From positions 1-64,000 of the forward strand of contig JAKCFJ010000004.1 of the NCBI GenBank assembly GCA_025041175.1: DNA of 64,000 nucleotides. Direction: 5' to 3'. How positions within the stretch are numbered: position 1 is the stretch's first letter; every line of letters starts with the position of its first letter. Below are positions 1-64,000 of the stretch, one piece after another. The stretch is from Halobacteriales archaeon YIM A00010 (lineage in GTDB: Archaea; Halobacteriota; Halobacteria; Halobacteriales; Haloarculaceae). Position numbers and translations under genes: made by a program. The notes under the pieces were generated by a model. It was not told the DNA's origin. It was given only the letters and a program-made list of their open reading frames with translations, and ran no database searches.

Positions 1-1182
1 GAGCCCCTCGATGAGCGTCGGTTTGACGAAACAGCCGTCGTCGAGTGTCTCGTCTTCGCGGCTCACCGCCAGCGAGGAAGTTTGCCGCCCTCACGAGCGC
101 GTTCGAGGTAACCCATCGTCCGTTCGACCTGCTCGCGCGAGACCTTCGGTCCGAGATCCGTCTCGTCGTCGAGCGGGTCGCCGACGTTCATTCCTCGGCG
201 GCGGCGACCAGTCCCCGAGTACGTCGTCGGCGACCTCCTCGTGGACGAACAGCCGCGATCCCGCCTCACAGCACTCGCCGGTGTTGGCGAAGATCGCAAA
301 CGCGATCGTCTGGACGGCCTCCTCGGGATCCGCGTCCGCGTGGACGACAACAGGGCTCTTCCCGCCGAGTTCGAGGGTGACGTCCGTGACGGTGTCCGCC
401 GCGTTGCGCATAACCTGCTTGCCGACCGCGGTCGATCCAGTGAACGCGAGCTTTCGAACGTCCTCGTGTTTGGAGATCGGTTCTCCTGCCTCCTCGCCGT
501 AGCCGGTCACGACGTTGATCACACCGTCGGGAATGATGTCCTCGATCAGCTCCATCAGCCGGAGGATCGAGAGCGGCGTCTGCTCCTCGGCAGGCTTGAT
601 CACTGTGCAGTTCCCCGCCGCGAGTGCCGGGGCGATCTTCCACGACACCATCGCGAGCGGGAAGTTCCACGGAATGATCTGTCCGACGACCCGTACGGTT
701 CGTGGATCACCCGACCAGAGACGCCCGGTTCGTCGGTGGTCTGGCCGCGGTTCGTCTGGACAGCGCAGCGAAAAATCGAAACTGTTCGACGATTCCATCC
801 ATATCGATGCGAGCCTCCATCAGCGTCTTGCCGTTGTCGAGGGTCTCGAGTTTCGCAAGTTCGTCCTGGTGGTCCTCGATGCAGTCGGCGATCGCATCGA
901 GAACCGCCTGACGCTCGCTGGTGCTCGTCTCGGACCACCTCGTCGTACGCCTTCACGCTGCCTCGACCGCCCGGTCGACGTCCTCTGCGCGTCCCCGGGC
1001 AGCCGAGGAGTACTCTCCTGTCGTCGGATCGAGGGTGTCGAACGTGTCGCCGCTCGCGGCGTCCTGCCACTCACCCCGACGAACAACTGCGTGTGGTCGG
1101 GAATCACCTCCTCGGCCACAGCTCGGTGTCGAGATCGAATGGTCTCCGTCGTGTTACTGCCGTCATCACTCACGTTAGACAT
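1..1182 (-). pseudogene. Aldehyde dehydrogenase, frameshifted and cut by the window edge
   Basis: NAD(P)-dependent aldehyde dehydrogenase of the betaine/phenylacetaldehyde type, oxidising an aldehyde to the acid in the cytoplasm. The start is ATG at 1182 ([10 protein letters not shown]). An N-terminal piece reading HTQLFVG then loses frame. The middle is clean and carries the cofactor-binding [23 protein letters not shown] and FTGSTAVGKQV motifs and ELGGKSP; ANTGECCEAGSR holds the catalytic cysteine. Near 205 the frame breaks again before MNVGDPLDDETDLGP, and more breaks lie between 30 and 90. The C-terminus is beyond the window. It is divergent from the GMC oxidoreductase at 1299, a classical alcohol-to-aldehyde-to-acid pair. 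Family assignment is firm; substrate is unknown. Confidence 0.85.
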
Positions 1183-1298
1183 CGACACGACGTTTGGTCG
1201 CATTCAACTTAATATTTGTCTATGATGAATATCTCAGACAATTCAATATTATTACATACAAAAATTTCATTACGTATCATTTCCTGTGGGTTAATGTC
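1183..1298. promoter_or_regulatory. AT-rich divergent promoter region
   Basis: This 116-bp gap separates the divergent aldehyde dehydrogenase and GMC oxidoreductase genes. It is much more A+T rich than its surroundings, with TAATATTT near 1210 and AATATTATTACAT near 1247, which are plausible TATA elements for the two directions. No clear ribosome-binding site precedes either start, as is usual in haloarchaea. Confidence 0.5.
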
Positions 1299-2816
1299 AT
1301 GGCGCACACGTACGATTACGTCATCGTTGGAGCCGGATCTGCCGGTTGCGTACTCGCAAACCGCCTCTCGGCCGACGAGGGCAACGAGGTATTGTTGTTG
1401 GAAGCAGGAGAACCGGACGAGAGCGACGACATTCACGTTCCGACGATGTTCCCGCACCTGATGAAGTCGGAGGTGGACTGGGACTACTCGACGGTTCCCA
1501 ACCGGGTCTCAACGGCCGCGAGGAGTACTGGCCCCGGGGAAAGACACTCGGTGGCTCCTCGTCGATCAACGCGATGATGTACGTCCGGGGGAACCCCTGG
1601 GACTACGATCGCTGGGCGGACCTGGGTAACGACGGGTGGGGCTGGAACGAGATGTCCTCTTGCTTCAAGCGGATGGAGGATTTCGAGGATGGCGAGTCTG
1701 TGCATCACGGAGCCGATGGGCCGCTCCACGTCGAACAGGAGCATCCATACGGTGACGTCACGGATACCCTGATCGACGCCTCCGTGGAGGTCGGATTCGA
1801 TCAGAATGAGGACGTAAACGCCGGACAGCAAGAGGAATGGGATATCTCCACCTGACCGTCGAGGACGGCGAGCGCCAGAGTACCGCTGTTGCCTATCTCC
1901 ACCCCGTACTGGATCGGAGCAACCTGACCGCCGAGACTGGCGCACGTGTGACACGGGTCGTCCTTGAGGGAGATACCGCGACTGGCGTCACATACGTCCA
2001 GAACGGCGTCACCCAGGACATCGCTGCCGAGGAGGTCGTCCTCTCGGCTGGGGCGATCGACTCGCCGAAACTGCTGTTGCTCTCGGGGGTCGGTCCCGCC
2101 ACCCACCTCGAAGAGCACGGCATCGACGTCGAACACGACCTCCCCGGCGTCGGTCGGAACCTCCAGGATCACCTCGTCGCCTCGTCGGCGTACGAGTGCA
2201 CGCAGGATCCAGAAATCAATCCGGGAGAGGTCCTCTGTCAGGTCACCGGCTTCGAGCGGTCCGACCCGGACCTCCCTGCTCCCGATCTCCAGTACTTCCT
2301 CGCGCGGGTGTACTTTATGAACCACGGTTTCGACAATCCCGAGGAAGGAGAGGGATGACCCTCAGTACGACCCTGCTCCATCCGGAGAGCCGTGGCCGGG
2401 TCACGCTCGCTTCCGACTACCCGTTCGACGATCCGGTCATCGATCCGAACTACCTGGACGAAGAAGCCGATATGGAGCGACTCGTCGAGGGCCTTAAGCG
2501 GACCGAGAGATCGCCCATGCGAGTGCTCTGGATGGGCACCGCGGCAGGGAAGTCTGGCCGGAAGAGGAGATCGGAGCGACGATGACCTCCGCCAGCACAT
2601 TCACGAGACGGTCCAGACGATCTACCACCCTGTTGGGACGTGTAAGATGGGCGACGACGAGATGGCTGTCGTCGACGACCGACTACGCATCCACGGGCTA
2701 AACTCACCCGTGTTGTCGATGCCTCCGTTATGCCTCGCATCACGTCTGGAAACACGAACGCTCCGACCATTGCGATCGCCGAGAAGGCCGCGGACCTGCT
2801 CAAGGAGGCTCGGTAA
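1299..2816 (+). pseudogene. GMC-family oxidoreductase (choline dehydrogenase-like), multiply frameshifted
   Basis: FAD-dependent glucose-methanol-choline oxidoreductase, which oxidises an alcohol to an aldehyde. The N-terminus has the dinucleotide-binding motif VIVGAGSAGCVLANRLS. The PROSITE-type GMC signatures follow: GREEYWPRGKTLGGSSSINAM and later LSAGAIDSPKLLLLSGVGP. The C-terminal catalytic part HPVGTCKMG and a final [20 protein letters not shown] are present, but in different frames. I count breaks near 1500, 1835, 2355, 2500, 2570 and 2704. Most are repaired by adding one base to a C or G run, for example CCC at about 1508 and GGG at about 2353. Total length fits an intact protein of about 505 residues, so the gene is complete apart from the indels. 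Confidence 0.88.
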
Positions 2817-2834
2817 CGGTTCGTAATCTTGTGG

Positions 2835-3301
2835 CTACCGTTTGGGTTCGAATCGGAAGAACACCCGTTCGTGGTCGACTGGGCCGTCGATCTCGGTGAC
2901 GTTCAGTTCCACGGGGTCACCGATTTCGAGGTCGTCATACTCGGCGTTGTCGATCCGCGACGAAAGCTGCACGTCACCGAGATCGACGATGCCGATCACG
3001 AACGGCACCTCCGATTGCATTCCAAGCGGAGCACCGGCCCGACCGTCGAAAACGCGAACAGTTCGCCTTCGTGCGGGAGGTCCACGTATTCGAGATCGTC
3101 GCCTGACACTCCGGGCAGACGATGCGGGCGGAACTGCAGGTTCCCACAATCCCGACAGCGCGTTGTCGAGAGCTGCCCGTGGCGGAGGTTCTCGTAGAAC
3201 TCATGGATACCCGTGTGCGCTGCGCTCTGTAGCTCGTAGAAGTCGAGTAGCCGAGGGAGCTCGATGGTCTCCGGCAGCTCGATGGTGTCGTGGTCGCTCA
3301 T
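2835..3301 (-). pseudogene. DUF35 zinc-ribbon/OB-fold protein partnering a thiolase, frameshifted
   Basis: Small acyl-CoA-associated protein with an N-terminal helix, a four-cysteine rubredoxin-like zinc ribbon and a C-terminal OB fold. Such proteins are routinely encoded beside SCP-x/acetyl-CoA acetyltransferase thiolases and are thought to channel acyl-CoA. The first cysteine pair is seen in TTRCRDCGNLQFRP. The second, IVCPECQ, lies one frame away. The OB part (IDNAEYDDLEIGDPVEL) is in a third frame segment. The breaks near 3120, 3105 and 3040 are each repaired by one added C or G in a run. It starts 6 bases after the stop of the thiolase at 3308 and is surely co-transcribed with it. Confidence 0.82.
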
Positions 3302-3307
3302 GGTCGC

Positions 3308-4495
3308 TCACGCTCTCAGAATCATGACGCTGTGGACGGATGCGCTGCCACTGAGGTTGTGAATCAGTCCCGTCTCCGGGTCGGGAACCCGCCGCTCGGC
3401 CGGCACGTCGCCGCGGAACTGGTCGTAAATCTCAAGCGCCTGCGAAACGCCGGTCGCCCCGAGCGGGTGGCCGCAGCCAAGCAGCCCGCCCCGCGGGTTG
3501 ACGGCGATATCGCCATCGAGAGCGCTGCGTCCATCTTCGACGAACCGGCCCCCCTCGCCCTTCTCGACCCAGCCGAGATCTTCGTACTCGACGATCTCGC
3601 TGATCGAAAAGCAGTCGTGGATCTCGGCTACGTCCAGTTCTCTGAGGGGATCAGTGACGCCCGCCTGGTCGTAGGCCTTCTCCGCGGCGGTCGTGGCCTG
3701 TGGCCAGCCCGACATCGAGGGGAGGTTGTTGACCGAGTTGCTCGCGAAGCACGCCTGCCCGCTGCCGGTGATCCACGCCGCCTCGTCGGTCACCTCGCGG
3801 GCTTTCTCCTCGCTCATGAGGACGAGCCCCGCAGCACCGTCAGTGATGCCGCTGCAGTCGTAGAGACACAGCGGCGGCGACAGCGGATACGATTCGAGCA
3901 CTTCCTCGACGGTGACCTCGTCCTGAAACTGTGCGAACTCGTTGTGTGCGGCATGGCGCTTGTTCTTCGCGCTCACGAGTGCGAGTTGCTCGCGAGTCGT
4001 GCCGTACTCGTACATATGTCGCTGGGCGACCATGGCGAAGTACGGTGGGGCGTTCAGCCCGTTGACGCCGTCGAACTCCCGATCCATCACGTTTGTCATG
4101 CTGGCCTGCGCCTCAGGCATGTGCCCCCCCGGTGGATTCATCTTCTCGACGCCGAGCACGAGCGCAACGTCGAGCTGCCCGGCGGCGATGGCGAGCCAGG
4201 CGTACCGCAATGCGGCCTGCCCGCTGGCGCACGCGAGTTCCGTCCGCGCGATCATCGCGTCGACGTCGATGCCCAGCAGCTCCGCGACCAGCGGCGCGAC
4301 GTGCGTCTGGAATGCGAACCGCTCGGGCTGGACCGACCCGACGAACAGCCCTTCGATGTCCTCTGGACCCATGTCCGGGACCGAATCGAAGGTGGCCTTG
4401 CCCGCCTCCTGGATCAGGTCCTTGTACGTGGCCTCACGGGACCCCCAACGGGTGTGGCCACCACCGACGATGCCGGCGGTCCGCGTCACGGCCAC
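3308..4495 (-). CDS. Thiolase of the SCP-x / acetyl-CoA acetyltransferase type
   Basis: Intact 395-residue thiolase that cleaves a 3-ketoacyl-CoA with CoA, the last step of beta-oxidation or of side-chain removal from an aromatic acyl-CoA. The nucleophile is Cys89 in ARTELACASGQAAL. The second active-site region is EIHDCFSISE and the C-terminal catalytic loop is GGLLGCGHPLGATG, with the histidine of the GHP motif. Length and the partner DUF35 protein just downstream are typical of archaeal thiolases. It lies 107 bases downstream of the fused hydroxyacyl-CoA dehydrogenase/hydratase, completing a beta-oxidation set. Substrate cannot be read from sequence; the gentisate genes nearby suggest an aryl-propionyl-type CoA ester. 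Confidence 0.93.
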   Translation of the reverse strand: MAVTRTAGIVGGGHTRWGSREATYKDLIQEAGKATFDSVPDMGPEDIEGLFVGSVQPERFAFQTHVAPLVAELLGIDVDAMIARTELACASGQAALRYAWLAIAAGQLDVALVLGVEKMNPPGGHMPEAQASMTNVMDREFDGVNGLNAPPYFAMVAQRHMYEYGTTREQLALVSAKNKRHAAHNEFAQFQDEVTVEEVLESYPLSPPLCLYDCSGITDGAAGLVLMSEEKAREVTDEAAWITGSGQACFASNSVNNLPSMSGWPQATTAAEKAYDQAGVTDPLRELDVAEIHDCFSISEIVEYEDLGWVEKGEGGRFVEDGRSALDGDIAVNPRGGLLGCGHPLGATGVSQALEIYDQFRGDVPAERRVPDPETGLIHNLSGSASVHSVMILRA

Positions 4496-4602
4496 ATCCC
4501 CTCGCTATCGCGTTTCGTGCCGTTCGTTCTCCCGGTGATACTGGCGTATCTCATCGTCCATCTCGTTCGGTAGTAGTCCACATACTTGAATCCTTGCCCC
4601 AC

Positions 4603-6570
4603 TTACTCATCGCCGAACTCGGGCTCGCGATCGTGGGTGAACGCCGCGACGCCTTCCCGCATGTCGTCGGTAGTCGTGAGCAGGCCGAAGCCCTGGCTCT
4701 CGATCGATAGGGCCGTTTTCAGGCTCGCGTCTTGTCCCTCGTTGATTGCGTGTTTTGCAACCTCCAGCGCTGTCTGTGGGCCCTCAACCAGATCCGAGAC
4801 GACCTCGTCGATCGCCGCCTCGAACTCGTCGTCCGGAACAGCGCGGTTGAGGATTCCCCAGTCGGCTGCCTTCGACGCCGAGATCTGGTGACCACGGAAG
4901 ACGAGTTCTTTCGTCCGCGGCTTGCCGATGAGTCGGGTGAGCCGCTGAGTTCCGCCGCCGCCAGGGATGAGTCCGAGTTCGATCTCCGGACTGCCGAGTC
5001 TCGATCCCTCGGTCGCAATGCGGATGTCACAAGCCAGCGTGACCTCCAATCCGGCACCGAGGCAGAACCCGTCAATCTTGGCGACGGTCGGACGGGGGAA
5101 CTCGTAGATGGTCTCGATGGATTCGTCGATCGACATCAGCTCCGTCGGCTTGGCAGTGGTGAACCCGGTGATGTCCGCGCCAGCGCTGAACGCGCGATCG
5201 CCTGCGCCCTCGAAGACAACGCAGGAGACTTCTTCAGTGTCAACCGATGTAAGCAGGCGCTTGACCTCGTCGAACATGTCCGTCGAAAAGGCGTTGAGTC
5301 GCTCTTCGCGGTCGAAAATAACGCTCAAGACGCCATCATCGGACAGCTCGTGTCTGACGTAGTGGTACGGTCCGCCGTCGTTGTAGTCGTAGAAGCCACG
5401 GCCCGCGTCTTCTCCGGTGTGACCGGCCTCGACCAGCTCGATCAGATAGTCCGCCGGCTCGTACCGCTCGGCCCCGGTCGCATCGTGGAGGTCGCGTAGC
5501 TTCGAGAGCGACGTCAAGGCCGATCTTGTCCGCAGTCCGGCACGTTCCTCAGGAGGCCCCGCCGAGTCGCATCCCGGTGTCGATGTCCTCCGGAACAGCG
5601 ACTTCCTGCCCGACAAGCTTGGCTGCCTCGTTGATCATCCGGGCTTCGATGCGAACCGTGTCGACTCCCTCGCCCTGGCCGGGCTCGTAGTCGACGCCGC
5701 TGTCCTCGTAGTCGTAGAAGCCTTTCCGGTCTTTCGGCCGAGATCGTCGTCCTCGATGCGGGAACTGACTGACTCCGGCACTGGTTCGTCCCACTGCTCG
5801 CGGGTGTGGGCAAAGATGTCTAGCCCGCCGAAATCGTTGAGTTCGAACGGACCCATCGGGTAGCCACGCTGGAACACCATCGCCGCGTCGATCTCCCGGA
5901 TGCTAGCCGCACCTGCATCGAACATCCACGCGGCTTCGCCCATGTACGGCGTCAGGACGTTGTTGACGACGAACTGTGGAATGTCCTTGCGGACGCGGAT
6001 GGGCGTCTTGTCGATCGACTCGACGAACGTGTAGGCTGTGTCGGTGACCACCTCGTTCGTCGCCTCGCCGGAAACGACCTCGACGAGATCCATCTTCACC
6101 GGCGGATTGAAGAAGTGTAGCCCGCAACACCGCTCCGGTTGGTCCACCGCTGCCGCGATGTCGCTCACCCGGAGGCTGGACGTGTTCGTCGCAATGATGG
6201 TCTCCGACGAGGCCGCAGCGTCGACGGCACTGAAGATCTCCCGTTTCAGATCGAGGTCCTCTGGCGCGGCTTCGACGACGAGGTCGGCGTCGGCGACCGC
6301 TGTCTCTAGATCAGTCGTCGTCGAGATACGATCGAGGACGACATCGGGATCGTCGTCGATCCGGCCCTTCTCGGCGAGTTTGCCGACGCTCCACTCGATC
6401 TGCTCGTAGCCCTCCCGAACGATGTCTTGCTCGACATCGCGCATCACGACGTTGTAGCCGGCGATGGCAGCCACTTCGGCAATACCGTGTCCCATACTGC
6501 CAGCCCCCAAAACTGCGAGGCTGTCTATCTCGATATCCATCACTTGAAACTCCTCGTCGGACATCATCAA
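4603..6570 (-). pseudogene. Fused 3-hydroxyacyl-CoA dehydrogenase / enoyl-CoA hydratase, frameshifted
   Basis: Bifunctional beta-oxidation enzyme of the haloarchaeal arrangement, with the dehydrogenase first and the crotonase second (about 655 residues if intact). The first half carries the NAD-binding motif SLAVLGAGSMGHGIAEVAA and the catalytic region CGLHFFNPPVKMDLVEVV. The hydratase half carries FSAGADITGF and GLIPGGGGTQRLTRLIG with conserved Glu and oxyanion-hole glycines. Frame is lost near 5725, where one added G restores KTGKGFYDY, and again around 5520-5560. The N-terminal M-M-M start is ambiguous: ATG at 6540 (MDIEID) is also possible. It lies between the ABC transporter genes and the thiolase on the same strand. 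Confidence 0.87.
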
Positions 6571-6657
6571 TGTAACGGTGCACTATCAGACCGCAGAAAC
6601 GTTCGAGCCAACGGCTGATGTTTCCCATGCGGTCCGACAAAGCGTCATGCACCCGCC

Positions 6658-7360
6658 TTACACGCCCAGATACTCCTGGCGCAGGGTCTCGTCCTCGCGC
6701 AGGCGCTCGGTCGACACTGCATCGACAATGCGACCCTCATCGAGGATATAGTGGCGATCGGCGACTGCCAACGCGACGGCGACGTTCTGCTCAACGAGGA
6801 GTACCGTTACGTCCCGTTCCTGGCTGATCTCCTCGATGATGGATTCGATGCGTCTGACAATATAGGGTGCAAGACCCTCGCACGGCTCGTCAAGAAGCAT
6901 CATTCGCGGATTCGCTACAAGCTACGCGCGATGGCGAGCATCTGCTTTTCACCCCGCTCATGTTCTTCGATGGACGATCGCGCATCGCCGCCAGTTCGGG
7001 AAACTGATCGAGGATCAAGTCGACCGCTAACGGGTCGGTGACATGGTTGGCCGCGAGCCGGAGATTTTCTTCGACCGTCATATTCTCAAAGCAGCGCCGG
7101 CCCTCCGGAACGAGCGTGAGTCCGAGCTTCGGATTCGGTGGCTGCGCGTAGCGCGAAGGTCATGTCCATCGAACGTGATGGATCCGCCCTGCACATGGGG
7201 TATCCGCGCCAACGATGGCGCGGATGGTCGTCGTTTTCCCGGCACCGTTGCGGCCGAGTAGCGAGACGACTTCATCGCGTTCGACGGTCACATCGACGCC
7301 GAACAGTACTTGTCCGGTCTCGTAGCCAGCCGCCAAGTCACGGACTTCAAGCAGCGTCAT
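6658..7360 (-). pseudogene. ABC transporter ATPase, LivF type, frameshifted
   Basis: Second ATPase of a branched-chain amino-acid-family (HAAT) importer. The Walker A motif LLGRNGAGKTTTIRAIVG is in the first segment. The D-loop and Walker B segment MMLLDEPCEGLAPYIV and the H-loop region LLVEQNVAVALAVADR are in the last. Between them the frame changes near 7205, 7135, 6960 and 6915; the signature-like ERGEKQMLAIARSL is only recovered in a shifted frame. The start ATG overlaps the stop of the LivG-type gene by 4 bases, so the operon order is conventional. The protein would have about 234 residues, normal for LivF. Confidence 0.87.
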
Positions 7361-8159
7361 AGCTCCTCCCTCATGCCGCCGAGATAGGCGTTCTGTACGT
7401 CCTCGTTGTCCCGGATCGCTTCGGGGCTGGCCGTGGCGATGACCTCACCCTGGTTGAGCACCGTGATTCGATCGCTCATCAAGAGAACGATGTCCATATC
7501 GTGTTCGATCAGGAGAATGGTGAGGTCGAGTTCCTGCCGCAGATCGTCGATCATCTCGGCTGTCTCCTGCGTCTCCGTGGTACCGATGCCGCTGGTCGGC
7601 TCGTCGAGCAGGAGGACCGACGGCTCCGTCGCCAGCGTAACCGCGATGCCGAGCCGGCGCTGGTCGCCGTGTGAGAGGTTCTTCGCCGCTGTGCTGTACT
7701 GGTCGTCGAGACCGACCCGCTCTGGTGGTCGAACGCACGGTCGCGGTACCGATCCTGGCCTTCGCCGAGGAGGTCCAGACTAAACGTACCGGTCTGCGCC
7801 GTCTGGACGACGACGCGGACGTTCTCCAGAACAGATAAATCGTTGAACAGCTGGTTGGATTGGAACGACCGCGCGAGGCCGCGGTGCGGCCGCGCCTCTT
7901 GGGGCAGGTCCGTGATCTCCTCGCCGTCGAACCAGACGGTTCCGGCTGTGGGCGGGAGAGCGCCGGTGACCGTATCGAACAGCGTCGTCTTCCCGGCACC
8001 GTTTGGCCCGATGATCGCGTGCAGTTCGCCCTGCTCGACGGCTAGATCGACGTCATCGACTGCGACGACGCCGCCGAACCGCTTCGTTAACCCGTCGGTT
8101 TGCAGGATGGGATCCGATTGAACCGCCTCCGTTGCGTCATTCTGTCTGATATCGATCAC
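7357..8159 (-). pseudogene. ABC transporter ATPase, LivG type, one frameshift
   Basis: First ATPase of the HAAT importer, about 267 residues if intact. Walker A is IIGPNGAGKTTLFDTVTG and the Q-loop region is ARSFQSNQLFNDLSVLENV. A single frame change near 7728 separates these from the signature LSHGDQRRLGIAVTLA, Walker B LLLDEPTSGIG and the H-loop LLIEHDMDIVLLMSDRI. Adding one base there gives ERVGLDD and a continuous frame. Its start overlaps the permease stop by 4 bases (8156-8159) and its stop overlaps the next ATPase start by 4 bases, so translation is tightly coupled. Confidence 0.88.
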
Positions 8160-9269
8160 TCTTGATCACCTCCGAATCGTTGGAACAGCCGCTCGACGCC
8201 GCCCCGAAACAGCCCCCAGACGCCCTCACGCGGCGCGACCAGTACCGCGATGACGAACAGCAGCCCCAGAAAGAACTGCCAGTACGTTAGCACGCCGGAG
8301 AGTTCGACCCTGACTATCGGGAACTCGGAGAGGGGTACCACGAGCGTTTCGAACTCGGTGAGGAAGTCCCGAGAGAACAGCCAGACGAACACGCCTGTGA
8401 GCGGGCCGAAGAAGTATTTTGTTCCACCAAGGACGGTCATGAGAATGACGTCACCGCTCGTCGTGACCGAGAGGTCATGGAGCGTTGCGCCCTGGTTGTT
8501 GATCTCCAACAGAACGCCCGCCAGCGCCGCAAACATCCCGCTGAAGGTGAACGACCAGATCTTGTACCGTCTCGTGTCGATCCCGACGGCACGGGCCAGC
8601 TCCTCATTCTCACGGACGACTGCCAGCGTCCGGCCAAACGGCGATCGAACGAGTTGCCAGAGGGCGAGCATCCCGATCAGGAACACGACTGCCAGCAGGT
8701 AGTACCAGTCGAACCTGAGCCACTCCAGCGAAACGTACATCACGCCGCGGTAGCTCTCAATCCACGCCGGAAGCGCGCCGCTGAGTCCAGTGCTCCCGCC
8801 AGTGATTCCGCCGTAGTTCTGGTTCGCAATGAAGTAAACGGACTGTGCGAACGCGAGTGTGAGCATTGCGAAGTATATCTCCCTTCTGGACTGTGAGCCG
8901 TCCAATGAGGTGCGCGACGACGGTCGCTACCGCGACGCTGATGAGTGCGGCCACGATGAACGGAAGCCCCATGTGAAGGACGCCGATAGCGGCCCCGTAC
9001 GTGCCGAACCCGAGGAACATCGCGTGTCCGAACGAAAGCAGGCCGGTGTAGCCGATGAGGAGGTTGAACGACGCCGCGAACAGCATCCAAATGAGGATGC
9101 TGTTCGCGATCTGCTCGTAGCCGAGCAACACTGGATGTGAGACCACCGGCCGGATGAACACGATGACAGCGACCAAACCGAGCGGGACTCGGAGCCGGTG
9201 GAGCACGTCGGTGTCCAGTGACTCCGTCGCCCAGCGCGCGATGGTTTCGGGTGAACGACGGTCGCTCAT
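8156..9269 (-). pseudogene. ABC transporter permease, LivM type, one frameshift
   Basis: Inner permease of the HAAT importer with about eight to ten hydrophobic segments. The upstream part ends in VAHLIGRLTVQKG; the downstream part resumes at EIYFAMLTLAFAQSVYF, the most conserved LivM region (normally SGIYFAMLTLAFAQ). Adding one G to the GGG run near 8883 gives a continuous reading of about 371 residues. The conserved loop GRTLAVVRENEELARAVGID, which contacts the ATPase, is intact. Start (9269) and stop both overlap neighbours by 4 bases. Confidence 0.9.
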
Positions 9270-10285
9270 TCGAGAAAGCCCTCCTGGCCGAACAGTCCAC
9301 GCGGTCTGACAAGCAAAACGACGATCATCACGAGATAGGGCATCAACCCACCGATGCCGGGGATGGCCAGCGCCTCGATGTTCGTCCGGATCGCGAGCGT
9401 CTCAAGTAGCAACGGTGTCAGGAACACCGCCTCGCCGATGAGCAGCCCCGAGACGACGCTCCCGAAGAGACTCCCGATACCTCCGACCACGATCACGACG
9501 AACGCAAGGATGATGAACTGGTCGCCCATGGCGAGGTCCATCCCAACCTCGGTCCCTCGAAGGACGCCACCGAGACCGGCAATGCTCGCCCCGAGAAAGA
9601 ACATCAGGACGAATCGGCGGTGAATGTTCACACCGACCAACTCCGCCATCTCTCGGTCGAGGACGCCAGCACGAACCGAGAGGCCGAAATCGGTCCGCTC
9701 GATGAGCAGATACACTACGACGACAGTCAGCACACTGACGACGACGGTGAACAACCGAAATCGGGCAACAGTCGTGGTGAACAGGGTGAAACCCGCCGAG
9801 AGGGCCTCCGGGGTCGGCACGCTGAGCGGACTGCCACCCCACGTCGCTCGTGTGGCCTCGTTCAACATCAAAGCGAGGCCGAATGTGGCGAGCAAACCGA
9901 TAAGGGGGTTCTCGTCGTAGATGAACTGCAACACTGCACGTTCGATGATGATGCCAAGCACGCCGACCAGTAGTGGAACGACGATGAGCGCGACCCAAAA
10001 CGAGAATCCCCACTGGACGACGATCTGGTGGGTGAGATATGCACCGACCATGAACAGGGCCCCGTGAGCGAAGTTCACCACGCCGAGGAGCCCGAGGATG
10101 ATGGACAGCCCGAGAGCGAGCAGGACGAGAATGAACCCGTAGACAAGCCCACCAACCACCTGATCGACGAACAGCCCTGGTTTCATCACGAACGCGTTCA
10201 CCAGCACTGTGAGGAGGACGACGACGCCCGCTCTCTCGGCTGATGAATGGCTCCGATTGCCCGTGTTCGGTAGAGACATGTTCAT
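9266..10285 (-). CDS. ABC transporter permease, LivH type
   Basis: Intact 339-residue integral membrane permease of a branched-chain amino-acid-family importer. Hydrophobic helices alternate with short loops. The family motif GLLGVVNFAHGALFMVGAYL lies near residue 75 and the ATPase-contact loop with ELVGVNIHRRFVLMFFLGA lies near residue 225. The start is taken as ATG at 10285 (MNMSLPNTG), 7 bases after the binding-protein stop; the open frame extends further upstream but would run into the binding-protein gene. ATG at 10279 is an alternative. Its stop overlaps the LivM start. Aromatic-acid uptake is an inference from neighbours. Confidence 0.92.
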   Translation of the reverse strand: MNMSLPNTGNRSHSSAERAGVVVLLTVLVNAFVMKPGLFVDQVVGGLVYGFILVLLALGLSIILGLLGVVNFAHGALFMVGAYLTHQIVVQWGFSFWVALIVVPLLVGVLGIIIERAVLQFIYDENPLIGLLATFGLALMLNEATRATWGGSPLSVPTPEALSAGFTLFTTTVARFRLFTVVVSVLTVVVVYLLIERTDFGLSVRAGVLDREMAELVGVNIHRRFVLMFFLGASIAGLGGVLRGTEVGMDLAMGDQFIILAFVVIVVGGIGSLFGSVVSGLLIGEAVFLTPLLLETLAIRTNIEALAIPGIGGLMPYLVMIVVLLVRPRGLFGQEGFLE

Positions 10286-10292
10286 TGTGGGA

Positions 10293-11540
10293 TCACAGAT
10301 CACACCCTGTCGCGTCACAGCTCCGGACGACCTCATCGCCAGCAACGCTCGTATCGACCGTGAACCACTGTTTGTACGGCTCATCCTGCATCTCGCTTTC
10401 GGCCAATCCGGAGACGATATGCGTCGGCTGAACGAGTTGGTGATCACAGGCACGCCAGTAGGATGTCCCTCCCTGAATGTCGGTGACGGGGCTTTGTAGC
10501 TCGTGGTCTTCGAGCTCGGCCGTGATGGCTTCAGCGTCCGTCGAGCTGGCCCGCATCGCGGCGCGGACCTGCTGGTCGAGGGACGTGTACGCCATGAAGT
10601 GTCGAGCGAACGGATTGGTCTCGCCCTCATCAACGACGCGTTGTTTGAATTCCTCGTCGCCATCGACGGCGTTAGCCCAACCAGTCGGCCCGATATCCAC
10701 CATCATGGCCGCCTCCTTGCCAAGTCCCCAGAGCACGAGATCTTCAAACTGGTGAAACATGACCGTCAGTTCTTCGTGGAGACCTTTGCTCATCATCTGC
10801 TCGGCCGCGAGGCGAGCGTCGAGACCGGGGATGAGTAGCGCGACGGCGTCCGCGTCGGAGTTGGCTACGTTGTTGATGTACTGGGTGTAGTCGTCGCCCG
10901 GAAACGGTGTCGCGTCCTTGCCGACCACCGTCGCTCCGTTCTCGTTGAGGCTCTTTGTAATGACTTCTTGTCCGGTGTTGCCCCAGACGTAGTCGGAGTA
11001 GAGAACGTACCAGTTGTCGGCTTGTTCTGCCATGCTCGGACCGGCCGACTGGGCCATCATCGTGTTCGACTGGTAGACGTTGAACATGTGTTGAGCGCAG
11101 TCCGAGCCGGACAAGGAGTCAGAGGCTCCTTGCGCGATGTAGGAGACGCCGTTATTGGACGCCCACGTCCCAATGCTCGTACAGACGGCCGATGAGATAC
11201 CACCATGAGCAAAGTCGATATCGTCGGAGGTAACGGCGCGTTTCATCCGGTCGAGCGCCGCGCTCGGATCCGTCTCGGTGTCGTACTCCTTGAGTTCGAT
11301 ACTGATATCGAACTCCTTTGTGAGGTCCTGCTTTGCGAGTATCGAGCCCGTCGTCACGGACTGTCCCCAGGGTGCGAATGGGCCAGTGTATGGCGCGAAG
11401 ACGCCGACGGTAAGCGACTCCAGTTCGCCGTCGCCATCGCCACTACCACCAATGTTACTACAGCCAGCGAGGAGCGTCATGCCGGCCGACGAAGCCACCC
11501 CTATCCGTTTGAGCATCTTCCGTCTGCTGGTCGCTCGCAT
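10293..11540 (-). CDS. Periplasmic-type binding lipoprotein of the HAAT ABC transporter
   Basis: Solute-binding protein of about 415 residues, exported and lipid-anchored. A Tat-like start (MRATSRRKMLKRIGVASS) leads to a haloarchaeal lipobox TLLAGCSN. The mature part has the type I periplasmic-binding fold: LTVGVFAPYTGPFAPWGQSV at the start, KSLNENGATVVGKDATPFPG in the hinge region and DADAVALLIPGLDARLA. It is the first gene of the transporter operon. ATG at 11540 is preferred to 11555, because a TATA-like GGTATATG lies about 30-38 bases upstream of it. Ligand unknown; urea, amino acids and aromatic acids all use this family, and the catabolic neighbours favour an aromatic acid. Confidence 0.9.
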   Translation of the reverse strand: MRATSRRKMLKRIGVASSAGMTLLAGCSNIGGSGDGDGELESLTVGVFAPYTGPFAPWGQSVTTGSILAKQDLTKEFDISIELKEYDTETDPSAALDRMKRAVTSDDIDFAHGGISSAVCTSIGTWASNNGVSYIAQGASDSLSGSDCAQHMFNVYQSNTMMAQSAGPSMAEQADNWYVLYSDYVWGNTGQEVITKSLNENGATVVGKDATPFPGDDYTQYINNVANSDADAVALLIPGLDARLAAEQMMSKGLHEELTVMFHQFEDLVLWGLGKEAAMMVDIGPTGWANAVDGDEEFKQRVVDEGETNPFARHFMAYTSLDQQVRAAMRASSTDAEAITAELEDHELQSPVTDIQGGTSYWRACDHQLVQPTHIVSGLAESEMQDEPYKQWFTVDTSVAGDEVVRSCDATGCDL

Positions 11541-11565
11541 ACTATCATGCCTCAAAGGAAGAGCT

Positions 11566-11580
11566 ACACATATACCTTAC
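11566..11580 (-). promoter_or_regulatory. TATA-like box for the transporter operon
   Basis: On the minus strand this reads AAGGTATATGTGTAG, about 26-40 bases before the ATG at 11540. It is the only clear TATA element between the binding-protein gene and the IclR gene and probably drives the whole ABC/beta-oxidation series. Confidence 0.5.
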
Positions 11581-11679
11581 GACGGTCGATGGATGCCGCG
11601 CCACGACGAGGTTGAACTCGGAATTCGGTCCAGGGTTCATCACACAGGACGAGTCGGACCCATCGATCGATCCCCCGAA

Positions 11680-12441
11680 TTACGGTCTGTATTGATAGTT
11701 AACAGAAACAATGTTGGCTGATTTCTTGACCTCTTGTGCGAGTTTCTCCTGGTATCCCTCGTCGACGAGCCGGTCCGTCGGGCAGACGACGCCGATGGAG
11801 CCGAGGACACGGTTTTTCACCTGAATGGGTGTGGCCACGACGCTCATGCCGACGACTTGTTGGTTCCGGTCGACGCCGTACCCACGTTCGCGGATGGTTT
11901 CGAGTTCGGCTACCAGCTCGTGGCGGTCCGTGACAGTGTGTTCGGTCACCTGATCCAGACCATGTTCGTCAAGAATTCGATCTACTTTCTCCTCGGCGAA
12001 GTTCGCTAACATAACCTTCCCAGCGGCGTGGGTGTGAATCGGGGTCGACATCCCGGGGTAGATGCCGAGCTGGAGCGACTCCGCACCGTACTCAGTGTGA
12101 AGGATGATGAATCGACCGTGCTCCTCGATGTTGATGCTGGCCAACTCTCCCGTCTTCTCAGCTAGCCGCTCGAGTTCCGGTTTAGCGGTGTGGAACAATC
12201 GATTGCGGTACTTAACGTGTCCACCGAGCTCTAACAGCCGAAACCCGAGACTGTACGTCCCACCGTCGTTGACGACGTAGCCTGTCGCCTTCAATGTCCG
12301 GAGGTAGTCGTGAACAGTGCTCTTTGGCAGGTCCATCCGGCGCGAGAGTTCCGAGACCCCGACTGTCTTCTCTTCTTTCAGCACGTCCAGTATCTCGAAC
12401 GCGCGCTGAATCGTCTTCAGAGGGGGTGTTTTCTGTCCCAT
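11680..12441 (-). CDS. IclR-family transcriptional regulator
   Basis: Intact 253-residue regulator. The N-terminal winged helix-turn-helix reads TIQRAFEILDVLKEEKTVGV, then SRRMDLPKSTVHDYLRTLKA (recognition helix) and a wing ending NDGGTYSLGFRLLELG. The C-terminal effector domain of the IclR/GAF type follows: ASINIEEHGRFIILHTEYGA and THAAGKVMLANFAEEKVD. IclR proteins bind aromatic or sugar-acid ligands and control catabolic operons. It lies immediately upstream of the transporter operon on the same strand. ATG at 12441 (MGQKTPPL) is preferred to 12456 because it matches the usual start of haloarchaeal IclR proteins. A palindrome at 12618 lies about 180 bases upstream. Confidence 0.93.
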   Translation of the reverse strand: MGQKTPPLKTIQRAFEILDVLKEEKTVGVSELSRRMDLPKSTVHDYLRTLKATGYVVNDGGTYSLGFRLLELGGHVKYRNRLFHTAKPELERLAEKTGELASINIEEHGRFIILHTEYGAESLQLGIYPGMSTPIHTHAAGKVMLANFAEEKVDRILDEHGLDQVTEHTVTDRHELVAELETIRERGYGVDRNQQVVGMSVVATPIQVKNRVLGSIGVVCPTDRLVDEGYQEKLAQEVKKSANIVSVNYQYRP

Positions 12442-12851
12442 GTGTGCAGCTATCATGACCTGCCACAGTAAAGACTTCGGTTATTTCGGACACGATTCGA
12501 TACTCCAGCGGCCGGACGGATCGATTCCGTCTCCGTCGTGCGGCTCTCTCGGTCTCTCCAGCGCGTCCTTCTTCCGGCTCGGCGACGGAGAGTCGGTGCG
12601 TACTTCGAGGAGAACAGTTACAAGCGCACTTTTGTAACTCCTTGATCTCATCGATCACCGTCCGATTTGTCCGGACTTTATCCGGACAACGTCGGATCCG
12701 GGATTGCTTGTCTCTCTGTTCGTTCTGCTATCTCGCACCCATTGGCCGAGACGAAAGAGGAGTGGCGACCCTCTAGGACCCGATGATGGAGTTGGTCGGA
12801 ATCCTCTTTGGTGGATGTAGTTGCTCTAGTCCAGACCGGAGCCAGTCGAGC
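12442..12851. other. Non-coding gap with one operator-like palindrome
   Basis: About 400 bases without a convincing gene, between the IclR regulator and a thiolase fragment. The only structured element I see is the palindrome at 12618-12637. A TTTATCCGGACAA stretch near 12676 repeats the sequence TCCGGACA twice in 20 bases and could be a second weak binding motif. Confidence 0.5.
12618..12637. promoter_or_regulatory. Operator-like palindrome, copy 1
   Basis: TTACAAGCGCACTTTTGTAA. The outer six bases on each side are perfect inverted repeats (TTACAA/TTGTAA) with a diverged centre. It belongs to a six-member family in this window whose best copy is at 27386. It is upstream of the intact IclR gene, so autoregulation is likely if IclR is the binder. 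Confidence 0.6.
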
Positions 12852-13169
12852 ATGACGAACGTGACCGAGGAGTTCGACGGCGTCAACGGGTTCAACACAT
12901 CCACGTACGTCGTGATAGTTATCCAGAGGTGGCGGGTGGATCTGCTGAGCGGGTCTACGTGGAAAACCAGGGAATGCGTGTGGCGTCGCAGGAAACCAGC
13001 GAACGATTACGGATGGGCTTCCAGTCGATCCGGATGGGGTCTACTTCAGTCGGTTCCCGAGTTCGAAACCGCAGACCCAGAACTGGGCTGGCTTTCGGAG
13101 CGTATCTTTGTCGCATCCGGTGCCCGCCAGCCCAACGAGGTGGAGCTGGCAGTCTATCAGGTCGGATGA
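12852..13169 (+). pseudogene. Thiolase remnant
   Basis: A short stretch reads SMTNVTEEFDGVNGFN, close to ASMTNVMDREFDGVNGLN in the intact thiolase at 3308. It continues through a frame change into AERVYVENQGMRVASQETSE, matching the region after the thiolase catalytic domain (LALVSAKNKRHAAHNEF). Neither catalytic Cys nor the GHP loop is present. It is therefore an internal fragment of a second thiolase gene, on the opposite strand to the intact copy. The last 30 codons do not resemble thiolase. Confidence 0.55.
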
Positions 13170-13390
13170 TTGCTGGGGCCGGCCATCTAACCCTGTTACA
13201 TGGGGTGAGGTTCTCCAGTGAATGAGTCCTCCGGAATCCGGAAGGGTTGGATTCAGTGTGGACCCCGTTCGTTTCACATACAGCGGGCTACACCACAGTA
13301 TTTCGAAATAATCGCAATCTCTATCCGGCAAGAACAGGCAACGGGCGACGTTGCTCAACGCAATCCGTGACAGGCCTCGATAGATCTTCG

Positions 13391-13410
13391 TTACTATAGT
13401 ACTATTGTAA
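13391..13410. promoter_or_regulatory. Operator-like palindrome, copy 2
   Basis: TTACTATAGTACTATTGTAA. It keeps the central AGTACT and the outer TTAC/GTAA of the family but has one mismatched symmetric pair. It stands in non-coding DNA with no intact gene directly beside it. The nearest downstream genes are the FAH hydrolase and the gentisate cluster. Confidence 0.6.
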
Positions 13411-13860
13411 TGGCCTGTCTTCGTGAGGGGTAGCGACCCGGTTCCGACTGGGTGGTTCTGCGAAGACTGGTGGCAACGCGACTACTTGTTCGGTCACCGG
13501 ATTCAGCGAAGGCCAGAGGGGGACAAGATTGGAGCCTGCAACGGTATAGCCCGCCGGGCAGCGCTTTCCGACCACCGTTTTGTCTGCGATATACTCGAAC
13601 TCGCTTTGTTGTGGTATGCTACCACTGAATGCAATCGTCACCCAACAGTTTATCACAATCCGTTCCCCGAGCACGATCAGCGCCATTTCCTCCGATTCCG
13701 TGGGCTGTCACCGCGTTCCCCGAGTGTGGACGACACGGCAGACCATTGCGGAATACCCGCGACCATCAACCAGAGCCACCGCCGCCCACGAATCGCTAAG
13801 CGTTTCCCAGCCCGACGAACACGCCAATACAATGTCCGAGATCAGTGTCTCCTGAACGAT
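13411..13860. other. No gene recognised
   Basis: Roughly 450 bases. A 94-codon open frame on the minus strand (13402-13686) has no recognisable motif, and an adjoining frame reading FAGSETLSDSWAAVALVDG contains stops. These may be two frames of one ruined gene, but I cannot assign a family. Confidence 0.35.
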
Positions 13861-14739
13861 TCAGTCCTGGCCGCCTTTCTCGACATCGACGTCCTCGAAG
13901 CGGACGTCACGTTCAGTAACGCCGACGGTCATCGATCCGACGGTCTCGATCGCGGCGTCGATGGTGTCGCCATCGGAGAGGGAACTCACCCCCTCGGGCG
14001 TGCCGGTGGTGATGATGTCGCCAGTCTCGATGGTCGCGCTCAGTGAGGCATACTGGACGATGTCGGCGCAGGTGTACACCATGTCATTGGTGTTGTTGTC
14101 CTGCTTCGTCTCGCCGTTGAGCTGTAGCTCCATGTCTAGGTCCTGGGGATCGCCGACCTCGTCGGGAGTGGCGACGCAGGGACCGACGACCGTGAACGTG
14201 TCGTAGGATTTGCGGTTCGAGCGGTCTTGATCGCCCCGCACCGAAATATCCAGCAGGATTGTGTACCCGAAGATGTGATCCCACGCATCCTCGGCGGCGA
14301 CGTCCTTGCCGTCCTCGCCCATCACGAACGCGAGCTCGATCTCGTGGTCGACGCGGCGGTCCGCAAACGGCAGTTCGACGCCGTGATCCGGGCCGACGAC
14401 GCTCGAGGGGGCTTTGAGGAAGTAGCCTTTGTCCTCAATGGAGAACCACTCGTCGGTGGTGATGTCCTGATCTGAGAGGGCCTCCTCGATGTGGTTCTCG
14501 TAGTTGAGCGGGGCAGCGATGACCTTCCCGGGCCGGCGGACGGGCGCATTGAGTTCGACGTCGCTCCGGTCGAAGTCGGGGGCCTCGTCGGCGTACTCGG
14601 CGGGGTCGTACTCGCTACGAATGTACTCGACGAGCGGATCGTGGGAGTTGAGTCCCAGGCGCTCGGTCAGATCGATGATGCCGTTTCCGTCGTCTGTGAG
14701 TAATCCCAGTCGATCCTCGTTGTAACGGACGAATCGCAT
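13861..14739 (-). CDS. Fumarylacetoacetate hydrolase-family protein, likely fumarylpyruvate hydrolase
   Basis: Intact 292-residue hydrolase. FAH-family enzymes are metal-dependent and cut C-C bonds in 3-oxo acids; in gentisate degradation the member is fumarylpyruvate (or maleylpyruvate) hydrolase. The conserved regions are PGKVIAAPLNYENHIEEA, GYFLKAPSSVVGPDHGVELP, the metal ligands in DHEIELAFVMG and the closing GDIITTGTPEGVSSLSDGD. The start is ATG at 14739 (MRFVRYNEDRLG), the standard N-terminus of this family; the longer open frame upstream has no homology. It is divergent from the FAD hydroxylase across a 203-bp gap. Confidence 0.92.
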   Translation of the reverse strand: MRFVRYNEDRLGLLTDDGNGIIDLTERLGLNSHDPLVEYIRSEYDPAEYADEAPDFDRSDVELNAPVRRPGKVIAAPLNYENHIEEALSDQDITTDEWFSIEDKGYFLKAPSSVVGPDHGVELPFADRRVDHEIELAFVMGEDGKDVAAEDAWDHIFGYTILLDISVRGDQDRSNRKSYDTFTVVGPCVATPDEVGDPQDLDMELQLNGETKQDNNTNDMVYTCADIVQYASLSATIETGDIITTGTPEGVSSLSDGDTIDAAIETVGSMTVGVTERDVRFEDVDVEKGGQD

Positions 14740-14942
14740 GGAGTCATATGCGCGTAGCACGTACATAAAAGGTGTCGTTCGAGAGAGACCATCGGGGTGA
14801 ATCACAGTCAAACCGGAGCGACGCACTCTCAACGCCCACGCTATCGATGGCGTGAGTGTCCCTTATCATGGAGGATTGTCTCGGCACGATACGTCCAAAC
14901 AAGGAAAACGACTAATACCAGAGACCCCTCATTTGAGGTAGA

Positions 14943-16171
14943 ATGAGTTCTAGCAACAGTAGCAACGAGTCTCCGGTCATCGTCGTCGGTGCCGGTCCTA
15001 CCGGGATGACGGCTGCGCTTGCGTTGCACGCTCGGGGCGTCCCAGTCACGATTCTCGAGGCAGATCCCGTGAACCGGGACCGTTCAGGGAGTCGAGCCAT
15101 CTACGTCCATGGATCGACGCTCCGGACACTGGAACGGATTCACCCCAGACTCGGAAGCAATCTCGTCGACGAGGGAATGGTCTGGCCAACGCGACGCACC
15201 TGTTGGCGAGGCAAGGAAGTATTCTTACGAACATACAACTCACCCGACGACAGCGAAACCCCCCACTTCACGAGTGTCCCGCAGGTTCGCACGGAGGCAT
15301 ACATGCACGAGGCGCTCACCGATTGTGGCATCGACATCCACTGGGAATCGGAGGTCGAAACTGTCGATTCCGGCCCAGAAGGTGTCCGCATGGAGACGAC
15401 CGACGGCCAGGAGTGGAGGTCATCGTACGTGGTCGGTGCCGACGGCGGCGGCTCCACCGTCCGGAATGAGATCGGTGCCAGCTTCGACGGTGACCAGTCG
15501 GCGAATTCCTTCATCGTCGCGGATGTCGAAGCAGTGGAGGGATGGCTATCCGACCGAACGCCTGTTCCACTACGACCACCCTGAGGTCGGCGGACGGAAC
15601 GTCTTGCTCGTTCCATTCACTGGGGATGGCGACTCGACATCCAGTGTCTGCCAGACGACGACCCAGAGGAGCTTTGCAACGACGAGAATATGCGTGAGAT
15701 CATCAACACTGTGATGGGTGAGCAATACGAGGACAACCTGACGTGGATCTCGACGTACAAGTTCCTCCAGGTGAAAGCCGACAGCTTCGTCGACGAGCAT
15801 CGACGCGTCCTCCTGGCTGGCGAGGCCGCCCACCTCCTCGCTCCGTTCGGCGCCCGCGGATGAACTCCGGTATCGCCGACGCGGACGAAGCTGCCTCGGC
15901 CATCGCTGTTGCGATCCGTTCGCACCGCGATGCGGTTGCTCGTGACGAGGTCGAACTGTTCGCCGCTCGTCGGGAGAAAGCGGCCCAGTACAACCTTGAT
16001 GCGGCAGGGCAAGCCCTCGAGTACCTCCAGGGCGACGACCCCGTAACCGTCCTGCGTAAGGAGGCCGCCGCGGCGCTCGCAGACCAGTTCGAGGTCGCCG
16101 GTGAGTACCTCGACGACGCGCCCTATGGCCCGCATGGCGCCCCGCCGATCGTCTCGACCGGGAACTACTGA
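14943..16171 (+). pseudogene. FAD-dependent aromatic hydroxylase, three frameshifts
   Basis: Class A flavoprotein monooxygenase (PheA/TfdB/HagB-like), about 410 residues if intact. The Rossmann motif is VIVVGAGPTGMTAALALHAR. The DG motif with bound flavin/NADPH is SYVVGADGGGSTVRNEIGA, and the C-terminal GD-type motif is RVLLAGEAAHLLAPFGARG. Frames change near 15540, 15625 and 15860. All three are repaired by adding one G to an existing G run, giving GDGYPTERLFHYDHP, TGGGWRLDIQCL and FGARGMNSG. It likely hydroxylates a hydroxybenzoate (or its CoA ester) to the gentisate level, given gentisate dioxygenase next door. Exact substrate not readable. Confidence 0.88.
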
Positions 16172-16261
16172 AGCGATGATACCGTATTCGGTCGTCCATT
16201 TTCACGCCGTAGCGTTCGCGGGAGACAACGGAGCGGAAAGTTTCGGCGGGATCATTCCCAG

Positions 16262-16582
16262 CTAGATGCCGAGTTTCTTGGCCACCCAGTGGTCGCGGGC
16301 AGCGAACACCATCGCTTTCTCGTCCCCGAAATCGGTATGCTCGGCGACGAATGCGGCCCACGCACCGTCGAGAACGGTCTCGAGTTCGGCGGCTGTTGTG
16401 GCATCTGATGGGCTCGCGGCTACCAGCTCGTCGAAGGACTCGAAGTCAGTGTGAGCTGCAACAAACTCGTCGTCGAACACGTCCGTGATCGGAATGTCGT
16501 CGTTCGGGTCATGGACAGCCGACGCAGTCGGCACGTCCTCAGCGGTCTCTACTGCAGTCTCCAGATCAATCTGTCGAACCAT
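16262..16582 (-). CDS. Small acidic helical protein beside gentisate dioxygenase
   Basis: A 106-residue acidic protein not recognised by name. Start taken at ATG 16582 (MVRQIDLETAVE); the frame also offers ATG at 16606. It begins with an amphipathic helix and has repeated short segments of the form HTDFESFDELVAASP and HTDFGDEKAMVFAARDHW. These suggest two copies of a helical hairpin beginning AAHTDF/AEHTDF. No cysteine, no membrane segment. It is 149 bases downstream of the gentisate dioxygenase on the same strand and may be co-transcribed. Possible roles are an accessory or regulatory subunit; this is inference. Confidence 0.7.
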   Translation of the reverse strand: MVRQIDLETAVETAEDVPTASAVHDPNDDIPITDVFDDEFVAAHTDFESFDELVAASPSDATTAAELETVLDGAWAAFVAEHTDFGDEKAMVFAARDHWVAKKLGI

Positions 16583-16730
16583 GTGTGAAACTGCCCATCG
16601 AATCATAATAAATTCTCGTTTCGAGGATGCCTATTCTCCCCGTTGGATCATAGCTGGTGCCGAACGAGGCAGTGAGAGATGCCAGACAGAGAAGGGAAAG
16701 TGAAACGCGAGACGCGCCGTAGGCGGTCTG

Positions 16731-17810
16731 CTACGACGAGGGTTCGGTCTCGGCGTAGAGGTTGAACGCCTCGAACACCGGACGGTCGGACATGCCCAGG
16801 AGGATCGCCTCCTCGTCGGGCGCGTGGTGGTGGGTTTCGTCCGGCGGTACGACGAAGATGTCCCATTTGTCCCACTCGAGCGCTTTGTCACCGACGTGGG
16901 TCGCTCCCTCGCCCTCGATGACGAAATACACCTCCGTCGCGTTGTGGAAGTGTGGGTCTGTCGGTCCCTCGTTCAGCAACTGCGCGCGGAAGGACATCGT
17001 CGGGAACAGCGGTGGTTCGCCCGACGCCGGATTAACGTACGCGAGGCTGTATCCGTCGTAGGGGTCGGGCTCGTCGTTGTTTGCACGTTGATTGAGCGTC
17101 TCCATCATTTCCTCCCAGCCGAAGCGGTACGGCGGCGTCGCCTCGCGGATGCCCTCGAACGGTCCCGGGATGCCGTCTTTTTTCGTCTCGTCGATGGAAC
17201 GGGCGCGACCGTACTGGGAGTCCCAGTAGCCCTGGGTTTTCGTGACGGGCTGGCGCTCGAGTTCGTGGTTCTCGAACGCTTGCCGTGCGTTCATCGAATC
17301 GAGAATGAGCGGCAGATCGAGCACGTCGAGCCACGCGGCGGTCTCGTCGGAGTCGTTGACGTGATCGTGCCACTCCCATTGGGGCGTCGTGACGAGATCG
17401 TTGTCCTCCATCGGGAACTCCTCGCCCGCGACGACGGTCTTCATCTCCTCGTGGCCGTCGATGGTAAAGCGCAGCGCGTTGGCCGAGTGTCGGTGAGACG
17501 GGGCGGTCTCCCCCGGTGAGACCGTCTGAACCCCGACGTAGATCGTGTTCGAAATCGCGTGTGCGGTGTTGATCGGAACCGCGACCCGCCGCTGGAAGCC
17601 CGGTGGCAGGTCGGCGATCGGAACGTCCTCCTCGATGCTGTTGATGGCGGTCTGGATGTCCTCCCACTTCCAGATGTTCGCCTCGGGATTCTCGAGCGCG
17701 GTCCCCATGTCGTCCTCGACCTCCCAAAGCGGGCGGAGGTCGTGCTCTTCGAGAATGCTCCGCGTTTCGGAACTCATTTCTAAGAGTTCCTCCGGGTTTT
17801 GCTGGCCCAT
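16731..17810 (-). CDS. Gentisate 1,2-dioxygenase
   Basis: Intact bicupin of about 359 residues that opens the gentisate ring to maleylpyruvate using Fe(II) and O2. The N-terminal cupin holds the iron ligands in APSHRHSANALRFTIDG and the DLVTTPQWEWHDHVN strand. The C-terminal cupin carries TDPHFHNATEVYFVIEGEG and VPPDETHHHAPDEEAILL. Length and both cupins match characterised gentisate dioxygenases. Start at ATG 17810 (MGQQNPEELLE); ATG at 17837 is an in-frame alternative. It is the metabolic anchor of this island: FAH hydrolase and hydroxylase upstream, thioesterase and zinc-ribbon protein downstream on the same strand side. Confidence 0.95.
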   Translation of the reverse strand: MGQQNPEELLEMSSETRSILEEHDLRPLWEVEDDMGTALENPEANIWKWEDIQTAINSIEEDVPIADLPPGFQRRVAVPINTAHAISNTIYVGVQTVSPGETAPSHRHSANALRFTIDGHEEMKTVVAGEEFPMEDNDLVTTPQWEWHDHVNDSDETAAWLDVLDLPLILDSMNARQAFENHELERQPVTKTQGYWDSQYGRARSIDETKKDGIPGPFEGIREATPPYRFGWEEMMETLNQRANNDEPDPYDGYSLAYVNPASGEPPLFPTMSFRAQLLNEGPTDPHFHNATEVYFVIEGEGATHVGDKALEWDKWDIFVVPPDETHHHAPDEEAILLGMSDRPVFEAFNLYAETEPSS

Positions 17811-17886
17811 GACAAGCTCTTGGCACAGATCCCTCATAAGAGTAGGGGGCGACCCCCTCCAAGTGACGCGGACGAACGCGCCCGGA

Positions 17887-18057
17887 CTACGTCTGTGCGT
17901 CGAAGATCTCGCTGGAGGAAAAGACCGCCCGACAGTCCTCACAGACCATCTGCCCCTGGATGGCGTACTCCCAGAGCTTTCCCCCGCAGCTCAGGCAGTC
18001 GAAGTGTGCTTGGACGAACGGATCCGCTTCGGCGTAGGGGTTCTCGAACTCGGCCAT
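17887..18057 (-). CDS. Small zinc-ribbon protein
   Basis: A 56-residue protein with two CxxC knuckles, DCLSCGGKLW and MVCEDCRAVFSS, separated by 15 residues, expected to bind one zinc. It begins at ATG 18057 (MAEFENPYAEAD). It lies 76 bases before the gentisate dioxygenase and just after the thioesterase, all on the minus strand. Such tiny zinc ribbons are abundant in haloarchaea. Function is unknown; a regulatory or chaperone role for the adjacent oxygenase is possible but unproved. Confidence 0.78.
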   Translation of the reverse strand: MAEFENPYAEADPFVQAHFDCLSCGGKLWEYAIQGQMVCEDCRAVFSSSEIFDAQT

Positions 18058-18153
18058 GTGAGTACATGGTGATGGACACCCCAAAAACGTATCGTCCACG
18101 TCAGTGACAGTTTCCCAGTTCCGAAACGGGCCACAGTTTGGAGTTAGGGACAC

Positions 18154-18554
18154 TCAACCGTCGGCGCACGCTGCTATCGCCACCCGGAGGGCTTCGGGCA
18201 GTACCATCGCGCTGTCGCCGTCGTCGGGACGCAGGCCCGTTGTTCGTACCCGCTGAACGCTTCGATGCCGTCCCGCCGTCCAGCGTACTCGAACCGGACG
18301 CTACGCTCACCAAGATCGGGCGTCAGTTCGATGGTCACCACATCACCGGCCTCCACGGGGTGCTCAAACTGGAAGTCCATCTCGACGAGGGGCAGACCGA
18401 ATCCATGTTCCATCGAACACTCCCAAAACGGAAAGCCGATCTCCTCCATGAACATGTCCGAGGCCTCGTGGATGGCGTCAACCATCCGGGGGTAGTAGGC
18501 GATACCGAACGGATCGGTGTCCGAGAACCGGACGGTCCATTCGCGGTCGTACAT
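18154..18554 (-). pseudogene. Hot-dog fold acyl-CoA thioesterase, one frameshift
   Basis: 4-hydroxybenzoyl-CoA thioesterase family enzyme, 133 residues if intact. The catalytic Asp region is VRFSDTDPFGIAYYPRMVD and the core helix is EASDMFMEEIGFPFWE. The strand segment PVEAGDVVTIELTPDLGERS follows. Near 18222 the frame is lost; adding one C to the CCC run gives CVPDDGDSAMVLPEALRVAI and a stop at 18154. In haloarchaeal aromatic degradation a thioesterase releases gentisate from gentisyl-CoA, which fits its place directly before gentisate dioxygenase. Confidence 0.85.
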
Positions 18555-18555
18555 C

Positions 18556-18672
18556 TCACATCTCCGTCTCCGTGAGCGTGACGAGTCCATCGAGCGCTGT
18601 CACGCTCTCCGGTCCTGCCAGCACGGGATTGACGTCTATCTCGGCGACTTCGTCGTGTTCGACGAGGCACAC
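18556..18672 (-). pseudogene. C-terminal stub of an ADP-forming acyl-CoA synthetase
   Basis: The last 35 or so codons of an ATP-grasp acyl-CoA synthetase: EVAEIDVNPVLAGPESV followed by LDGLVTLTETEM and a stop. The motif ID-NP-L is the conserved end of the ATP-grasp domain, where Asn binds magnesium. The TGA stop is one base before the thioesterase ATG, so the two genes formed an operon. Everything upstream has been replaced at about 18650 by helicase-derived sequence and an IS element. This was presumably the enzyme that activates the aromatic acid. Confidence 0.75.
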
Positions 18673-18930
18673 CACCTGACCGCCCGCCGAGGAAGTGACG
18701 ACTCCATCGAACGCACCCAGCGCTACATGGTTGGTGAGGCCGTCGCGGAGAACTCCGCTGCTCTTTTACTACTGACTGGGACACCACACAAGGGCAAATC
18801 CGACCAGTTCTACTTCCTCGTAAGTCTGCTCGATCCGTATCGCTTCGGTCACGAATCCCAAATCAACCCCAACGGGCTCGACGACTTGATGATTCGACGG
18901 TTGAAAGACGACATGTTCGAAACTGAGGCG
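18646..18930 (+). pseudogene. SNF2-family helicase fragment (DrmD-like)
   Basis: Internal piece of a large SNF2 helicase. The DEAH box appears in DFVVFDEAHHLTARR. Motif III is AALLLLTGTPHKGKSDQF, followed by FLVSLLDPYRF and LMIRRLKDDMFETEA, a combination I associate with DISARM DrmD-type helicases. It begins abruptly where the acyl-CoA synthetase stub ends and stops exactly at the left end of the IS element at 18931. The rest of the gene is absent from this window. It shows that a defence-type gene once lay here or was carried in with the IS. Confidence 0.72.
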
Positions 18931-19618
18931 GTGTTCAGATACGGATGAAGTGTGAGGCGGTTCGTTTTCTGAGTGCTCTATGCCCAAAAACGACCGCCTC
19001 AACGGTTGTTTGGACGACATCGACTTGGATTTTATGGAGCGAGAAGCAACACCGCGACTGTTGATGAAGCTCGGTATTCAGCTCCATCTTGCTGGTCTAT
19101 CGCTTTCGAATACCGTTGCTATTCTTGAGATATTCGGTGTTGAACGGGCTCGTTCGACCGTCCACAACTGGGTTCACAAGGCTGATCTACAGCCAGAGGA
19201 TGGACGAAGTCCGGATCACATTGCGGTTGACGAGACTGTGATCCGACTCAACGATGAGCAGTATTGGCTGTACGCAGCTGTTGATCCCGAAACAAACGAA
19301 TTGCTTCACACAATGCTTGAACCGACGACAAACACGGTTCTCTCCAACTCATTTCTCACTGCACTCGCCGAGAAGCATGATGTTGAGGAGGCTGTGTTTC
19401 TCGTTGATGGCTCGCATTCATTACAACACGCGTGTCGTCGACACGGCTTCGATGTCAGATATGAACGCCACGGAAATCGGAACAGCGTCGAACGTATATT
19501 TCGTGAAATAAAACGACGTACCTCTTCGTTCTCAAACTGTTTCAGCAATGCCAAAGCAGAAACTGCAAACGAGTGGTCAGATCATTCGCCTTCGCATGGA
19601 ATCAGCTTATCTGAACAC
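18931..19618 (+). mobile_element. IS6-type insertion sequence, 688 bp
   Basis: Terminal inverted repeats GTGTTCAGATA (18931-18941) and TATCTGAACAC (19608-19618) bracket one transposase gene. Size and layout fit haloarchaeal IS6-family elements. The 8 bases outside each end (CTGAGGCG and TACCGTAA) do not match, so there is no target-site duplication. That points to recombination or a flanking deletion after insertion and agrees with the chimeric junctions around it. Confidence 0.82.
18980..19614 (+). CDS. IS6-family DDE transposase, frameshift near its C-terminus
   Basis: About 211 residues. The DDE catalytic core shows IAVDETVIRLNDEQYWLYAAVD with the first Asp, EEAVFLVDGSHSLQHACRR with the second, and NSVERIFREIKRRTSSFSNC with the Glu. 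The N-terminal helix-turn-helix region is SNTVAILEIFGVERARSTVHNW. At about 19577 the reading frame slips. The expected ending RSFAFAWNQLI and stop at 19614 are one frame away, so the last 12 residues are altered in the uncorrected reading, which runs on past the IS end. Probably inactive unless the indel is a sequencing error. Confidence 0.85.
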
Positions 19619-19637
19619 TACCGTAAACACGTACGTA

Positions 19638-19650
19638 AATATTATATGGG
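19638..19650 (+). promoter_or_regulatory. TATA-like box for the first sulfatase
   Basis: AATATTATATGGG just outside the right IS end, about 29-41 bases before the ATG at 19679. It lies next to the IS terminus, so the element may have changed how the sulfatase is expressed. Confidence 0.45.
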
Positions 19651-19678
19651 TAGGAGTGAATGTGGTATTTGAGTGCAT

Positions 19679-21241
19679 ATGACACAACCAGAGGCCAGCG
19701 ATTCGACGGGTAGTGAAACTGTCTTAGACCAGGTTTATAGGCGGAATTTCGTGAAAACGATTGGTGCGGTGGGTACAGCGGGAGTAGGTCTCACTACAGG
19801 TAACGCAGCCGCTAATGGTGACTCGGCAGATGAGAGCCAGAATAGTGGACAGAGCAACTTCTGCGATGCAGAACAACCGAACATTGTCGTCTTCTTTGCT
19901 GACGACATGGGATACGGCGATATCGGGTGCTTCGGGAATCCGTTTATCCACACGCCCAATCTCGATCAAATGGCTGCCGAGGGGGCGAAGTTTACCAATT
20001 ACACGTGTGAGGGCCCCGTCTGCTCACCCGCACGTAGTGCACTGCTTACCGGCTCGTACCCGAAACGGACTGGAATGCATGACGGCGTCGTCTTCCCTCG
20101 AGATAATTGGGGACTTGATCCCGAGGAAGAGACGATCGCGGACGTCCTTTCCGATGCGGGATACGCTACGGGGGCTTTCGGCAAGTGGCATCTGGGGCAT
20201 CGTGACCCTTTCCTTCCAACGAACCAAGGGTTCAACACCTACTTTGGAACCCCATATAGCAACGATATGCTTCCGGAACATATTCTTACTGATATCCGGG
20301 ACGAGAGGTGGCCAGAACTCCCGCTCATTCGAGATGGGGAAGTAATAGAATATGGTCCCGATCAGGGAGAGCTGACGAGGCGATTGACTGAGGCAGCGAA
20401 AGACTTTATTACGGAGAATCAGGACGATCCGTTCTTCACTTATATTCCGTACCCGATGCCACACCTTCCGATCTACGCTTCCGAAGAGTTCAGGGGGACC
20501 AGCAAACGAGGATTGTTCGGCGATGTCATTCAGGAGTTGGATTGGGGTGTCGGCCAAATCCTCGACCACCTAGAGGAACTCGATCTCGACGAGGACACCC
20601 TCATGGTCTTTACGACTGACGACGGTCCGTGGGAATTCGCACCTGACTGGGAGATGTGGTACGATGTGGAAGATGCTCCAGTCTCAGAGCTTACTGGAAA
20701 CACGGGTCCCTTTCGGGGTGCTAAACAAACTACCTGGGAGGGTGGGCTCCGCATACCATGCATCATGCGGTGGCCGAGTACGATTCCTGAGAATACCGTC
20801 TGTCAAGAAATGACCTCATCCATGGACTTCTTCCCAACGTTCGCGAACCTCGCGGGCGCAAACACTAGCTCGAATCGGATAATCGACGGTAATAATATTC
20901 GTGCGTTGATGGAAAACCCCATCGAGGGAAATTCCCCACACCATATTCTGGTGCACTACGAAGGAGTTGGGCCCGAGTCCGGAGAATTGTCCGCCGTTCG
21001 CCACGTCAATGGGTGGAAATACCTCTTCCCGATTGAGGGCGATCCGGAGGAAGAGATACAGGTCAGAGACGAATCACTCCATAATATCTATATAGATATC
21101 AGTGAAGAGAATAATAGGATAGAGGAAAAAGGACAGCTAGCCAAGAGCCTCCAAGAAAACGGAGAAGCCTTCGATAAACAGTTGGAGGAGACCTCCCGAG
21201 GCCCTGCCACATCCGAAGAAGGTGATATTGGCCTCGCATAA
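19679..21241 (+). CDS. Arylsulfatase A-type sulfatase with Tat-like signal
   Basis: Intact type I sulfatase of about 520 residues that hydrolyses sulfate esters using a formylglycine made from cysteine. The signature GPVCSPARSALLTG has Cys115 in the C-x-P-x-R context. Metal ligands sit in IVVFFADDMGYGDIGCFGN and VFTTDDGPWEFAPDW. Substrate-pocket residues are in GKWHLGH. The N-terminus has YRRNFVKTIGAVGTAGVGLT, a twin-arginine-like export signal, so it likely acts outside the cell. ATG at 19679 is preferred to GTG at 19673. It converges on the formylglycine-generating enzyme gene 96 bases downstream, which should activate it. Confidence 0.94.
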   Translation: MTQPEASDSTGSETVLDQVYRRNFVKTIGAVGTAGVGLTTGNAAANGDSADESQNSGQSNFCDAEQPNIVVFFADDMGYGDIGCFGNPFIHTPNLDQMAAEGAKFTNYTCEGPVCSPARSALLTGSYPKRTGMHDGVVFPRDNWGLDPEEETIADVLSDAGYATGAFGKWHLGHRDPFLPTNQGFNTYFGTPYSNDMLPEHILTDIRDERWPELPLIRDGEVIEYGPDQGELTRRLTEAAKDFITENQDDPFFTYIPYPMPHLPIYASEEFRGTSKRGLFGDVIQELDWGVGQILDHLEELDLDEDTLMVFTTDDGPWEFAPDWEMWYDVEDAPVSELTGNTGPFRGAKQTTWEGGLRIPCIMRWPSTIPENTVCQEMTSSMDFFPTFANLAGANTSSNRIIDGNNIRALMENPIEGNSPHHILVHYEGVGPESGELSAVRHVNGWKYLFPIEGDPEEEIQVRDESLHNIYIDISEENNRIEEKGQLAKSLQENGEAFDKQLEETSRGPATSEEGDIGLA

Positions 21242-21337
21242 GATAAAATAAGTACTAGAATTGGTGGCCTCGATAACTGTTTTTCCAAACGACCGAGTTG
21301 GGGTAACTCCACTCGTCGTGTGGAATTACAGTTCTAT

Positions 21338-22336
21338 TCATACGTCAACAACACAGCGGAATCCGAGATTCCCGGTCGAACTATCAGGCGTGTTCTTTCC
21401 GCGAGCGGGGAGGCGATAGCGGTTACAGTAGGAGTCGTGGCAAAGGTACGAGCCGCCGCGCATCACTTTTTGATCGCCGTCGGACGGTCCCGTCGGATTC
21501 TCGGGATCGTAGGCATCAGTTGTGTGGTAATCGGCACTGAACCAGTCGGCGCACCACTCCCATACGTTGCCGGAGACGTTGTGAAGGCCGTGTCCGTTTG
21601 GTTCGAACTCATTCACCGGTGCTGTTCTGCGGTACCCGTCGTCGTTGGTATTGTGTTCAGGAAACTCACCTTGCCAGATGTTACACCGGTGCTCCCCGTC
21701 CGGCTTCAGTTCGTCACCCCAGGGGTAACGCTTGCCCTCGAGACCGCCGCGAGCAGCGTACTCCCACTCAGCCTCCGTGGGGAGACGCTTTCCCGCCCAG
21801 TCGGCGTACGCTGCGGCGTCCCGCCAGGAAACGTGTGTCACTGGATGTTTCAGCAAGCCTTCCTCAACTACGTCAGATCCGGGACCATACGGCCGGAACC
21901 AGGTCGCTTCTTCGACAGCGACCCACCACGGGGCTTCGGCGACGTTCTGGAGGACGTGATCGCGCGCTTCGTCGGTGAGGAAGTCCTGGAACACGAACGA
22001 CCAGCCGTACTTCTCGGCGTCCGTCGTGTATCCCGTCTCCTGGACGAACTTCAGGAACTGCGCGGTCGTCACCGCGTACTTGTCGATGTAGAACGGGTCC
22101 ACGGTCACGTCGCGAGCTGGTCCTTCGCCGTCGGCGGGGAATCCCCCGTCCGAATCCGTCCCCATGGTGAACGTTCCACCGTCTACTCTGATCATCGCCG
22201 CCGTACGGTCATCGTCGGGCGTCGCGAGTTCCGTCGTCGAACGGCGAGTCGCGGCGGAGTCCGTACACCCCTCCGTATGTGATGGAGAACTCTCACTCCG
22301 GGAAGACGCACAGCACGCGGGGTCGTTGTCGGCCAT
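21338..22336 (-). CDS. Formylglycine-generating enzyme (sulfatase activator)
   Basis: Intact 332-residue SUMF1/FGE-family protein that oxidises the sulfatase active-site cysteine to formylglycine with O2. Seen directly: [19 protein letters not shown] at the start of the domain, [46 protein letters not shown] and the active site [19 protein letters not shown]. The two cysteines, 299 and 304, have the same five-residue spacing as in the human enzyme. The first 45 residues are polar and low-complexity, with no signal peptide, so it probably works in the cytoplasm before Tat export. It lies between two sulfatase genes. Confidence 0.94.
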
Positions 22337-22546
22337 ACCCTCAATTTCCCCGTTCTCGCTGTAAACGTTACGGCGAGACCGACAAAGGCCTCGGGACAGT
22401 GAGTCCGCCGCTAAGGAATTCAGTCGCTATCCTCGGCTGTCGTGCGCTGAGAGCCGTTACGACGGCAGTGACGCCATGTTCACCGGCCCACGCCGGTACC
22501 GGGAACTACGAGATACTCGAACTGGTCCCTGGCTTCCCAGGCGATA

Positions 22547-24202
22547 TCAGGAGGTGACCGTGAAAATCGCTTCTCGAACGTCGCTTTCGCGATACCCGTA
22601 GCGGATCGCCTTCGCTCGCACCGTCGTCTCTCCCTCCGAGAGCGAGATCGGTCCCGTGTACAGTTCCCAGTGAGAGTCGTCCGTCGTCTCGGTGGTGTAC
22701 ACGATCGACGCACCCTGGGTGTCACAGTGGATAGTCACCATTGCTGGCGCCGTGAACTCGCCGCCGTCCGGCGCCGCGTCGGTCATCCGATTTTCCGGCG
22801 CGTTCGGCACGAAGGTCGGCGTCACCGTCGTCGGTTGCTCCCCGTCGGGCCACATCCGGTCGACCATTCTGGTTTCGTCGACGTGGCCCAAATCGTCGAT
22901 GTTGTCGAGCCATTCATCCATCGCCGTCCGCAGCTCCGCGAGGACATCCGAGTAGTCGAGATCCCTCGCCAGGTTCTCGGTTTCGTGCGGATCTTCCCGC
23001 AGGTCGTAGAGTTCCTCGGGCGGTCGGCCGCCTGACAGTAACTCGGCTACGGGCCCCTCGAGTTCGCCTTTGGCGTGCAGTCGAAGGAGATCCTGCATCG
23101 CCGAGCCCTGGGCTCGAAACGGTACCCAGACCAGCGGCGGATTGGACTGATCATAGTTTCGGATGTACTTATATCGATTTCCGCGGATCGACCGAACCAT
23201 GTCGTAACTCTCGTCGATGCGGTCGCGGGCGGCCATCACGTAGTCCCGGGGGTCGCTCTCCTCGGGACCGAGGAACGGCTTGCCCTGCATCCATGGAGGG
23301 ATGTCGACACCAGCCAGCGACAGCATCGTCGGACCGAGGTCGACGAGGCTGACGAGCCTGTCACTTCGCTCGCCGCCGTCGATCTCGTCCAGCCATCGGA
23401 CGATCAGAGGGACGTTTACTCCGGACTCGTACAGCGTCCGTTTCGCCCGGGGGAGCCCTTCACCGTGGTCGCTCCAGATAACGACGATCGTGTTCTCTGC
23501 GAGTCCGTCCTCCTCGAGTTGCTGCAGTAGCCGGCCGGCTTCGGCGTCCGATCGAGCAATGTTGTCGTACTGGCGTCCGATCGCTTCCCGGACCCCATCT
23601 GTGTCGGGAAGGTACGGCGGGACCTCGACGGCGGCTGGGTTCGTTTTCGGCTCTCCCTGAACGCCGACCGGCCCTTCCTCCCACATTCCGCTTTCGTGGG
23701 TACGCATCGGGTTGAATACCGAGAAGAACGGCTGATCGTCATCGGGGCGGTTCCGCCAGTGCGCCTTGTCGTGGCACTCGTCCCAGATCGACACTGGAGG
23801 GACGAAATCATGCGGACTCTCGCCAAGATTGTCGAACTGGTAGTCAGTCTTCTCGTTGTTCGTACAGTAGTAGCCGGCCGCACGAAGGTACTCGGGGAAC
23901 GCCGTGACGTAATGCGGCGGGACGGACGAATACGGTGTTGGCAGGCCGGGGGTGTCCTCGTTCGTGTGCTTTGTCCGCATGTGATGGGTCCCGATCGACG
24001 TTTGGTGACACCCCGTGATCACCGAAGAACGGGAGGGAGCACAGACGCCTGCGGTCGTACATACTTCAGTGTAGACGCGGCCGTCGGAGGCGACGGCATC
24101 GATATTCGGTGTCTCAGCGAGTTCGTCGCCGTAGCATCCGAACCGCGGACTCGTATCTTCGAGCGTGATCCAGAGGATATTCGGTGCCCGGTCAGAGCTC
24201 AT
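22547..24202 (-). CDS. Sulfatase with C-terminal chitobiase-like domain
   Basis: Type I sulfatase of about 551 residues, nearest to heparan N-sulfatase-like members. The formylglycine site is TTAGVCAPSRSSVITG with Cys54. Metal ligands lie in ILWITLEDTSPRFGCYGD and in TIVVIWSDHGEGLPRAKRT, and ELYDLREDPHETENLA is the usual end of the catalytic domain. After residue 455 comes a separate beta-sandwich resembling the C-terminal domain found in chitobiases: GGEFTAPAMVTIHCDTQGA and SLSEGETTVRAKAIRYGYRES. No signal peptide at the chosen start ATG 24202. An upstream ATG at 24241 lacks homology. Confidence 0.92.
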   Translation of the reverse strand: MSSDRAPNILWITLEDTSPRFGCYGDELAETPNIDAVASDGRVYTEVCTTAGVCAPSRSSVITGCHQTSIGTHHMRTKHTNEDTPGLPTPYSSVPPHYVTAFPEYLRAAGYYCTNNEKTDYQFDNLGESPHDFVPPVSIWDECHDKAHWRNRPDDDQPFFSVFNPMRTHESGMWEEGPVGVQGEPKTNPAAVEVPPYLPDTDGVREAIGRQYDNIARSDAEAGRLLQQLEEDGLAENTIVVIWSDHGEGLPRAKRTLYESGVNVPLIVRWLDEIDGGERSDRLVSLVDLGPTMLSLAGVDIPPWMQGKPFLGPEESDPRDYVMAARDRIDESYDMVRSIRGNRYKYIRNYDQSNPPLVWVPFRAQGSAMQDLLRLHAKGELEGPVAELLSGGRPPEELYDLREDPHETENLARDLDYSDVLAELRTAMDEWLDNIDDLGHVDETRMVDRMWPDGEQPTTVTPTFVPNAPENRMTDAAPDGGEFTAPAMVTIHCDTQGASIVYTTETTDDSHWELYTGPISLSEGETTVRAKAIRYGYRESDVREAIFTVTS

Positions 24203-24474
24203 ACCATGTCCTCGACTGGCCGTTACAAAATATTTGCGCAAGATAGAGCCGACTGTCGCAAGATATCTTCCGACGGAAGAGGACGACTCTCACCACGTCA
24301 CTCCAGGCTACGCCGATTGTGAAATGGTTCCTGCAGTACCAACCAGACAAGGCGAACAATTCAGCCGGATGGACGATCACCAGCGAGTGAAGTCATCTCC
24401 CTTCCAAAATCGTCTTATGCTCACTCCATGGACGCACTCAGTGATGACACACAGGGTGCCCAGAAGTAACTGAC

Positions 24475-24724
24475 GTGCAGTCAGTCATCCCCATCTCGAC
24501 TGATATCATACACAGAATTGCGACGATCACCAGACAAGAGTTCGACCAGTTACCGTCTCTCTACGATTCGATCGACCCAGAAGCGCTCGATACTATCGTC
24601 GAGTCGGTTGGGGCGTCGCCGCTGACGATCCAGTTCGAATATACCCACTACGACGTTACGGTCACAGCCTTCCGGCGACATTCGTGTCGAGCCAACGGTG
24701 AAATATGGCGGCGATCATCCCTAA
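24475..24724 (+). pseudogene. HalOD1 output-domain protein, frameshifted
   Basis: Short haloarchaeal HalOD1 domain (about 80 residues), a presumed signal-output module. The conserved LPSLYDSIDPEALDTIVES is followed by PLTIQFEYTHYDVTVTA. Then an extra T near 24672 breaks the frame; in the shifted frame it continues SGDIRVEPTVKYGGDHP with a stop at 24722. A GTG at 24475 is used as start. It stands alone between the sulfatase and the GH3 gene on the opposite strand. Unlike the 1-18 kb breaks, this one is an insertion. Confidence 0.65.
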
Positions 24725-24997
24725 TAGTCGCTCAACGACTCACCTAGTTCGGGATACGCTCTCGGTCAATCACAACTATTATCTTGATACATTGTCCGAA
24801 TGTACAGCCATCGGCGGCGGTCGCTTAATAAGGCTGGAGTGACAGGTGATTTCCCATCGATGCGCGGATTTCTCGCACACGTCCGATGCTATTCTGATAT
24901 TAGCGAGTAGGGCAGAGAAGCACAATCTCCAGCAGAGCGCGCATCGGTCAAGATGTCCTCCGAATTACGACGGCTATCGGGAACCTCGGTGTTCCCG
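24725..24997. other. Gap without gene
   Basis: About 270 bases between the HalOD1 remnant and the GH3 stop codon. I see no open frame with homology and no strong repeat. Confidence 0.4.
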
Positions 24998-27109
24998 TTA
25001 CAGCGTCGTCCCGAGGCGGACGTCCTGCGCCGAGCGGCCGACTTCGACCTCGAACGGTCCGTCGAGGTTGATCCAGCCCTCGGTCTCGTCGTACCGCGAG
25101 AAGGCCAGGTCATCGAGTTCGATGGCGACGGTCACGGATTCGCCAGCAGGGGCCCGAACCGACTCGAAGCCGGCGAGTTCCCGAATCGGTCGATCGTCGT
25201 CAGTCTCGGGCGCCCGGACGTACGCCTGCACGACTTCGCGCCCGTCGCAGTCGGACGTATTCTCGACGGTGACCTGCACCTGCCGCTCGTCGACAACCTC
25301 CACCGAGCGGTACGCGAAGTCAGCGTAGGAGAGTCCGTGCCCAAACGGGTAGATTGGGTCGGCATCGGTAGCGTCGAAGTGGCGGTACCCGACGAACAGG
25401 CCCTCCGCGTACTGTACTTCGCCGTCCTCGCCGGGGAACGTCGTGTCCGACCCCGCCGTCGGATAGTCGTCTTCGCGCGCGAACGTGACCGGGAGGCGTC
25501 CGCCGGCGTCGACGTCTCCGAACAGTACCGACGCGAGCGCATCACCGTCGGACTGGCCTGGATACCAGGACTCCAGCACCGCGCTCACGTCGGCTTTCCA
25601 GGGCATCTCGACGGGGCCGCTTGACTGCACGACGACGACGGTGTTGTCGTTCACGGCCGCAACTTCCTCCACGAGTTTGTCTTGCTGGCCGGGGAGTCGG
25701 AGACTCTCACGATCTTTGGCCTCCGTCGCGGCGTCCTGGACGACGACAATTGCGACTTCTGTGTTCGCCGCAGCGTCGATCGCAGCGTCAAGGCTCGGCT
25801 CCGGCTCTGCGTCGTCTTCGTCGTCCTCGTTGCCACCGAAGAACGAGATCTGTTCGATTTCGGGGATGCCCCGCTCGACGGTCGCGTCACCGGTCGTGCG
25901 CTCCCTGATCCCGTCGGCGGTCGCAACCACGTGGAGCGGTTCAAGTTCGGATGAACCTCCGCCACCGGTCTTCGCCTCTCGAACGCCGGGCCCGAGAACT
26001 GCGATGTCCGCGTCGTCATCCAGGGGCAGGATGTCCTCGTTCTTCAGGAGCACGGTGCCTCGCGCCGCAATCGTCTCCGCGAGCGTCCGATGGTTGGCAT
26101 CCTTGATCTGCCCGTCGTCTCGGCTGTCGTCGAAGAGCCCGATCCGCTTCATTTGCCGGAGGATCCTGACCACCATGTCGTCGACTCGCTCCTCGGGGAT
26201 CGCCCCTGATCGCACCGCGTCGACGAGCGGTTCGGTGAACTGTTCCGTATTCGACGGGTCCGGCATCCCTTCCGGAACCTCAGCTGTCTCGGCGAGGACC
26301 TGGCCGTCGTCGGCATCGTCGACATCCATACCGAACATCTTCCACAACTCTTCTCGCGTGATGCCCGGCATCTCGAGGTCGAGCCCCCCGTTAGCTGCAC
26401 CAACCGTACTGACAGTACCGAACCAGTCGGAGACGACGTACCCCTCGAAGCCCCACTCGTCCTTGAGCACGTCCGTGACGAGCTGGCGATGATCGCTCAT
26501 GAAGTCCCCGTTGACGCTGTTGTAGGCGGTCATCACCGATCCGGCGCCGGCGTCGACCGCCGCCTTGAATCCGGGGAGGTAGCACTCCCTGAGCGCCCGC
26601 TCACTGACGTCGACGTCGATCGAGGCCCGCTTGGTCTCCTGATTATTAGCGACGTAATGTTTCGGCGTTGCGACGACATTCTCCGACTGGAGTCCGCTGA
26701 CGGCCTCCTCCGCGAACGCTGATGTCACGACCGGGTCTTCCGAATAGTACTCAAAATTTCGGCCGCAGTGCGGCGCCCGGATCAGATTGAGCCCTGGACC
26801 GAGCACCGCGTCCTGGTTCCGCGCCTTCGCTTCCCGTCCCATCGCAGCGCCCTGTTTTCGGGCGAGTTTGGGATCAAACGTTGCGGAGAGCGCGATCGAA
26901 GCGGGGAAGGCGGTCGCCTGCTTCTCGCCCGCTCGTACGCCCATCGGCCCGTCAGCGAGCCGAAATTCGGGGATGCCAAGACGCTCGACCCCCGGTACGT
27001 ATCCAGTCGCCGTCCCCTCGGGATCGACCGCGCCGTTGACGAGTTGGACTTTCTCTTCGAGGGTGAGCTCCTGGAGCAGCTCTCGTACCGCAGTACTTGC
27101 TATCGCCAT
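24998..27109 (-). CDS. GH3 glycoside hydrolase (beta-glucosidase/xylosidase type) 1
   Basis: Intact, about 703 residues. Family 3 retaining glycosidase. The barrel domain shows RLGIPEFRLADGPMGVR and NQDAVLGPGLNLIRAPHCGR, with VVATPKHYVANNQETKR (substrate-binding Lys-His). The nucleophile Asp is in GYVVSDWFGTVST. The (alpha/beta)6 sandwich domain begins GTVLLKNEDILPL and contains AVLESWYPGQSDGDALASVL. A C-terminal fibronectin type III-like domain follows (PIYPFGHGLSYADFAYRSVEV). No PA14 insert. No export signal at ATG 27109, so it probably works on imported oligosaccharides. The upstream ATG at 27190 would add a non-conserved tail. Confidence 0.94.
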   Translation of the reverse strand: MAIASTAVRELLQELTLEEKVQLVNGAVDPEGTATGYVPGVERLGIPEFRLADGPMGVRAGEKQATAFPASIALSATFDPKLARKQGAAMGREAKARNQDAVLGPGLNLIRAPHCGRNFEYYSEDPVVTSAFAEEAVSGLQSENVVATPKHYVANNQETKRASIDVDVSERALRECYLPGFKAAVDAGAGSVMTAYNSVNGDFMSDHRQLVTDVLKDEWGFEGYVVSDWFGTVSTVGAANGGLDLEMPGITREELWKMFGMDVDDADDGQVLAETAEVPEGMPDPSNTEQFTEPLVDAVRSGAIPEERVDDMVVRILRQMKRIGLFDDSRDDGQIKDANHRTLAETIAARGTVLLKNEDILPLDDDADIAVLGPGVREAKTGGGGSSELEPLHVVATADGIRERTTGDATVERGIPEIEQISFFGGNEDDEDDAEPEPSLDAAIDAAANTEVAIVVVQDAATEAKDRESLRLPGQQDKLVEEVAAVNDNTVVVVQSSGPVEMPWKADVSAVLESWYPGQSDGDALASVLFGDVDAGGRLPVTFAREDDYPTAGSDTTFPGEDGEVQYAEGLFVGYRHFDATDADPIYPFGHGLSYADFAYRSVEVVDERQVQVTVENTSDCDGREVVQAYVRAPETDDDRPIRELAGFESVRAPAGESVTVAIELDDLAFSRYDETEGWINLDGPFEVEVGRSAQDVRLGTTL

Positions 27110-27326
27110 CGATGTGCTTGCTACCAGTTCACTTGATATAAAGATAGCTGTATTCACGCTAATATCACCAGTGATACCTAAATCGACCATTCGGAGGTCC
27201 GGTCGTTCGATCGCGTGCGTGTCACTAACAGTCCCAGTAAGCGGCGATATCGTCGCTTTCTTCCTCTAGTCTGTTTCCTCGATCGCCAGATGGGCTGTCC
27301 CGTTAATGGGTGATCAGGGTAATTCT

Positions 27327-27344
27327 TGTATTACTAGTATTACA
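27327..27344. promoter_or_regulatory. Palindromic element TGTATTACTAGTATTACA
   Basis: An 18-bp near-palindrome centred on ACTAGT, with 16 of 18 bases symmetric. It resembles the 16-bp element at 27685-27700. Position is about 220 bases upstream of the first GH3 start. Confidence 0.5.
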
Positions 27345-27385
27345 GGCACCTCGAATGTATACTGGCAGGGCAATCTTTCGATTCA

Positions 27386-27405
27386 TTACAACAGTACTGT
27401 TGTAA
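27386..27405. promoter_or_regulatory. Operator-like palindrome, copy 3 (perfect)
   Basis: TTACAACAGTACTGTTGTAA, a perfect 20-bp inverted repeat with no spacer. It is the best member of the six-copy family and defines its consensus. It is about 280 bases upstream of the first GH3 start. Confidence 0.75.
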
Positions 27406-27574
27406 AGCACAGACAGATCTAACAGCTGTTCGTTGATCACCTCCGCGATAGGGTACCAGGACGCGGAGAAGAGCTCCAGAGACCGCAGGAGATTTTACAC
27501 CCATACGTTCGTAATTGCCAGTGGTCGATCTGCTATCCGACTACGAGGGTGTAAGAAGATTAGGCAGCCCGATA

Positions 27575-27594
27575 TTACAACAGTGCAGATGTAA
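27575..27594. promoter_or_regulatory. Operator-like palindrome, copy 4
   Basis: TTACAACAGTGCAGATGTAA. The left half equals the perfect copy at 27386 through TTACAACAGT and the right half keeps TGTAA. The centre-to-centre distance from copy 3 is 189 bases, close to 18 helical turns, so looping between two bound dimers is conceivable. Confidence 0.65.
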
Positions 27595-27696
27595 GAGCCA
27601 GACGAGAAAATGTAAATGGGCTTCTGTTAGTGACTACAGCGCTGTTTCTGCTGTACATTGGTGATTCAAGAATGCCGGCAGTTGGTAATACTAGCA

Positions 27697-29934
27697 TTAC
27701 TCGATCATGAGTCTCTGAGAAAGAGCAGCAGCGTACAATTCGAATTCCCCCGATTCCAGGGTGCGAGTTCTGTCGGTGTGAATCACGGCGAACTCCTCCG
27801 AGGCCAGAGAGAACTCGGCTGTCCCAGTTTCACCGGGGGAGAGCTCTAGCTGTGCGAAGCCTATCAGTTCACGGACCGGCGTCACGACGGAGCTGAGCAG
27901 GTGTTGCCCGAATAGCTGGATCGTCTCGATGCCTTCGCGATCACCGGTGTTCGTCACCGTAACTCGGGCAGTGACGCCGGAATCGGCGGACACTCGTTCC
28001 TCGGATACGTCGAGCGACTCATAAGTGAACTCGGTGTAGCTCAACCCGAACCCGAACTCGAACAACGGGTCGTAGGAAGGCGTGTGCGCGGGACTGCCGA
28101 TCGGACTCGGATGGTGAAGCCAGTCGTGCCTAACGGGCAGGTCGCCGATCGACTGGGGGAATGAGATCGGAAGTCTGCCGGAGGGGTTGCAATCGCCGAG
28201 AAGGATGTCGGCGATTGCGGTTCCCCCTTCGATACCTGGGAAGAACGCCACGAGTACCCCGTCTGCGTGATCAAGAACGTCTGTCAGGACCAGCGGGCGG
28301 CCAGTCACGACGACGACGATGGTGGGGGTGTCAGTTTCACCGACGATCTCCACGAGTCGCCGTTGTTCGTCCGGGATTCGTAGCTGGTTCCGCTTCGGGA
28401 ACTCGTCCCTCGATCCGGCTACGGATCTGGGTCCGAACTCATGGATGTACCACGACTCGCCTACGACGACGACCGTTGCATCGGCGCTCTCCGCTCGTTC
28501 CGCGATCGAGTCGGGCTGTAGCAGGACATTGTCGGCGATCCCGGGTTCGTACGTCACCGTCGTGGTCGGCTGTACCGCGTCTTCCAGCCCATCGCGGACC
28601 GTTTTGCCCTGCGATCCGTTGAGTCCGTACACCGTCCAGCCTCCGAGCAAGTTGTCAAGCGAATCCGCGTTCGGTCCCGTTACGAAGAGTTCGTCGAGAT
28701 CGGTCAGCGGAAGGGCCTCGTCCCGATTCTGGAGCAACGTGATGGACTTTTGAGCGGCCTCCCGAGCGACTTGTCGATGTTCCTCTGATCCGATGATTTC
28801 GTCGGCCAAATTGGGCGGTACGTACGGATCGTCGAACAGCCCGAGGTCGAACTTCAACGCGAGAATCCGACGGACGCTCTCGTCGATGCGTTCCGCCGAG
28901 ACCGCGCCCGCTTCGATGAGTTCGAGTAGCGTCTCCGCGTGCTCAGGTCCGCCGATCGACGCGATGTCGAGTCCGGCAGTTGTCACTTGCTCGACCGCGT
29001 CAGTCTGTGAGGCGGCAACACGGTGACGCTCAGCTAACATCCACACGCCCAGCCAGTCTGAACAGACCGTACCTTCGAATCCGAGTTGCTCTCTGAGAAG
29101 GTCAGTCAGGTAGAACTCGGACGCATGGGCCGGCTCGTTTCCGATTGCGTTGTACATCGGCATCAGCGCGGAGACACCCTCGTCGATCGCCCGTTCGAAC
29201 GGCGGGAGGTAGACGCGTCGGAGTGTCTCCCGGGAGATGTCGACCGGCGCCGTGTCCTCGCCTCTGGCGGGCGCGCTGCTCGCCGGGAAGTGTTTCACTG
29301 TCGCCGCGACCGCCGTGGACTCACTCAAATCGTCGCCCTGCAGGCCACGTATCTCGGCCGCGACGAACTCCTTGACCATGGTTGCGGACTCGCCGTACGT
29401 TTCGTACGTCCGCCCCCACCGCGGTTCTCGAGCGACGTCGGCGGTCGGCGAATAGTTCTGGTTAGCCCCCGTCGCTGACATCTCAGTCGCGGTGATCCGC
29501 GCCGCGCGTTCGACGAGATCCGGATCCCACGTCGCCGCCATCCCGATGTTCTGCGGGAATACGGTACACCCCTCGATGTTCGCGTGCCCGTGGATGGCGT
29601 CAACCGGCACGAGCAACGGGATCCCGAGCCTGGTCTTGTTTACCGCGATCCGTTGGAGGCGATTCGCAATCCGGGCGGCGACGGCGACGTTGTTGTACTT
29701 CGAGACGCCCGTTCCGAACGGCGTCGCCGACCCAATGTAGTGATGCCGAATCGCGTCCTCGATGTCTGTCACCGTCGACGTCTGCGTGTCTTCCCGCTGC
29801 ATGTCGATGAACGATCCGACGAACATCCCCACGAGCTGCCCGACCTTCTCTTGGAGCGTCATCCGCTCGAGCAGGTCGGCCACACGAGCTTCTGTTTCTA
29901 AGCCTGGGTCCGTGTACGGCGTATCCGAGATCAT
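27697..29934 (-). CDS. GH3 glycoside hydrolase (BglX-like) 2
   Basis: Intact 745-residue family 3 glycosidase. Visible features in order: LLERMTLQEKVGQLVG, IPLLVPVDAIHGHANIEG, NQNYSPTADVAREPRWGRT, AATVKHFPASSAPARGEDTA and the nucleophile Asp in EGTVCSDWLGVWM. The second domain starts KSITLLQNRDEALPL and has VLVAFFPGIEGGTAIADIL. The fibronectin III-like end is PLFEFGFGLSYTEFTYESLD. No signal peptide. A weak TATA-like TTTGATAAG lies about 22-31 bases upstream of ATG 29934. It differs clearly from the first GH3 gene and likely cleaves a different linkage. Confidence 0.94.
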   Translation of the reverse strand: MISDTPYTDPGLETEARVADLLERMTLQEKVGQLVGMFVGSFIDMQREDTQTSTVTDIEDAIRHHYIGSATPFGTGVSKYNNVAVAARIANRLQRIAVNKTRLGIPLLVPVDAIHGHANIEGCTVFPQNIGMAATWDPDLVERAARITATEMSATGANQNYSPTADVAREPRWGRTYETYGESATMVKEFVAAEIRGLQGDDLSESTAVAATVKHFPASSAPARGEDTAPVDISRETLRRVYLPPFERAIDEGVSALMPMYNAIGNEPAHASEFYLTDLLREQLGFEGTVCSDWLGVWMLAERHRVAASQTDAVEQVTTAGLDIASIGGPEHAETLLELIEAGAVSAERIDESVRRILALKFDLGLFDDPYVPPNLADEIIGSEEHRQVAREAAQKSITLLQNRDEALPLTDLDELFVTGPNADSLDNLLGGWTVYGLNGSQGKTVRDGLEDAVQPTTTVTYEPGIADNVLLQPDSIAERAESADATVVVVGESWYIHEFGPRSVAGSRDEFPKRNQLRIPDEQRRLVEIVGETDTPTIVVVVTGRPLVLTDVLDHADGVLVAFFPGIEGGTAIADILLGDCNPSGRLPISFPQSIGDLPVRHDWLHHPSPIGSPAHTPSYDPLFEFGFGLSYTEFTYESLDVSEERVSADSGVTARVTVTNTGDREGIETIQLFGQHLLSSVVTPVRELIGFAQLELSPGETGTAEFSLASEEFAVIHTDRTRTLESGEFELYAAALSQRLMIE

Positions 29935-30066
29935 ATTAGGAATTATCGAGACAATCTTATCAAAGTATGCGTTGATCCCGAAGAAAGGTATTTAGCATCG
30001 GAGTGTGGCTAGTAATACACGTAATGCTCACAGTGTCCCAGTCCCGCCGATCCAAGCCCAGAATCG

Positions 30067-30462
30067 ATGACCGACGATCATATCTCCGTCCTCAGGCCAA
30101 TGAGTGAAGACCCGTCCGAGAACACGAAATCGAGCGCGTTAGAGCACGGTGAACAGAACTCCGACTACGCGAAACACTGGACGAACAAAGCTGATCAGGA
30201 CGCAACTCTCCCGGAAGACAGCATCGACGTGAAAGACGAGTGGGTCGGGATGACTATCTATCTCCCCGAGCCGCTCCGCGAAGATTTGGAACTCGTCTTC
30301 CGGGAACACAGTTACGAGTGCAAACGCAGCGCAGACATGGAACTCAAAAAACTCCGGCACTACTATCCGCTTATCGTGGCACTCGGGTTAGAGCGCCTGG
30401 AAAACACCAGTGCCGAAGATATCGCGCCGCTGCTGTCCTATCTTATCAGCGAATACGAATAA
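30067..30462 (+). CDS. Conserved haloarchaeal protein of the plasmid-partition neighbourhood type
   Basis: A 131-residue acidic protein (119 if the second ATG at 30100, MSEDPSENTK, is used). The N-terminal third is polar and probably disordered. The conserved core is DEWVGMTIYLPEPLREDLEL, then ELKKLRHYYPLIVALGLERL and a short helical tail. I recall this core from small proteins encoded beside ParA-type ATPases on haloarchaeal plasmids; that is memory, not a search. No ParA gene is present here, so if the link is right this is an orphan of a partition locus. Confidence 0.65.
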   Translation: MTDDHISVLRPMSEDPSENTKSSALEHGEQNSDYAKHWTNKADQDATLPEDSIDVKDEWVGMTIYLPEPLREDLELVFREHSYECKRSADMELKKLRHYYPLIVALGLERLENTSAEDIAPLLSYLISEYE

Positions 30463-30519
30463 TATCGCGCGCATCCTCGCACCGTACCTCCTCTTTCTTC
30501 CTCAAGGTTTTGTTCGCCG

Positions 30520-31505
30520 TTATTCGGCTTCCAGACTATCGGAGTCTGGCATCTTGAAGTCCAGAGTCGGCCCGCTCGTCCACGCGTCGGTGTCTCCCCC
30601 GGTGCTGAACCACCACTCCTCCAGTTCGCTCCTGAGTTCAGTGATGATCCCCTCGTACTCGAAATCTGGATACAGGTTCATCATTTCGTCAGGATCCGAG
30701 TCGAGGTTGTACAACTCGGCTGTGTCGTCCGCGAGATACTCGATGTACTTCCACTCCGACGTGCGCACGCCGCGGTAGGGATGGTGATCCCAGTACGCGA
30801 AATTGTGCTCGAAGATGACTACTGGTCGGACGGTGGCTCCGAACGCCGCATCGCGGGGAGGAGACTGCCGCCTTCGAACTCGTCCGAGACGAGTTCCCCC
30901 GCAGCGTCGACGATCGTGCCCGGAATTACGCAGCGGTAGAGACGAGATCGGGAGCCTGGCTGCGCGCGCTGTCGATCTCTGGATGCTGTACGATGAGCGG
31001 CATGCGAAGAATGTCCTCGTACACGATGACGCCTTTCTTATCGAGTCGATGTGTCCCTACATATCGCCGTGATCGGCCGTGAAGACGATCACCGTGTCCT
31101 CGTCGCGGAGCGTCGACAGGATTTCACCGACGTACGAGTCGACTCGCGAAACCATCGTTCGGTACTGGTAACGGATCTCGAAAACCTCTTCCTCGGGGAG
31201 TGGGCACTCCGGTTGCTCCGCCCGCTCGCTGTGGAACGACGATTTCGTGGAGAAGTCGTCGTTGAAACTTGCAGGGGGAGATACGTCGTCGCGGTTGTAG
31301 TACTTGGCGAACGCTTCGTCCTCGAAAAACGGAGAATGCGGCATATTGAACGACGCGGTGGCGAAGAACGGGTCGTCCCCGTCGTATCCCTCGAGATAGC
31401 GCCGGATCTCGGTCGTAGTGGTGCGGTCGCGAGCGAGCCCTTTCCCTTCGTTGGACTCCGTCATGTTAACGTACCGAGTGAACCCCCAGACGAGAGCGTT
31501 GGGGG
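30520..31505 (-). pseudogene. Sulfatase remnant lacking its N-terminus
   Basis: Middle and C-terminal part of a type I sulfatase. It begins around NALVWGFTRYVNMTESNE after an in-frame stop. DDPFFATASFNMPHSPFFED and SYVGEILSTLRDED follow, and VIVFTADHGDM contains metal-binding Asp-His. At 31057 the frame is lost; fragments of the next 90 codons lie in other frames. The C-terminal part then resumes in ELYNLDSDPDEMMNLYPDFE. The formylglycine motif is missing, so it cannot be active. Both truncation and frameshifts indicate real decay rather than sequencing error. Confidence 0.85.
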
Positions 31506-31780
31506 AAGAGTCCCGAAGTTACTGAGCGTGAGATAACGCTGTTAAACCGCTGGTGCGGGAAGCGTGGCATTGCTGCGGCCATCGGCCAGAATGGCGGGGA
31601 ACCTGAGGTCTTCCTATTCGCTCGTCGATCCGCTATTTGAGGTAATTCTAGGCAGTGGACCGATCGACATACAAGGTAACTTGGAGACCTACGCCGAACG
31701 ATTTCGCGAGACTGACCGAAAGGCTCTAAAAATAACCAAAATTATTTATGATGGGGATCCACTATTTGTCATCGTAACTC

Positions 31781-33142
31781 ATGGGCAATAAGTTGGGGTG
31801 GATTGGCGGCTTAGCTGTAATGCTTGGTTTAAACATTGGTGGAGCGCTCTGGTCGAAGCCAGTTGCCGCTGCATCGATCGGGGGACCAGGAACAGCTGTT
31901 GTAACGTTGTTAGGGATGGGCGTTGTTGCGTTGGCCACACCCGGTTACCTCGCTCTAACGAAATCTTGGTCGGTCTCTCCGGGTCATTATTACTACAACT
32001 CAAGATTGCTGATACCTGAAAATAAGGAAGTAAGCCACTTTATCGGGTGGAGTGTACTCTGGCCGTCAATTTTAATGTCTGGATTTGTTATCCTTCAAAT
32101 ACTTGTGATCGCAGGCGCATCGTACTTACACACCTTCTTCCCAGCAGTCTCAATACAGATATTCACCGTTCTATTATTATTACTAACAGTTTGTATCGTC
32201 TGGTTCGGCATCCGGACTGTGGGAAAGATCGAGATTGTGTTGTCTGCCTTTCTCCTCGTGTCTATAGGTATAATTCTCTCCTTGGGAATCTTGAACATCG
32301 ACCCGAACAAACTGACTCCGGTATTTCCGTCGGGGCCCATCCCGACGCTCTCAACCATGGGGGTGATGCTCACGACATTTATCACCGGTCTGTATGTGAT
32401 CGACTTCGGTGACGATATCGAGAACCCGGAGAAGGCGTTCGGTCGAATCCTATTCATAAATACGGGTGCTGTCGCATTAATTGGTACCGGTGTCATACTT
32501 GTGAGCGTTGGAATGGTTCCTTACGATCAACTAGCTAATCAAACGCTCCGAGTCGTCACATCTGAATATCTTGGCCCAGGACTACTGGTCGTCTCTACAG
32601 TCGCAGCGATGGTTGCGGGAGTAACGTCGAATATCGCTATCCTCTCCATGGTCACTCGGTATGTTAAGGCTGTAGCCAACGACGGCGTCCTCCCGAAGTG
32701 GCTGGGCAAGGAGAATAAATATGGCGAACCGAAATATGTACTCGTTATCCTTGGAGCCGCATCTGTAGTAGGGGTATTTCTCAATATACCCCTAAACGAC
32801 ATGATTCAGGGATCCGCTATTGGGAACCTCACTCTCCTAACAGTTACTTCTTTGACAGCCTCTCGACTCCCTTCCACTCACCCTGATATCTTCGAAAAGG
32901 GTCCGCTGGCTGAATCGAGGTATTTGACACCACGTACTGTTCGATGGATTCCCAGGGCAGCGATGGTGGTGTTAGGGACATTAGTCGTCTCGATGGCAAT
33001 GGAGAGCCCAACCGGAGTGAGATGGTACCTCCTCTTCGTCTTTTCGGGAGTTGTTCTCTACGGCATACAGAAGTTGCGAGGGACGATAAGTGTAGACACG
33101 GACGATGTGGGGAAGATGGCGTATTCTCCAAGTGATGATTAA
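31781..33142 (+). CDS. APC-superfamily amino acid/polyamine permease
   Basis: Intact 453-residue secondary transporter with about twelve hydrophobic segments. The first helix carries the APC motif GLNIGGALWSKPVAAAS with the glycine-rich unwound segment. Later segments include GLYVIDFGDDIENPEKAFGR, the conserved loop after helix 6, and TSNIAILSMVTRYVKAVAND, the loop before NDGVLPKWLGK. Codon use is more A/T-rich than in neighbouring genes, suggesting separate acquisition. It stands between a ruined sulfatase and an intact one. The substrate is unknown; the family takes up amino acids, and uptake of a sugar-derived acid is only a possibility. Confidence 0.88.
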   Translation: MGNKLGWIGGLAVMLGLNIGGALWSKPVAAASIGGPGTAVVTLLGMGVVALATPGYLALTKSWSVSPGHYYYNSRLLIPENKEVSHFIGWSVLWPSILMSGFVILQILVIAGASYLHTFFPAVSIQIFTVLLLLLTVCIVWFGIRTVGKIEIVLSAFLLVSIGIILSLGILNIDPNKLTPVFPSGPIPTLSTMGVMLTTFITGLYVIDFGDDIENPEKAFGRILFINTGAVALIGTGVILVSVGMVPYDQLANQTLRVVTSEYLGPGLLVVSTVAAMVAGVTSNIAILSMVTRYVKAVANDGVLPKWLGKENKYGEPKYVLVILGAASVVGVFLNIPLNDMIQGSAIGNLTLLTVTSLTASRLPSTHPDIFEKGPLAESRYLTPRTVRWIPRAAMVVLGTLVVSMAMESPTGVRWYLLFVFSGVVLYGIQKLRGTISVDTDDVGKMAYSPSDD

Positions 33143-33248
33143 ACAGTTCACCACCTTCACGATGATTTACGTCTATTAACTGCTCGACAATCCGAAAAAA
33201 ATCCCGAGCTTCTCGGCCTTTCGTCCCAGGGCGGGAATTTGTAAGAAT

Positions 33249-34700
33249 CTACATATCGGGCGTATTCAGGCTAGCGTGACCGAAAGCAGCGTCGAGCGCG
33301 TACTGATCGTCGTATTCGATGAGGGCGTCGCGGAGTCGACCGTGCATCTCCTGAGCGACGTCCTGATACTCGGGATCTTCGACTAGATTGTTCTGTTCGT
33401 AGGGGTCTTGCTGGAGGTCGTACAGTTGCCAGGGTTCACCCCACTCTGTGAATGCTCCAGGGCTCATGTTATCGTACCCTTTGACGGTGTACTTGTACCG
33501 TTCCGTCCGGAATCCGCGCCAGGTCTCTTCGTGATACGGCATCATCGGCCGGATCTCGCGAACGAACTCCAGCAAAACACCGTCGCGATCGAGCGTTTTC
33601 CCCTTATCTCGCATTATCGGGGCGAGATCAACGCCGGAGAGATCTCGATCACTCTCGATGCCCGTCAGGCCGAGGAACGTCGGCAACATATCCTCGGTAC
33701 ACGTCGGGATATCGATCGTCCGACCCATGTCGATACCACCGTTCGGATACGAGACGATCAGCGGAACGCCCACCGATTCTTCGTACGGGTGCTGCTTCGC
33801 CATGTACCCGTGCGAACCGAGTAGCTCTCCGTGGTCGGAGGTGAATACGAGCGCCGTCTCGTCGCGGATTCCGCGCTCTTCGAGTTCGTCGAGTAACCGA
33901 CCGACATTGTCGTCGAGGTTCTCGATCATCGCGTAGTACTTGCGTATCTCCTCGGCGAACGTCTCACCGTGGTAGTCGTACTGTTCGTACAACTCCTCGG
34001 AAGCGATCTCTAAGTCACCCCACTGTGAGTACGGCTCGCCGAAGATGTTGAGTGGCGGTTCGGAGTCCGGGTACGGTACGTTCGGCCGGAGTTCCAGTGA
34101 TCGGTCTTCCCAGTCCTCGAGATACTCCTCCGGTGCGATAAACGGCGGATGCGGCGGCTCGACCGAGATCGTGAGGCAGAACGGCTCACTCTCCGTATCG
34201 TGATCGTCGAGGAACTCGACACCGAGATCGAACAGGCCGTCGGTCTGATACCCATCGATAGGATGGGGTTCTGGATCGCCGTCCTCGTAATAGGCTGTGT
34301 CGAACGGATCGTTCTTCAGTTCGAACCCGCGCCAGTAGTCGAATCCACCTTGGAGGCGTTCGGGGACTGGTCTGGATCGCCCCACGTCCGCGAGGTGCCA
34401 CTTGCCCACGTAGCTCGTTCGGTACCCGTTCTCGGAAAATCTGTGAGCGAAGGTTTCCTCCACCGGCGACATCCGCCAGTGATGATGCACGTTCCGCGAG
34501 TGCGCGTGTTCACCGGTGAGCAGGGAGAACCGCGCCGGAACGCAGATGGGAGTCGTCGAACTGGCGTTCGTAAATCTCACACCGTCCTCTGCAAGTCGGT
34601 CGAGATTCGGCGTCGAGACGTTCGGATCACCGGCGCAGCTCATTGCTTGTCGCCGCATCTGGTCGCACAGTATGACTAGCAAATTCGGCCGTTCGGACAT
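33249..34700 (-). CDS. Sulfatase (choline-sulfatase/iduronate sulfatase-like)
   Basis: Intact 483-residue type I sulfatase. The N-terminal metal site is NLLVILCDQMRRQAMSCAGD. The formylglycine signature is TTPICVPARFSLLTGEHAHS with Cys53. The catalytic-site residues continue in YRTSYVGKWHLADVG and ALVFTSDHGELLGSHGYMAKQ. The C-terminal strand region is KYTVKGYDNMSPGAFTEWGE, followed by LYDLQQDPYEQNNL. No signal peptide, so a cytoplasmic role on imported sulfated oligosaccharides is plausible. It ends 106 bases from the convergent permease gene. Confidence 0.94.
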   Translation of the reverse strand: MSERPNLLVILCDQMRRQAMSCAGDPNVSTPNLDRLAEDGVRFTNASSTTPICVPARFSLLTGEHAHSRNVHHHWRMSPVEETFAHRFSENGYRTSYVGKWHLADVGRSRPVPERLQGGFDYWRGFELKNDPFDTAYYEDGDPEPHPIDGYQTDGLFDLGVEFLDDHDTESEPFCLTISVEPPHPPFIAPEEYLEDWEDRSLELRPNVPYPDSEPPLNIFGEPYSQWGDLEIASEELYEQYDYHGETFAEEIRKYYAMIENLDDNVGRLLDELEERGIRDETALVFTSDHGELLGSHGYMAKQHPYEESVGVPLIVSYPNGGIDMGRTIDIPTCTEDMLPTFLGLTGIESDRDLSGVDLAPIMRDKGKTLDRDGVLLEFVREIRPMMPYHEETWRGFRTERYKYTVKGYDNMSPGAFTEWGEPWQLYDLQQDPYEQNNLVEDPEYQDVAQEMHGRLRDALIEYDDQYALDAAFGHASLNTPDM

Positions 34701-34749
34701 ACAGCCTGTTATCGTGACCGAGGTATCATGAGAATACTGGATCTCGGAC

Positions 34750-35070
34750 CGAGGTGAGTGATCAAGCCGCCGCGTTCCTGCATCAATTGACCGAGAAACA
34801 CGACCTCTCCGAGACGGTGTTTCTTGTCGATGGCTACTATCTGACTGCCTCTCTCGATTGGGATTGATCGGTCAGCTCAACTACGTTGACCGAAACCTGG
34901 TCGAAAAGTGGTTTCACACCTTCGAGATGCGTGTTGACGTTTCCACAGTTCATGGGTGGGCCGTCGGACGAATGTCAGAGACTGGCTTGAACAGTTCGTA
35001 CACTACTACACACAACGACCACATCAGTCACTCAACGGATTGTCGCCAGCGGAGGTACACTAGACAGTGT
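34750..35070 (+). pseudogene. IS6-type transposase remnant
   Basis: C-terminal half of a DDE transposase in pieces. One frame reads AAFLHQLTEKHDLSETVFLV, equivalent to the second-Asp region of the intact IS6 transposase at 18980. Another reads GQLNYVDRNLVEKWFHTFEM, carrying the catalytic Glu. Shifted frames then read RDWLEQFVHYYTQRPHQSLN and LSPAEV, the standard end of the ORF. Several frame changes; no intact TIR found. Confidence 0.75.
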
Positions 35071-35165
35071 CCTCTTCCGAATTGTGAGGGATCTGTAAAA
35101 TCAACCGCCGTATACCGAAATTACGGAGCCTAAGTGTTAAGCCGTCAGCGTGAATTCAGCTTGAT

Positions 35166-36227
35166 ATGCACGCGCTCGTCCTCGAAGAATACGGCAAATC
35201 ACTCGTCCTCGAATCGGTCGACGCGCCGGAGCCTGCCGCCCACGGGGCTGTCATCGAAGTCGAGGCCTGCGGCATCTGCCGGAGCGACTGGCACGCCTGG
35301 CAGGGCCACGGCGAGTGGGCCGACGACCAGGTGCCACCCGGCCAAATTCTCGGCCACGAACCCGCGGGCAGGGTCGTCGACGTGGGCGAGCAGGTGAGCG
35401 AGGTGTCGGTCGGCGACGCGGTCGCCGTCCCCTTCAACCTCGGCGACGGGACTTGCCCTCAATGTCGCAACGGGCACGGGAACGTCTGTGACGACGGCTA
35501 TGCCCTCGGCTTCGAGGCCGACGCTCCCGGGGCGTTCGCCGAGCAGGTCCACGTCCCCCACGCCGACTTCAACGCCGTCGTACTCCCTGCTAGCGTCTCG
35601 GCCGAGGACGTGGCCGCGCTGGGCTGTCGCTACACCACCGCCTTCCACGCACTCGCGCACCGAGCGACGGTCGGGGGCGGCGACTGGGTGGCCATCCATG
35701 GCTGTGGCGGCCTCGGCCTCGCCGGCGTGCAGATCGCTGGGGCATTCGGGGCCAGCGTCGTCGCCGTCGACGTGCGCGAGGAACCGCTCTCGATGGCCAG
35801 TGACCTGGGGGCAGACGTGACCGTCGACGCGAGCGCGACCGACGACGTGCCGGGGACCATCCAGGATCAGACCGACGGCGGAGCCGACGTGTCGGTCGAT
35901 GCCCTCGGGCGAGCCGAGACCTGCCGGAACAGCGTCGAGTGCCTCACAACGCGGGGAACCCACGTCCAAGTCGGCCTGACGACGGAGGCCGAAAAGGGCG
36001 AGGTGTCGCTCCCCATCGACGCGATGACCCGCTGGGACGTCGACTTCCTCGGCTCGCGCGGGATGCCGCCCTCGCGCTACGACGAACTGTTGACGATGAT
36101 GGCCGCGGATCGCCTCGACCCCGGTGCACTGGTTACGAACCGCGTCTCGCTGACGGAGGTCTCTGACCGGCTAGCGGCCATGAGCGGCTACGAGACGAGT
36201 GGTATCGAGGTCGTGACCGAGTTTTAA
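35166..36227 (+). CDS. Zinc-dependent medium-chain alcohol dehydrogenase
   Basis: Intact 353-residue MDR-family dehydrogenase. Catalytic zinc ligands are Cys in ACGICRSDWHAWQGHGEW and His-Glu in ILGHEPAGRVVDVGEQV. The structural-zinc lobe reads GTCPQCRNGHGNVCDD, in which the third of the usual four cysteines is replaced by His or Gly, so zinc binding there may be altered. The Rossmann motif is IHGCGGLGLAGVQIAG, followed by VVAVDVREEPLSMA, where the Asp favours NAD. It converts an alcohol or sugar alcohol to an aldehyde or ketone. It is flanked by two transposase remnants and so may be part of the same acquired segment. Confidence 0.92.
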   Translation: MHALVLEEYGKSLVLESVDAPEPAAHGAVIEVEACGICRSDWHAWQGHGEWADDQVPPGQILGHEPAGRVVDVGEQVSEVSVGDAVAVPFNLGDGTCPQCRNGHGNVCDDGYALGFEADAPGAFAEQVHVPHADFNAVVLPASVSAEDVAALGCRYTTAFHALAHRATVGGGDWVAIHGCGGLGLAGVQIAGAFGASVVAVDVREEPLSMASDLGADVTVDASATDDVPGTIQDQTDGGADVSVDALGRAETCRNSVECLTTRGTHVQVGLTTEAEKGEVSLPIDAMTRWDVDFLGSRGMPPSRYDELLTMMAADRLDPGALVTNRVSLTEVSDRLAAMSGYETSGIEVVTEF

Positions 36228-36239
36228 ACCGCTTACAAA

Positions 36240-36256
36240 GTGTACACTGTGTACAC
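36240..36256. promoter_or_regulatory. Palindrome just after the alcohol dehydrogenase
   Basis: GTGTACACTGTGTACAC, a 17-bp inverted repeat with a single central base, starting 13 bases after the stop codon. Its symmetry is perfect apart from the centre. It could be an operator for a lost downstream gene or a target of a plasmid-type DNA-binding protein. It is not followed by a T-run, so an intrinsic terminator is less likely. Confidence 0.55.
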
Positions 36257-36299
36257 AGTCCAGAAGGTGTGTACGGCCTGCACTTCGTCACTGGACCGA

Positions 36300-36597
36300 A
36301 GTTGAGACGCCGCTGTCCGAAATCGAGGGCTCTGTAGTTTCGCTAGACGGAGATCGATTCGGGCTATTTTGGCCGGTAGGACCGACGATCATCAGTGATG
36401 GCCTGCTCAGGCGACTTGTCAGTGTCGAGTCGCTTGCCAGTTGTAGATCGTTCTTCGACGGTGTCGGCCACTCGGCGAGTTCGGTCTGTGTCACACCATG
36501 TTTGTACGCGATCGCCGCTAACAACCGTTGTGTCGGCTTGTTTCCCTCCACGTTGTCGAGTGCCTCTTGGAGTTCCTCGACGGATATCTAGTCAAGA
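36300..36597 (-). pseudogene. IS630-type transposase N-terminal remnant
   Basis: The helix-turn-helix start of a haloarchaeal IS630-family transposase: SVEELQEALDNVEGNKPTQR and LLAAIAYKHGVTQTELAEW. After a frame change it continues GKRLDTDKSPEQAITDDRRS (usually WLKRLDTDESLEQAV). No DDE domain remains. This is a 5' fragment only. Confidence 0.72.
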
Positions 36598-36801
36598 TGG
36601 TTCCTTAGACCAGCCAACGTTGTTCGGGCGGAAAGTTCTAACGGCTACTATAGTGGATTCCTCTCACGGTTGTTCCGCAGTTGTCCAGAGCTAGATCCAG
36701 TCACCCGCTGTGGAACATTCGCCATGAAATCGGACCTCGAACGTCTTCGTCTCAGCTCCGGCTGAATAGTCGAAAGGGGCATCATATTCGGAAGAAGAAG
36801 C

Positions 36802-37436
36802 CTACTTCTGGATGTCGTCCACTATTTTGCGACTATCTGGCTCGTTGAGCACCGTTTCGATCACCATATCGGGATCACGCAACAACGAGTGTTCTCGAAA
36901 ACTCCCTTCGCTTTTCCCTCCACCTGTGTAGTGATTCTCCGTCACATCGCTGAACGCCCATTCTTTCAACAACTCAAGCACGCGTTGATGACTCAGCGGA
37001 TTCGTCCCCAGACTACGACACACGTCCTCGTACAGACGATAGATCTCTCCCGTACTGAATGCGTCTTTCAACTTCGTTTTCTGTAAATACGCGAGCGAAA
37101 ACAGCACATACTTGCTATGTGGTGTCGATCCGCTGATGAGTTCTTGGAACCGAGACAACTCGGCGTGGTCTTGTGCAGCTTCAACGTGATCCTCTGTTAC
37201 CTTTGAATCACTGTTCCGGGCGGCAAGTTTTCCTGCACTCGAAAGAATCTCGATTGCCTTCCGAGCGTCCCCGTGTTCCCGGGCGGCGAGTGCTGCAACT
37301 TTCGGGATGACTCCTGCATCAAGAACACCGGTCGTGAACGCGTCACGCCGCTTCTTGAGGATTTCCCGAAGTTGCTCGGCATCGTATGGGTGAAACACCA
37401 GTTCTTCATCCTGGAAGCAGCGTGACCTTGATCCAT
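36802..37436 (-). pseudogene. Orc1/Cdc6 replication initiator, C-terminal remnant
   Basis: The last 200 or so residues of a haloarchaeal Orc1/Cdc6 protein. It starts in the AAA+ lid: DEELVFHPYDAEQLREILKK, then ALAAREHGDARKAIEILSSA with the sensor-2 arginine. The winged-helix DNA-binding domain follows: HSKYVLFSLAYLQKTKLKDA, STGEIYRLYEDVCRSLG and LSHQRVLELLKEWAFSDVTE. Walker A and B motifs are missing, and the sequence upstream of 37436 has no relation to the family, so the protein cannot be a functional initiator. A nearby replication origin is possible but no clear origin repeats were seen. Confidence 0.85.
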
Positions 37437-37604
37437 CTAAGCAATTACAACCAATACTCGGTGGTCAAGGCCTTGAGCCACGGTAAGAGATATCTCTATC
37501 TGTGAGTAGCAGATACGCTATCCCACTACAATTGAATCAAACGATCTTGCCAAGTCGAGCTAATCCATATATTTCCACTTCTGTAGAGTTCGGAATGTGG
37601 CATT
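37437..37604. other. Short gap, no feature seen
   Basis: A+T-rich spacer between the Orc1/Cdc6 remnant and the BNR_4 protein stop. I looked for origin recognition box-like repeats and found none I could support. Confidence 0.35.
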
Positions 37605-39860
37605 CTACAGCATCGCTAAACCATTAATGATCCAGTAGCCGTTGCGCAGTTCACCAGTGATTTGGAGATCCACAGTCCGGCCTGTGTTGCCACCATCTAT
37701 CTCGAAGCTGAACCACTTAAACTTACCTTCCGGGATGATGTCGTCGCCCGACTGGCCCAACACTTCGCCGGCAGAGCTTACAATCGTGTTGCCTATCGGA
37801 AATGATGGATCACCGGTCAGAATGTATACCTGATGCTTACCAGCTGGGACAGCCAACCGGAGCGTTGCGGGCTCGTTACGATCTCTGTTACGGTCAAGTG
37901 TGAAGTCCCGCCGCAGTTCGTCGAGAGTGCTACGGTCACGAAAAGCCGGCGGGTCGCCGACCCATCCGTATCCTAGAGATGGATCCCAAGCGTCTTCTGG
38001 TGATAGTCTCTCGTAGGTATCGAGTACTGGACTGTTCGGTCCGCCCGAATCTAGCGCTAACGACACGGCGCCATCTAAAATTTGAAATTCTATTGTCTTT
38101 TCAATACTGCAATCGTCGGTATCTGAGAACTCTACCTGGACAGTTCCTTCATACATGTCTGGAATCAAGCTTTCCGGCGGTGTTGCTGATCCGGTAGCTG
38201 GTGGTGTTACTGACCAAGTGGCAGTCACCGATTCGTTAGAATGGAGATTTCCAACTTCAGTGTTAGATATCGATTCAACCTTCCAGTCCTTCAGTGTAGA
38301 CAGCGAGAATTCGATGTGGGTTATCATACGTTTAGCATTATTGGTTAGCGTAGCTTCAATATCAGTTGATATTTTCTCTTCAAGCGTCACTTCTTCAGGC
38401 ACCGAAAGCGTGAGATCGGACTGGCTTGGGTCAAGAGATCCGACCCCCTGGGTCTGCCAACTCCGGTATGTGGAGTAGTCTCCCTGCATCCAGACGAGGG
38501 CCGTGCGTTTGTTACGACCACGCCTACGCCCGTTCCACGCCGGCACCAGCGGCCGAAGATTGTCTTCTGTCGTGTTCGGGGTGATGGGCTCCCACTCCCA
38601 TATCTCACCCCCGTTGTTTGTCATGCCAGCGAACAGTTCATGATGATCGAGCAAGGTGTCGTCACGGGGGTCGACTGGCGTCGAAATAAACAGTCGCGTT
38701 GTGTCGTCCAGATTGATGGCTGCTAGGCCGGTATAATCACGCTCCGCGTCGTAGAGACCTGGGCCAGCTTTGGCAACTTGGTGGACGTGCCACTCGTTAC
38801 CGTCGTATTGAGCGTAGAAGAACCGATGATCGTGCCAGTCATCATTAGCCCGGGCTTGAAACACTGCCACCGGCCACCCCTCCGCATTGATGGCGGTATC
38901 GATCGTCCAAGCCCGGGTCATTTCGATGCTATCGAACTTCGTTCCAGCTTGGAAGACAGTCGTCAGCTCGCTCGGATCTGGGGCATCCGCGTCACCATCT
39001 AACAGATCGTCTTTGAGTACCTCTCCCGCCGAGTCGTATAGTGTGCCGTCTTGGACGTACCCATGGTAGACACTGTTGTTGTAAACGCGGGGGTGTTCTT
39101 CGGTGGTGGTAAGATGAATCGCTGTGTTGTCCCCGTAGTACTTCACATAAGGACGGCTTGAGCCTCCACTGCGCTGCAACAGCCGGCCCCCATACGACCA
39201 GGTCGTCCCCTGATCCGACGATACCAGCACGTTTGGATCGAAATTCTTCGTTCTGGTAAACGAGTAAGTACGACCATTACCGCCATCATCATCAGTTAAT
39301 CGATAAATGTTAGAGTACGTCGTATCGGCACTGTTGTCAAAGACTTGTTCGGGTTCCCAGCTCGTTGGATCGTGTGGTTCGGACGAGACTCGCCAGCGGT
39401 TGAATTGATCGCTGTTATGCCGTGCGTACATTGCGAGATAGCGACCATCAGGTCTCAAAAAGAGAGCCGGAACATTATGATCGTCTTGCTCAAGTGACTC
39501 GTGGAGTACGAAATGGCTGGTCTCGTCGGTGCCGACATCGTACCACATTACAACGATATCACCACGTTCAGATCCCCCAGCGGACACAGACCCGACAATG
39601 ATTCGTGGTCCCTCCGGCCAAACATCTGAATCGATGATTGCTCGTTCGTCGGTAAACCAAGTCCACGCCCCGTTAGGAACCTCCGGTTCGGATTCAGTGA
39701 ATAGAATCCGACCATTCTTTTTCCAAGGAGGTGGGCAGTCTGTATTGACACGGTTTTGATCAGATTCTTGGCGACGGTCTGAACGATTGAGGGCCTCGGA
39801 AAGGCCACTGCTACCGATAGCAGTACCACCAATACCGATCAAGAAATTTCGTCGTTTCAT
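37605..39860 (-). CDS. Tat-exported BNR_4-type polysaccharide lyase candidate
   Basis: Intact 751-residue secreted protein. The Tat signal MKRRNFLIGIGGTAIGSSGL is followed by a seven-bladed propeller-like domain to about residue 470. Two histidines lie 20 apart, in EQDDHNVPALFLRPDGR (His128) and AMYARHNSD (His148). Tyr182 is in TTYSNIYRLTDDDG and Arg236 in SSRPYVKYYGDN. This layout resembles BNR_4 ulvan lyases of families PL24/PL25. Residues 480-590 look like an NEW3/CARDB-type beta-sandwich (PEEVTLEEKISTDIEATLTN). The C-terminus resembles the carbohydrate-binding domain of rhamnogalacturonan esterases (YGWVGDPPAFRDRSTLDELR). Lyase activity is inferred. Confidence 0.72.
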   Translation of the reverse strand: MKRRNFLIGIGGTAIGSSGLSEALNRSDRRQESDQNRVNTDCPPPWKKNGRILFTESEPEVPNGAWTWFTDERAIIDSDVWPEGPRIIVGSVSAGGSERGDIVVMWYDVGTDETSHFVLHESLEQDDHNVPALFLRPDGRYLAMYARHNSDQFNRWRVSSEPHDPTSWEPEQVFDNSADTTYSNIYRLTDDDGGNGRTYSFTRTKNFDPNVLVSSDQGTTWSYGGRLLQRSGGSSRPYVKYYGDNTAIHLTTTEEHPRVYNNSVYHGYVQDGTLYDSAGEVLKDDLLDGDADAPDPSELTTVFQAGTKFDSIEMTRAWTIDTAINAEGWPVAVFQARANDDWHDHRFFYAQYDGNEWHVHQVAKAGPGLYDAERDYTGLAAINLDDTTRLFISTPVDPRDDTLLDHHELFAGMTNNGGEIWEWEPITPNTTEDNLRPLVPAWNGRRRGRNKRTALVWMQGDYSTYRSWQTQGVGSLDPSQSDLTLSVPEEVTLEEKISTDIEATLTNNAKRMITHIEFSLSTLKDWKVESISNTEVGNLHSNESVTATWSVTPPATGSATPPESLIPDMYEGTVQVEFSDTDDCSIEKTIEFQILDGAVSLALDSGGPNSPVLDTYERLSPEDAWDPSLGYGWVGDPPAFRDRSTLDELRRDFTLDRNRDRNEPATLRLAVPAGKHQVYILTGDPSFPIGNTIVSSAGEVLGQSGDDIIPEGKFKWFSFEIDGGNTGRTVDLQITGELRNGYWIINGLAML

Positions 39861-39861
39861 T

Positions 39862-39887
39862 GTGTTCACACTGCGAGAGTGTGACAC
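39862..39887. promoter_or_regulatory. Inverted repeat directly before the lyase-candidate start
   Basis: GTGTTCACACT and AGTGTGACAC form an 11/10-base inverted repeat around a five-base centre, ending one base from the ATG at 39860. If the gene started at the upstream ATG (39887) this repeat would be coding, so it supports ATG 39860. It may be an operator or a 5' hairpin controlling translation. Confidence 0.5.
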
Positions 39888-39963
39888 CCATATCCTCTTA
39901 AGTATTTCTATTATCCAGTTGGAGGTATTAACTTAGGGAAATAACAGAGAGATATAGATTAAG

Positions 39964-40690
39964 ATAAAATCACTAAACCTTCCCGAACTGGAGAACGCGC
40001 TCGAAGAACTCAACGTCTTCGAGCGCGACCGCACCGATGCGTTCGTCGTTGAGCTTGCCATCGTCCTCTACAACAGTGGTGTGAGCCCCTACAAGACCAA
40101 GCGCGTTCTCAGCTGGATCGGCGTCGAATGTTCTCATGTCGCGGTCTGGAACTGGATTCAAAAGTTCAGCAAGCGACTCTCGGTGACAGGCCGCCATCCG
40201 TCGTTGAGCTTCCCTCCACGATTCTACTCGACGAGACTGCCGTAGTCCAGCATGGCGAGCAGTTCGTGCTGTTCGCCGCAGTTGACGAAGCGACGCGTGA
40301 GGTGAACCACCTTGGCATCGCTTCATTGAGAAACCACCTGACATCGCGGCAGTTTTTCGAAGAGATCGAGGACCTCTACGGCGAGCTGCCGGAGGTGGTG
40401 ATTACTGATGGAACGATGGGATACGGAGTGGCCTTCGGCCGACTCCGTATCCGCCATGTCGTTCGTGATCTCGATGTTAGAAACATATCAAGTGTTAGAT
40501 ATAAGAACTCAAACGCCGCATCGGTACGTTCTACGCCTCGTTCACCGGCGTGGTCCGGCGGCCCGTTCCGACAACCGTCCTCACCGTCGTCTTCTCCGGG
40601 TACAACTTCGAAGCGTACCATCATGGCGTTGTCTCCATGTTCAAGCATATGGCAATGTTACGGGAACTGTCCCGTATAGCCATCGAAGCG
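39964..40690 (+). pseudogene. DDE transposase remnant of an ISH element
   Basis: Frameshifted transposase. The first part reads NLPELENALEELNVFERDRT and GVSPYKTKRVLSWIGVECSH (helix-turn-helix). The second frame carries STILLDETAVVQHGEQFVLF (first Asp) and LPEVVITDG (second Asp). A third frame has KELKRRIGTFYASFTG with the catalytic Glu region. Breaks lie near 40190, 40420 and 40505. It separates the lyase candidate from the ThuA/dehydrogenase gene. Confidence 0.75.
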
Positions 40691-40882
40691 GGTAATGATC
40701 CGTACTGTTTCATTCGGTTCGACTCGAACAGTGTCCTTATGTCTTTGCTCATTCGGAGCCGGGAATTCAGTTCCATCAGGCCCACGTCCGAGCACTCTAA
40801 ACGTGACTAAGTGAAGATGGACTGGCTGGGGATTGAATGTAGGATTTCTCAGCTCCTATATTTCAGCCGATCCGAGTTCAGG

Positions 40883-41025
40883 TTACACAATATCATTCTC
40901 ATCGCCAAATCCATAGCCGTTCAACAACCATGTGATCGGGAGATCGCCTTCTGTAGAGTTCTCAAACACCATCTCACGGGTGGTACTGACGTTATCTTCG
41001 TTGAACTCAGCAGGCGACGGAAGCG
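40883..41025 (-). pseudogene. Possible detached C-terminal extension of the ThuA/dehydrogenase gene
   Basis: One frame away from the stop at 41026, the sequence continues without stops as PDLTLPSPAEFNEDNVSTTR and ends WLLNGYGFGDENDIV before a stop at 40883. It resembles the end of a beta-sandwich module and the phrase ITWLLNGYGFG suggests a real protein end. Either the neighbouring gene lost this tail through a frameshift at the stop, or it is the remnant of another secreted protein joined here by recombination. Confidence 0.4.
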
Positions 41026-43725
41026 TCAGATCTGGCTGATCGTGCCGCCGCTCCAATCGAGATGATAGAGGCTGCCGTCAGCTGCGATCTCGATCTCGAA
41101 GTTGTCGCTGAAGTCCTCGCTCGGCATGAATGGCTCTATCTCAAGGAGTTCGCCGTCCTCGTCAAAGGTCGCGTACTTGATCCAGTACTGGCCGTACTCC
41201 AGCATGAAGTATTTGCCGTCGTAGTACTCCGGGAGGGCAGCCGGACCGTGGTCGTCATCGGTCCGGTAGACAGGGCCAGCGTGTGGGGCGCCACCACCGG
41301 CGATCTCCGGGAACGGAGCCTCATCCGGGAGGTACTCCTGAGCGTAGTCGGGCGGATCCTTGAGCAGGGTGTCCCAATCGTACGAGTAGTAGATCGTCGG
41401 CTCGGTGGCCGGTGGCAACTCGGTGAGCCCCGTGTTGTTCGGCGAGTCGTTGATCGGGTTCTCCGGATCGAACGGCCCACCGGACTCTTCGGTCTCGAAG
41501 TCGTAATTGACGTATGGGACGTTGGGTCCAGAGAAGTACGGCCATCCTGCGAAGTGGGGTTTGGTAGTTCTCGTGAATTCGACGATTCCGGGCGGACCAC
41601 GCTCGGAATCCCAGCTTCTGGCGTCGGGGCCGTAGTCGGAGTACCACAGCGCGCCTGTCTCCTCGTCGACGTCCATCTTGAACGGATTACGCAGACCCAT
41701 AACGTAGATTTCTTCGCGCACGAGGTCGTCTTCGCGTGCGTTGGCATACTCGGGTCCGGTGAAGAGGTTATCGTCGGGTATCTCGTAGTCTCCGTTATCC
41801 GTCGGCGTTATTCGCAGGATACTTCCCCGCAAGTCGTTCGTGTCGGCGGACGACCGCTGGGCGTCGTAGTACTGGCGGCCGTCGCGTTCGTCGATCGGCG
41901 TGTACCCGTCGGACGCGTTGAACTCCGTGTCGTCGCCAGTCGCGATATACAGGTCGCCCCCCGGGCCGAACTGGAGGACCCCGCCGGCGTGATGGGACTC
42001 CACGCGCTGGACGTCGACGTCGAGCAGTTGCTCCTCGGAATCCACGTCAATACTACTGTCCTCGTAGATGAATCGCGATACGCGGTTGACCTCGTCATCG
42101 ACTGGCGCGTACTGGAGGTAGACCCAGCCGTTGTCCTCGAAGTCCGGGTCGAGTTCGAGACCGAACAGACCCGTGTTCCCGCCAGTGTAGATCTCGAAGC
42201 TCATCACCTCCGTCACGGAACCGGTGTCAGGATCATACACGCTGATCTTAGCGTCCCCCGAGGGGGACTCGCGATTCGTGTGACCGTGTGTGAAGAAGAG
42301 CCGACCGTCGTCGGCGACGGCCATCGTTGTCGGATCGGTGAGTCCCGTCACCACGTCTTCTTTCTCGTAGGCGTCCCAGACAGTACCGGTGGCGTCGCCC
42401 TCGACAAACCCGCCGGCCCAGAGGATGCCACCGAGAACGTGTTCGATGAAGTCCTCCTCGTCGAACGCGCCCTCGGTATGGCCGCGGCCGGTGTACCAGG
42501 CACGTCCGCCCTGGAACTCGTGGCACCACGCGATCGGATGGTCACTTTTGTGGCCCTCGTAGTTCATGTAACTTTCCGTGTTCTCCGTGACGTAGGTGGA
42601 TTCGTCGAGCGTCGCGAGGACGTGGACGTCGCCGCGAGGATTGCTCTGGTAACCGTACCATTCGTCAAACGCCTCCCAGCTGGCCGGAAGGTGCTCGGTC
42701 GACGGGTGGACGCGATCGGTGACGTGAATCTCGGCATCCGTCGGCACCGGATGATTATCGAAGTAGGCGCCGACCAGATCTCCATAGAACTCCCAGTCAT
42801 ACTCGGTGGCCGTCGCTGAGTGAATACCGACGTACCCGCCACCGCTCTGGACATACTGTTCGAACGCGGTCTGCTGCTCGTCGTTGAGAACGTCGCCGTT
42901 GGTGTTATTCCAGACAACGACGTCGTACTGCTTGAGTCCACTCGCCTCGTTGGGGAACTCGTCGGTCTGTTCTTCGGCGTCGATTACGTCAATTGTGACG
43001 TCCTCAGCCCCGGTTTCGTCGGCAATGCGATCGTCAAGTGCCTGGAGTTGCTGGTTCGCGTATTCGATGTTGTCGTGACGGAAGCCGTCCACTCCCGTCA
43101 CCGAAAATATAAGAATGTTAACCTCGTCCGGGACTGGTTCGTCATCGACGACATCGATGATTCCGCGTTGAGTGTCCGAGTGTGTACCACAGTAGTACTC
43201 GGCCATTTCCTCAGTGGCGGTGAACTCGACGGTCTGGGTTTCGCCTTCTTCATCCACGATGTCGGACTCGAAGACGAGTTCGCCGTCGGCGTTTTCAATT
43301 GCGAAGTTGTGTTCTTGCCCGTCGGTGTTCGTCCACGCGATGGTGTACTCCCGACCGGCAGCCAGCTCGAGAGTCGGGTTCTCTTCGCCGTCGATCTCAT
43401 CAGGGGTGACACCGAGCCACACGAATTCGTACTCTGTGTCGTCTGCTGGCGGGCCAGCATGGACCGGTGGGCCAGCGTGGTCCGGCGGACCACCGCCAGA
43501 TCTGCCCGCGTGATCCGGCGGACCGGCGTGGTCCGGCGGTCCGCCGGCACTACTGGGGTCGTCCTCGCGTGCAACCGCTTCGAGTTCGAAATCCGGTCCG
43601 TCCTGGGCGCTAAGACGACCGCTGAATCCAGCAAGCCCAGCGATACCAATACCAGTGGCCTGCATGAATCGCCGTCGATCAATGTTATAGATCTGTTCGT
43701 GGTCGCGTATATTATCGTTTGACAT
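41026..43725 (-). CDS. Tat-exported cupredoxin-ThuA-sugar dehydrogenase fusion
   Basis: Intact 899-residue secreted protein. A Tat signal with RRRFMQATGIGIAGLAG is followed by a low-complexity linker (residues 61-93) with five GPP-x-HAG-type repeats. A cupredoxin domain (about 96-195) has presumed copper ligands His139, Cys179, His182 and Gln186, the last replacing the usual Met. A ThuA domain (about 202-440) shows YDVVVWNNTNGDVL and GGGYVGIHSATATEYDWE. A glucose/sorbosone dehydrogenase propeller (about 465-895) shows FGLELDPDFEDNGWVYLQYA and HHAGGVLQFGPGGDLYIATG. It suggests extracellular sugar oxidation with electrons passing to the copper domain. Confidence 0.9.
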   Translation of the reverse strand: MSNDNIRDHEQIYNIDRRRFMQATGIGIAGLAGFSGRLSAQDGPDFELEAVAREDDPSSAGGPPDHAGPPDHAGRSGGGPPDHAGPPVHAGPPADDTEYEFVWLGVTPDEIDGEENPTLELAAGREYTIAWTNTDGQEHNFAIENADGELVFESDIVDEEGETQTVEFTATEEMAEYYCGTHSDTQRGIIDVVDDEPVPDEVNILIFSVTGVDGFRHDNIEYANQQLQALDDRIADETGAEDVTIDVIDAEEQTDEFPNEASGLKQYDVVVWNNTNGDVLNDEQQTAFEQYVQSGGGYVGIHSATATEYDWEFYGDLVGAYFDNHPVPTDAEIHVTDRVHPSTEHLPASWEAFDEWYGYQSNPRGDVHVLATLDESTYVTENTESYMNYEGHKSDHPIAWCHEFQGGRAWYTGRGHTEGAFDEEDFIEHVLGGILWAGGFVEGDATGTVWDAYEKEDVVTGLTDPTTMAVADDGRLFFTHGHTNRESPSGDAKISVYDPDTGSVTEVMSFEIYTGGNTGLFGLELDPDFEDNGWVYLQYAPVDDEVNRVSRFIYEDSSIDVDSEEQLLDVDVQRVESHHAGGVLQFGPGGDLYIATGDDTEFNASDGYTPIDERDGRQYYDAQRSSADTNDLRGSILRITPTDNGDYEIPDDNLFTGPEYANAREDDLVREEIYVMGLRNPFKMDVDEETGALWYSDYGPDARSWDSERGPPGIVEFTRTTKPHFAGWPYFSGPNVPYVNYDFETEESGGPFDPENPINDSPNNTGLTELPPATEPTIYYSYDWDTLLKDPPDYAQEYLPDEAPFPEIAGGGAPHAGPVYRTDDDHGPAALPEYYDGKYFMLEYGQYWIKYATFDEDGELLEIEPFMPSEDFSDNFEIEIAADGSLYHLDWSGGTISQI

Positions 43726-43749
43726 TATCTACACACTCGTCCTATTTCG

Positions 43750-43762
43750 ATGGATATATAAA
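43750..43762 (-). promoter_or_regulatory. TATA box for the ThuA/dehydrogenase gene
   Basis: On the minus strand this reads GTTTATATATCCA, 25-37 bases before the ATG at 43725. This is a strong haloarchaeal TATA element with spacing that suits a leaderless or short-leader transcript. Confidence 0.65.
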
Positions 43763-43861
43763 CTTTTCTGTCACAGTACTGGCTATACGCCGCGATTAAT
43801 GTGGATTCGAAGCTCCTGCTCGGTGTGCGGGTCTCGCGCTGGCGGGGCATGTGGCCCGCCA

Positions 43862-43981
43862 GCGCGTTCTTGCCGGATACTAAAAGTGCGCCACAACCTT
43901 TCCGAGACGGAATTTCTGGTCGATAGCACGGGTATTCTGACCGTGGCGAAGCAATTCTACAGGCTCGATCTGTCTGACTAA
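43862..43981 (+). pseudogene. IS6-type transposase fragment
   Basis: About 35 codons reading HNLSETEFLVDSTGILTVAK, matching the second-Asp region of IS6-like transposases (compare DVEEAVFLVDGSHSL in the intact copy). It has no other transposase motif and no TIR that I can define. Confidence 0.55.
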
Positions 43982-44023
43982 CGCCCAAACCTCCTGTGTT
44001 CGTCCAACTTGTGAGCGGCGGCC

Positions 44024-44224
44024 CTATGGTGGACCATTTTGTTTCACACCAGAACCGATCAATTCCGAAATGACGAGCTGATTTGGGCCAGCGTCAATGT
44101 TCATCGTTAAAAATAGGGGTGGAAAGAACGTCTGGATTGTGCATTGCAGAGCTATCTGCCTGACTTCAGCTTGTTTAGCTACGAGGAGTGCGTTCTGAAC
44201 GTAGTTGAGGAGGTTGATAGCCAT
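44024..44224 (-). pseudogene. Insertion-sequence transposase N-terminal fragment
   Basis: A 66-codon frame starting MAINLLNYVQNALLVAKQAE, which resembles the first residues of haloarchaeal ISH transposases, then losing similarity. The DNA ATCTGCCTGACTTCAGCT at about 44153 is nearly repeated at 46086 as ATCTACCTGCCTGACTTCAG, hinting at shared IS ends flanking the 44.1-46.1 kb segment. Confidence 0.45.
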
Positions 44225-44630
44225 ATCCGTCTCCTCGGCTGCACCTTCTCAAAGTCTCACCGATAGACCTCGACGCCGTCACCCATTTTCAATAGAGCAG
44301 TTTTGTGAGGTTCTGAGTATAGTTCTCTTTGGGAAGGGACAGGATCAAGAAAGATTTCGTTGCGCGCGAGGACGCTGGCTACCGCTCGATCACGCGGTGT
44401 ACTCGACTGATGTGGCGACCGAGCTACCCGTTGTTTACTGCGACCGAACATCGCACAGTCGACTGTATCCGGTATCACCAGATATCCGCTGGACTGGTAG
44501 ATGACCACGCTGTGGCTGCTATGTAGTACTATACCATGAACCACAATATCTTCCTACCTCCGACAATACCCAACATTCATACGTTCTCTTCGGAAATAGA
44601 GAACATATAGTTGTGACAGATTGATCCCAT

Positions 44631-45359
44631 GTGAAATCGGCTGCAACGACGTTCGAGATCGTCGATACGCTCAAGACGCTCGACAGACCGAGCGTCGCCG
44701 GGATTGCTGACCACGTCGGATCCAAAAAGTACGGCCTACGACTCCCCGGGACGCTCGTTACGCTCGTGTTTGTTGTAAAAGAATCAGACAGATACCGGCT
44801 CGGCGTTCGGTTTTTGGGTACGATAGCCATGCACGGGAGAACATGAAGGTGTACTGCGTGACACGACCTGTCAGCGAGCAACTCGCCACGGAGACCGGCG
44901 AGCACGCGAACGTCACGATCGAAGAGCACGGACACGAGATCATCCTGTATACAGCCACGGGTGACAACGCTGTTTCTCTCGATACGCACCCGGTGCGTCC
45001 CGTTGCAGACGACGGCGATCGGCAAGACCGTTCTTGCGTACACGCCATCCGAGCAATCCACGTGCATTGTTCACGAGGAGCTATCGAAGGTAATCGACAA
45101 CACGATGACCGACCGCGAGACCCTGTTCACAGAACTGGCAGTGATCTGCCAGCGCGGATACGCCATGAACGATGCGGAGCGGGGTGACGGCATGCGCTGT
45201 ATGGGCGCGCCCATCTCGGAGCGGAACGACGAGGTACTCGGCGCCGTAAGTGTCTCCGTGCCAACGAGTCGAATGTACGATGACCGCCTCGAGAACGAGA
45301 TCCCGCGGTGGGTTCGGAGTACCGCAAGTGTGATCAAAATCAACATGATGTACTCATAA
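44631..45359 (+). pseudogene. IclR-family regulator, multiply frameshifted
   Basis: Second IclR regulator of the window. The helix-turn-helix is recovered as TFEIVDTLKTLDRPSVAGIA plus KSTAYD in shifted frames. The effector domain shows ANVTIEEHGHEIILYTATGD, then TTAIGKTVLAYTPSEQSTCI, and ends GAPISERNDEVLGAVSVSVP. Breaks lie near 44725 (an extra A in an A run), 44820 and 45000. Start is probably GTG at 44631. Two operator-like palindromes lie 300-390 bases after its stop. Both insertions and deletions occur, so this looks like true decay. Confidence 0.82.
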
Positions 45360-45661
45360 TCGTCCGATATCACCGAACAGGGTATCTTCGTTTACCCACC
45401 CTGTGTCAAGACTGCAGAACCGTCTTCAAAATATTATCCATGATATATTTTACTACCGATGGATCATCGTACATATGACGGCCATAAACTTGAGTATTAT
45501 ATGAAACCACCTTGCGGCCATCGGTACGAATCGCTTCTATCGGTGAACTCAGCAAGCAACATCGGCTGGGAGATCACCGTCTGTTCGATAACTGCGCCAG
45601 GTCATTCGGTGATGTCGGACGAATGCGAATCCGGGGTTGTTACAATAGTTTTATCGAGTGG

Positions 45662-45681
45662 TTACATCAGCACAGTTGTAA
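45662..45681. promoter_or_regulatory. Operator-like palindrome, copy 5
   Basis: TTACATCAGCACAGTTGTAA. It matches the perfect copy at 27386 at 16 of 20 positions, keeping both outer TTACA/TGTAA arms and CAG. Confidence 0.62.
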
Positions 45682-45726
45682 CGACTGTCACCACCTTGTC
45701 GGTCTGTGACAGCGACCTTGCGCATA

Positions 45727-45746
45727 TTACACCAGTACGTCTGTAA
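45727..45746. promoter_or_regulatory. Operator-like palindrome, copy 6
   Basis: TTACACCAGTACGTCTGTAA. It keeps the arms and the left half-centre CAGTAC. It is 65 bases from copy 5, about six helical turns, so the two sites lie on the same face. Confidence 0.62.
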
Positions 45747-46099
45747 CGGAACACTTGTTGATGCGCGCGAACAGAAAACCGACTCGTAACGAGCACTTCC
45801 TCATCCGTGAGTGCCTCGGGTAGGATATCTTCCCTACGATCCCTATGAGAGGGTCATCATCCGGGCCGGATTTGCCCGAAGTGATCGGCACCCCGCATCA
45901 TCCCGTTCATTAAGTACCTCGAAGTGTGGGCCGACTATCGCCTCATTACTCTCTTGTACGAAGACTCCTTCCGTACCTTCGTTGTTCCTCACACCAGAGG
46001 TCGGCTAGGTGGATTTGTCATGCATAGCTACCTGCGAAATTTAGGCTACCGATATAGATTTCGAGCCCAGTCGTGCATGAGCAATCTACCTGCCTGACT

Positions 46100-46702
46100 T
46101 CAGCTCTGGATCGCTGAATCGGGAATTTCGAAGAACACGGTAGTGGCGTGCTTCTCGCGGCCTTTCCGCACCTCGCGGATGAACGTCTGGGCACGAACGT
46201 ACTCGGAGGGAATCTGCTGGAGGAAGCTGTCTTCGATCGTATAACTGAACGGCGGCCGACCGACACGCTTGCCGTCGGCGATGGTGGCATCGATGCCCTC
46301 CTGCACCCGTGAGCGGATCATCTTGCGCTCGGCGTCGGCGAACACCATAATCATATTGAGCATCATCTCGGCCATCCAGTCGTTCTCCCCGACCGTGCCG
46401 ATTGGCTGGTTCACGAGATCGATGTCGACACCCTTCTCGCGGAGGTCTTCGACGAATCCGGCGAGATCAGCGAACGACCGGCCAAGCCGGTCGGGTTCAT
46501 GTGCGACCACCACGTCGTACTCGTCGACATGTTCTCGGAGATGTTGGTACTCCCGCCGCGAGGATGATGCTCCGCTCTCACCGAGGTCACAGTACCAGTT
46601 GATCTGGTTGTCCTGCTCGTCGTACTTCTTACGAATCGTACACATCTGGCGATGTTCGTTCTGGTCGTCGGTCGAAACGCGGACGTAGGCGGCAATCTGC
46701 AT
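46100..46702 (-). CDS. Serine recombinase (resolvase/invertase family)
   Basis: Intact 200-residue small serine recombinase. The catalytic serine is in QIAAYVRVSTDDQNEHRQ. The conserved arginine region is VVAHEPDRLGRSFADLAGFV, and the E-helix contains MMLNMIMVFADAERKMIRSRV. A short C-terminal part starts GIDATIADGKRVGRPPFSYT, which in resolvases leads into the DNA-binding helix-turn-helix. Start ATG at 46702 (MQIAAYVRVS); the open frame upstream has no homology. In haloarchaea such resolvases occur with IS and plasmid elements. No res-like site was identified. Confidence 0.92.
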   Translation of the reverse strand: MQIAAYVRVSTDDQNEHRQMCTIRKKYDEQDNQINWYCDLGESGASSSRREYQHLREHVDEYDVVVAHEPDRLGRSFADLAGFVEDLREKGVDIDLVNQPIGTVGENDWMAEMMLNMIMVFADAERKMIRSRVQEGIDATIADGKRVGRPPFSYTIEDSFLQQIPSEYVRAQTFIREVRKGREKHATTVFFEIPDSAIQS

Positions 46703-46726
46703 AGTGTGCTCGGATACCCTATTCGC

Positions 46727-46745
46727 ACCTAGATATAATATATAA
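46727..46745 (-). promoter_or_regulatory. TATA box of the resolvase gene
   Basis: Plus strand CCTAGATATAATATATAAA; the reverse strand gives TTTATATATTATATC about 25-43 bases before ATG 46702. Very A+T rich and well placed for a haloarchaeal promoter. Confidence 0.55.
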
Positions 46746-47219
46746 AGAATAGGGATTTTCGTATCGTATGGAAAAGAGGTGTTTTTCACACCGAGTGGGA
46801 GATACTCACTACCACAAATGAAGATGCTTGCGTCGCTTCTTCCTCGGAGGATCGTGTCGATTGCATGCACCTCGGCCACTCTCAGGCCATCTTGTCTCAA
46901 TTTCGTGGATCCAGTACCATACCGATAGAGGCCCTCTTATGGTACACTACTACAAATTCTGTGCCAATCACTGTGAGACAAAGCCGTTTACAGAAATCCA
47001 TCCTCCGAAGTAGGGGATCCCTAACTTCGGAGTGTAAACGCGCATAGCTCGCCTGCGACTTTGATTCTATTGTACCCTTTCGAAATCATCGCTCCCAGCT
47101 GTACGCTTCAAGATTAGAGCTGGTATACAAGTCGTACGCTATGGTGATGGTCAATCTGGGATGTGTTTGCAGAGAGCTGTTGCTCCATGCAATGCTTCAA
47201 CCGAGTGAAGCCAGCCTGT
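46746..47219. other. No gene seen
   Basis: About 470 bases between the resolvase promoter and the IS4-type transposase stop. Only chance open frames. It may contain the left end of the IS4-type element, but I could not match terminal inverted repeats. Confidence 0.4.
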
Positions 47220-48824
47220 TCAGCCAGGCCCGAGTTGGAGATGAATCGCAATCCAATCAGCAAGTTCACCAGCAGTGAGCACAGGCGGAGCGGTCGTCAG
47301 TTCCCGTGAGACGGTCGCTTTCAGGAGTATATCTGTGAGCCGCCAGACGTTATACATCAAGATACCGAACACGAAGTAGTAGAATCTGAGCGTATGATCC
47401 GTCGAGGAGGTTCTCGCGAGAAACTGCTGTTTGATCGAGCGGTATTCGGCTTCGATCCACCAGCGAGAGGCATAGCGGTTGACCCACGTCTCTGCGTTCT
47501 CGGACGTGATCCGTTCGTTCGTAATGAACGGCTGTATGTCACCGTTACGCCCTGAGACGAACAGCACTCGACACTCGTGGTGACCACCTCTGGCTCTGAC
47601 TGTCACTGACTCAACACAGATGTCTTCTCCCTCCTGCTCCATCTGTTCGAGGCATCGTTGGACAGGAGCGGTCTCGACTTTGGGGAAGAGATAGGTGACA
47701 CCGAGGTTGTCCAGGATTTGATAGACCTCTACGGATTCAAAGCCACGGTCGGCAAGCACCAGATCGATCGACACGAACTGTTTGGCACGGTGCACGAGCC
47801 GTCTGACCGTGCGATGATACTGATGGGGGACGTTGTCGTCCCATTCGGAGCTCTCGATGACCGGTTCGACGGCCAGGACGATTGGCATGCTCTTGCCGAC
47901 CAATGACAGCGTCGCGAACTTGTAGGCGTGCTTTCCTGAGGCATCGATGCCGCTAACCTCACTGGGGAGGTCATCCTCGGCGTGGTAGGGCCACGTCGTG
48001 ATGTCGATCGCCACAGTGACGGGTGGTTGGAGAATCTGGAGATGATTCACGGCGTCGAGCAGATTCCTGATCGATCGCTCGAACCCCGCCTGAAGCGTCT
48101 CTTGGGAGTACTGTTTGACCGTTCGGAGGTGGGTATCGCCGTGTGGTGTGTAGTCCTCGCCGAAAAACGTCTCCATACGCGATTGTCCTTGGGGCGTGCC
48201 ACAGCCACCCAGCGCCATCAGTGCCTGCAGTTCGTCGAACCGGCTGTCGGGATACGTCGCATTCGCGGCGCGGCCGGAGTCGAACGCACCGAAGACAGTC
48301 TCGCGAGCATGCCGGACGTGTTTGTGAATCTGCTCGGTGGTGAACTCACCGACATGTCGTTCACGGAGATCTGACTCGGTCTCGTCGACGTGCCGTGGGG
48401 GCCGGAGATCAAGGGTGGTCTCGTTCTCGTACGCAGCAGCGACGAGGCGCTCACTCACTGAGAGAATCGCACGCTTCGTCTCATCTGAGAGGTGGATATC
48501 CCACGCGGTCGTGAGCGTTTGACGGGTTGGAGCCGTATTGTAGGGGCCGAACTTCGACGGATCGAAGCCAAGCCGAACGGCTCGGTCCTCTGTGGAGAGC
48601 CACTCGTAGAGGCCGTTCCACGAGAGGCCAGCGAGTTCGCGGCAGAACAGCGCACGAACGGTAGGGACAGCATCGTACGCAAGTATTTCGAAGCGCTTGT
48701 CGTCTTCGTCCTGAAAGAACAGATGTACGTTCAGCTCCCGAACGAAGTCAACGAGCGTTGGCGCCGTTTCGAGCCGTGTGAGTCCATCGTCAAGCACCCG
48801 TTCAGACTCATCTGTGGCACTCAT
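47220..48824 (-). CDS. IS4-superfamily transposase, apparently intact
   Basis: A 534-residue transposase typical of large haloarchaeal IS4-like elements. The three catalytic acids are in PVTVAIDITTWPYHAEDDLP (Asp), SIDLVLADRGFESVEVYQIL (Asp) and RYASRWWIEAEYRSIKQQFL (Glu, with the Y-R-E-K spacing of IS4). The N-terminal DNA-binding part includes TLVDFVRELNVHLFFQDEDD. ATG at 48824 (MSATDESERVL) is the natural start. No frameshift, so this is the one insertion sequence here that may still be mobile; its ends were not defined. Confidence 0.88.
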   Translation of the reverse strand: MSATDESERVLDDGLTRLETAPTLVDFVRELNVHLFFQDEDDKRFEILAYDAVPTVRALFCRELAGLSWNGLYEWLSTEDRAVRLGFDPSKFGPYNTAPTRQTLTTAWDIHLSDETKRAILSVSERLVAAAYENETTLDLRPPRHVDETESDLRERHVGEFTTEQIHKHVRHARETVFGAFDSGRAANATYPDSRFDELQALMALGGCGTPQGQSRMETFFGEDYTPHGDTHLRTVKQYSQETLQAGFERSIRNLLDAVNHLQILQPPVTVAIDITTWPYHAEDDLPSEVSGIDASGKHAYKFATLSLVGKSMPIVLAVEPVIESSEWDDNVPHQYHRTVRRLVHRAKQFVSIDLVLADRGFESVEVYQILDNLGVTYLFPKVETAPVQRCLEQMEQEGEDICVESVTVRARGGHHECRVLFVSGRNGDIQPFITNERITSENAETWVNRYASRWWIEAEYRSIKQQFLARTSSTDHTLRFYYFVFGILMYNVWRLTDILLKATVSRELTTAPPVLTAGELADWIAIHLQLGPG

Positions 48825-49108
48825 GGCAAAAGGCTGAAGGGGAATAAATAGCTGCTCACACTGTGATGGTCTGTTTTTCCACGACACATTTCATGCCGTT
48901 TACTGGCCGACGAAGACACTGTGGTCTGTCCGCTCAGTAGTGTTTCCGACTCCCCCTTACACCTGTGAGCGATGAACCCCACATCGGTCACGTCATCCTC
49001 TTGATTCGTGTTCGCAATATCGGTTGTTCTTGGGCCATGACAATGATCTCCGACGAATCGATCGTCATGCAGGGTACGGATGGAACTGATGGAGTGTCGG
49101 TCAGTCAT
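48825..49108. other. No gene seen
   Basis: About 280 bases after the transposase start, likely containing the right end of the IS4-type element. Nothing recognisable. Confidence 0.35.
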
Positions 49109-49400
49109 CTCCGCTTAGTGGCTCCGTCTGTGTGTAGCCCCGCCGAAACTGGCTTCGATAGCGACGTGCGCAACTGATGGCTGGGATACCCACGCAGCCC
49201 GTCCCATGATCAGGAGCATTGAGACGGCGACGACGGAGTATCCCAGATGTAAGTTTGGGAGGAACGGTGCGAGTACACGAGCGGGTAGACGATCCCACCC
49301 ACGGTGCCGAACCCCCGACGACGCTCGCGACAGCACCAGAATATGTGTGGAAACATCGTGAGACCCTGTGCGAAGACCGAATAATTTGTTTGCGTATTAG
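49109..49400 (-). pseudogene. Possible transporter remnant (MFS-like)
   Basis: Joining two frames gives GFGTVGGIVYPLV and then LAPFLPNLHLGYSVVAVSML, followed by AAWVSQPSVAHVA. Two hydrophobic helices with a short loop resemble the late part of a major-facilitator transporter. There is one frame change near 49275. The assignment is weak because only about 80 codons remain. Confidence 0.35.
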
Positions 49401-49429
49401 ACCGGTGATCAGTTAGCACCAGCTGGGAT

Positions 49430-51160
49430 TCATTCTCCAAACAGCAGTTCCAGTTCGTGGAAGAACGTAGCAGCCGGTTTCGTTTCGCGGGTGGCTGGCG
49501 TTGGAGGTAGACGACGCTTGTGTCGTGTTTGGAGGTGTCTGTGGGCGTACTGTTCGACCACCTCGGATGTAACTCCACACGTTTTGGCTGTGTGATCGAT
49601 CCCTGCGTCGGTGTCAACGAGATACCAAAGTAGTTCATCGAGCATGTCGTACGCCATGCCTAGCTCGCTTTCATCAGTCTGATTGACATGAAACCCGGCT
49701 GTCGGCGGTTTCTCAATGATCGTTGGTGGGATCTCCATCGTTCTGGCGAGCGCTCGGAGTTCCGTCTTGTATAGCCCGATCAGTGGCTGGAGATCCACGC
49801 CACCGTCGCCGTATTTGGTGAAATAGCCCGTGAGCCACTCGCTGCGGGTGGTCGTGCCGAGCACGAGCCGGTCAGTCGTGTTGGCCATGTAGTAGGCACA
49901 GAGCATCCGGATTCGGGCCACCAGGTTCCCGTGGCTGCGGACGGTCGCCGACGTGGTGAGTGCATCTGGCAATACGTCTTCGATGCGTGTGACCAGCGGA
50001 TGGAGGTTCATCATCGTGTATTCGATGCCGAGCGATTCAGCGAGTTCCACCGCATCGAACGTTGCTGCCTCCGTGGCTTTTCCACAGGGCAGTACCAGTC
50101 CGTGGACGTGGTCGGCTCCTAGGGCTGCGACTGCAAGTGCAGCTGCGACGCTCGAATCTACGCCGCCACTCATGTTGACGACGACTCCCGCAGCACCTGC
50201 CTCAGTGACCTCCGTCTCGATGATGGCTGTCAGCGCATCGTGGAGCTGTAAGAGCATCTCTCGTCCCGCCACGAACGCTGTTGTCGGGTTGGTGTTAGGG
50301 GTCGTGGTAGTGATGTCTTCAATCAGCCGTCGGCTGGTGACAGTGGGAAGCGTTCGTTTGTGGGTCGTTCGGTCGTTGCGATCTGCGTACTGGCGAACCG
50401 TGGACGGATCGAGATGCAGCAGCTCCGCGACCTCTGTGACGCTGTGACGGGTGTCGATCAGCTGGTGGCAGACGGGATCGAGCACCTGGTACGATGCTCC
50501 CAGCTCGGTTTCGTCGGTCTGGCCGGCCCACAACCCGGCTGTTGGTGGTTTTTCGATGATTTCTGCGGGTATCCCCAGAGTCCGAGCGAGTCGACGAACA
50601 TCGGTTTTATAGCAGTCTCCGAGCGGGTGGAGATCTACGCCGCTGTCGCCGTGTTTGGTGAAGTAGCCGAGCAGCTGTTCGGTTCGATTTCCGGTTCCCA
50701 CGACGAGGCTATTTGTGGTGTTGGCCACGTAGTACGCACACGCCATCCGCAGCCGAGCTGCGACGTTGCCGATTGCGTGGCGATCGCCGTTCGTCGATAG
50801 TTCAGGGGCGAATTTGTCTTCAAACAGATCGAGCACGGGCTGGAGTTCGACCGTGTCGTGGGCAATCTCTAGCTCGGTTGCAACCGTGTGGGCGTCACGC
50901 ATGTTCGCGTCGGTGCTCGCAAGCGTGGGCAGACATAATCCATACACGTTGTCAGCACCGACTGCCTCAACAGCGAGTGCAGCAGTCGTTGAAGAGTCGA
51001 TACCGCCGCTCAGGTTCACAACCACACCACACGCATCTGCCGTCTCTACCATCTCCTGAATGAGTGCAACACCCTGCTCCCGGTGCTGGGCAGGGGTTGC
51101 GTCGGTGTCATACGATGCCGTTGACTCTGACTCGGTGGTACTGGTGTCTGAGGTCGCCAT
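49430..51160 (-). CDS. Tandem NAD+ synthetase fusion: two NadE domains in one protein
   Basis: Intact 576-residue protein made of two full NadE domains. The enzyme amidates deamido-NAD+ with ammonia and ATP. Domain 1 (about 25-285) has the pyrophosphate loop VVVNLSGGIDSSTTAALAVE, GTGNRTEQLLGYFTKHGDSG and KPPTAGLWAGQTDETELG. Domain 2 (about 298-570) has VVVNMSGGVDSSVAAALAVA, the variant GTTTRSEWLTGYFTKYGDGG and KPPTAGFHVNQTDESELG. Each domain ends with a THKR-x-LP helix tail. Normal archaeal NadE is a single domain of about 260 residues working as a dimer, so this is an internal dimer. It follows the third NadE gene after one base (TGA-A-ATG). Confidence 0.93.
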   Translation of the reverse strand: MATSDTSTTESESTASYDTDATPAQHREQGVALIQEMVETADACGVVVNLSGGIDSSTTAALAVEAVGADNVYGLCLPTLASTDANMRDAHTVATELEIAHDTVELQPVLDLFEDKFAPELSTNGDRHAIGNVAARLRMACAYYVANTTNSLVVGTGNRTEQLLGYFTKHGDSGVDLHPLGDCYKTDVRRLARTLGIPAEIIEKPPTAGLWAGQTDETELGASYQVLDPVCHQLIDTRHSVTEVAELLHLDPSTVRQYADRNDRTTHKRTLPTVTSRRLIEDITTTTPNTNPTTAFVAGREMLLQLHDALTAIIETEVTEAGAAGVVVNMSGGVDSSVAAALAVAALGADHVHGLVLPCGKATEAATFDAVELAESLGIEYTMMNLHPLVTRIEDVLPDALTTSATVRSHGNLVARIRMLCAYYMANTTDRLVLGTTTRSEWLTGYFTKYGDGGVDLQPLIGLYKTELRALARTMEIPPTIIEKPPTAGFHVNQTDESELGMAYDMLDELLWYLVDTDAGIDHTAKTCGVTSEVVEQYAHRHLQTRHKRRLPPTPATRETKPAATFFHELELLFGE

Positions 51161-51161
51161 T

Positions 51162-52070
51162 TCAGTGTTCCTCCTGTCGGTGTGTCGCTGGTGTTGGTGG
51201 GAGCGAGCGTTTGTGTGCCGTTTCGTCGTGCATCCGGGCGAATTTCGCAACGAGATCCTGCTCGACCGATAGCGCCGTCGCTGTTTCTTCGATGCTGCAG
51301 CCCTCATCGATCACCTTCTGGAGGATGGCATCGATCGTTTCGTGCGTCACAGCAAATTCGTCTTCATCGGTCCGGTCGGCCCACAGTCCTGCTGTTGGCG
51401 GTTTCTGAATGATATGATCTGGAAGATCTAGATACTGCGCGAGCCGATACACGTCCGTTTTGTACAGCTCCCCGAGTGGCAGCAGATCGATCCCGCCGTC
51501 ATCGTACTTGGTGAAATGGCCTAGACAGTGTTCGGTTCGGTTGGTCGTTCCGAGCACAAGCCGGTTTGTCGTGTTCGCCTCGAAGTAGGTAGCCAGCATC
51601 CGGAGGCGGCCTCCAACGTTGCTGACTGCCGTTGTGTAGCCGGGCCGTTCGGTAATCGATGTCGACAACAAGTCGGAAATCCGAGTTGACGAATCAGTCC
51701 GTGCTGTTTGGTCGGCGTCCACTACTGCCATAGCGTCGAGGCAATGTTCTACCAGCGGTTCGATCTCGATCGTTCGAAAGGCGATGCGGAGATCGAACGC
51801 GACGTTCTGTGCCACGGTCGTATCTCCATCTGACGTCGAATCGGTTGGCATCACCAGTCCATACACGTTCTCTGGTCCGAGCGCACGAACAGCGAGCGTC
51901 GCGGCTGTCGTCGAATCGACGCCGCCAGACAGTGCGACTACGATCCCCTCCGTAGCAGACTGACCGACCATCTCCCGGATGAACGACGTACACTCCTTCT
52001 CGATCATTTCGAGATCCCGCTCTGAGCGGGCGTGCTCCGTTCCTGCGTCGTATTCAGTGGTGGTTGACAT
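51162..52070 (-). CDS. nadE: NAD+ synthetase, single-domain paralogue
   Basis: Intact 302-residue NadE. The ATP loop is IVVALSGGVDSTTAATLAVR. The NaAD-binding and dimer motifs are VLGTTNRTEHCLGHFTKYDD, LLPLGELYKTDVYRLAQYLD and KPPTAGLWADRTDEDEFAVT. It has an insertion of about 30 residues around ADQTARTDSSTRISDLLSTS that the other two domains lack. First gene of a two-gene operon with the tandem fusion. A TATA-like box lies about 25 bases before its ATG. It might be the housekeeping enzyme or a specialised copy; without the rest of the genome this is open. Confidence 0.92.
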   Translation of the reverse strand: MSTTTEYDAGTEHARSERDLEMIEKECTSFIREMVGQSATEGIVVALSGGVDSTTAATLAVRALGPENVYGLVMPTDSTSDGDTTVAQNVAFDLRIAFRTIEIEPLVEHCLDAMAVVDADQTARTDSSTRISDLLSTSITERPGYTTAVSNVGGRLRMLATYFEANTTNRLVLGTTNRTEHCLGHFTKYDDGGIDLLPLGELYKTDVYRLAQYLDLPDHIIQKPPTAGLWADRTDEDEFAVTHETIDAILQKVIDEGCSIEETATALSVEQDLVAKFARMHDETAHKRSLPPTPATHRQEEH

Positions 52071-52090
52071 GGTGGGTAGAGCGGTACGGA

Positions 52091-52102
52091 GATCTTTTTA
52101 TG
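52091..52102 (-). promoter_or_regulatory. TATA-like box of the NAD+ synthetase operon
   Basis: Minus strand CATAAAAAGATC, 21-32 bases before ATG 52070, the spacing of a leaderless haloarchaeal promoter. Confidence 0.6.
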
Positions 52103-52674
52103 TTGTATCTGTTACTTTGATATCGTCCATTTCTACCGGTATTCTCTCTTTGTTCCATCGTCTTTCCCATTGTTCTCTATAGAGTTATGCATTATCCTTC
52201 AGTATTAGTCGATATTTAGGATATTTTTGTATGGACGGCCAGAAGTTATCAGCGTCTGGTGGTGGCGGAGTTACTATGTAGTTTCCACTCGGAAGTTGAA
52301 TGTTTGTCTTCTTCCCCAATCCGCTGTGCTCAACTGGTGGCCTCGTATCCAGTCGTGACTACTCTCGCAGGCACTCCCACTATTGTTCTCGTCACATCCT
52401 TGGTGAGTCCGACAAGCCCGAGTATTTCTCTTGGCTCACGTATCTTTCTACCATAGGCGACCCGAACAATTCGAGATTGATCTTCAGAAGCAGATTGTTG
52501 GTCGGATAGAGCTGTTGCTACGAAAGCGTAGCGGGGATGACGCGTGAGCGTCATTCGACAATGTTCCCATTCGGATCGACGAGACCGTCGGCTCTTCGGT
52601 GACAATGGCCGAGAAGATCGAAGGACTGCGATCCGTGTCGCTCGACGACCCCAGCTCTCCAGTTCGGAACCGTT
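52103..52674. other. Gene-free region with two hairpins
   Basis: About 570 bases between the NAD+ synthetase promoter and the ureF stop. It has no recognisable gene. The only structure noticed is the pair of adjacent hairpins at 52517-52553. Confidence 0.45.
52517..52553. repeat. Two adjacent short hairpins
   Basis: GCTACG-AAAG-CGTAGC (52517-52532) followed five bases later by TGACGC-GTGA-GCGTCA (52538-52553). Both have six-base stems and four-base loops. They lie about 120 bases downstream of the ureF stop. They could be a transcription end structure of the urease operon, a small RNA or an IS200/IS605-type end; sequence alone does not decide. Confidence 0.45.
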
Positions 52675-53364
52675 TCAACTCCTGAACAGCCGTCGATCAG
52701 CGCGCTCGTGCTCGCTCGAGAGCGTTTCCACGAGCGGGGCGAACGGCGTCATTTCCTCGGGTGCGCGGTCGGCACTGTCCTCAACCGCTACGATCATCGC
52801 TGGGTGAAGATCGTCGAGTACTCTTTGGACGTCCGTGTGCCCCAACCGGAGCAAGCGTTGTGCCGCCCCGAGCAGCCCCGTGACGAAGCCGTGACACGCG
52901 AGCAGACACGCATCACGAGCCGAAATTCCTTCGTGTTCCGTCACGATCCCGAGAATGACTGCGTGGTTGCCTGGAGCGTCGCCGATGTCCACGAGTTCGG
53001 CGTACTCCTCGACCAGGCCATCCCCGCGGAGGTCCGACTGGAGCGCGAGTAACCGCTCGCCAGCTAGCGTCGAGCTCTCGCGGAACTCAGCGGTGAGCGT
53101 GACGGCAGCGAGTCGGTAGTCGGTCTCCATCACAGCCACCAGATTGTTCTCGCTCGCCCTGGCGTGTGCGGCACGGAGCGCCACGAGGTCACCCGGCCCA
53201 AACTGATTTCGGAGATAACTCTCCAACAGCGCGCGGAGGTCGTCGGCATCGGTCACGCGGTCCGTGGCAAGGAACTGTTCGACGCCGTACGAGAGGCTAT
53301 CGGTCCCGATCGGGAGAAACGAGTCAGCGAGCCGCAGTTCCGCGAGCGCGGCCGCATCGCTCAC
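52675..53364 (-). CDS. ureF: Urease accessory protein UreF
   Basis: Intact 229-residue UreF, which with UreD and UreG loads nickel into apo-urease. The all-helical fold shows LAELRLADSFLPIGTDSLSY, the standard N-terminal motif (P-I-G-x-x-x-x-S). SYLRNQFGPGDLVALRAAHA and SARDACLLACHGFVTGLLGA follow. It is the last gene of the operon. Its ATG overlaps the ureE stop by four bases. The C-terminus ends in a charged tail ADRRLFRS. Confidence 0.93.
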   Translation of the reverse strand: MSDAAALAELRLADSFLPIGTDSLSYGVEQFLATDRVTDADDLRALLESYLRNQFGPGDLVALRAAHARASENNLVAVMETDYRLAAVTLTAEFRESSTLAGERLLALQSDLRGDGLVEEYAELVDIGDAPGNHAVILGIVTEHEGISARDACLLACHGFVTGLLGAAQRLLRLGHTDVQRVLDDLHPAMIVAVEDSADRAPEEMTPFAPLVETLSSEHERADRRLFRS

Positions 53365-54014
53365 TCGTCTTCCCTCCTGGTGTCGGGTTTATCTCTCCCC
53401 TTGGCATCACGTCCTCCTCGTGGAGCCTCGATATCGTGGTTCCCATCGACGACGCGTGAGTGGTGGTGGTTGTCGCTGTCGTGTGCATGATGGTCTCCAC
53501 CGTGTGTATGACCGTCGCCACCGTGTCCGTGATTGGATCGTCTCCCCTCGTCGAACAACGTTGGCGAGACCGCCCGATACTCGGTCGTTGCACCGTCGGG
53601 CAACAGCGGTCGAATCTTCTCCTCCATTCGGCCACGGTCATCGGCGATGGGGAGGTAGACTTCAGTACCGCTGACAGCGAGCGACCAATGGCGGTTACCG
53701 GCCGTGTGGCCCAGCGCCACTGCTTCGGTCACGGTGGCCGCGTCGCCATCGACACCGCCGATGTCGAGCACCATCGCTGGCACGGCATTGAGTGCGACGA
53801 GTACCAGCGAGCCATTAGCGTCGAGCGCGTCGCCATCCCGGAGTTCTCGGCCGACGACGATCCCGATGTCGGTCCCGTCGTCAGTGGTAGTTCGGACGCG
53901 CGAGCGTCGACGCTCGGTATCGTCGAGTGTGACTGTCGAGTATTCCTCCAATTCGAGACGCTCGGCGAGCGCTGACTCCTCGATCGATCCGAGATAGGTG
54001 TCGGCGACCAGCAT
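53361..54014 (-). CDS. ureE: Urease nickel metallochaperone UreE with His-rich tail
   Basis: Intact 217-residue UreE. The N-terminal peptide-binding domain (TYLGSIEESALAERLELEEY) is followed by the metal-binding domain with TEAVALGHTAGNRHWSLAVS, where the conserved His lies at the dimer interface. The final 55 residues are a His-rich nickel-storage tail, with NHGHGGDGHTHGGDHHAHDS followed by NHHHS. Start ATG shares one base with the ureD stop (TGATG). The tail is long compared with bacterial UreE and fits high nickel demand. Confidence 0.93.
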   Translation of the reverse strand: MLVADTYLGSIEESALAERLELEEYSTVTLDDTERRRSRVRTTTDDGTDIGIVVGRELRDGDALDANGSLVLVALNAVPAMVLDIGGVDGDAATVTEAVALGHTAGNRHWSLAVSGTEVYLPIADDRGRMEEKIRPLLPDGATTEYRAVSPTLFDEGRRSNHGHGGDGHTHGGDHHAHDSDNHHHSRVVDGNHDIEAPRGGRDAKGRDKPDTRREDE

Positions 54015-54955
54015 CAGTACTTCCTCGGATCGGGGGCTGAAACCCCGAGAAGATCGGTTCGAGCACGATTCCAGGCATTGTCGAGCGCGTCGGTAACTGA
54101 ATCGGCGCTGTGACCGAGCGCACGAACGAGGACGCCCGCGTCATTCGGGAGGGCCGTCGCGCCAGCGCGCGCCTCGCAGTCGGCGACGCGCTTGTGGAGC
54201 GCATCACTCAGGGACGCCGGTTTTGGGCGCTCGTCGGTGACGGAGGATTCATCCGAGGAACTCGCTGCTGGCACGACGACGTACAGGCTACCGTAGACGG
54301 CGAACTCGTCGAGAACACCGGGAGCGGTCGGATCGTCCTGGGCCGGGTGAAGGTCGGTCGTATCGGCGAACAGCAACCCAGCTCCGTCCTGGACCCGCAG
54401 TTGCGAGACGTAGCGCTCGAACTCGAAGTGCTCGTCGCAGGCCAATCGTCCCGGAACGACGACATCGCCGAAGACTGCACAGCTGCCCGGCGCGACGCGG
54501 AGCGTCACGTCCTGATGGTAGCGCGCGTCGGTGTTGAAGACGGTTGGCTCCGGCAAGTACTCGAGATAGCTTCCCCTATCGATGTCGAGCGACACCGAAG
54601 CGGCCGCGTAGTTGTGTTCCATCGAGAGCACTCTGGTTCGGCTCGCGGTCGAGACGTGCGCAATCGCACCTTCACTGGCCGAGATCTCGACCGAATGGCG
54701 ATCGCCCTGTGCGACGCCGCCAGTGGATGACTGGATGTAGACCGTGGCGACGTCGGGATGAAGGTCGTGATCGAGCGCGCGACCGACGTGGAATGGGGCC
54801 TGTGCGAAATCCCGAACCAACTGCGTTCGGCCTGCCTCGTCCGCGGCGAAGGTGAGTTCGAGCCGCCCATCCTTGCCCGGTGCACCGACGGATGCCTGAG
54901 GGACTGTCTCCGTGGCGTACCCCTCGAAGGCCGGATGTGGAGCATCGGCAGCCAT
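54014..54955 (-). CDS. ureD: Urease accessory protein UreD (UreH)
   Basis: Intact 313-residue UreD, the scaffold that binds apo-urease and UreF. Typical features are GKDGRLELTFAADEAGRTQL, VYIQSSTGGVAQGDRHSVEI (the strongly conserved T-G-G-V-x-x-G-D segment), AHVSTASRTRVLSMEHNYAA and RGSYLEYLPEPTVFNTDARY. It ends with the helical region containing DALHKRVADCEARAGATALP. One base overlaps ureE. Upstream it meets ureG directly (stop 54956, start 54955). Confidence 0.93.
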   Translation of the reverse strand: MAADAPHPAFEGYATETVPQASVGAPGKDGRLELTFAADEAGRTQLVRDFAQAPFHVGRALDHDLHPDVATVYIQSSTGGVAQGDRHSVEISASEGAIAHVSTASRTRVLSMEHNYAAASVSLDIDRGSYLEYLPEPTVFNTDARYHQDVTLRVAPGSCAVFGDVVVPGRLACDEHFEFERYVSQLRVQDGAGLLFADTTDLHPAQDDPTAPGVLDEFAVYGSLYVVVPAASSSDESSVTDERPKPASLSDALHKRVADCEARAGATALPNDAGVLVRALGHSADSVTDALDNAWNRARTDLLGVSAPDPRKY

Positions 54956-55579
54956 CTATGCGAACAACACCCCCTCGATGAGGTGATCGAGGATCCTCTC
55001 GATCCCCTCTCCTTCCCGACAGTTAGTGAGCCCAACGGGACCCTCCCGAACCTCGGCCGCGTCTCGCTCCATCGTATCGAGGTCCGCGCCAACGTGGAGC
55101 GCGAGGTCGGTCTTGTTGATGACGAGTAGATCGCACTCCACGACCCCCGGTCCGCGCTTTCGCGGGATGTCCTCGCCCTCGGCCACCGAGATCACGTAGA
55201 GGGAGTAGTCGGCGAGTTCGGGGTTGAATGTTGCCGCGAGGTTGTCGCCGCCACTCTCAACGAGGACGAGGTCGAGGTCGGGATGATCGGCGAGGAAAGA
55301 ATCTATCTGCGCTAAGTTCATCGAGGGGTCCTCACGGATGCCGGTATGGGGACACGCGCCGGTCTCGACACCTGCGACCAAATCCGGCGGGATCAGCCCC
55401 GTAAAGCGCTCGCGGAGCGTGTCGGCGTCCTCCTGGGTCAGGATGTCGTTGGCGATCACGCCCACGTCGAGGTCGCGCTCGGTGAGCTGTGGAACGAGTT
55501 CGGAGACGAGTGCGGTTTTGCCCGACCCCACGGGACCGCCGATCCCAACCGTTGCCACGTCGCGGTGGGTCAGGCTCAC
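54956..55579 (-). CDS. ureG: Urease GTPase UreG
   Basis: Intact 207-residue SIMIBI-class GTPase that drives nickel delivery. Walker A is [20 protein letters not shown]. The metal-binding Cys-Pro-His motif is [20 protein letters not shown]. Further GTPase motifs are [20 protein letters not shown] and [18 protein letters not shown] (N-K-x-D guanine specificity). Its start overlaps the ureA stop by four bases. Confidence 0.95.
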
Positions 55580-55959
55580 GAGTCCGCCCCCGCGGATCTC
55601 GCTCGATGTTTCTCCTCAACGGCTTCCCCGTCGTTCTCCCCGTCGCGTGCTTCCCCGGTTCGGATCGGATCGTGAACCGTGACAAGTTTCGTGCCATCGG
55701 GAAAGACTGGCTCGACCTGGATCGTGTCGACCATCTCGGGCACACCCTGCATCACGTCCTCGGTCGAGAGCAATTGGGTGGCTTCAGTTCGGATCTCCGC
55801 GACGCTCCAGCCGTCGCGTGCGCGCTCGAACACCCAGTCCGAGACGTACGCCACGACCTCGGGATAGTTCAGCGCGACGCCGCGATTCTTCCGGCGTCGC
55901 GCTAGTTCCGCGGCCATGAACACCGTAAGGCGCTCCTGTTCTTTCGGAACGAGGTTCAT
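55576..55959 (-). CDS. ureA: Urease gamma subunit UreA
   Basis: Intact 127-residue gamma subunit. Conserved parts are [20 protein letters not shown] and [20 protein letters not shown], then [20 protein letters not shown] followed by [14 protein letters not shown]. It has a C-terminal charged extension of about 25 residues ([20 protein letters not shown]) beyond the roughly 100-residue bacterial gamma subunit. It lies ten bases after the ureC stop. Confidence 0.95.
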
Positions 55960-55969
55960 CGTGGATCAC

Positions 55970-57691
55970 TCATAGCATGTATCGCTGTGCGAGGGGAAGT
56001 TCGTCGCTCGGTTCGCAGGTCACCGGTACGCCGTCGATCCGAACCTCGAAGGTCTCGGAATCGACGGCGATGTCGTCGGGTGCGTAGCTGTTGTAGTGCA
56101 TGTCGGACTTGTCGAGATCGTGGATGCCCGAGACGGGCACCACGTGGCTGTCAAGGTCGTAGGCCTCGCTCACGCCACCCTCGTAGGCGGCCTCGCTGAC
56201 GAACGTCAACGAGAGTTCCTGCTTCGCACTGCCCATCGCGCCGGCGCGCTCGCGCTGGATGATCGGCTCGCAGGTCATCAGCGAGCCGTTGGCTTCGCCC
56301 ATCGCCGACGATACCGGGAACCCGCTCTTGAAGATCATGTCAGGTTTGATCCCGAAGAACTCCGGTTCCCACACGACGAGGTCGGCGATCTTGCCCGGTT
56401 CGAGGGACCCGACGTACTCGTCGATACCAGCGGTGATCGCGGGGTTAATAGTGTACTTGGCAAGATAGCGCTTGATCCGGTGATTGTCCGCGTCACGGTC
56501 GGCGTTTGCCGACTCTCCATCGGCGGACAGCGGCCCGCGCTGTGCCTTCATCTTGCTCGCGGTTTGCCACGTCCGGGTGACGAGTTCGGCCATCCGACCC
56601 ATCGCCTGGGAGTCAGTGGTCATCATCGAGATCGCACCCATGTCGTGGAGCACGTCCTCGGCCGCAATCGTCTCGGGACGGATGCGCGACTCCGCGAAGG
56701 CCACGTCTTCGGGCACGTCGGGGTTGAGGTGGTGACACACCATCGTCATGTCGAGGTGTTCCTCGAAGGTGTTGACGGTGTAAGGCATCGTAGGATTGGT
56801 CGAGGAGGGGAGCACGTTCGCGTCACCGACCATCGCCATGATGTCGGGCGCGTGGCCACCACCAGCCCCCTCGATGTGAAACAGGTGGATCGTTCGATCG
56901 CCGATCGCCGCGGCCGTGTTCTCCACGAAGCCAGCTTCGTTGAGCGTGTCCGTATGCAGACAGACCTGGATATCGTGTGCATCGGCCACGTCGAGACACG
57001 TATCGATGGTCTCGGGAGTCGCCCCCCAGTCCTCGTGGAGTTTCAGTCCACACGCACCCGCTTCGATCTGCTCTTTGAGTGCGTCAGGCGAGGAGGCGTT
57101 ACCCTTGCCGTAGAACCCGACGTTGACCGGCCACTCCTCGGCAGCGCGCAGGAACAACTCGATGTTCCGCGGTCCTGGAGTACAGGTCGTCGCGCCACCA
57201 CCATAGCCGCCGCCGAGCATCGTGGTGACCCCCGATGCGATCGCGTGCTCGACCAACTGGCCCGAGTTGAAGTGGACGTGGATGTCGAGTGCCCCTGGTG
57301 TGACGATCTTTCCCTCGGCGGGGTAGACATCCGTACTGGGACCCACGACCATGTTCACGCCGTCCATCGTGTCGGGATTGCCCGCCGACCCGATCCTTGC
57401 GACTTCGCCGTTCCGGACGCCAATGTCGGCGGCGAGGATCCCTATTACGGGATCAAGGATGGTCGCGTTCGTGAGCACCCAATCAAGCGCGCCGTCGGCC
57501 TGCGTGACGTGTGGTGTCATTCCCAACCCGTCGCGCAGTGTCTTGCCACCGCCGAAGACCGCCTCGTCGCCGTGGGTGCGTAGGTCCGTCTCGATTTCGG
57601 CGAACAGTTCAGTGTCGCCTAGGCGAATCTGTCCGCCTGTCGTCGGTCCGTAGAGGTCAGTATACGCCTCCCGCGAGAGGTCTCGAGTCAC
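55970..57691 (-). CDS. ureC: Urease alpha (catalytic) subunit UreC
   Basis: Intact 573-residue catalytic subunit that hydrolyses urea to ammonia and carbamate at a dinickel centre. The nickel ligands His-x-His appear in [20 protein letters not shown]. The lysine to be carbamylated is in [20 protein letters not shown]. More ligands and catalytic His lie in [37 protein letters not shown] and [20 protein letters not shown], and the Asp in [20 protein letters not shown]. Its start overlaps the ureB stop by four bases. Length and motifs are those of active ureases. Confidence 0.97.
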
Positions 57692-58077
57692 GGTCTTTCA
57701 CTCTCTTCGTCGTCCTCATCGACGAACCCGGCCGCACGTATCCGTTCGAGCGCTGTATCGAGGGCGTCACCGTCGGTCAGCCCGTTCAGTCCGTAGGCCC
57801 GCTCCTCACCGCCGAGTGTGACCAGTTCGACATCGGTCTCGTCGCCCGGTTCGAACCGGACTGCGGTTCCGGCAGGAACGTTCAGTCGCTTGCCGAAGGC
57901 CGCCTTGCGGTCGAACGCCAGCGCACGGTTCGCCTCGAAGAAGTGGACGTGTGAACCGACCTGTACCGGGCGGTCACCGGTGTTGGCGACATCGAGCGTC
58001 GTGGTCTCCCGGCCCTCGTTGAGGGTTAGGTCGCCGTCACCCGGCCGCACCTCGCCCGGCACTATCCCCTCGGTCAT
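57688..58077 (-). CDS. ureB: Urease beta subunit UreB
   Basis: Intact 129-residue beta subunit, first gene of ureBCAGDEF. The conserved core includes [40 protein letters not shown] and [20 protein letters not shown], and ends YGLNGL. An unusually strong Shine-Dalgarno sequence, GGAGGTGG, sits about seven bases before the ATG; most genes in this window lack one. The gene order beta-alpha-gamma then G-D-E-F is the haloarchaeal arrangement. Confidence 0.95.
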
Positions 58078-58083
58078 CCCGCC

Positions 58084-58128
58084 ACCTCCTGTTTGGTGTA
58101 CGAATGTCCAGCGAATATCTTATACTGG
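58084..58128 (-). promoter_or_regulatory. Urease operon promoter and ribosome-binding site
   Basis: On the minus strand a TATA-like AGTATAAGATATTC at about 58113-58126 precedes the SD sequence CAGGAGGTGG at about 58084-58093. The leader is thus about 20-25 bases long, and translation starts by an SD mechanism rather than leaderless. Confidence 0.55.
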
Positions 58129-58317
58129 CTCGTTTTGTCCATTACAATTCGGTGTATCAATTGGACCGGCATAAGTGCAGCGAGATATACCAAAGATTGC
58201 CCAATAAAGAAGGTGCTTCAGGCAAGTCGGTGAACTGGGCAGTATGTTTGGGTTGCAGCATCGAGAGCTGGTGTCACACATCGAGTCGATTTGTCGGTAT
58301 CGAACACGGAGTCGTCG

Positions 58318-59127
58318 ATGAATGGAGCACTGTTGGGTGTTTCGGCCACCGCGGGGGCACTTGGTGTGACACACGCGATCGAACCCGACCACGTAGCGGG
58401 CATCGCCTCCTTGACGAGCCGCGAGGCCGACACACGGCTCTCGGCGCTCGCCGGCGCTTGTTTCAGTCTGGGACACGTCGTGCTAGTGGTCGCGTGGCTC
58501 GTGGTCGGCTACTTGCTTCTGGGTCGGACCTCGTTCGCACCGATCTACGACACTGTCGGCACGATCGGCGTGGGGCTCCTGCTCGGAGCGCTCGGAGCCG
58601 CGATGACGGTCGGCGGCCTCCGATCGCTAGTCCATACCCACGAGCACGCCCACGGCGGCGAGAGGCACACCCACGCGCACCTCCACCGACCGGCGTTCGA
58701 CCGTATTCGGTCCGTCCTCAAAGCTAGCCGCGGCGAGGACAGCGACCATGAGCGCGCTCAACACGACGGCGACCACATCTACAGTCATCATTCGGGGGCG
58801 GAGCATGCGCATGTACACAGCACGGTGAGCTATCTGAAGACCGGGCTCGTCGGGGCGCTATTTACCCTCTCGCCACCGCTCTCGATGATTGTGTTCACCG
58901 CAACGCTGTTCCCGCAGCGCGGCGCTGCCACCGTCGGGTTCGCGGTAGCCGTGTACGCGGTCACAATCACGGCGACGATGAGTCTCCTCGGAGCTGGCGT
59001 CGGTGTCGCCGCCGGTGCCGTGGCCGAACGCCCCCGTGTCTACGGCCTCGTTCGGGCGGTCGCTGGCGTAGCGGTGATCGGCCTCGCGGCATCGATGTTG
59101 GAGACCACACTGCCAGTGCTCGTCTGA
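58318..59127 (+). CDS. High-affinity nickel/cobalt transporter (UreH/NiCoT-like)
   Basis: Intact permease of about 269 residues. The metal-binding signature of this family, HAIEPDHVAGIASLTSREAD, lies in the second helix (His and Asp, typically HAxxPDH). Hydrophobic segments follow, with a central cytoplasmic His-rich loop containing HTHEHAHGGERHTHAHLHRP and SHHSGAEHAHVHS. A second family motif is FTLSPPLSMIVFTATLFP. ATG 58318 (MNGALLGVSA) is preferred to the TTG at 58291. It is divergent from the urease operon and surely supplies its nickel. Confidence 0.9.
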   Translation: MNGALLGVSATAGALGVTHAIEPDHVAGIASLTSREADTRLSALAGACFSLGHVVLVVAWLVVGYLLLGRTSFAPIYDTVGTIGVGLLLGALGAAMTVGGLRSLVHTHEHAHGGERHTHAHLHRPAFDRIRSVLKASRGEDSDHERAQHDGDHIYSHHSGAEHAHVHSTVSYLKTGLVGALFTLSPPLSMIVFTATLFPQRGAATVGFAVAVYAVTITATMSLLGAGVGVAAGAVAERPRVYGLVRAVAGVAVIGLAASMLETTLPVLV

Positions 59128-59171
59128 CTTGCCTTCCGACCCGAGCAGAGTAACCACGACCAGGAACAAAA

Positions 59172-59187
59172 CATATGGCCATATATG
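59172..59187. promoter_or_regulatory. Short palindrome CATATGGCCATATATG
   Basis: ATATGGCCATAT at its centre is a perfect 12-bp palindrome, in A+T-rich DNA between the nickel-transporter stop and urtA. It is about 140 bases upstream of urtA. A metal- or nitrogen-responsive operator is conceivable. Confidence 0.4.
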
Positions 59188-59327
59188 AAGGTTATAAATT
59201 TATGAGTTAGCAGTTTTTCACTGAATAAGGATTCCCTTAAACTCACACAGGGATAAACGAAGAATCATAATATCAACACGGCAAGCCTTATTTGCCTACT
59301 CCAATCCAAGACATACGTTGAGAAAGA

Positions 59328-60704
59328 ATGGAAGAGAACGCACATTCACTGGGTGAAGTTGAGAAAAAGACTGTGAATACAGTTGAAACGGACCAGAAAT
59401 CTCGAAATAACGTTCGACAGCTGGACCCGTCCTCGCGGAACCGACGGGAGTTCCTCGCTGCGAGTGCAGCCGCGGCGGGCACCGTGTTGGCTGGCTGCAG
59501 CGGCAGTACGTCGGGGATACTGGGTGGATCGTCGGACGACGAAGCGGTCACACTCGGCATCCTCGAGGATCGATCAGGCAACTTCGCGTTGAACGGCACG
59601 CCGAAGTACAATGCCAGCATGCTCGCTGTCGAGGAGTTCAACGAGGAAGGCGGTATCCTCGACAAGGAAATCGAGACATTCACTCCAGATCCCCAGTCGG
59701 ATAACTCGCGCTACCAAGAGCTCACGCGTCAGGCCATCCAACGTGAGAACGTCGATGCACTCTGGGCGGGCTACTCCTCGGCGACCCGCGAGACCATCCG
59801 GCCGATCGTCGACCGGAACGAACAACTGTACTTCTACACCACCCAGTACGAGGGTGGAGTCTGCGATCAGTACACCTTCTGCATGGGTGCGACGGCCCGT
59901 CAGCAACTAGGTTCGGTCTTTCCGTATATGGTCGAGGAGTTCGGTTCGAACGTCTACACCATCGCCGCGGACTACAACTTTGGACAACTCTCTGCGGACT
60001 GGGTGCGCGTGCTCGCCGACGAGACCGACGCCAACATCATGGACGAGGAGTTCATTCCGCTTTCGGTTACGGACTTCGGCTCCACGATCAACAACATTCA
60101 GGAAACCGATCCTGATTTCGTGATGGCGCTGCTTGTCGGCCAGAACCACACCTCCTTTTGGAACCAGCGCACCTCCGCCGGACTCGACATTCCAATGGGA
60201 ACTTCCACGGTGATGGCCCAAGGCTACCAGCACCAGCGCCTCGATCCACCCGCGATGGCGGACGTCTACGGCGGATTCAACTACATGCAGGAGATTCCCA
60301 CCGATCGCAACCAGTCGTTCCGAGAGCGCTACTACGAGAAATTCCCCGATGCAGACTACATCAACGAGGAAGCGGTGAACAACTACTTCTCGATCAAGAT
60401 GTACGCCGAGGCCGCCGAGGCGGTAGGCTCGACGGATCAGGCCGACATCATTGAGGAGCTCGAAAGCGGGGTGAATGTCTCTGCCCCGGAAGGCGACATC
60501 TCGCTGCAGGGGTCCATCCATCACATGACACACAATATGCGGGTATTCCGGTGTGACGAGGAGCACAACATCACCGTCGAGGCCCAGGAGATGATCCCCG
60601 AGCAGTTCCTTTCGGAGACCGTCGGGGCTGATCTCACCGAAAAGGACGAAACCACCCAGTACGTCCCAGCGAACTTCTACGAGGAGGCCAATACTACGCA
60701 ATGA
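59328..60704 (+). CDS. urtA: Urea ABC transporter binding lipoprotein UrtA
   Basis: Intact 458-residue substrate-binding protein. After a polar 39-residue lead comes a Tat motif NRREFLAASAAAAGTVLAGC with lipobox LAGC, anchoring it to the membrane. The mature part shows VTLGILEDRSGNFALNGTPK, EEFNEEGGILDKEIETFTPD, YFYTTQYEGGVCDQYTFCMG and AADYNFGQLSADWVRVLADE, all typical of UrtA. Its context next to urease and its distinct sequence from the binding protein at 10293 make urea the likely ligand. It is the first gene of urtABCDE. Confidence 0.93.
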   Translation: MEENAHSLGEVEKKTVNTVETDQKSRNNVRQLDPSSRNRREFLAASAAAAGTVLAGCSGSTSGILGGSSDDEAVTLGILEDRSGNFALNGTPKYNASMLAVEEFNEEGGILDKEIETFTPDPQSDNSRYQELTRQAIQRENVDALWAGYSSATRETIRPIVDRNEQLYFYTTQYEGGVCDQYTFCMGATARQQLGSVFPYMVEEFGSNVYTIAADYNFGQLSADWVRVLADETDANIMDEEFIPLSVTDFGSTINNIQETDPDFVMALLVGQNHTSFWNQRTSAGLDIPMGTSTVMAQGYQHQRLDPPAMADVYGGFNYMQEIPTDRNQSFRERYYEKFPDADYINEEAVNNYFSIKMYAEAAEAVGSTDQADIIEELESGVNVSAPEGDISLQGSIHHMTHNMRVFRCDEEHNITVEAQEMIPEQFLSETVGADLTEKDETTQYVPANFYEEANTTQ

Positions 60705-61630
60705 ATCCCTTCAATCTCTTCTTCCAATTCGCAGATAGCTTCGCATTCATTGTGCTCTCTGCTGTCGGGCTCGCGGTGATCTTCGGGATGATGGGTGTGA
60801 TCAACCTTGGTCACGGCGAGTTTATCATGATCGGTGCATACGGCACGACGCTTGTCGCCAACGCGGGCGCACCGCTCGTGGCCGCAATGATCGTTGGTGT
60901 TATCGTCACAGCGGTGTTCGGCTTTCTCGTCGAGCGAACCATCGTCTCCGGAGCCGCGATCAACTGGGTAGCCGAGCGGACGCTCGGACGCTCCGTAATC
61001 GAACCGCTGTACGACCGGCTGTTGGACTCGATGGTAGCGACATGGGCGATCGGTCTCATCCTCACACAGGGTGTACGTATCGTCTTCGGGAACTCCATTC
61101 CACAGCTCAACACTCCGCTTGGGAGCATCCAGTATGGCGGTTTCTCTTATTCGGTGTATCGGCTAGTGCTTTCGCTCGTCGCGGTTTGTGTGCTCGTGGG
61201 ACTGTATGCCGTGTTTACGCATACGAAGTTCGGAGTACGAGCACGCGCAACGATTCAGGATCCCGAAACAGCTCGCTCGCTCGGTGTGAATACTGACGAG
61301 ATGTACACCACAACGTTCGTCATCGGATCGGCACTGGCGGGGCTGACCGGTGCGCTGTACGCGCCATCGTTGACCGTGGTTCCATCGATGGGTACGTCGT
61401 TTCTGGTCGAGGCATTCGTTGCGGTCGTCGTCGGTGGCCCGTCAGTCCTGTTTGGAACGACGCTCTCGGGCGGCTTGCTCGGCGCGATCAACGCGCTGTT
61501 CACTAACCTGTACGGCACGTTCTTCGGCCAGATCGCCATGCTGTTGACCGCTATCCTCGTTATCCGGCTGCTGTCGAACGGGCTGACGGGGCTAGTCGAG
61601 ACTGTTCGCGACCGCAAGGTGGGTGAGTAA
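60701..61630 (+). CDS. urtB: Urea ABC transporter permease UrtB
   Basis: Intact 309-residue permease with eight or more membrane helices. The family motif is VIFGMMGVINLGHGEFIMIG. The ATPase-contact loop is RATIQDPETARSLGVNTDEM. AFVAVVVGGPSVLFGTTLSG is the conserved late segment. The ATG overlaps the urtA stop by four bases (60701-60704). Confidence 0.94.
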   Translation: MNPFNLFFQFADSFAFIVLSAVGLAVIFGMMGVINLGHGEFIMIGAYGTTLVANAGAPLVAAMIVGVIVTAVFGFLVERTIVSGAAINWVAERTLGRSVIEPLYDRLLDSMVATWAIGLILTQGVRIVFGNSIPQLNTPLGSIQYGGFSYSVYRLVLSLVAVCVLVGLYAVFTHTKFGVRARATIQDPETARSLGVNTDEMYTTTFVIGSALAGLTGALYAPSLTVVPSMGTSFLVEAFVAVVVGGPSVLFGTTLSGGLLGAINALFTNLYGTFFGQIAMLLTAILVIRLLSNGLTGLVETVRDRKVGE

Positions 61631-61631
61631 G

Positions 61632-62714
61632 ATGGGGCCTGCAAGCGCATTCGATCGAGCGCGTGCGCCCTTCGAGGGACCGAACACGGCTGGTAACACC
61701 CGTGGGTTTTGGATCGGCTTCCTCGCCGTGTTCGCGGTGCTGTTGATCTATCCGCTGCTGTTCGGCGCATACGCTGCGTCGAACGCCGCACAGTTCCTCT
61801 TCTCGGCGATCCTAGGACTCTCACTATGTTTCGTCTGGGGGTACGCCGGTATTCTCAGTTTCGGCCAGGTGGTGTTCTATGGTATCGCCGGTTACACCTT
61901 TGGTCTCCTGAGCCTCAACTTCGGGAGTGCGCTCGTCACCACGCTCGCGCTCCCAGCCGCCGTCGCAATCGCCACGCTCGGGGCGTTCGTACTCGGCTAC
62001 TTCATGTTCTACGGCGAAGTTCGCGATGTCTACGTCACGATCCTTACCCTCGTGGTGACGCTCGTGTTGTACACCTTCATGGGCCAGACCGCGGGCAGCG
62101 AGTGGACGATCGGGTCGGTCGCGCTGGGCGGATTCAACGGAATGCCCGCGATCCCGAACCTCACTCTCGGCGTCGACGAGAGCGCACTGCGGCTCTCGGG
62201 GGCGACGTTCTACTGGTTCACCCTGCTCTCGCTTGCAGTGATCTATCTCGGTCTCCGCGCGCTGGTGAACGGCCGATTCGGCTATACGATGGTCGCGGTT
62301 CGGGAAGACGAGGACCGCACGCAGATGCTCGGTTACGACGTGCGGCGGGTCAAACTCCTCGTGTTCGTCATCGGTGGCGCGCTGGCCGGTTTCGCGGGCG
62401 TCCTCTACGCGACGTGGGGTAACTACATCAACCCGGATGTGTTCGGGATCACCTTCGCCTCGATCCCCGTGGTCTGGGTCACCGTGGGCGGACGGCGCTC
62501 ACTGCTGGGTGCGATCGTCGCTACGGTCGCCATTGAGTGGTTCCGCCAGCAACTCGCCGTGACGGGTAGCCAGTACGCCATCGTGGTCGTGGGCGCGTTG
62601 TTGCTGGCGGTCGTGCTCGTGCTTCCGGAAGGGGTCGTGCCATGGATGCGCGCCCGGCTTCGAAACCGCTCGGAGCACCCCCAGTCGACCGACAGCACGG
62701 GGGTGGTCGAATGA
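61632..62714 (+). CDS. urtC: Urea ABC transporter permease UrtC
   Basis: Intact 360-residue permease. LCFVWGYAGILSFGQVVFYG is the LivM/UrtC hallmark. The coupling loop is MVAVREDEDRTQMLGYDVRR. GNYINPDVFGITFASIPVVW is typical of UrtC. ATG at 61632 is one base after the urtB stop; an in-frame GTG at 61623 would overlap urtB. Its stop overlaps the urtD ATG by four bases. Confidence 0.94.
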   Translation: MGPASAFDRARAPFEGPNTAGNTRGFWIGFLAVFAVLLIYPLLFGAYAASNAAQFLFSAILGLSLCFVWGYAGILSFGQVVFYGIAGYTFGLLSLNFGSALVTTLALPAAVAIATLGAFVLGYFMFYGEVRDVYVTILTLVVTLVLYTFMGQTAGSEWTIGSVALGGFNGMPAIPNLTLGVDESALRLSGATFYWFTLLSLAVIYLGLRALVNGRFGYTMVAVREDEDRTQMLGYDVRRVKLLVFVIGGALAGFAGVLYATWGNYINPDVFGITFASIPVVWVTVGGRRSLLGAIVATVAIEWFRQQLAVTGSQYAIVVVGALLLAVVLVLPEGVVPWMRARLRNRSEHPQSTDSTGVVE

Positions 62715-63487
62715 GCGGGACACGGGATCCCGCAGTCAGGCAATCACCAGCGGTGCGGGCCACCGGGTCCGATACAGACACCCTTCTCCAGACCGACGGC
62801 GTCACCAAGCGCTTTGGCGGGTTCACCGCGATCGACGGCATCGATTTCGGGGTCAATACTGCCGAGCTCCGGTGTTTGATTGGGCCGAATGGTGCTGGCA
62901 AGTCCACGCTGTTGAAGCTGATCACCGGCCAGCACTCGGTCACCGACGGGGAGGTCTACTATCGCGGTGAGGGGATAACCGATCTGTTGCCCCACGAGCG
63001 AGTAGACCGTGGTATTGGCATGAAGTTCCAAGTACCGAGTGTCTTCGACGACCTCACCGCCGCAGGGAACCTGCGGCTTCCGCTCCAGCGTGTGGTGACC
63101 AACGGCGACCTCGCGGCGCGTGTACAGGAGGCGCTCGATCGGGTCGGTCTGTCGGACCGAGCCGATACGCACGCCTCGGAACTGTCCCACGGCGAACAAC
63201 AGCACCTCGAGATCGGCATGGCGGTGGCGCTCGATCCCGACCTCCTGTTGCTCGACGAACCGGTTGCGGGACTCTCCATGGAAGAACGCAACGACATCGC
63301 CGACCTCGTGACAGCACTCAACGGCGACGGGATCGCGTTCGTCGTCATCGAGCACGACATCGACTTTGTCGCGCGAATTGCCGACGAGGTCACCGTGCTT
63401 CACCAGGGCGCGGTCTTCCGCGAGGGGCCCATCGAGCAGATCCGCACCGACGAGAAAGTCCGTCGTATTTACCTGGGGGGTGACTGA
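62711..63487 (+). CDS. urtD: Urea ABC transporter ATPase UrtD
   Basis: Intact ATPase of about 258 residues. Walker A is LIGPNGAGKSTLLKLITGQH. The Q-loop region is RGIGMKFQVPSVFDDLTAAG, with the fused KFQVP typical of UrtD. The signature is ELSHGEQQHLEIGMAVALDP, Walker B is LLLLDEPVAGLSMEERND and the H-loop is IAFVVIEHDIDFVARIADEV. Start ATG at 62711 overlaps urtC. Confidence 0.95.
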   Translation: MSGTRDPAVRQSPAVRATGSDTDTLLQTDGVTKRFGGFTAIDGIDFGVNTAELRCLIGPNGAGKSTLLKLITGQHSVTDGEVYYRGEGITDLLPHERVDRGIGMKFQVPSVFDDLTAAGNLRLPLQRVVTNGDLAARVQEALDRVGLSDRADTHASELSHGEQQHLEIGMAVALDPDLLLLDEPVAGLSMEERNDIADLVTALNGDGIAFVVIEHDIDFVARIADEVTVLHQGAVFREGPIEQIRTDEKVRRIYLGGD

Positions 63488-63488
63488 G

Positions 63489-64000
63489 ATGCTGACCTGC
63501 GAGTCACTGACCGTCGCCTACGATACGACGCCGATCCTCAGAAACGTCGATCTGACCGTCGAAGACGGCGAAATCGTCGGCATCATGGGGAAAAACGGTG
63601 CCGGAAAGACCACCCTGATGAAGGCGCTGATCGGTTTACTCGATCTTCGGGAGGGAACAATCACCTACGAGGGAACCGATGTCACTGGTGTCGCGTCCAA
63701 CGAGCGCGCCCGCCTCGGAATAGGATACATTCCACAGGGACGTGACGTGTTCCCGGATTTGACCGTCGAACAGAACCTGCTGATAGGCGAATCGATCAAC
63801 GCGGACGACGACGATCCCAGCTATGACCTCGTCTACGAATATTTCCCAATCCTCAAAGAGCGGGCCAGCCAGACCGCTGGCACCCTCAGCGGGGGCCAAC
63901 AACAGATGCTCGCCATCGGGCGCGCGCTGGTTGGGAATCCTGATCTTCTTCTGCTTGATGAGCCTTCTGAGGGCATCCAGCCCTCGATCGTCGACCGCAT
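63489..64000 (+). CDS. urtE: Urea ABC transporter ATPase UrtE, cut by window end
   Basis: The first 170 residues of UrtE. Walker A is IVGIMGKNGAGKTTLMKALI. The Q-loop region is GIGYIPQGRDVFPDLTVEQN, the UrtE/LivF form. The signature GTLSGGQQQMLAIGRALVGN and Walker B LLLLDEPSEGIQPSIVDR follow. The rest lies past the window end. ATG begins one base after the urtD stop. Confidence 0.94.
   Translation, partial: MLTCESLTVAYDTTPILRNVDLTVEDGEIVGIMGKNGAGKTTLMKALIGLLDLREGTITYEGTDVTGVASNERARLGIGYIPQGRDVFPDLTVEQNLLIGESINADDDDPSYDLVYEYFPILKERASQTAGTLSGGQQQMLAIGRALVGNPDLLLLDEPSEGIQPSIVDR

Follow-up and report, generated by a model that had tools for sequence, protein, structure and literature searches.

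A double NadE protein of haloarchaea with nitrogen-gene neighbours and loss of catalytic residues from its second half in many relatives

Introduction

Archaeal single-domain NadE uses ammonia, and most archaea rely on such enzymes; the donor in vivo is an open question (PMC3376133). For the glutamine-type NadE, binding of PII relieves feedback inhibition by NAD, and PII–nadE islands occur in archaea (PMC7196632). PII control of the NH3-type enzyme has been proposed and remains an open question (PMC7196632). In Azospirillum, the NH3-type NadE is not bound by the PII protein GlnZ (PMC7646526), a result that, by analogy, would count against a reading of our locus based on PII control. A limited literature search, with subscription papers outside its reach, found no description of a NadE protein in which one synthetase domain is fused to another.

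Here we describe such a protein, encoded beside a urease cluster in a haloarchaeon. The window, by which we mean the whole stretch of 64,000 nucleotides that was analysed, opens an 812-kb contig (C4), and a congener of the source organism matches Halocatena salina.

A double NadE protein in tandem with a third NadE gene

The NadE genes of the window have the following features, in which reference residues are the 28 that are invariant across twelve diverse NadE:

49430..51160, minus strand: double NadE protein P0001, ATG to stop, 576 aa (translation, Pfam, NCBIfam; AlphaFold2 pTM 0.85)
50321..51088, minus strand: NadE domain D1 of P0001, residues about 25–280, with 28/28 reference residues
50993..51010, minus strand: D1 P-loop SGGIDS, residues 51–56 (translation)
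49481..50248, minus strand: NadE domain D2 of P0001, residues about 305–560, with 26/28 reference residues (N to T, V to L)
50153..50170, minus strand: D2 P-loop SGGVDS, residues 331–336 (translation)
51162..52070, minus strand: free NadE-like protein P0002, 302 aa, with an insertion; P-loop intact, 4/28 reference residues changed

Consistent with the original prediction of two complete NadE domains in one 576-residue chain, the Pfam model PF02540 matched P0001 over two stretches (498.6 bits, against 227.5 bits for P0002 and a cut-off of 21 bits), and translation placed the P-loops, including the next serine, at residues 51 (SGGIDSS) and 331 (SGGVDSS). The prediction was also right that a third NadE gene lies immediately upstream, as a single base separates the P0002 stop from the P0001 start codon. 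Both proteins exceeded the cut-off of 255 of the NCBIfam NAD synthase equivalog NF010587 (P0001, 555.2; P0002, 267), and the Pfam and NCBIfam matches of neither included a nitrilase (glutaminase) domain. By their model scores, P-loops and invariant residues, and with no glutaminase domain, P0001 and P0002 are of the ammonia-dependent NadE type. P0001 departs from the NadE homodimer, which has one synthetase domain per chain, in carrying two in an intact frame. We conclude that it is a real, conserved variant of the known NadE family.

AlphaFold2 predicted two NadE folds for P0001 (pTM 0.85), and the top PDB matches of the protein, 2e18, 1xng and 3fiu, each aligned to a single NadE domain. D1 and D2 may be arranged like the usual NadE dimer, which would make P0001 a covalent pseudo-dimer.

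Two further details of the original prediction hold. D2 reads GTTTRSE where D1 has GTGNRTE and P0002 has GTTNRTE, and the insertion of about 30 residues in P0002 is real and partly common to its relatives. We rejected GTTTRSE, taken alone, as a sign of lost function, because the asparagine is not universal: E. coli NadE has histidine at this position (GTDHAAE).

Distribution and origin of the fusion

Identity between D1 and D2 is 48% at the protein level and 53% at the DNA level, and P0002 shares 43–46% with either domain, so P0001 is neither a recent tandem copy nor an assembly duplicate. An assembly artefact is further ruled out by the presence of the same fusion in other genera. The domains thus lack the identical DNA that would have marked such an artefact, and nor is this a nadE duplicated without divergence.

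The original prediction had proposed a search of haloarchaeal genomes for the same fusion; among the 392 genomes of the order, 13 carry a double NadE. These belong to four genera, which match Halocatena, Haladaptatus, a Haladaptatus relative and Halobaculum; a 14th genome in the distribution list matches D1 only and is not counted. A contig scan with P0001 returned just distant NadE of bacteria and of one non-halophilic archaeon, and a viral fold search returned PP-loop relatives only. We compared 15 fusion proteins from the four genera, and the reading frame is intact in every one. In quick trees with SH-aLRT support, all D1 domains formed one clade (92–96) and all D2 domains another (99). 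Judging from these trees, the fusion most likely arose once, by duplication and fusion.

NadE copies in the source genome

The source genome contains seven full NadE domains and one fragment. These are a housekeeping copy on another contig (C1), a copy near suf genes, a copy at 70 kb on C4 in a region of nitrate assimilation and glnA, the trio of D1, D2 and P0002, and a second P0002-like copy, accompanied by the D1 fragment, at 90 kb. The last pair lies a few kb from an Amt–GlnK fusion. A separate housekeeping nadE, whose presence the original prediction had asked about, is thus retained here, and an intact one was found in every fusion genome searched, which rules out the fusion as its replacement. 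Next to the NadE fragment in the source genome is a gene for a membrane protein that has a TrkA_N domain (PF02254; L010:6064-6819), and such a gene also directly adjoins the double NadE of genome G041 (L049:7547-8302).

Residue loss and selection in the two halves

Scoring the three domains of the window for conserved NadE residues gave 28/28 for D1, 26/28 for D2 and 24/28 for P0002. Across the family, D1 loses 0–2 reference residues in every fusion. D2 loses similarly few (0–2) in the source genome (G000), G041, Haladaptatus, G248 and Halobaculum CBA1158, and three in H. salina, where its P-loop reads SGS. In the nine other fusion proteins (9/15), D2 has lost 10–14 reference residues, among them the P-loop, the P2 loop and the ATP/Mg-site glutamate and lysine; we refer to these domains as dead D2. 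Such catalytic loss occurred at least two times, in G044/G039 and within Halobaculum. AlphaFold2 again predicted two NadE folds for a relative with a dead D2 (pTM 0.83), with low confidence in the P2-loop region of D2.

The losses in dead D2 are not evenly spread. E134, Y139, K158, Q187 and Y197 are kept in none of the nine, and S30 and D34 in one, whereas all nine keep R109, R111, P57, T141, G144, P152 and D201. The catalytic positions lost there are retained in all nine sister D1 domains. In three close pairs, dN/dS was 0.23, 0.33 and 0.22 for dead D2, compared with 0.12, 0.11 and 0.16 for D1; by this ratio, dead D2 is still under purifying selection, though relaxed. The helix with R109 and R111 is, in the B. 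subtilis structures, part of the dimer interface and in contact with NaAD. Because dead D2 keeps the helix arginines and loses the ATP residues, the pattern fits a half that lacks ATP chemistry and still completes the cleft of its partner.

The original prediction of a built-in heterodimer or division of labour is therefore supported by the comparison with relatives, where D2 is dead in 9 of 15 proteins and D1 intact, and not in the window itself, whose D2 is nearly intact. From its residues, D2 of the source organism probably still catalyses. That the second copy is retained even where it is dead suggests that it has taken on a structural or regulatory role linked to nitrogen supply.

P0002 varies too. 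Its four changes in the window are Y139H, G144D, Q187R and Y197H. In G122 and G118, members of the P0002 clade are intact; a G041 relative has seven changes, Haladaptatus and G248 have sixteen to eighteen, and H. salina is left with a 79-aa deletion remnant. On the H. salina plasmid, fragments of ureC and ureD lie near an intact double NadE that is 95% identical (L043:3022-5320). From these fragments, it appears that H. salina kept the fusion and lost both P0002 and this urease cluster.

Genes around the NadE paralogs

Upstream of the NadE pair we noted two further features:

52095..52101, minus strand: ATAAAAA, putative TATA element 25–31 nt upstream of the P0002 start (sequence only)
52675..58077, minus strand: urease cluster, ureB-C-A-G-D-E-F in transcription order (ORF reading), ending 605 bp upstream of P0002

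The AT-rich element just before the P0002 start makes a promoter of their own plausible for P0002 and P0001, and suggests that the pair may be transcribed from it. Past the urease genes, the opposite strand carries ABC transporter-like genes, possibly for urea (window 59328-63487).

The order seen in the window recurs in G122, a different genus, where a P0002-type NadE gene and another NadE gene come after the urease genes (L138). In G064, a single NadE close to ureF has lost 14/28 reference residues; this stand-alone pseudo-NadE has a degenerate P-loop, DGSVETA (L172:7877-8728).

In other genomes the neighbours are genes of ammonium transport and PII. Haladaptatus pallidirubidus has the order amt, glnK, P0002-type NadE, double NadE; in G248, glnK adjoins the P0002-type and double NadE genes; and G161 and G153 have amt-glnK-nadE with glnA alongside, each with another nadE elsewhere. 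In these four cases nadE lies beside glnK, as in a PII–NadE island. In the window, neither amt nor glnK was found as a direct neighbour of P0001 or P0002, where urease lies upstream instead; the nearest that we found is the Amt–GlnK fusion about 84 kb into the contig. A single frame of 606 aa encodes its Amt and P-II domains (L010:1198-3018; G000 C4, about 84–86 kb), and such a fusion may be common, to judge from the long open frames that surround glnK in many relatives. The NadE that follows amt-glnK in G161 has a C-terminal winged-helix match (PF13592, E 4.3e-7) and is a possible NadE–HTH fusion (L135:7611-8705).

Overall, NadE lay within 1.5 kb of glnK in 3 of 30 glnK loci, and within 1.5 kb of ureF in 2 of 30 ureF loci, one of them the window. 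The loci are few, come from related genomes and are not independent, so the link between NadE paralogs and nitrogen genes is suggestive rather than measured. The Halobaculum fusions had no obvious nitrogen neighbour within 12 kb and adjoin a DUF7331-like small protein and a putative transcriptional regulator. In G044 and G039, the double NadE precedes two genes that overlap, one encoding a YqcI/YcgG protein (PF08892) and the other a hydrolase of the isochorismatase family (PF00857; L050:7528-8963 and L051:7260-8695), beyond which are carbonic anhydrase-like, proS-like and gltB-like genes.

Discussion

We favour, with a probability of about 0.55, the explanation that this is an accessory, nitrogen-linked NAD synthetase in the form of a covalent pseudo-dimer that is drifting towards one catalytic and one non-catalytic half. 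P0001 and P0002 would be an ammonia-dependent set that works apart from the housekeeping nadE and is wired to nitrogen supply. P0001 would derive from an ammonia-type NadE that duplicated and fused once, and would fold as a pseudo-symmetric NadE dimer. D1 would be the conserved catalytic half, adenylating NaAD with ATP and accepting ammonia, which in this organism could plausibly come from urease. D2 would be the second half of the dimer, drifting across the family towards a pseudoenzyme with the shared-cleft helix but no ATP chemistry, and P0002 may be a further subunit or isozyme decaying in parallel. In this scheme we infer the activity of P0001, its use of NaAD and any control by nitrogen status or PII. 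It is also conceivable, if rather doubtful, that the fusion is an evolving heterodimer of enzyme and pseudoenzyme whose D2, together with P0002, senses nitrogen status as an allosteric receptor, perhaps offering GlnK a surface for docking, and so gates an ammonia-type NadE that has no glutaminase domain.

A simpler account is dosage alone, in which redundant nadE paralogs pile up on the megaplasmids of haloarchaea, with fusion and decay both neutral. The seven NadE domains and fragment of the source genome, the erosion of P0002 and of a second copy, the H. salina remnant and the transposase genes around the loci are all in keeping with it. Neutral decay, however, is expected to break the frame and strike residues at random, whereas no fusion has lost its frame, D1 loses almost nothing, and dead D2 combines a dN/dS of 0.22–0.33 with a specific set of residues that all nine retain. 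We therefore regard dosage alone as unlikely. Somewhat less likely again is a changed substrate, by which the paralogs would amidate another carboxylate, such as NaMN (as in the Francisella-type NMN synthetase) or a secondary metabolite. The Francisella enzyme (3fiu) is among the top structural matches, parts of the NadE family tree have long branches, and the G044 and G039 fusions sit in a run with the YqcI/YcgG and isochorismatase genes; but D1 of the window keeps every reference residue, the equivalog cut-off is exceeded, and the neighbours are mostly nitrogen-assimilation genes and not one shared pathway.

The original prediction had also raised NAD+ replenishment as in defence. Extra NAD synthesis could in general offset an NAD-depleting attack, and a plasmid location would suit such a role. 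PADLOC, however, gave no convincing match for the NadE proteins or the tested neighbours, with weak QueC and Csm6 scores only, and the neighbours that recur in the loci read are nitrogen genes and not defence genes. We consider a role in defence very improbable.

Under the favoured reading of an accessory, nitrogen-linked pseudo-dimer, the series of fusions, from both halves intact to one dead, records stages by which a pseudoenzyme arises within one chain, and could reveal the residues of a second subunit on which a NadE active site depends. The paralogs recur with amt-glnK, glnA, urease, gltB or nitrate genes, which makes them natural test cases for ammonia supply and PII control.

Comparison with known systems

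The closest described proteins are the single-domain, ammonia-dependent archaeal NadE, such as M. jannaschii NADS and the P. horikoshii enzyme (2e18), with which each P0001 domain shares the fold, P-loop and invariant residues. 2e18 is 41% identical to P0001 over the best aligned domain and likewise has no glutaminase domain. Unlike these enzymes, P0001 has two synthetase domains per chain and a third gene in tandem, P0001 and P0002 are accessory to a housekeeping copy, and D2 loses catalytic residues in many relatives. The Francisella NMN synthetase has the NadE fold and ammonia type in common with P0001 and sets a precedent for substrate change; it is a single-domain protein, whereas P0001 has two domains. 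With PII–NadE islands (PMC7196632), the loci of Haladaptatus, G248, G161 and G153 share a NadE beside glnK and a possible coupling of NAD synthesis to nitrogen status. The NadE studied there are mainly glutamine-dependent, two-domain enzymes (PMC7196632), whereas the haloarchaeal fusion is of the NH3 type and joins synthetase to synthetase, and in the window its neighbour is urease rather than glnK.
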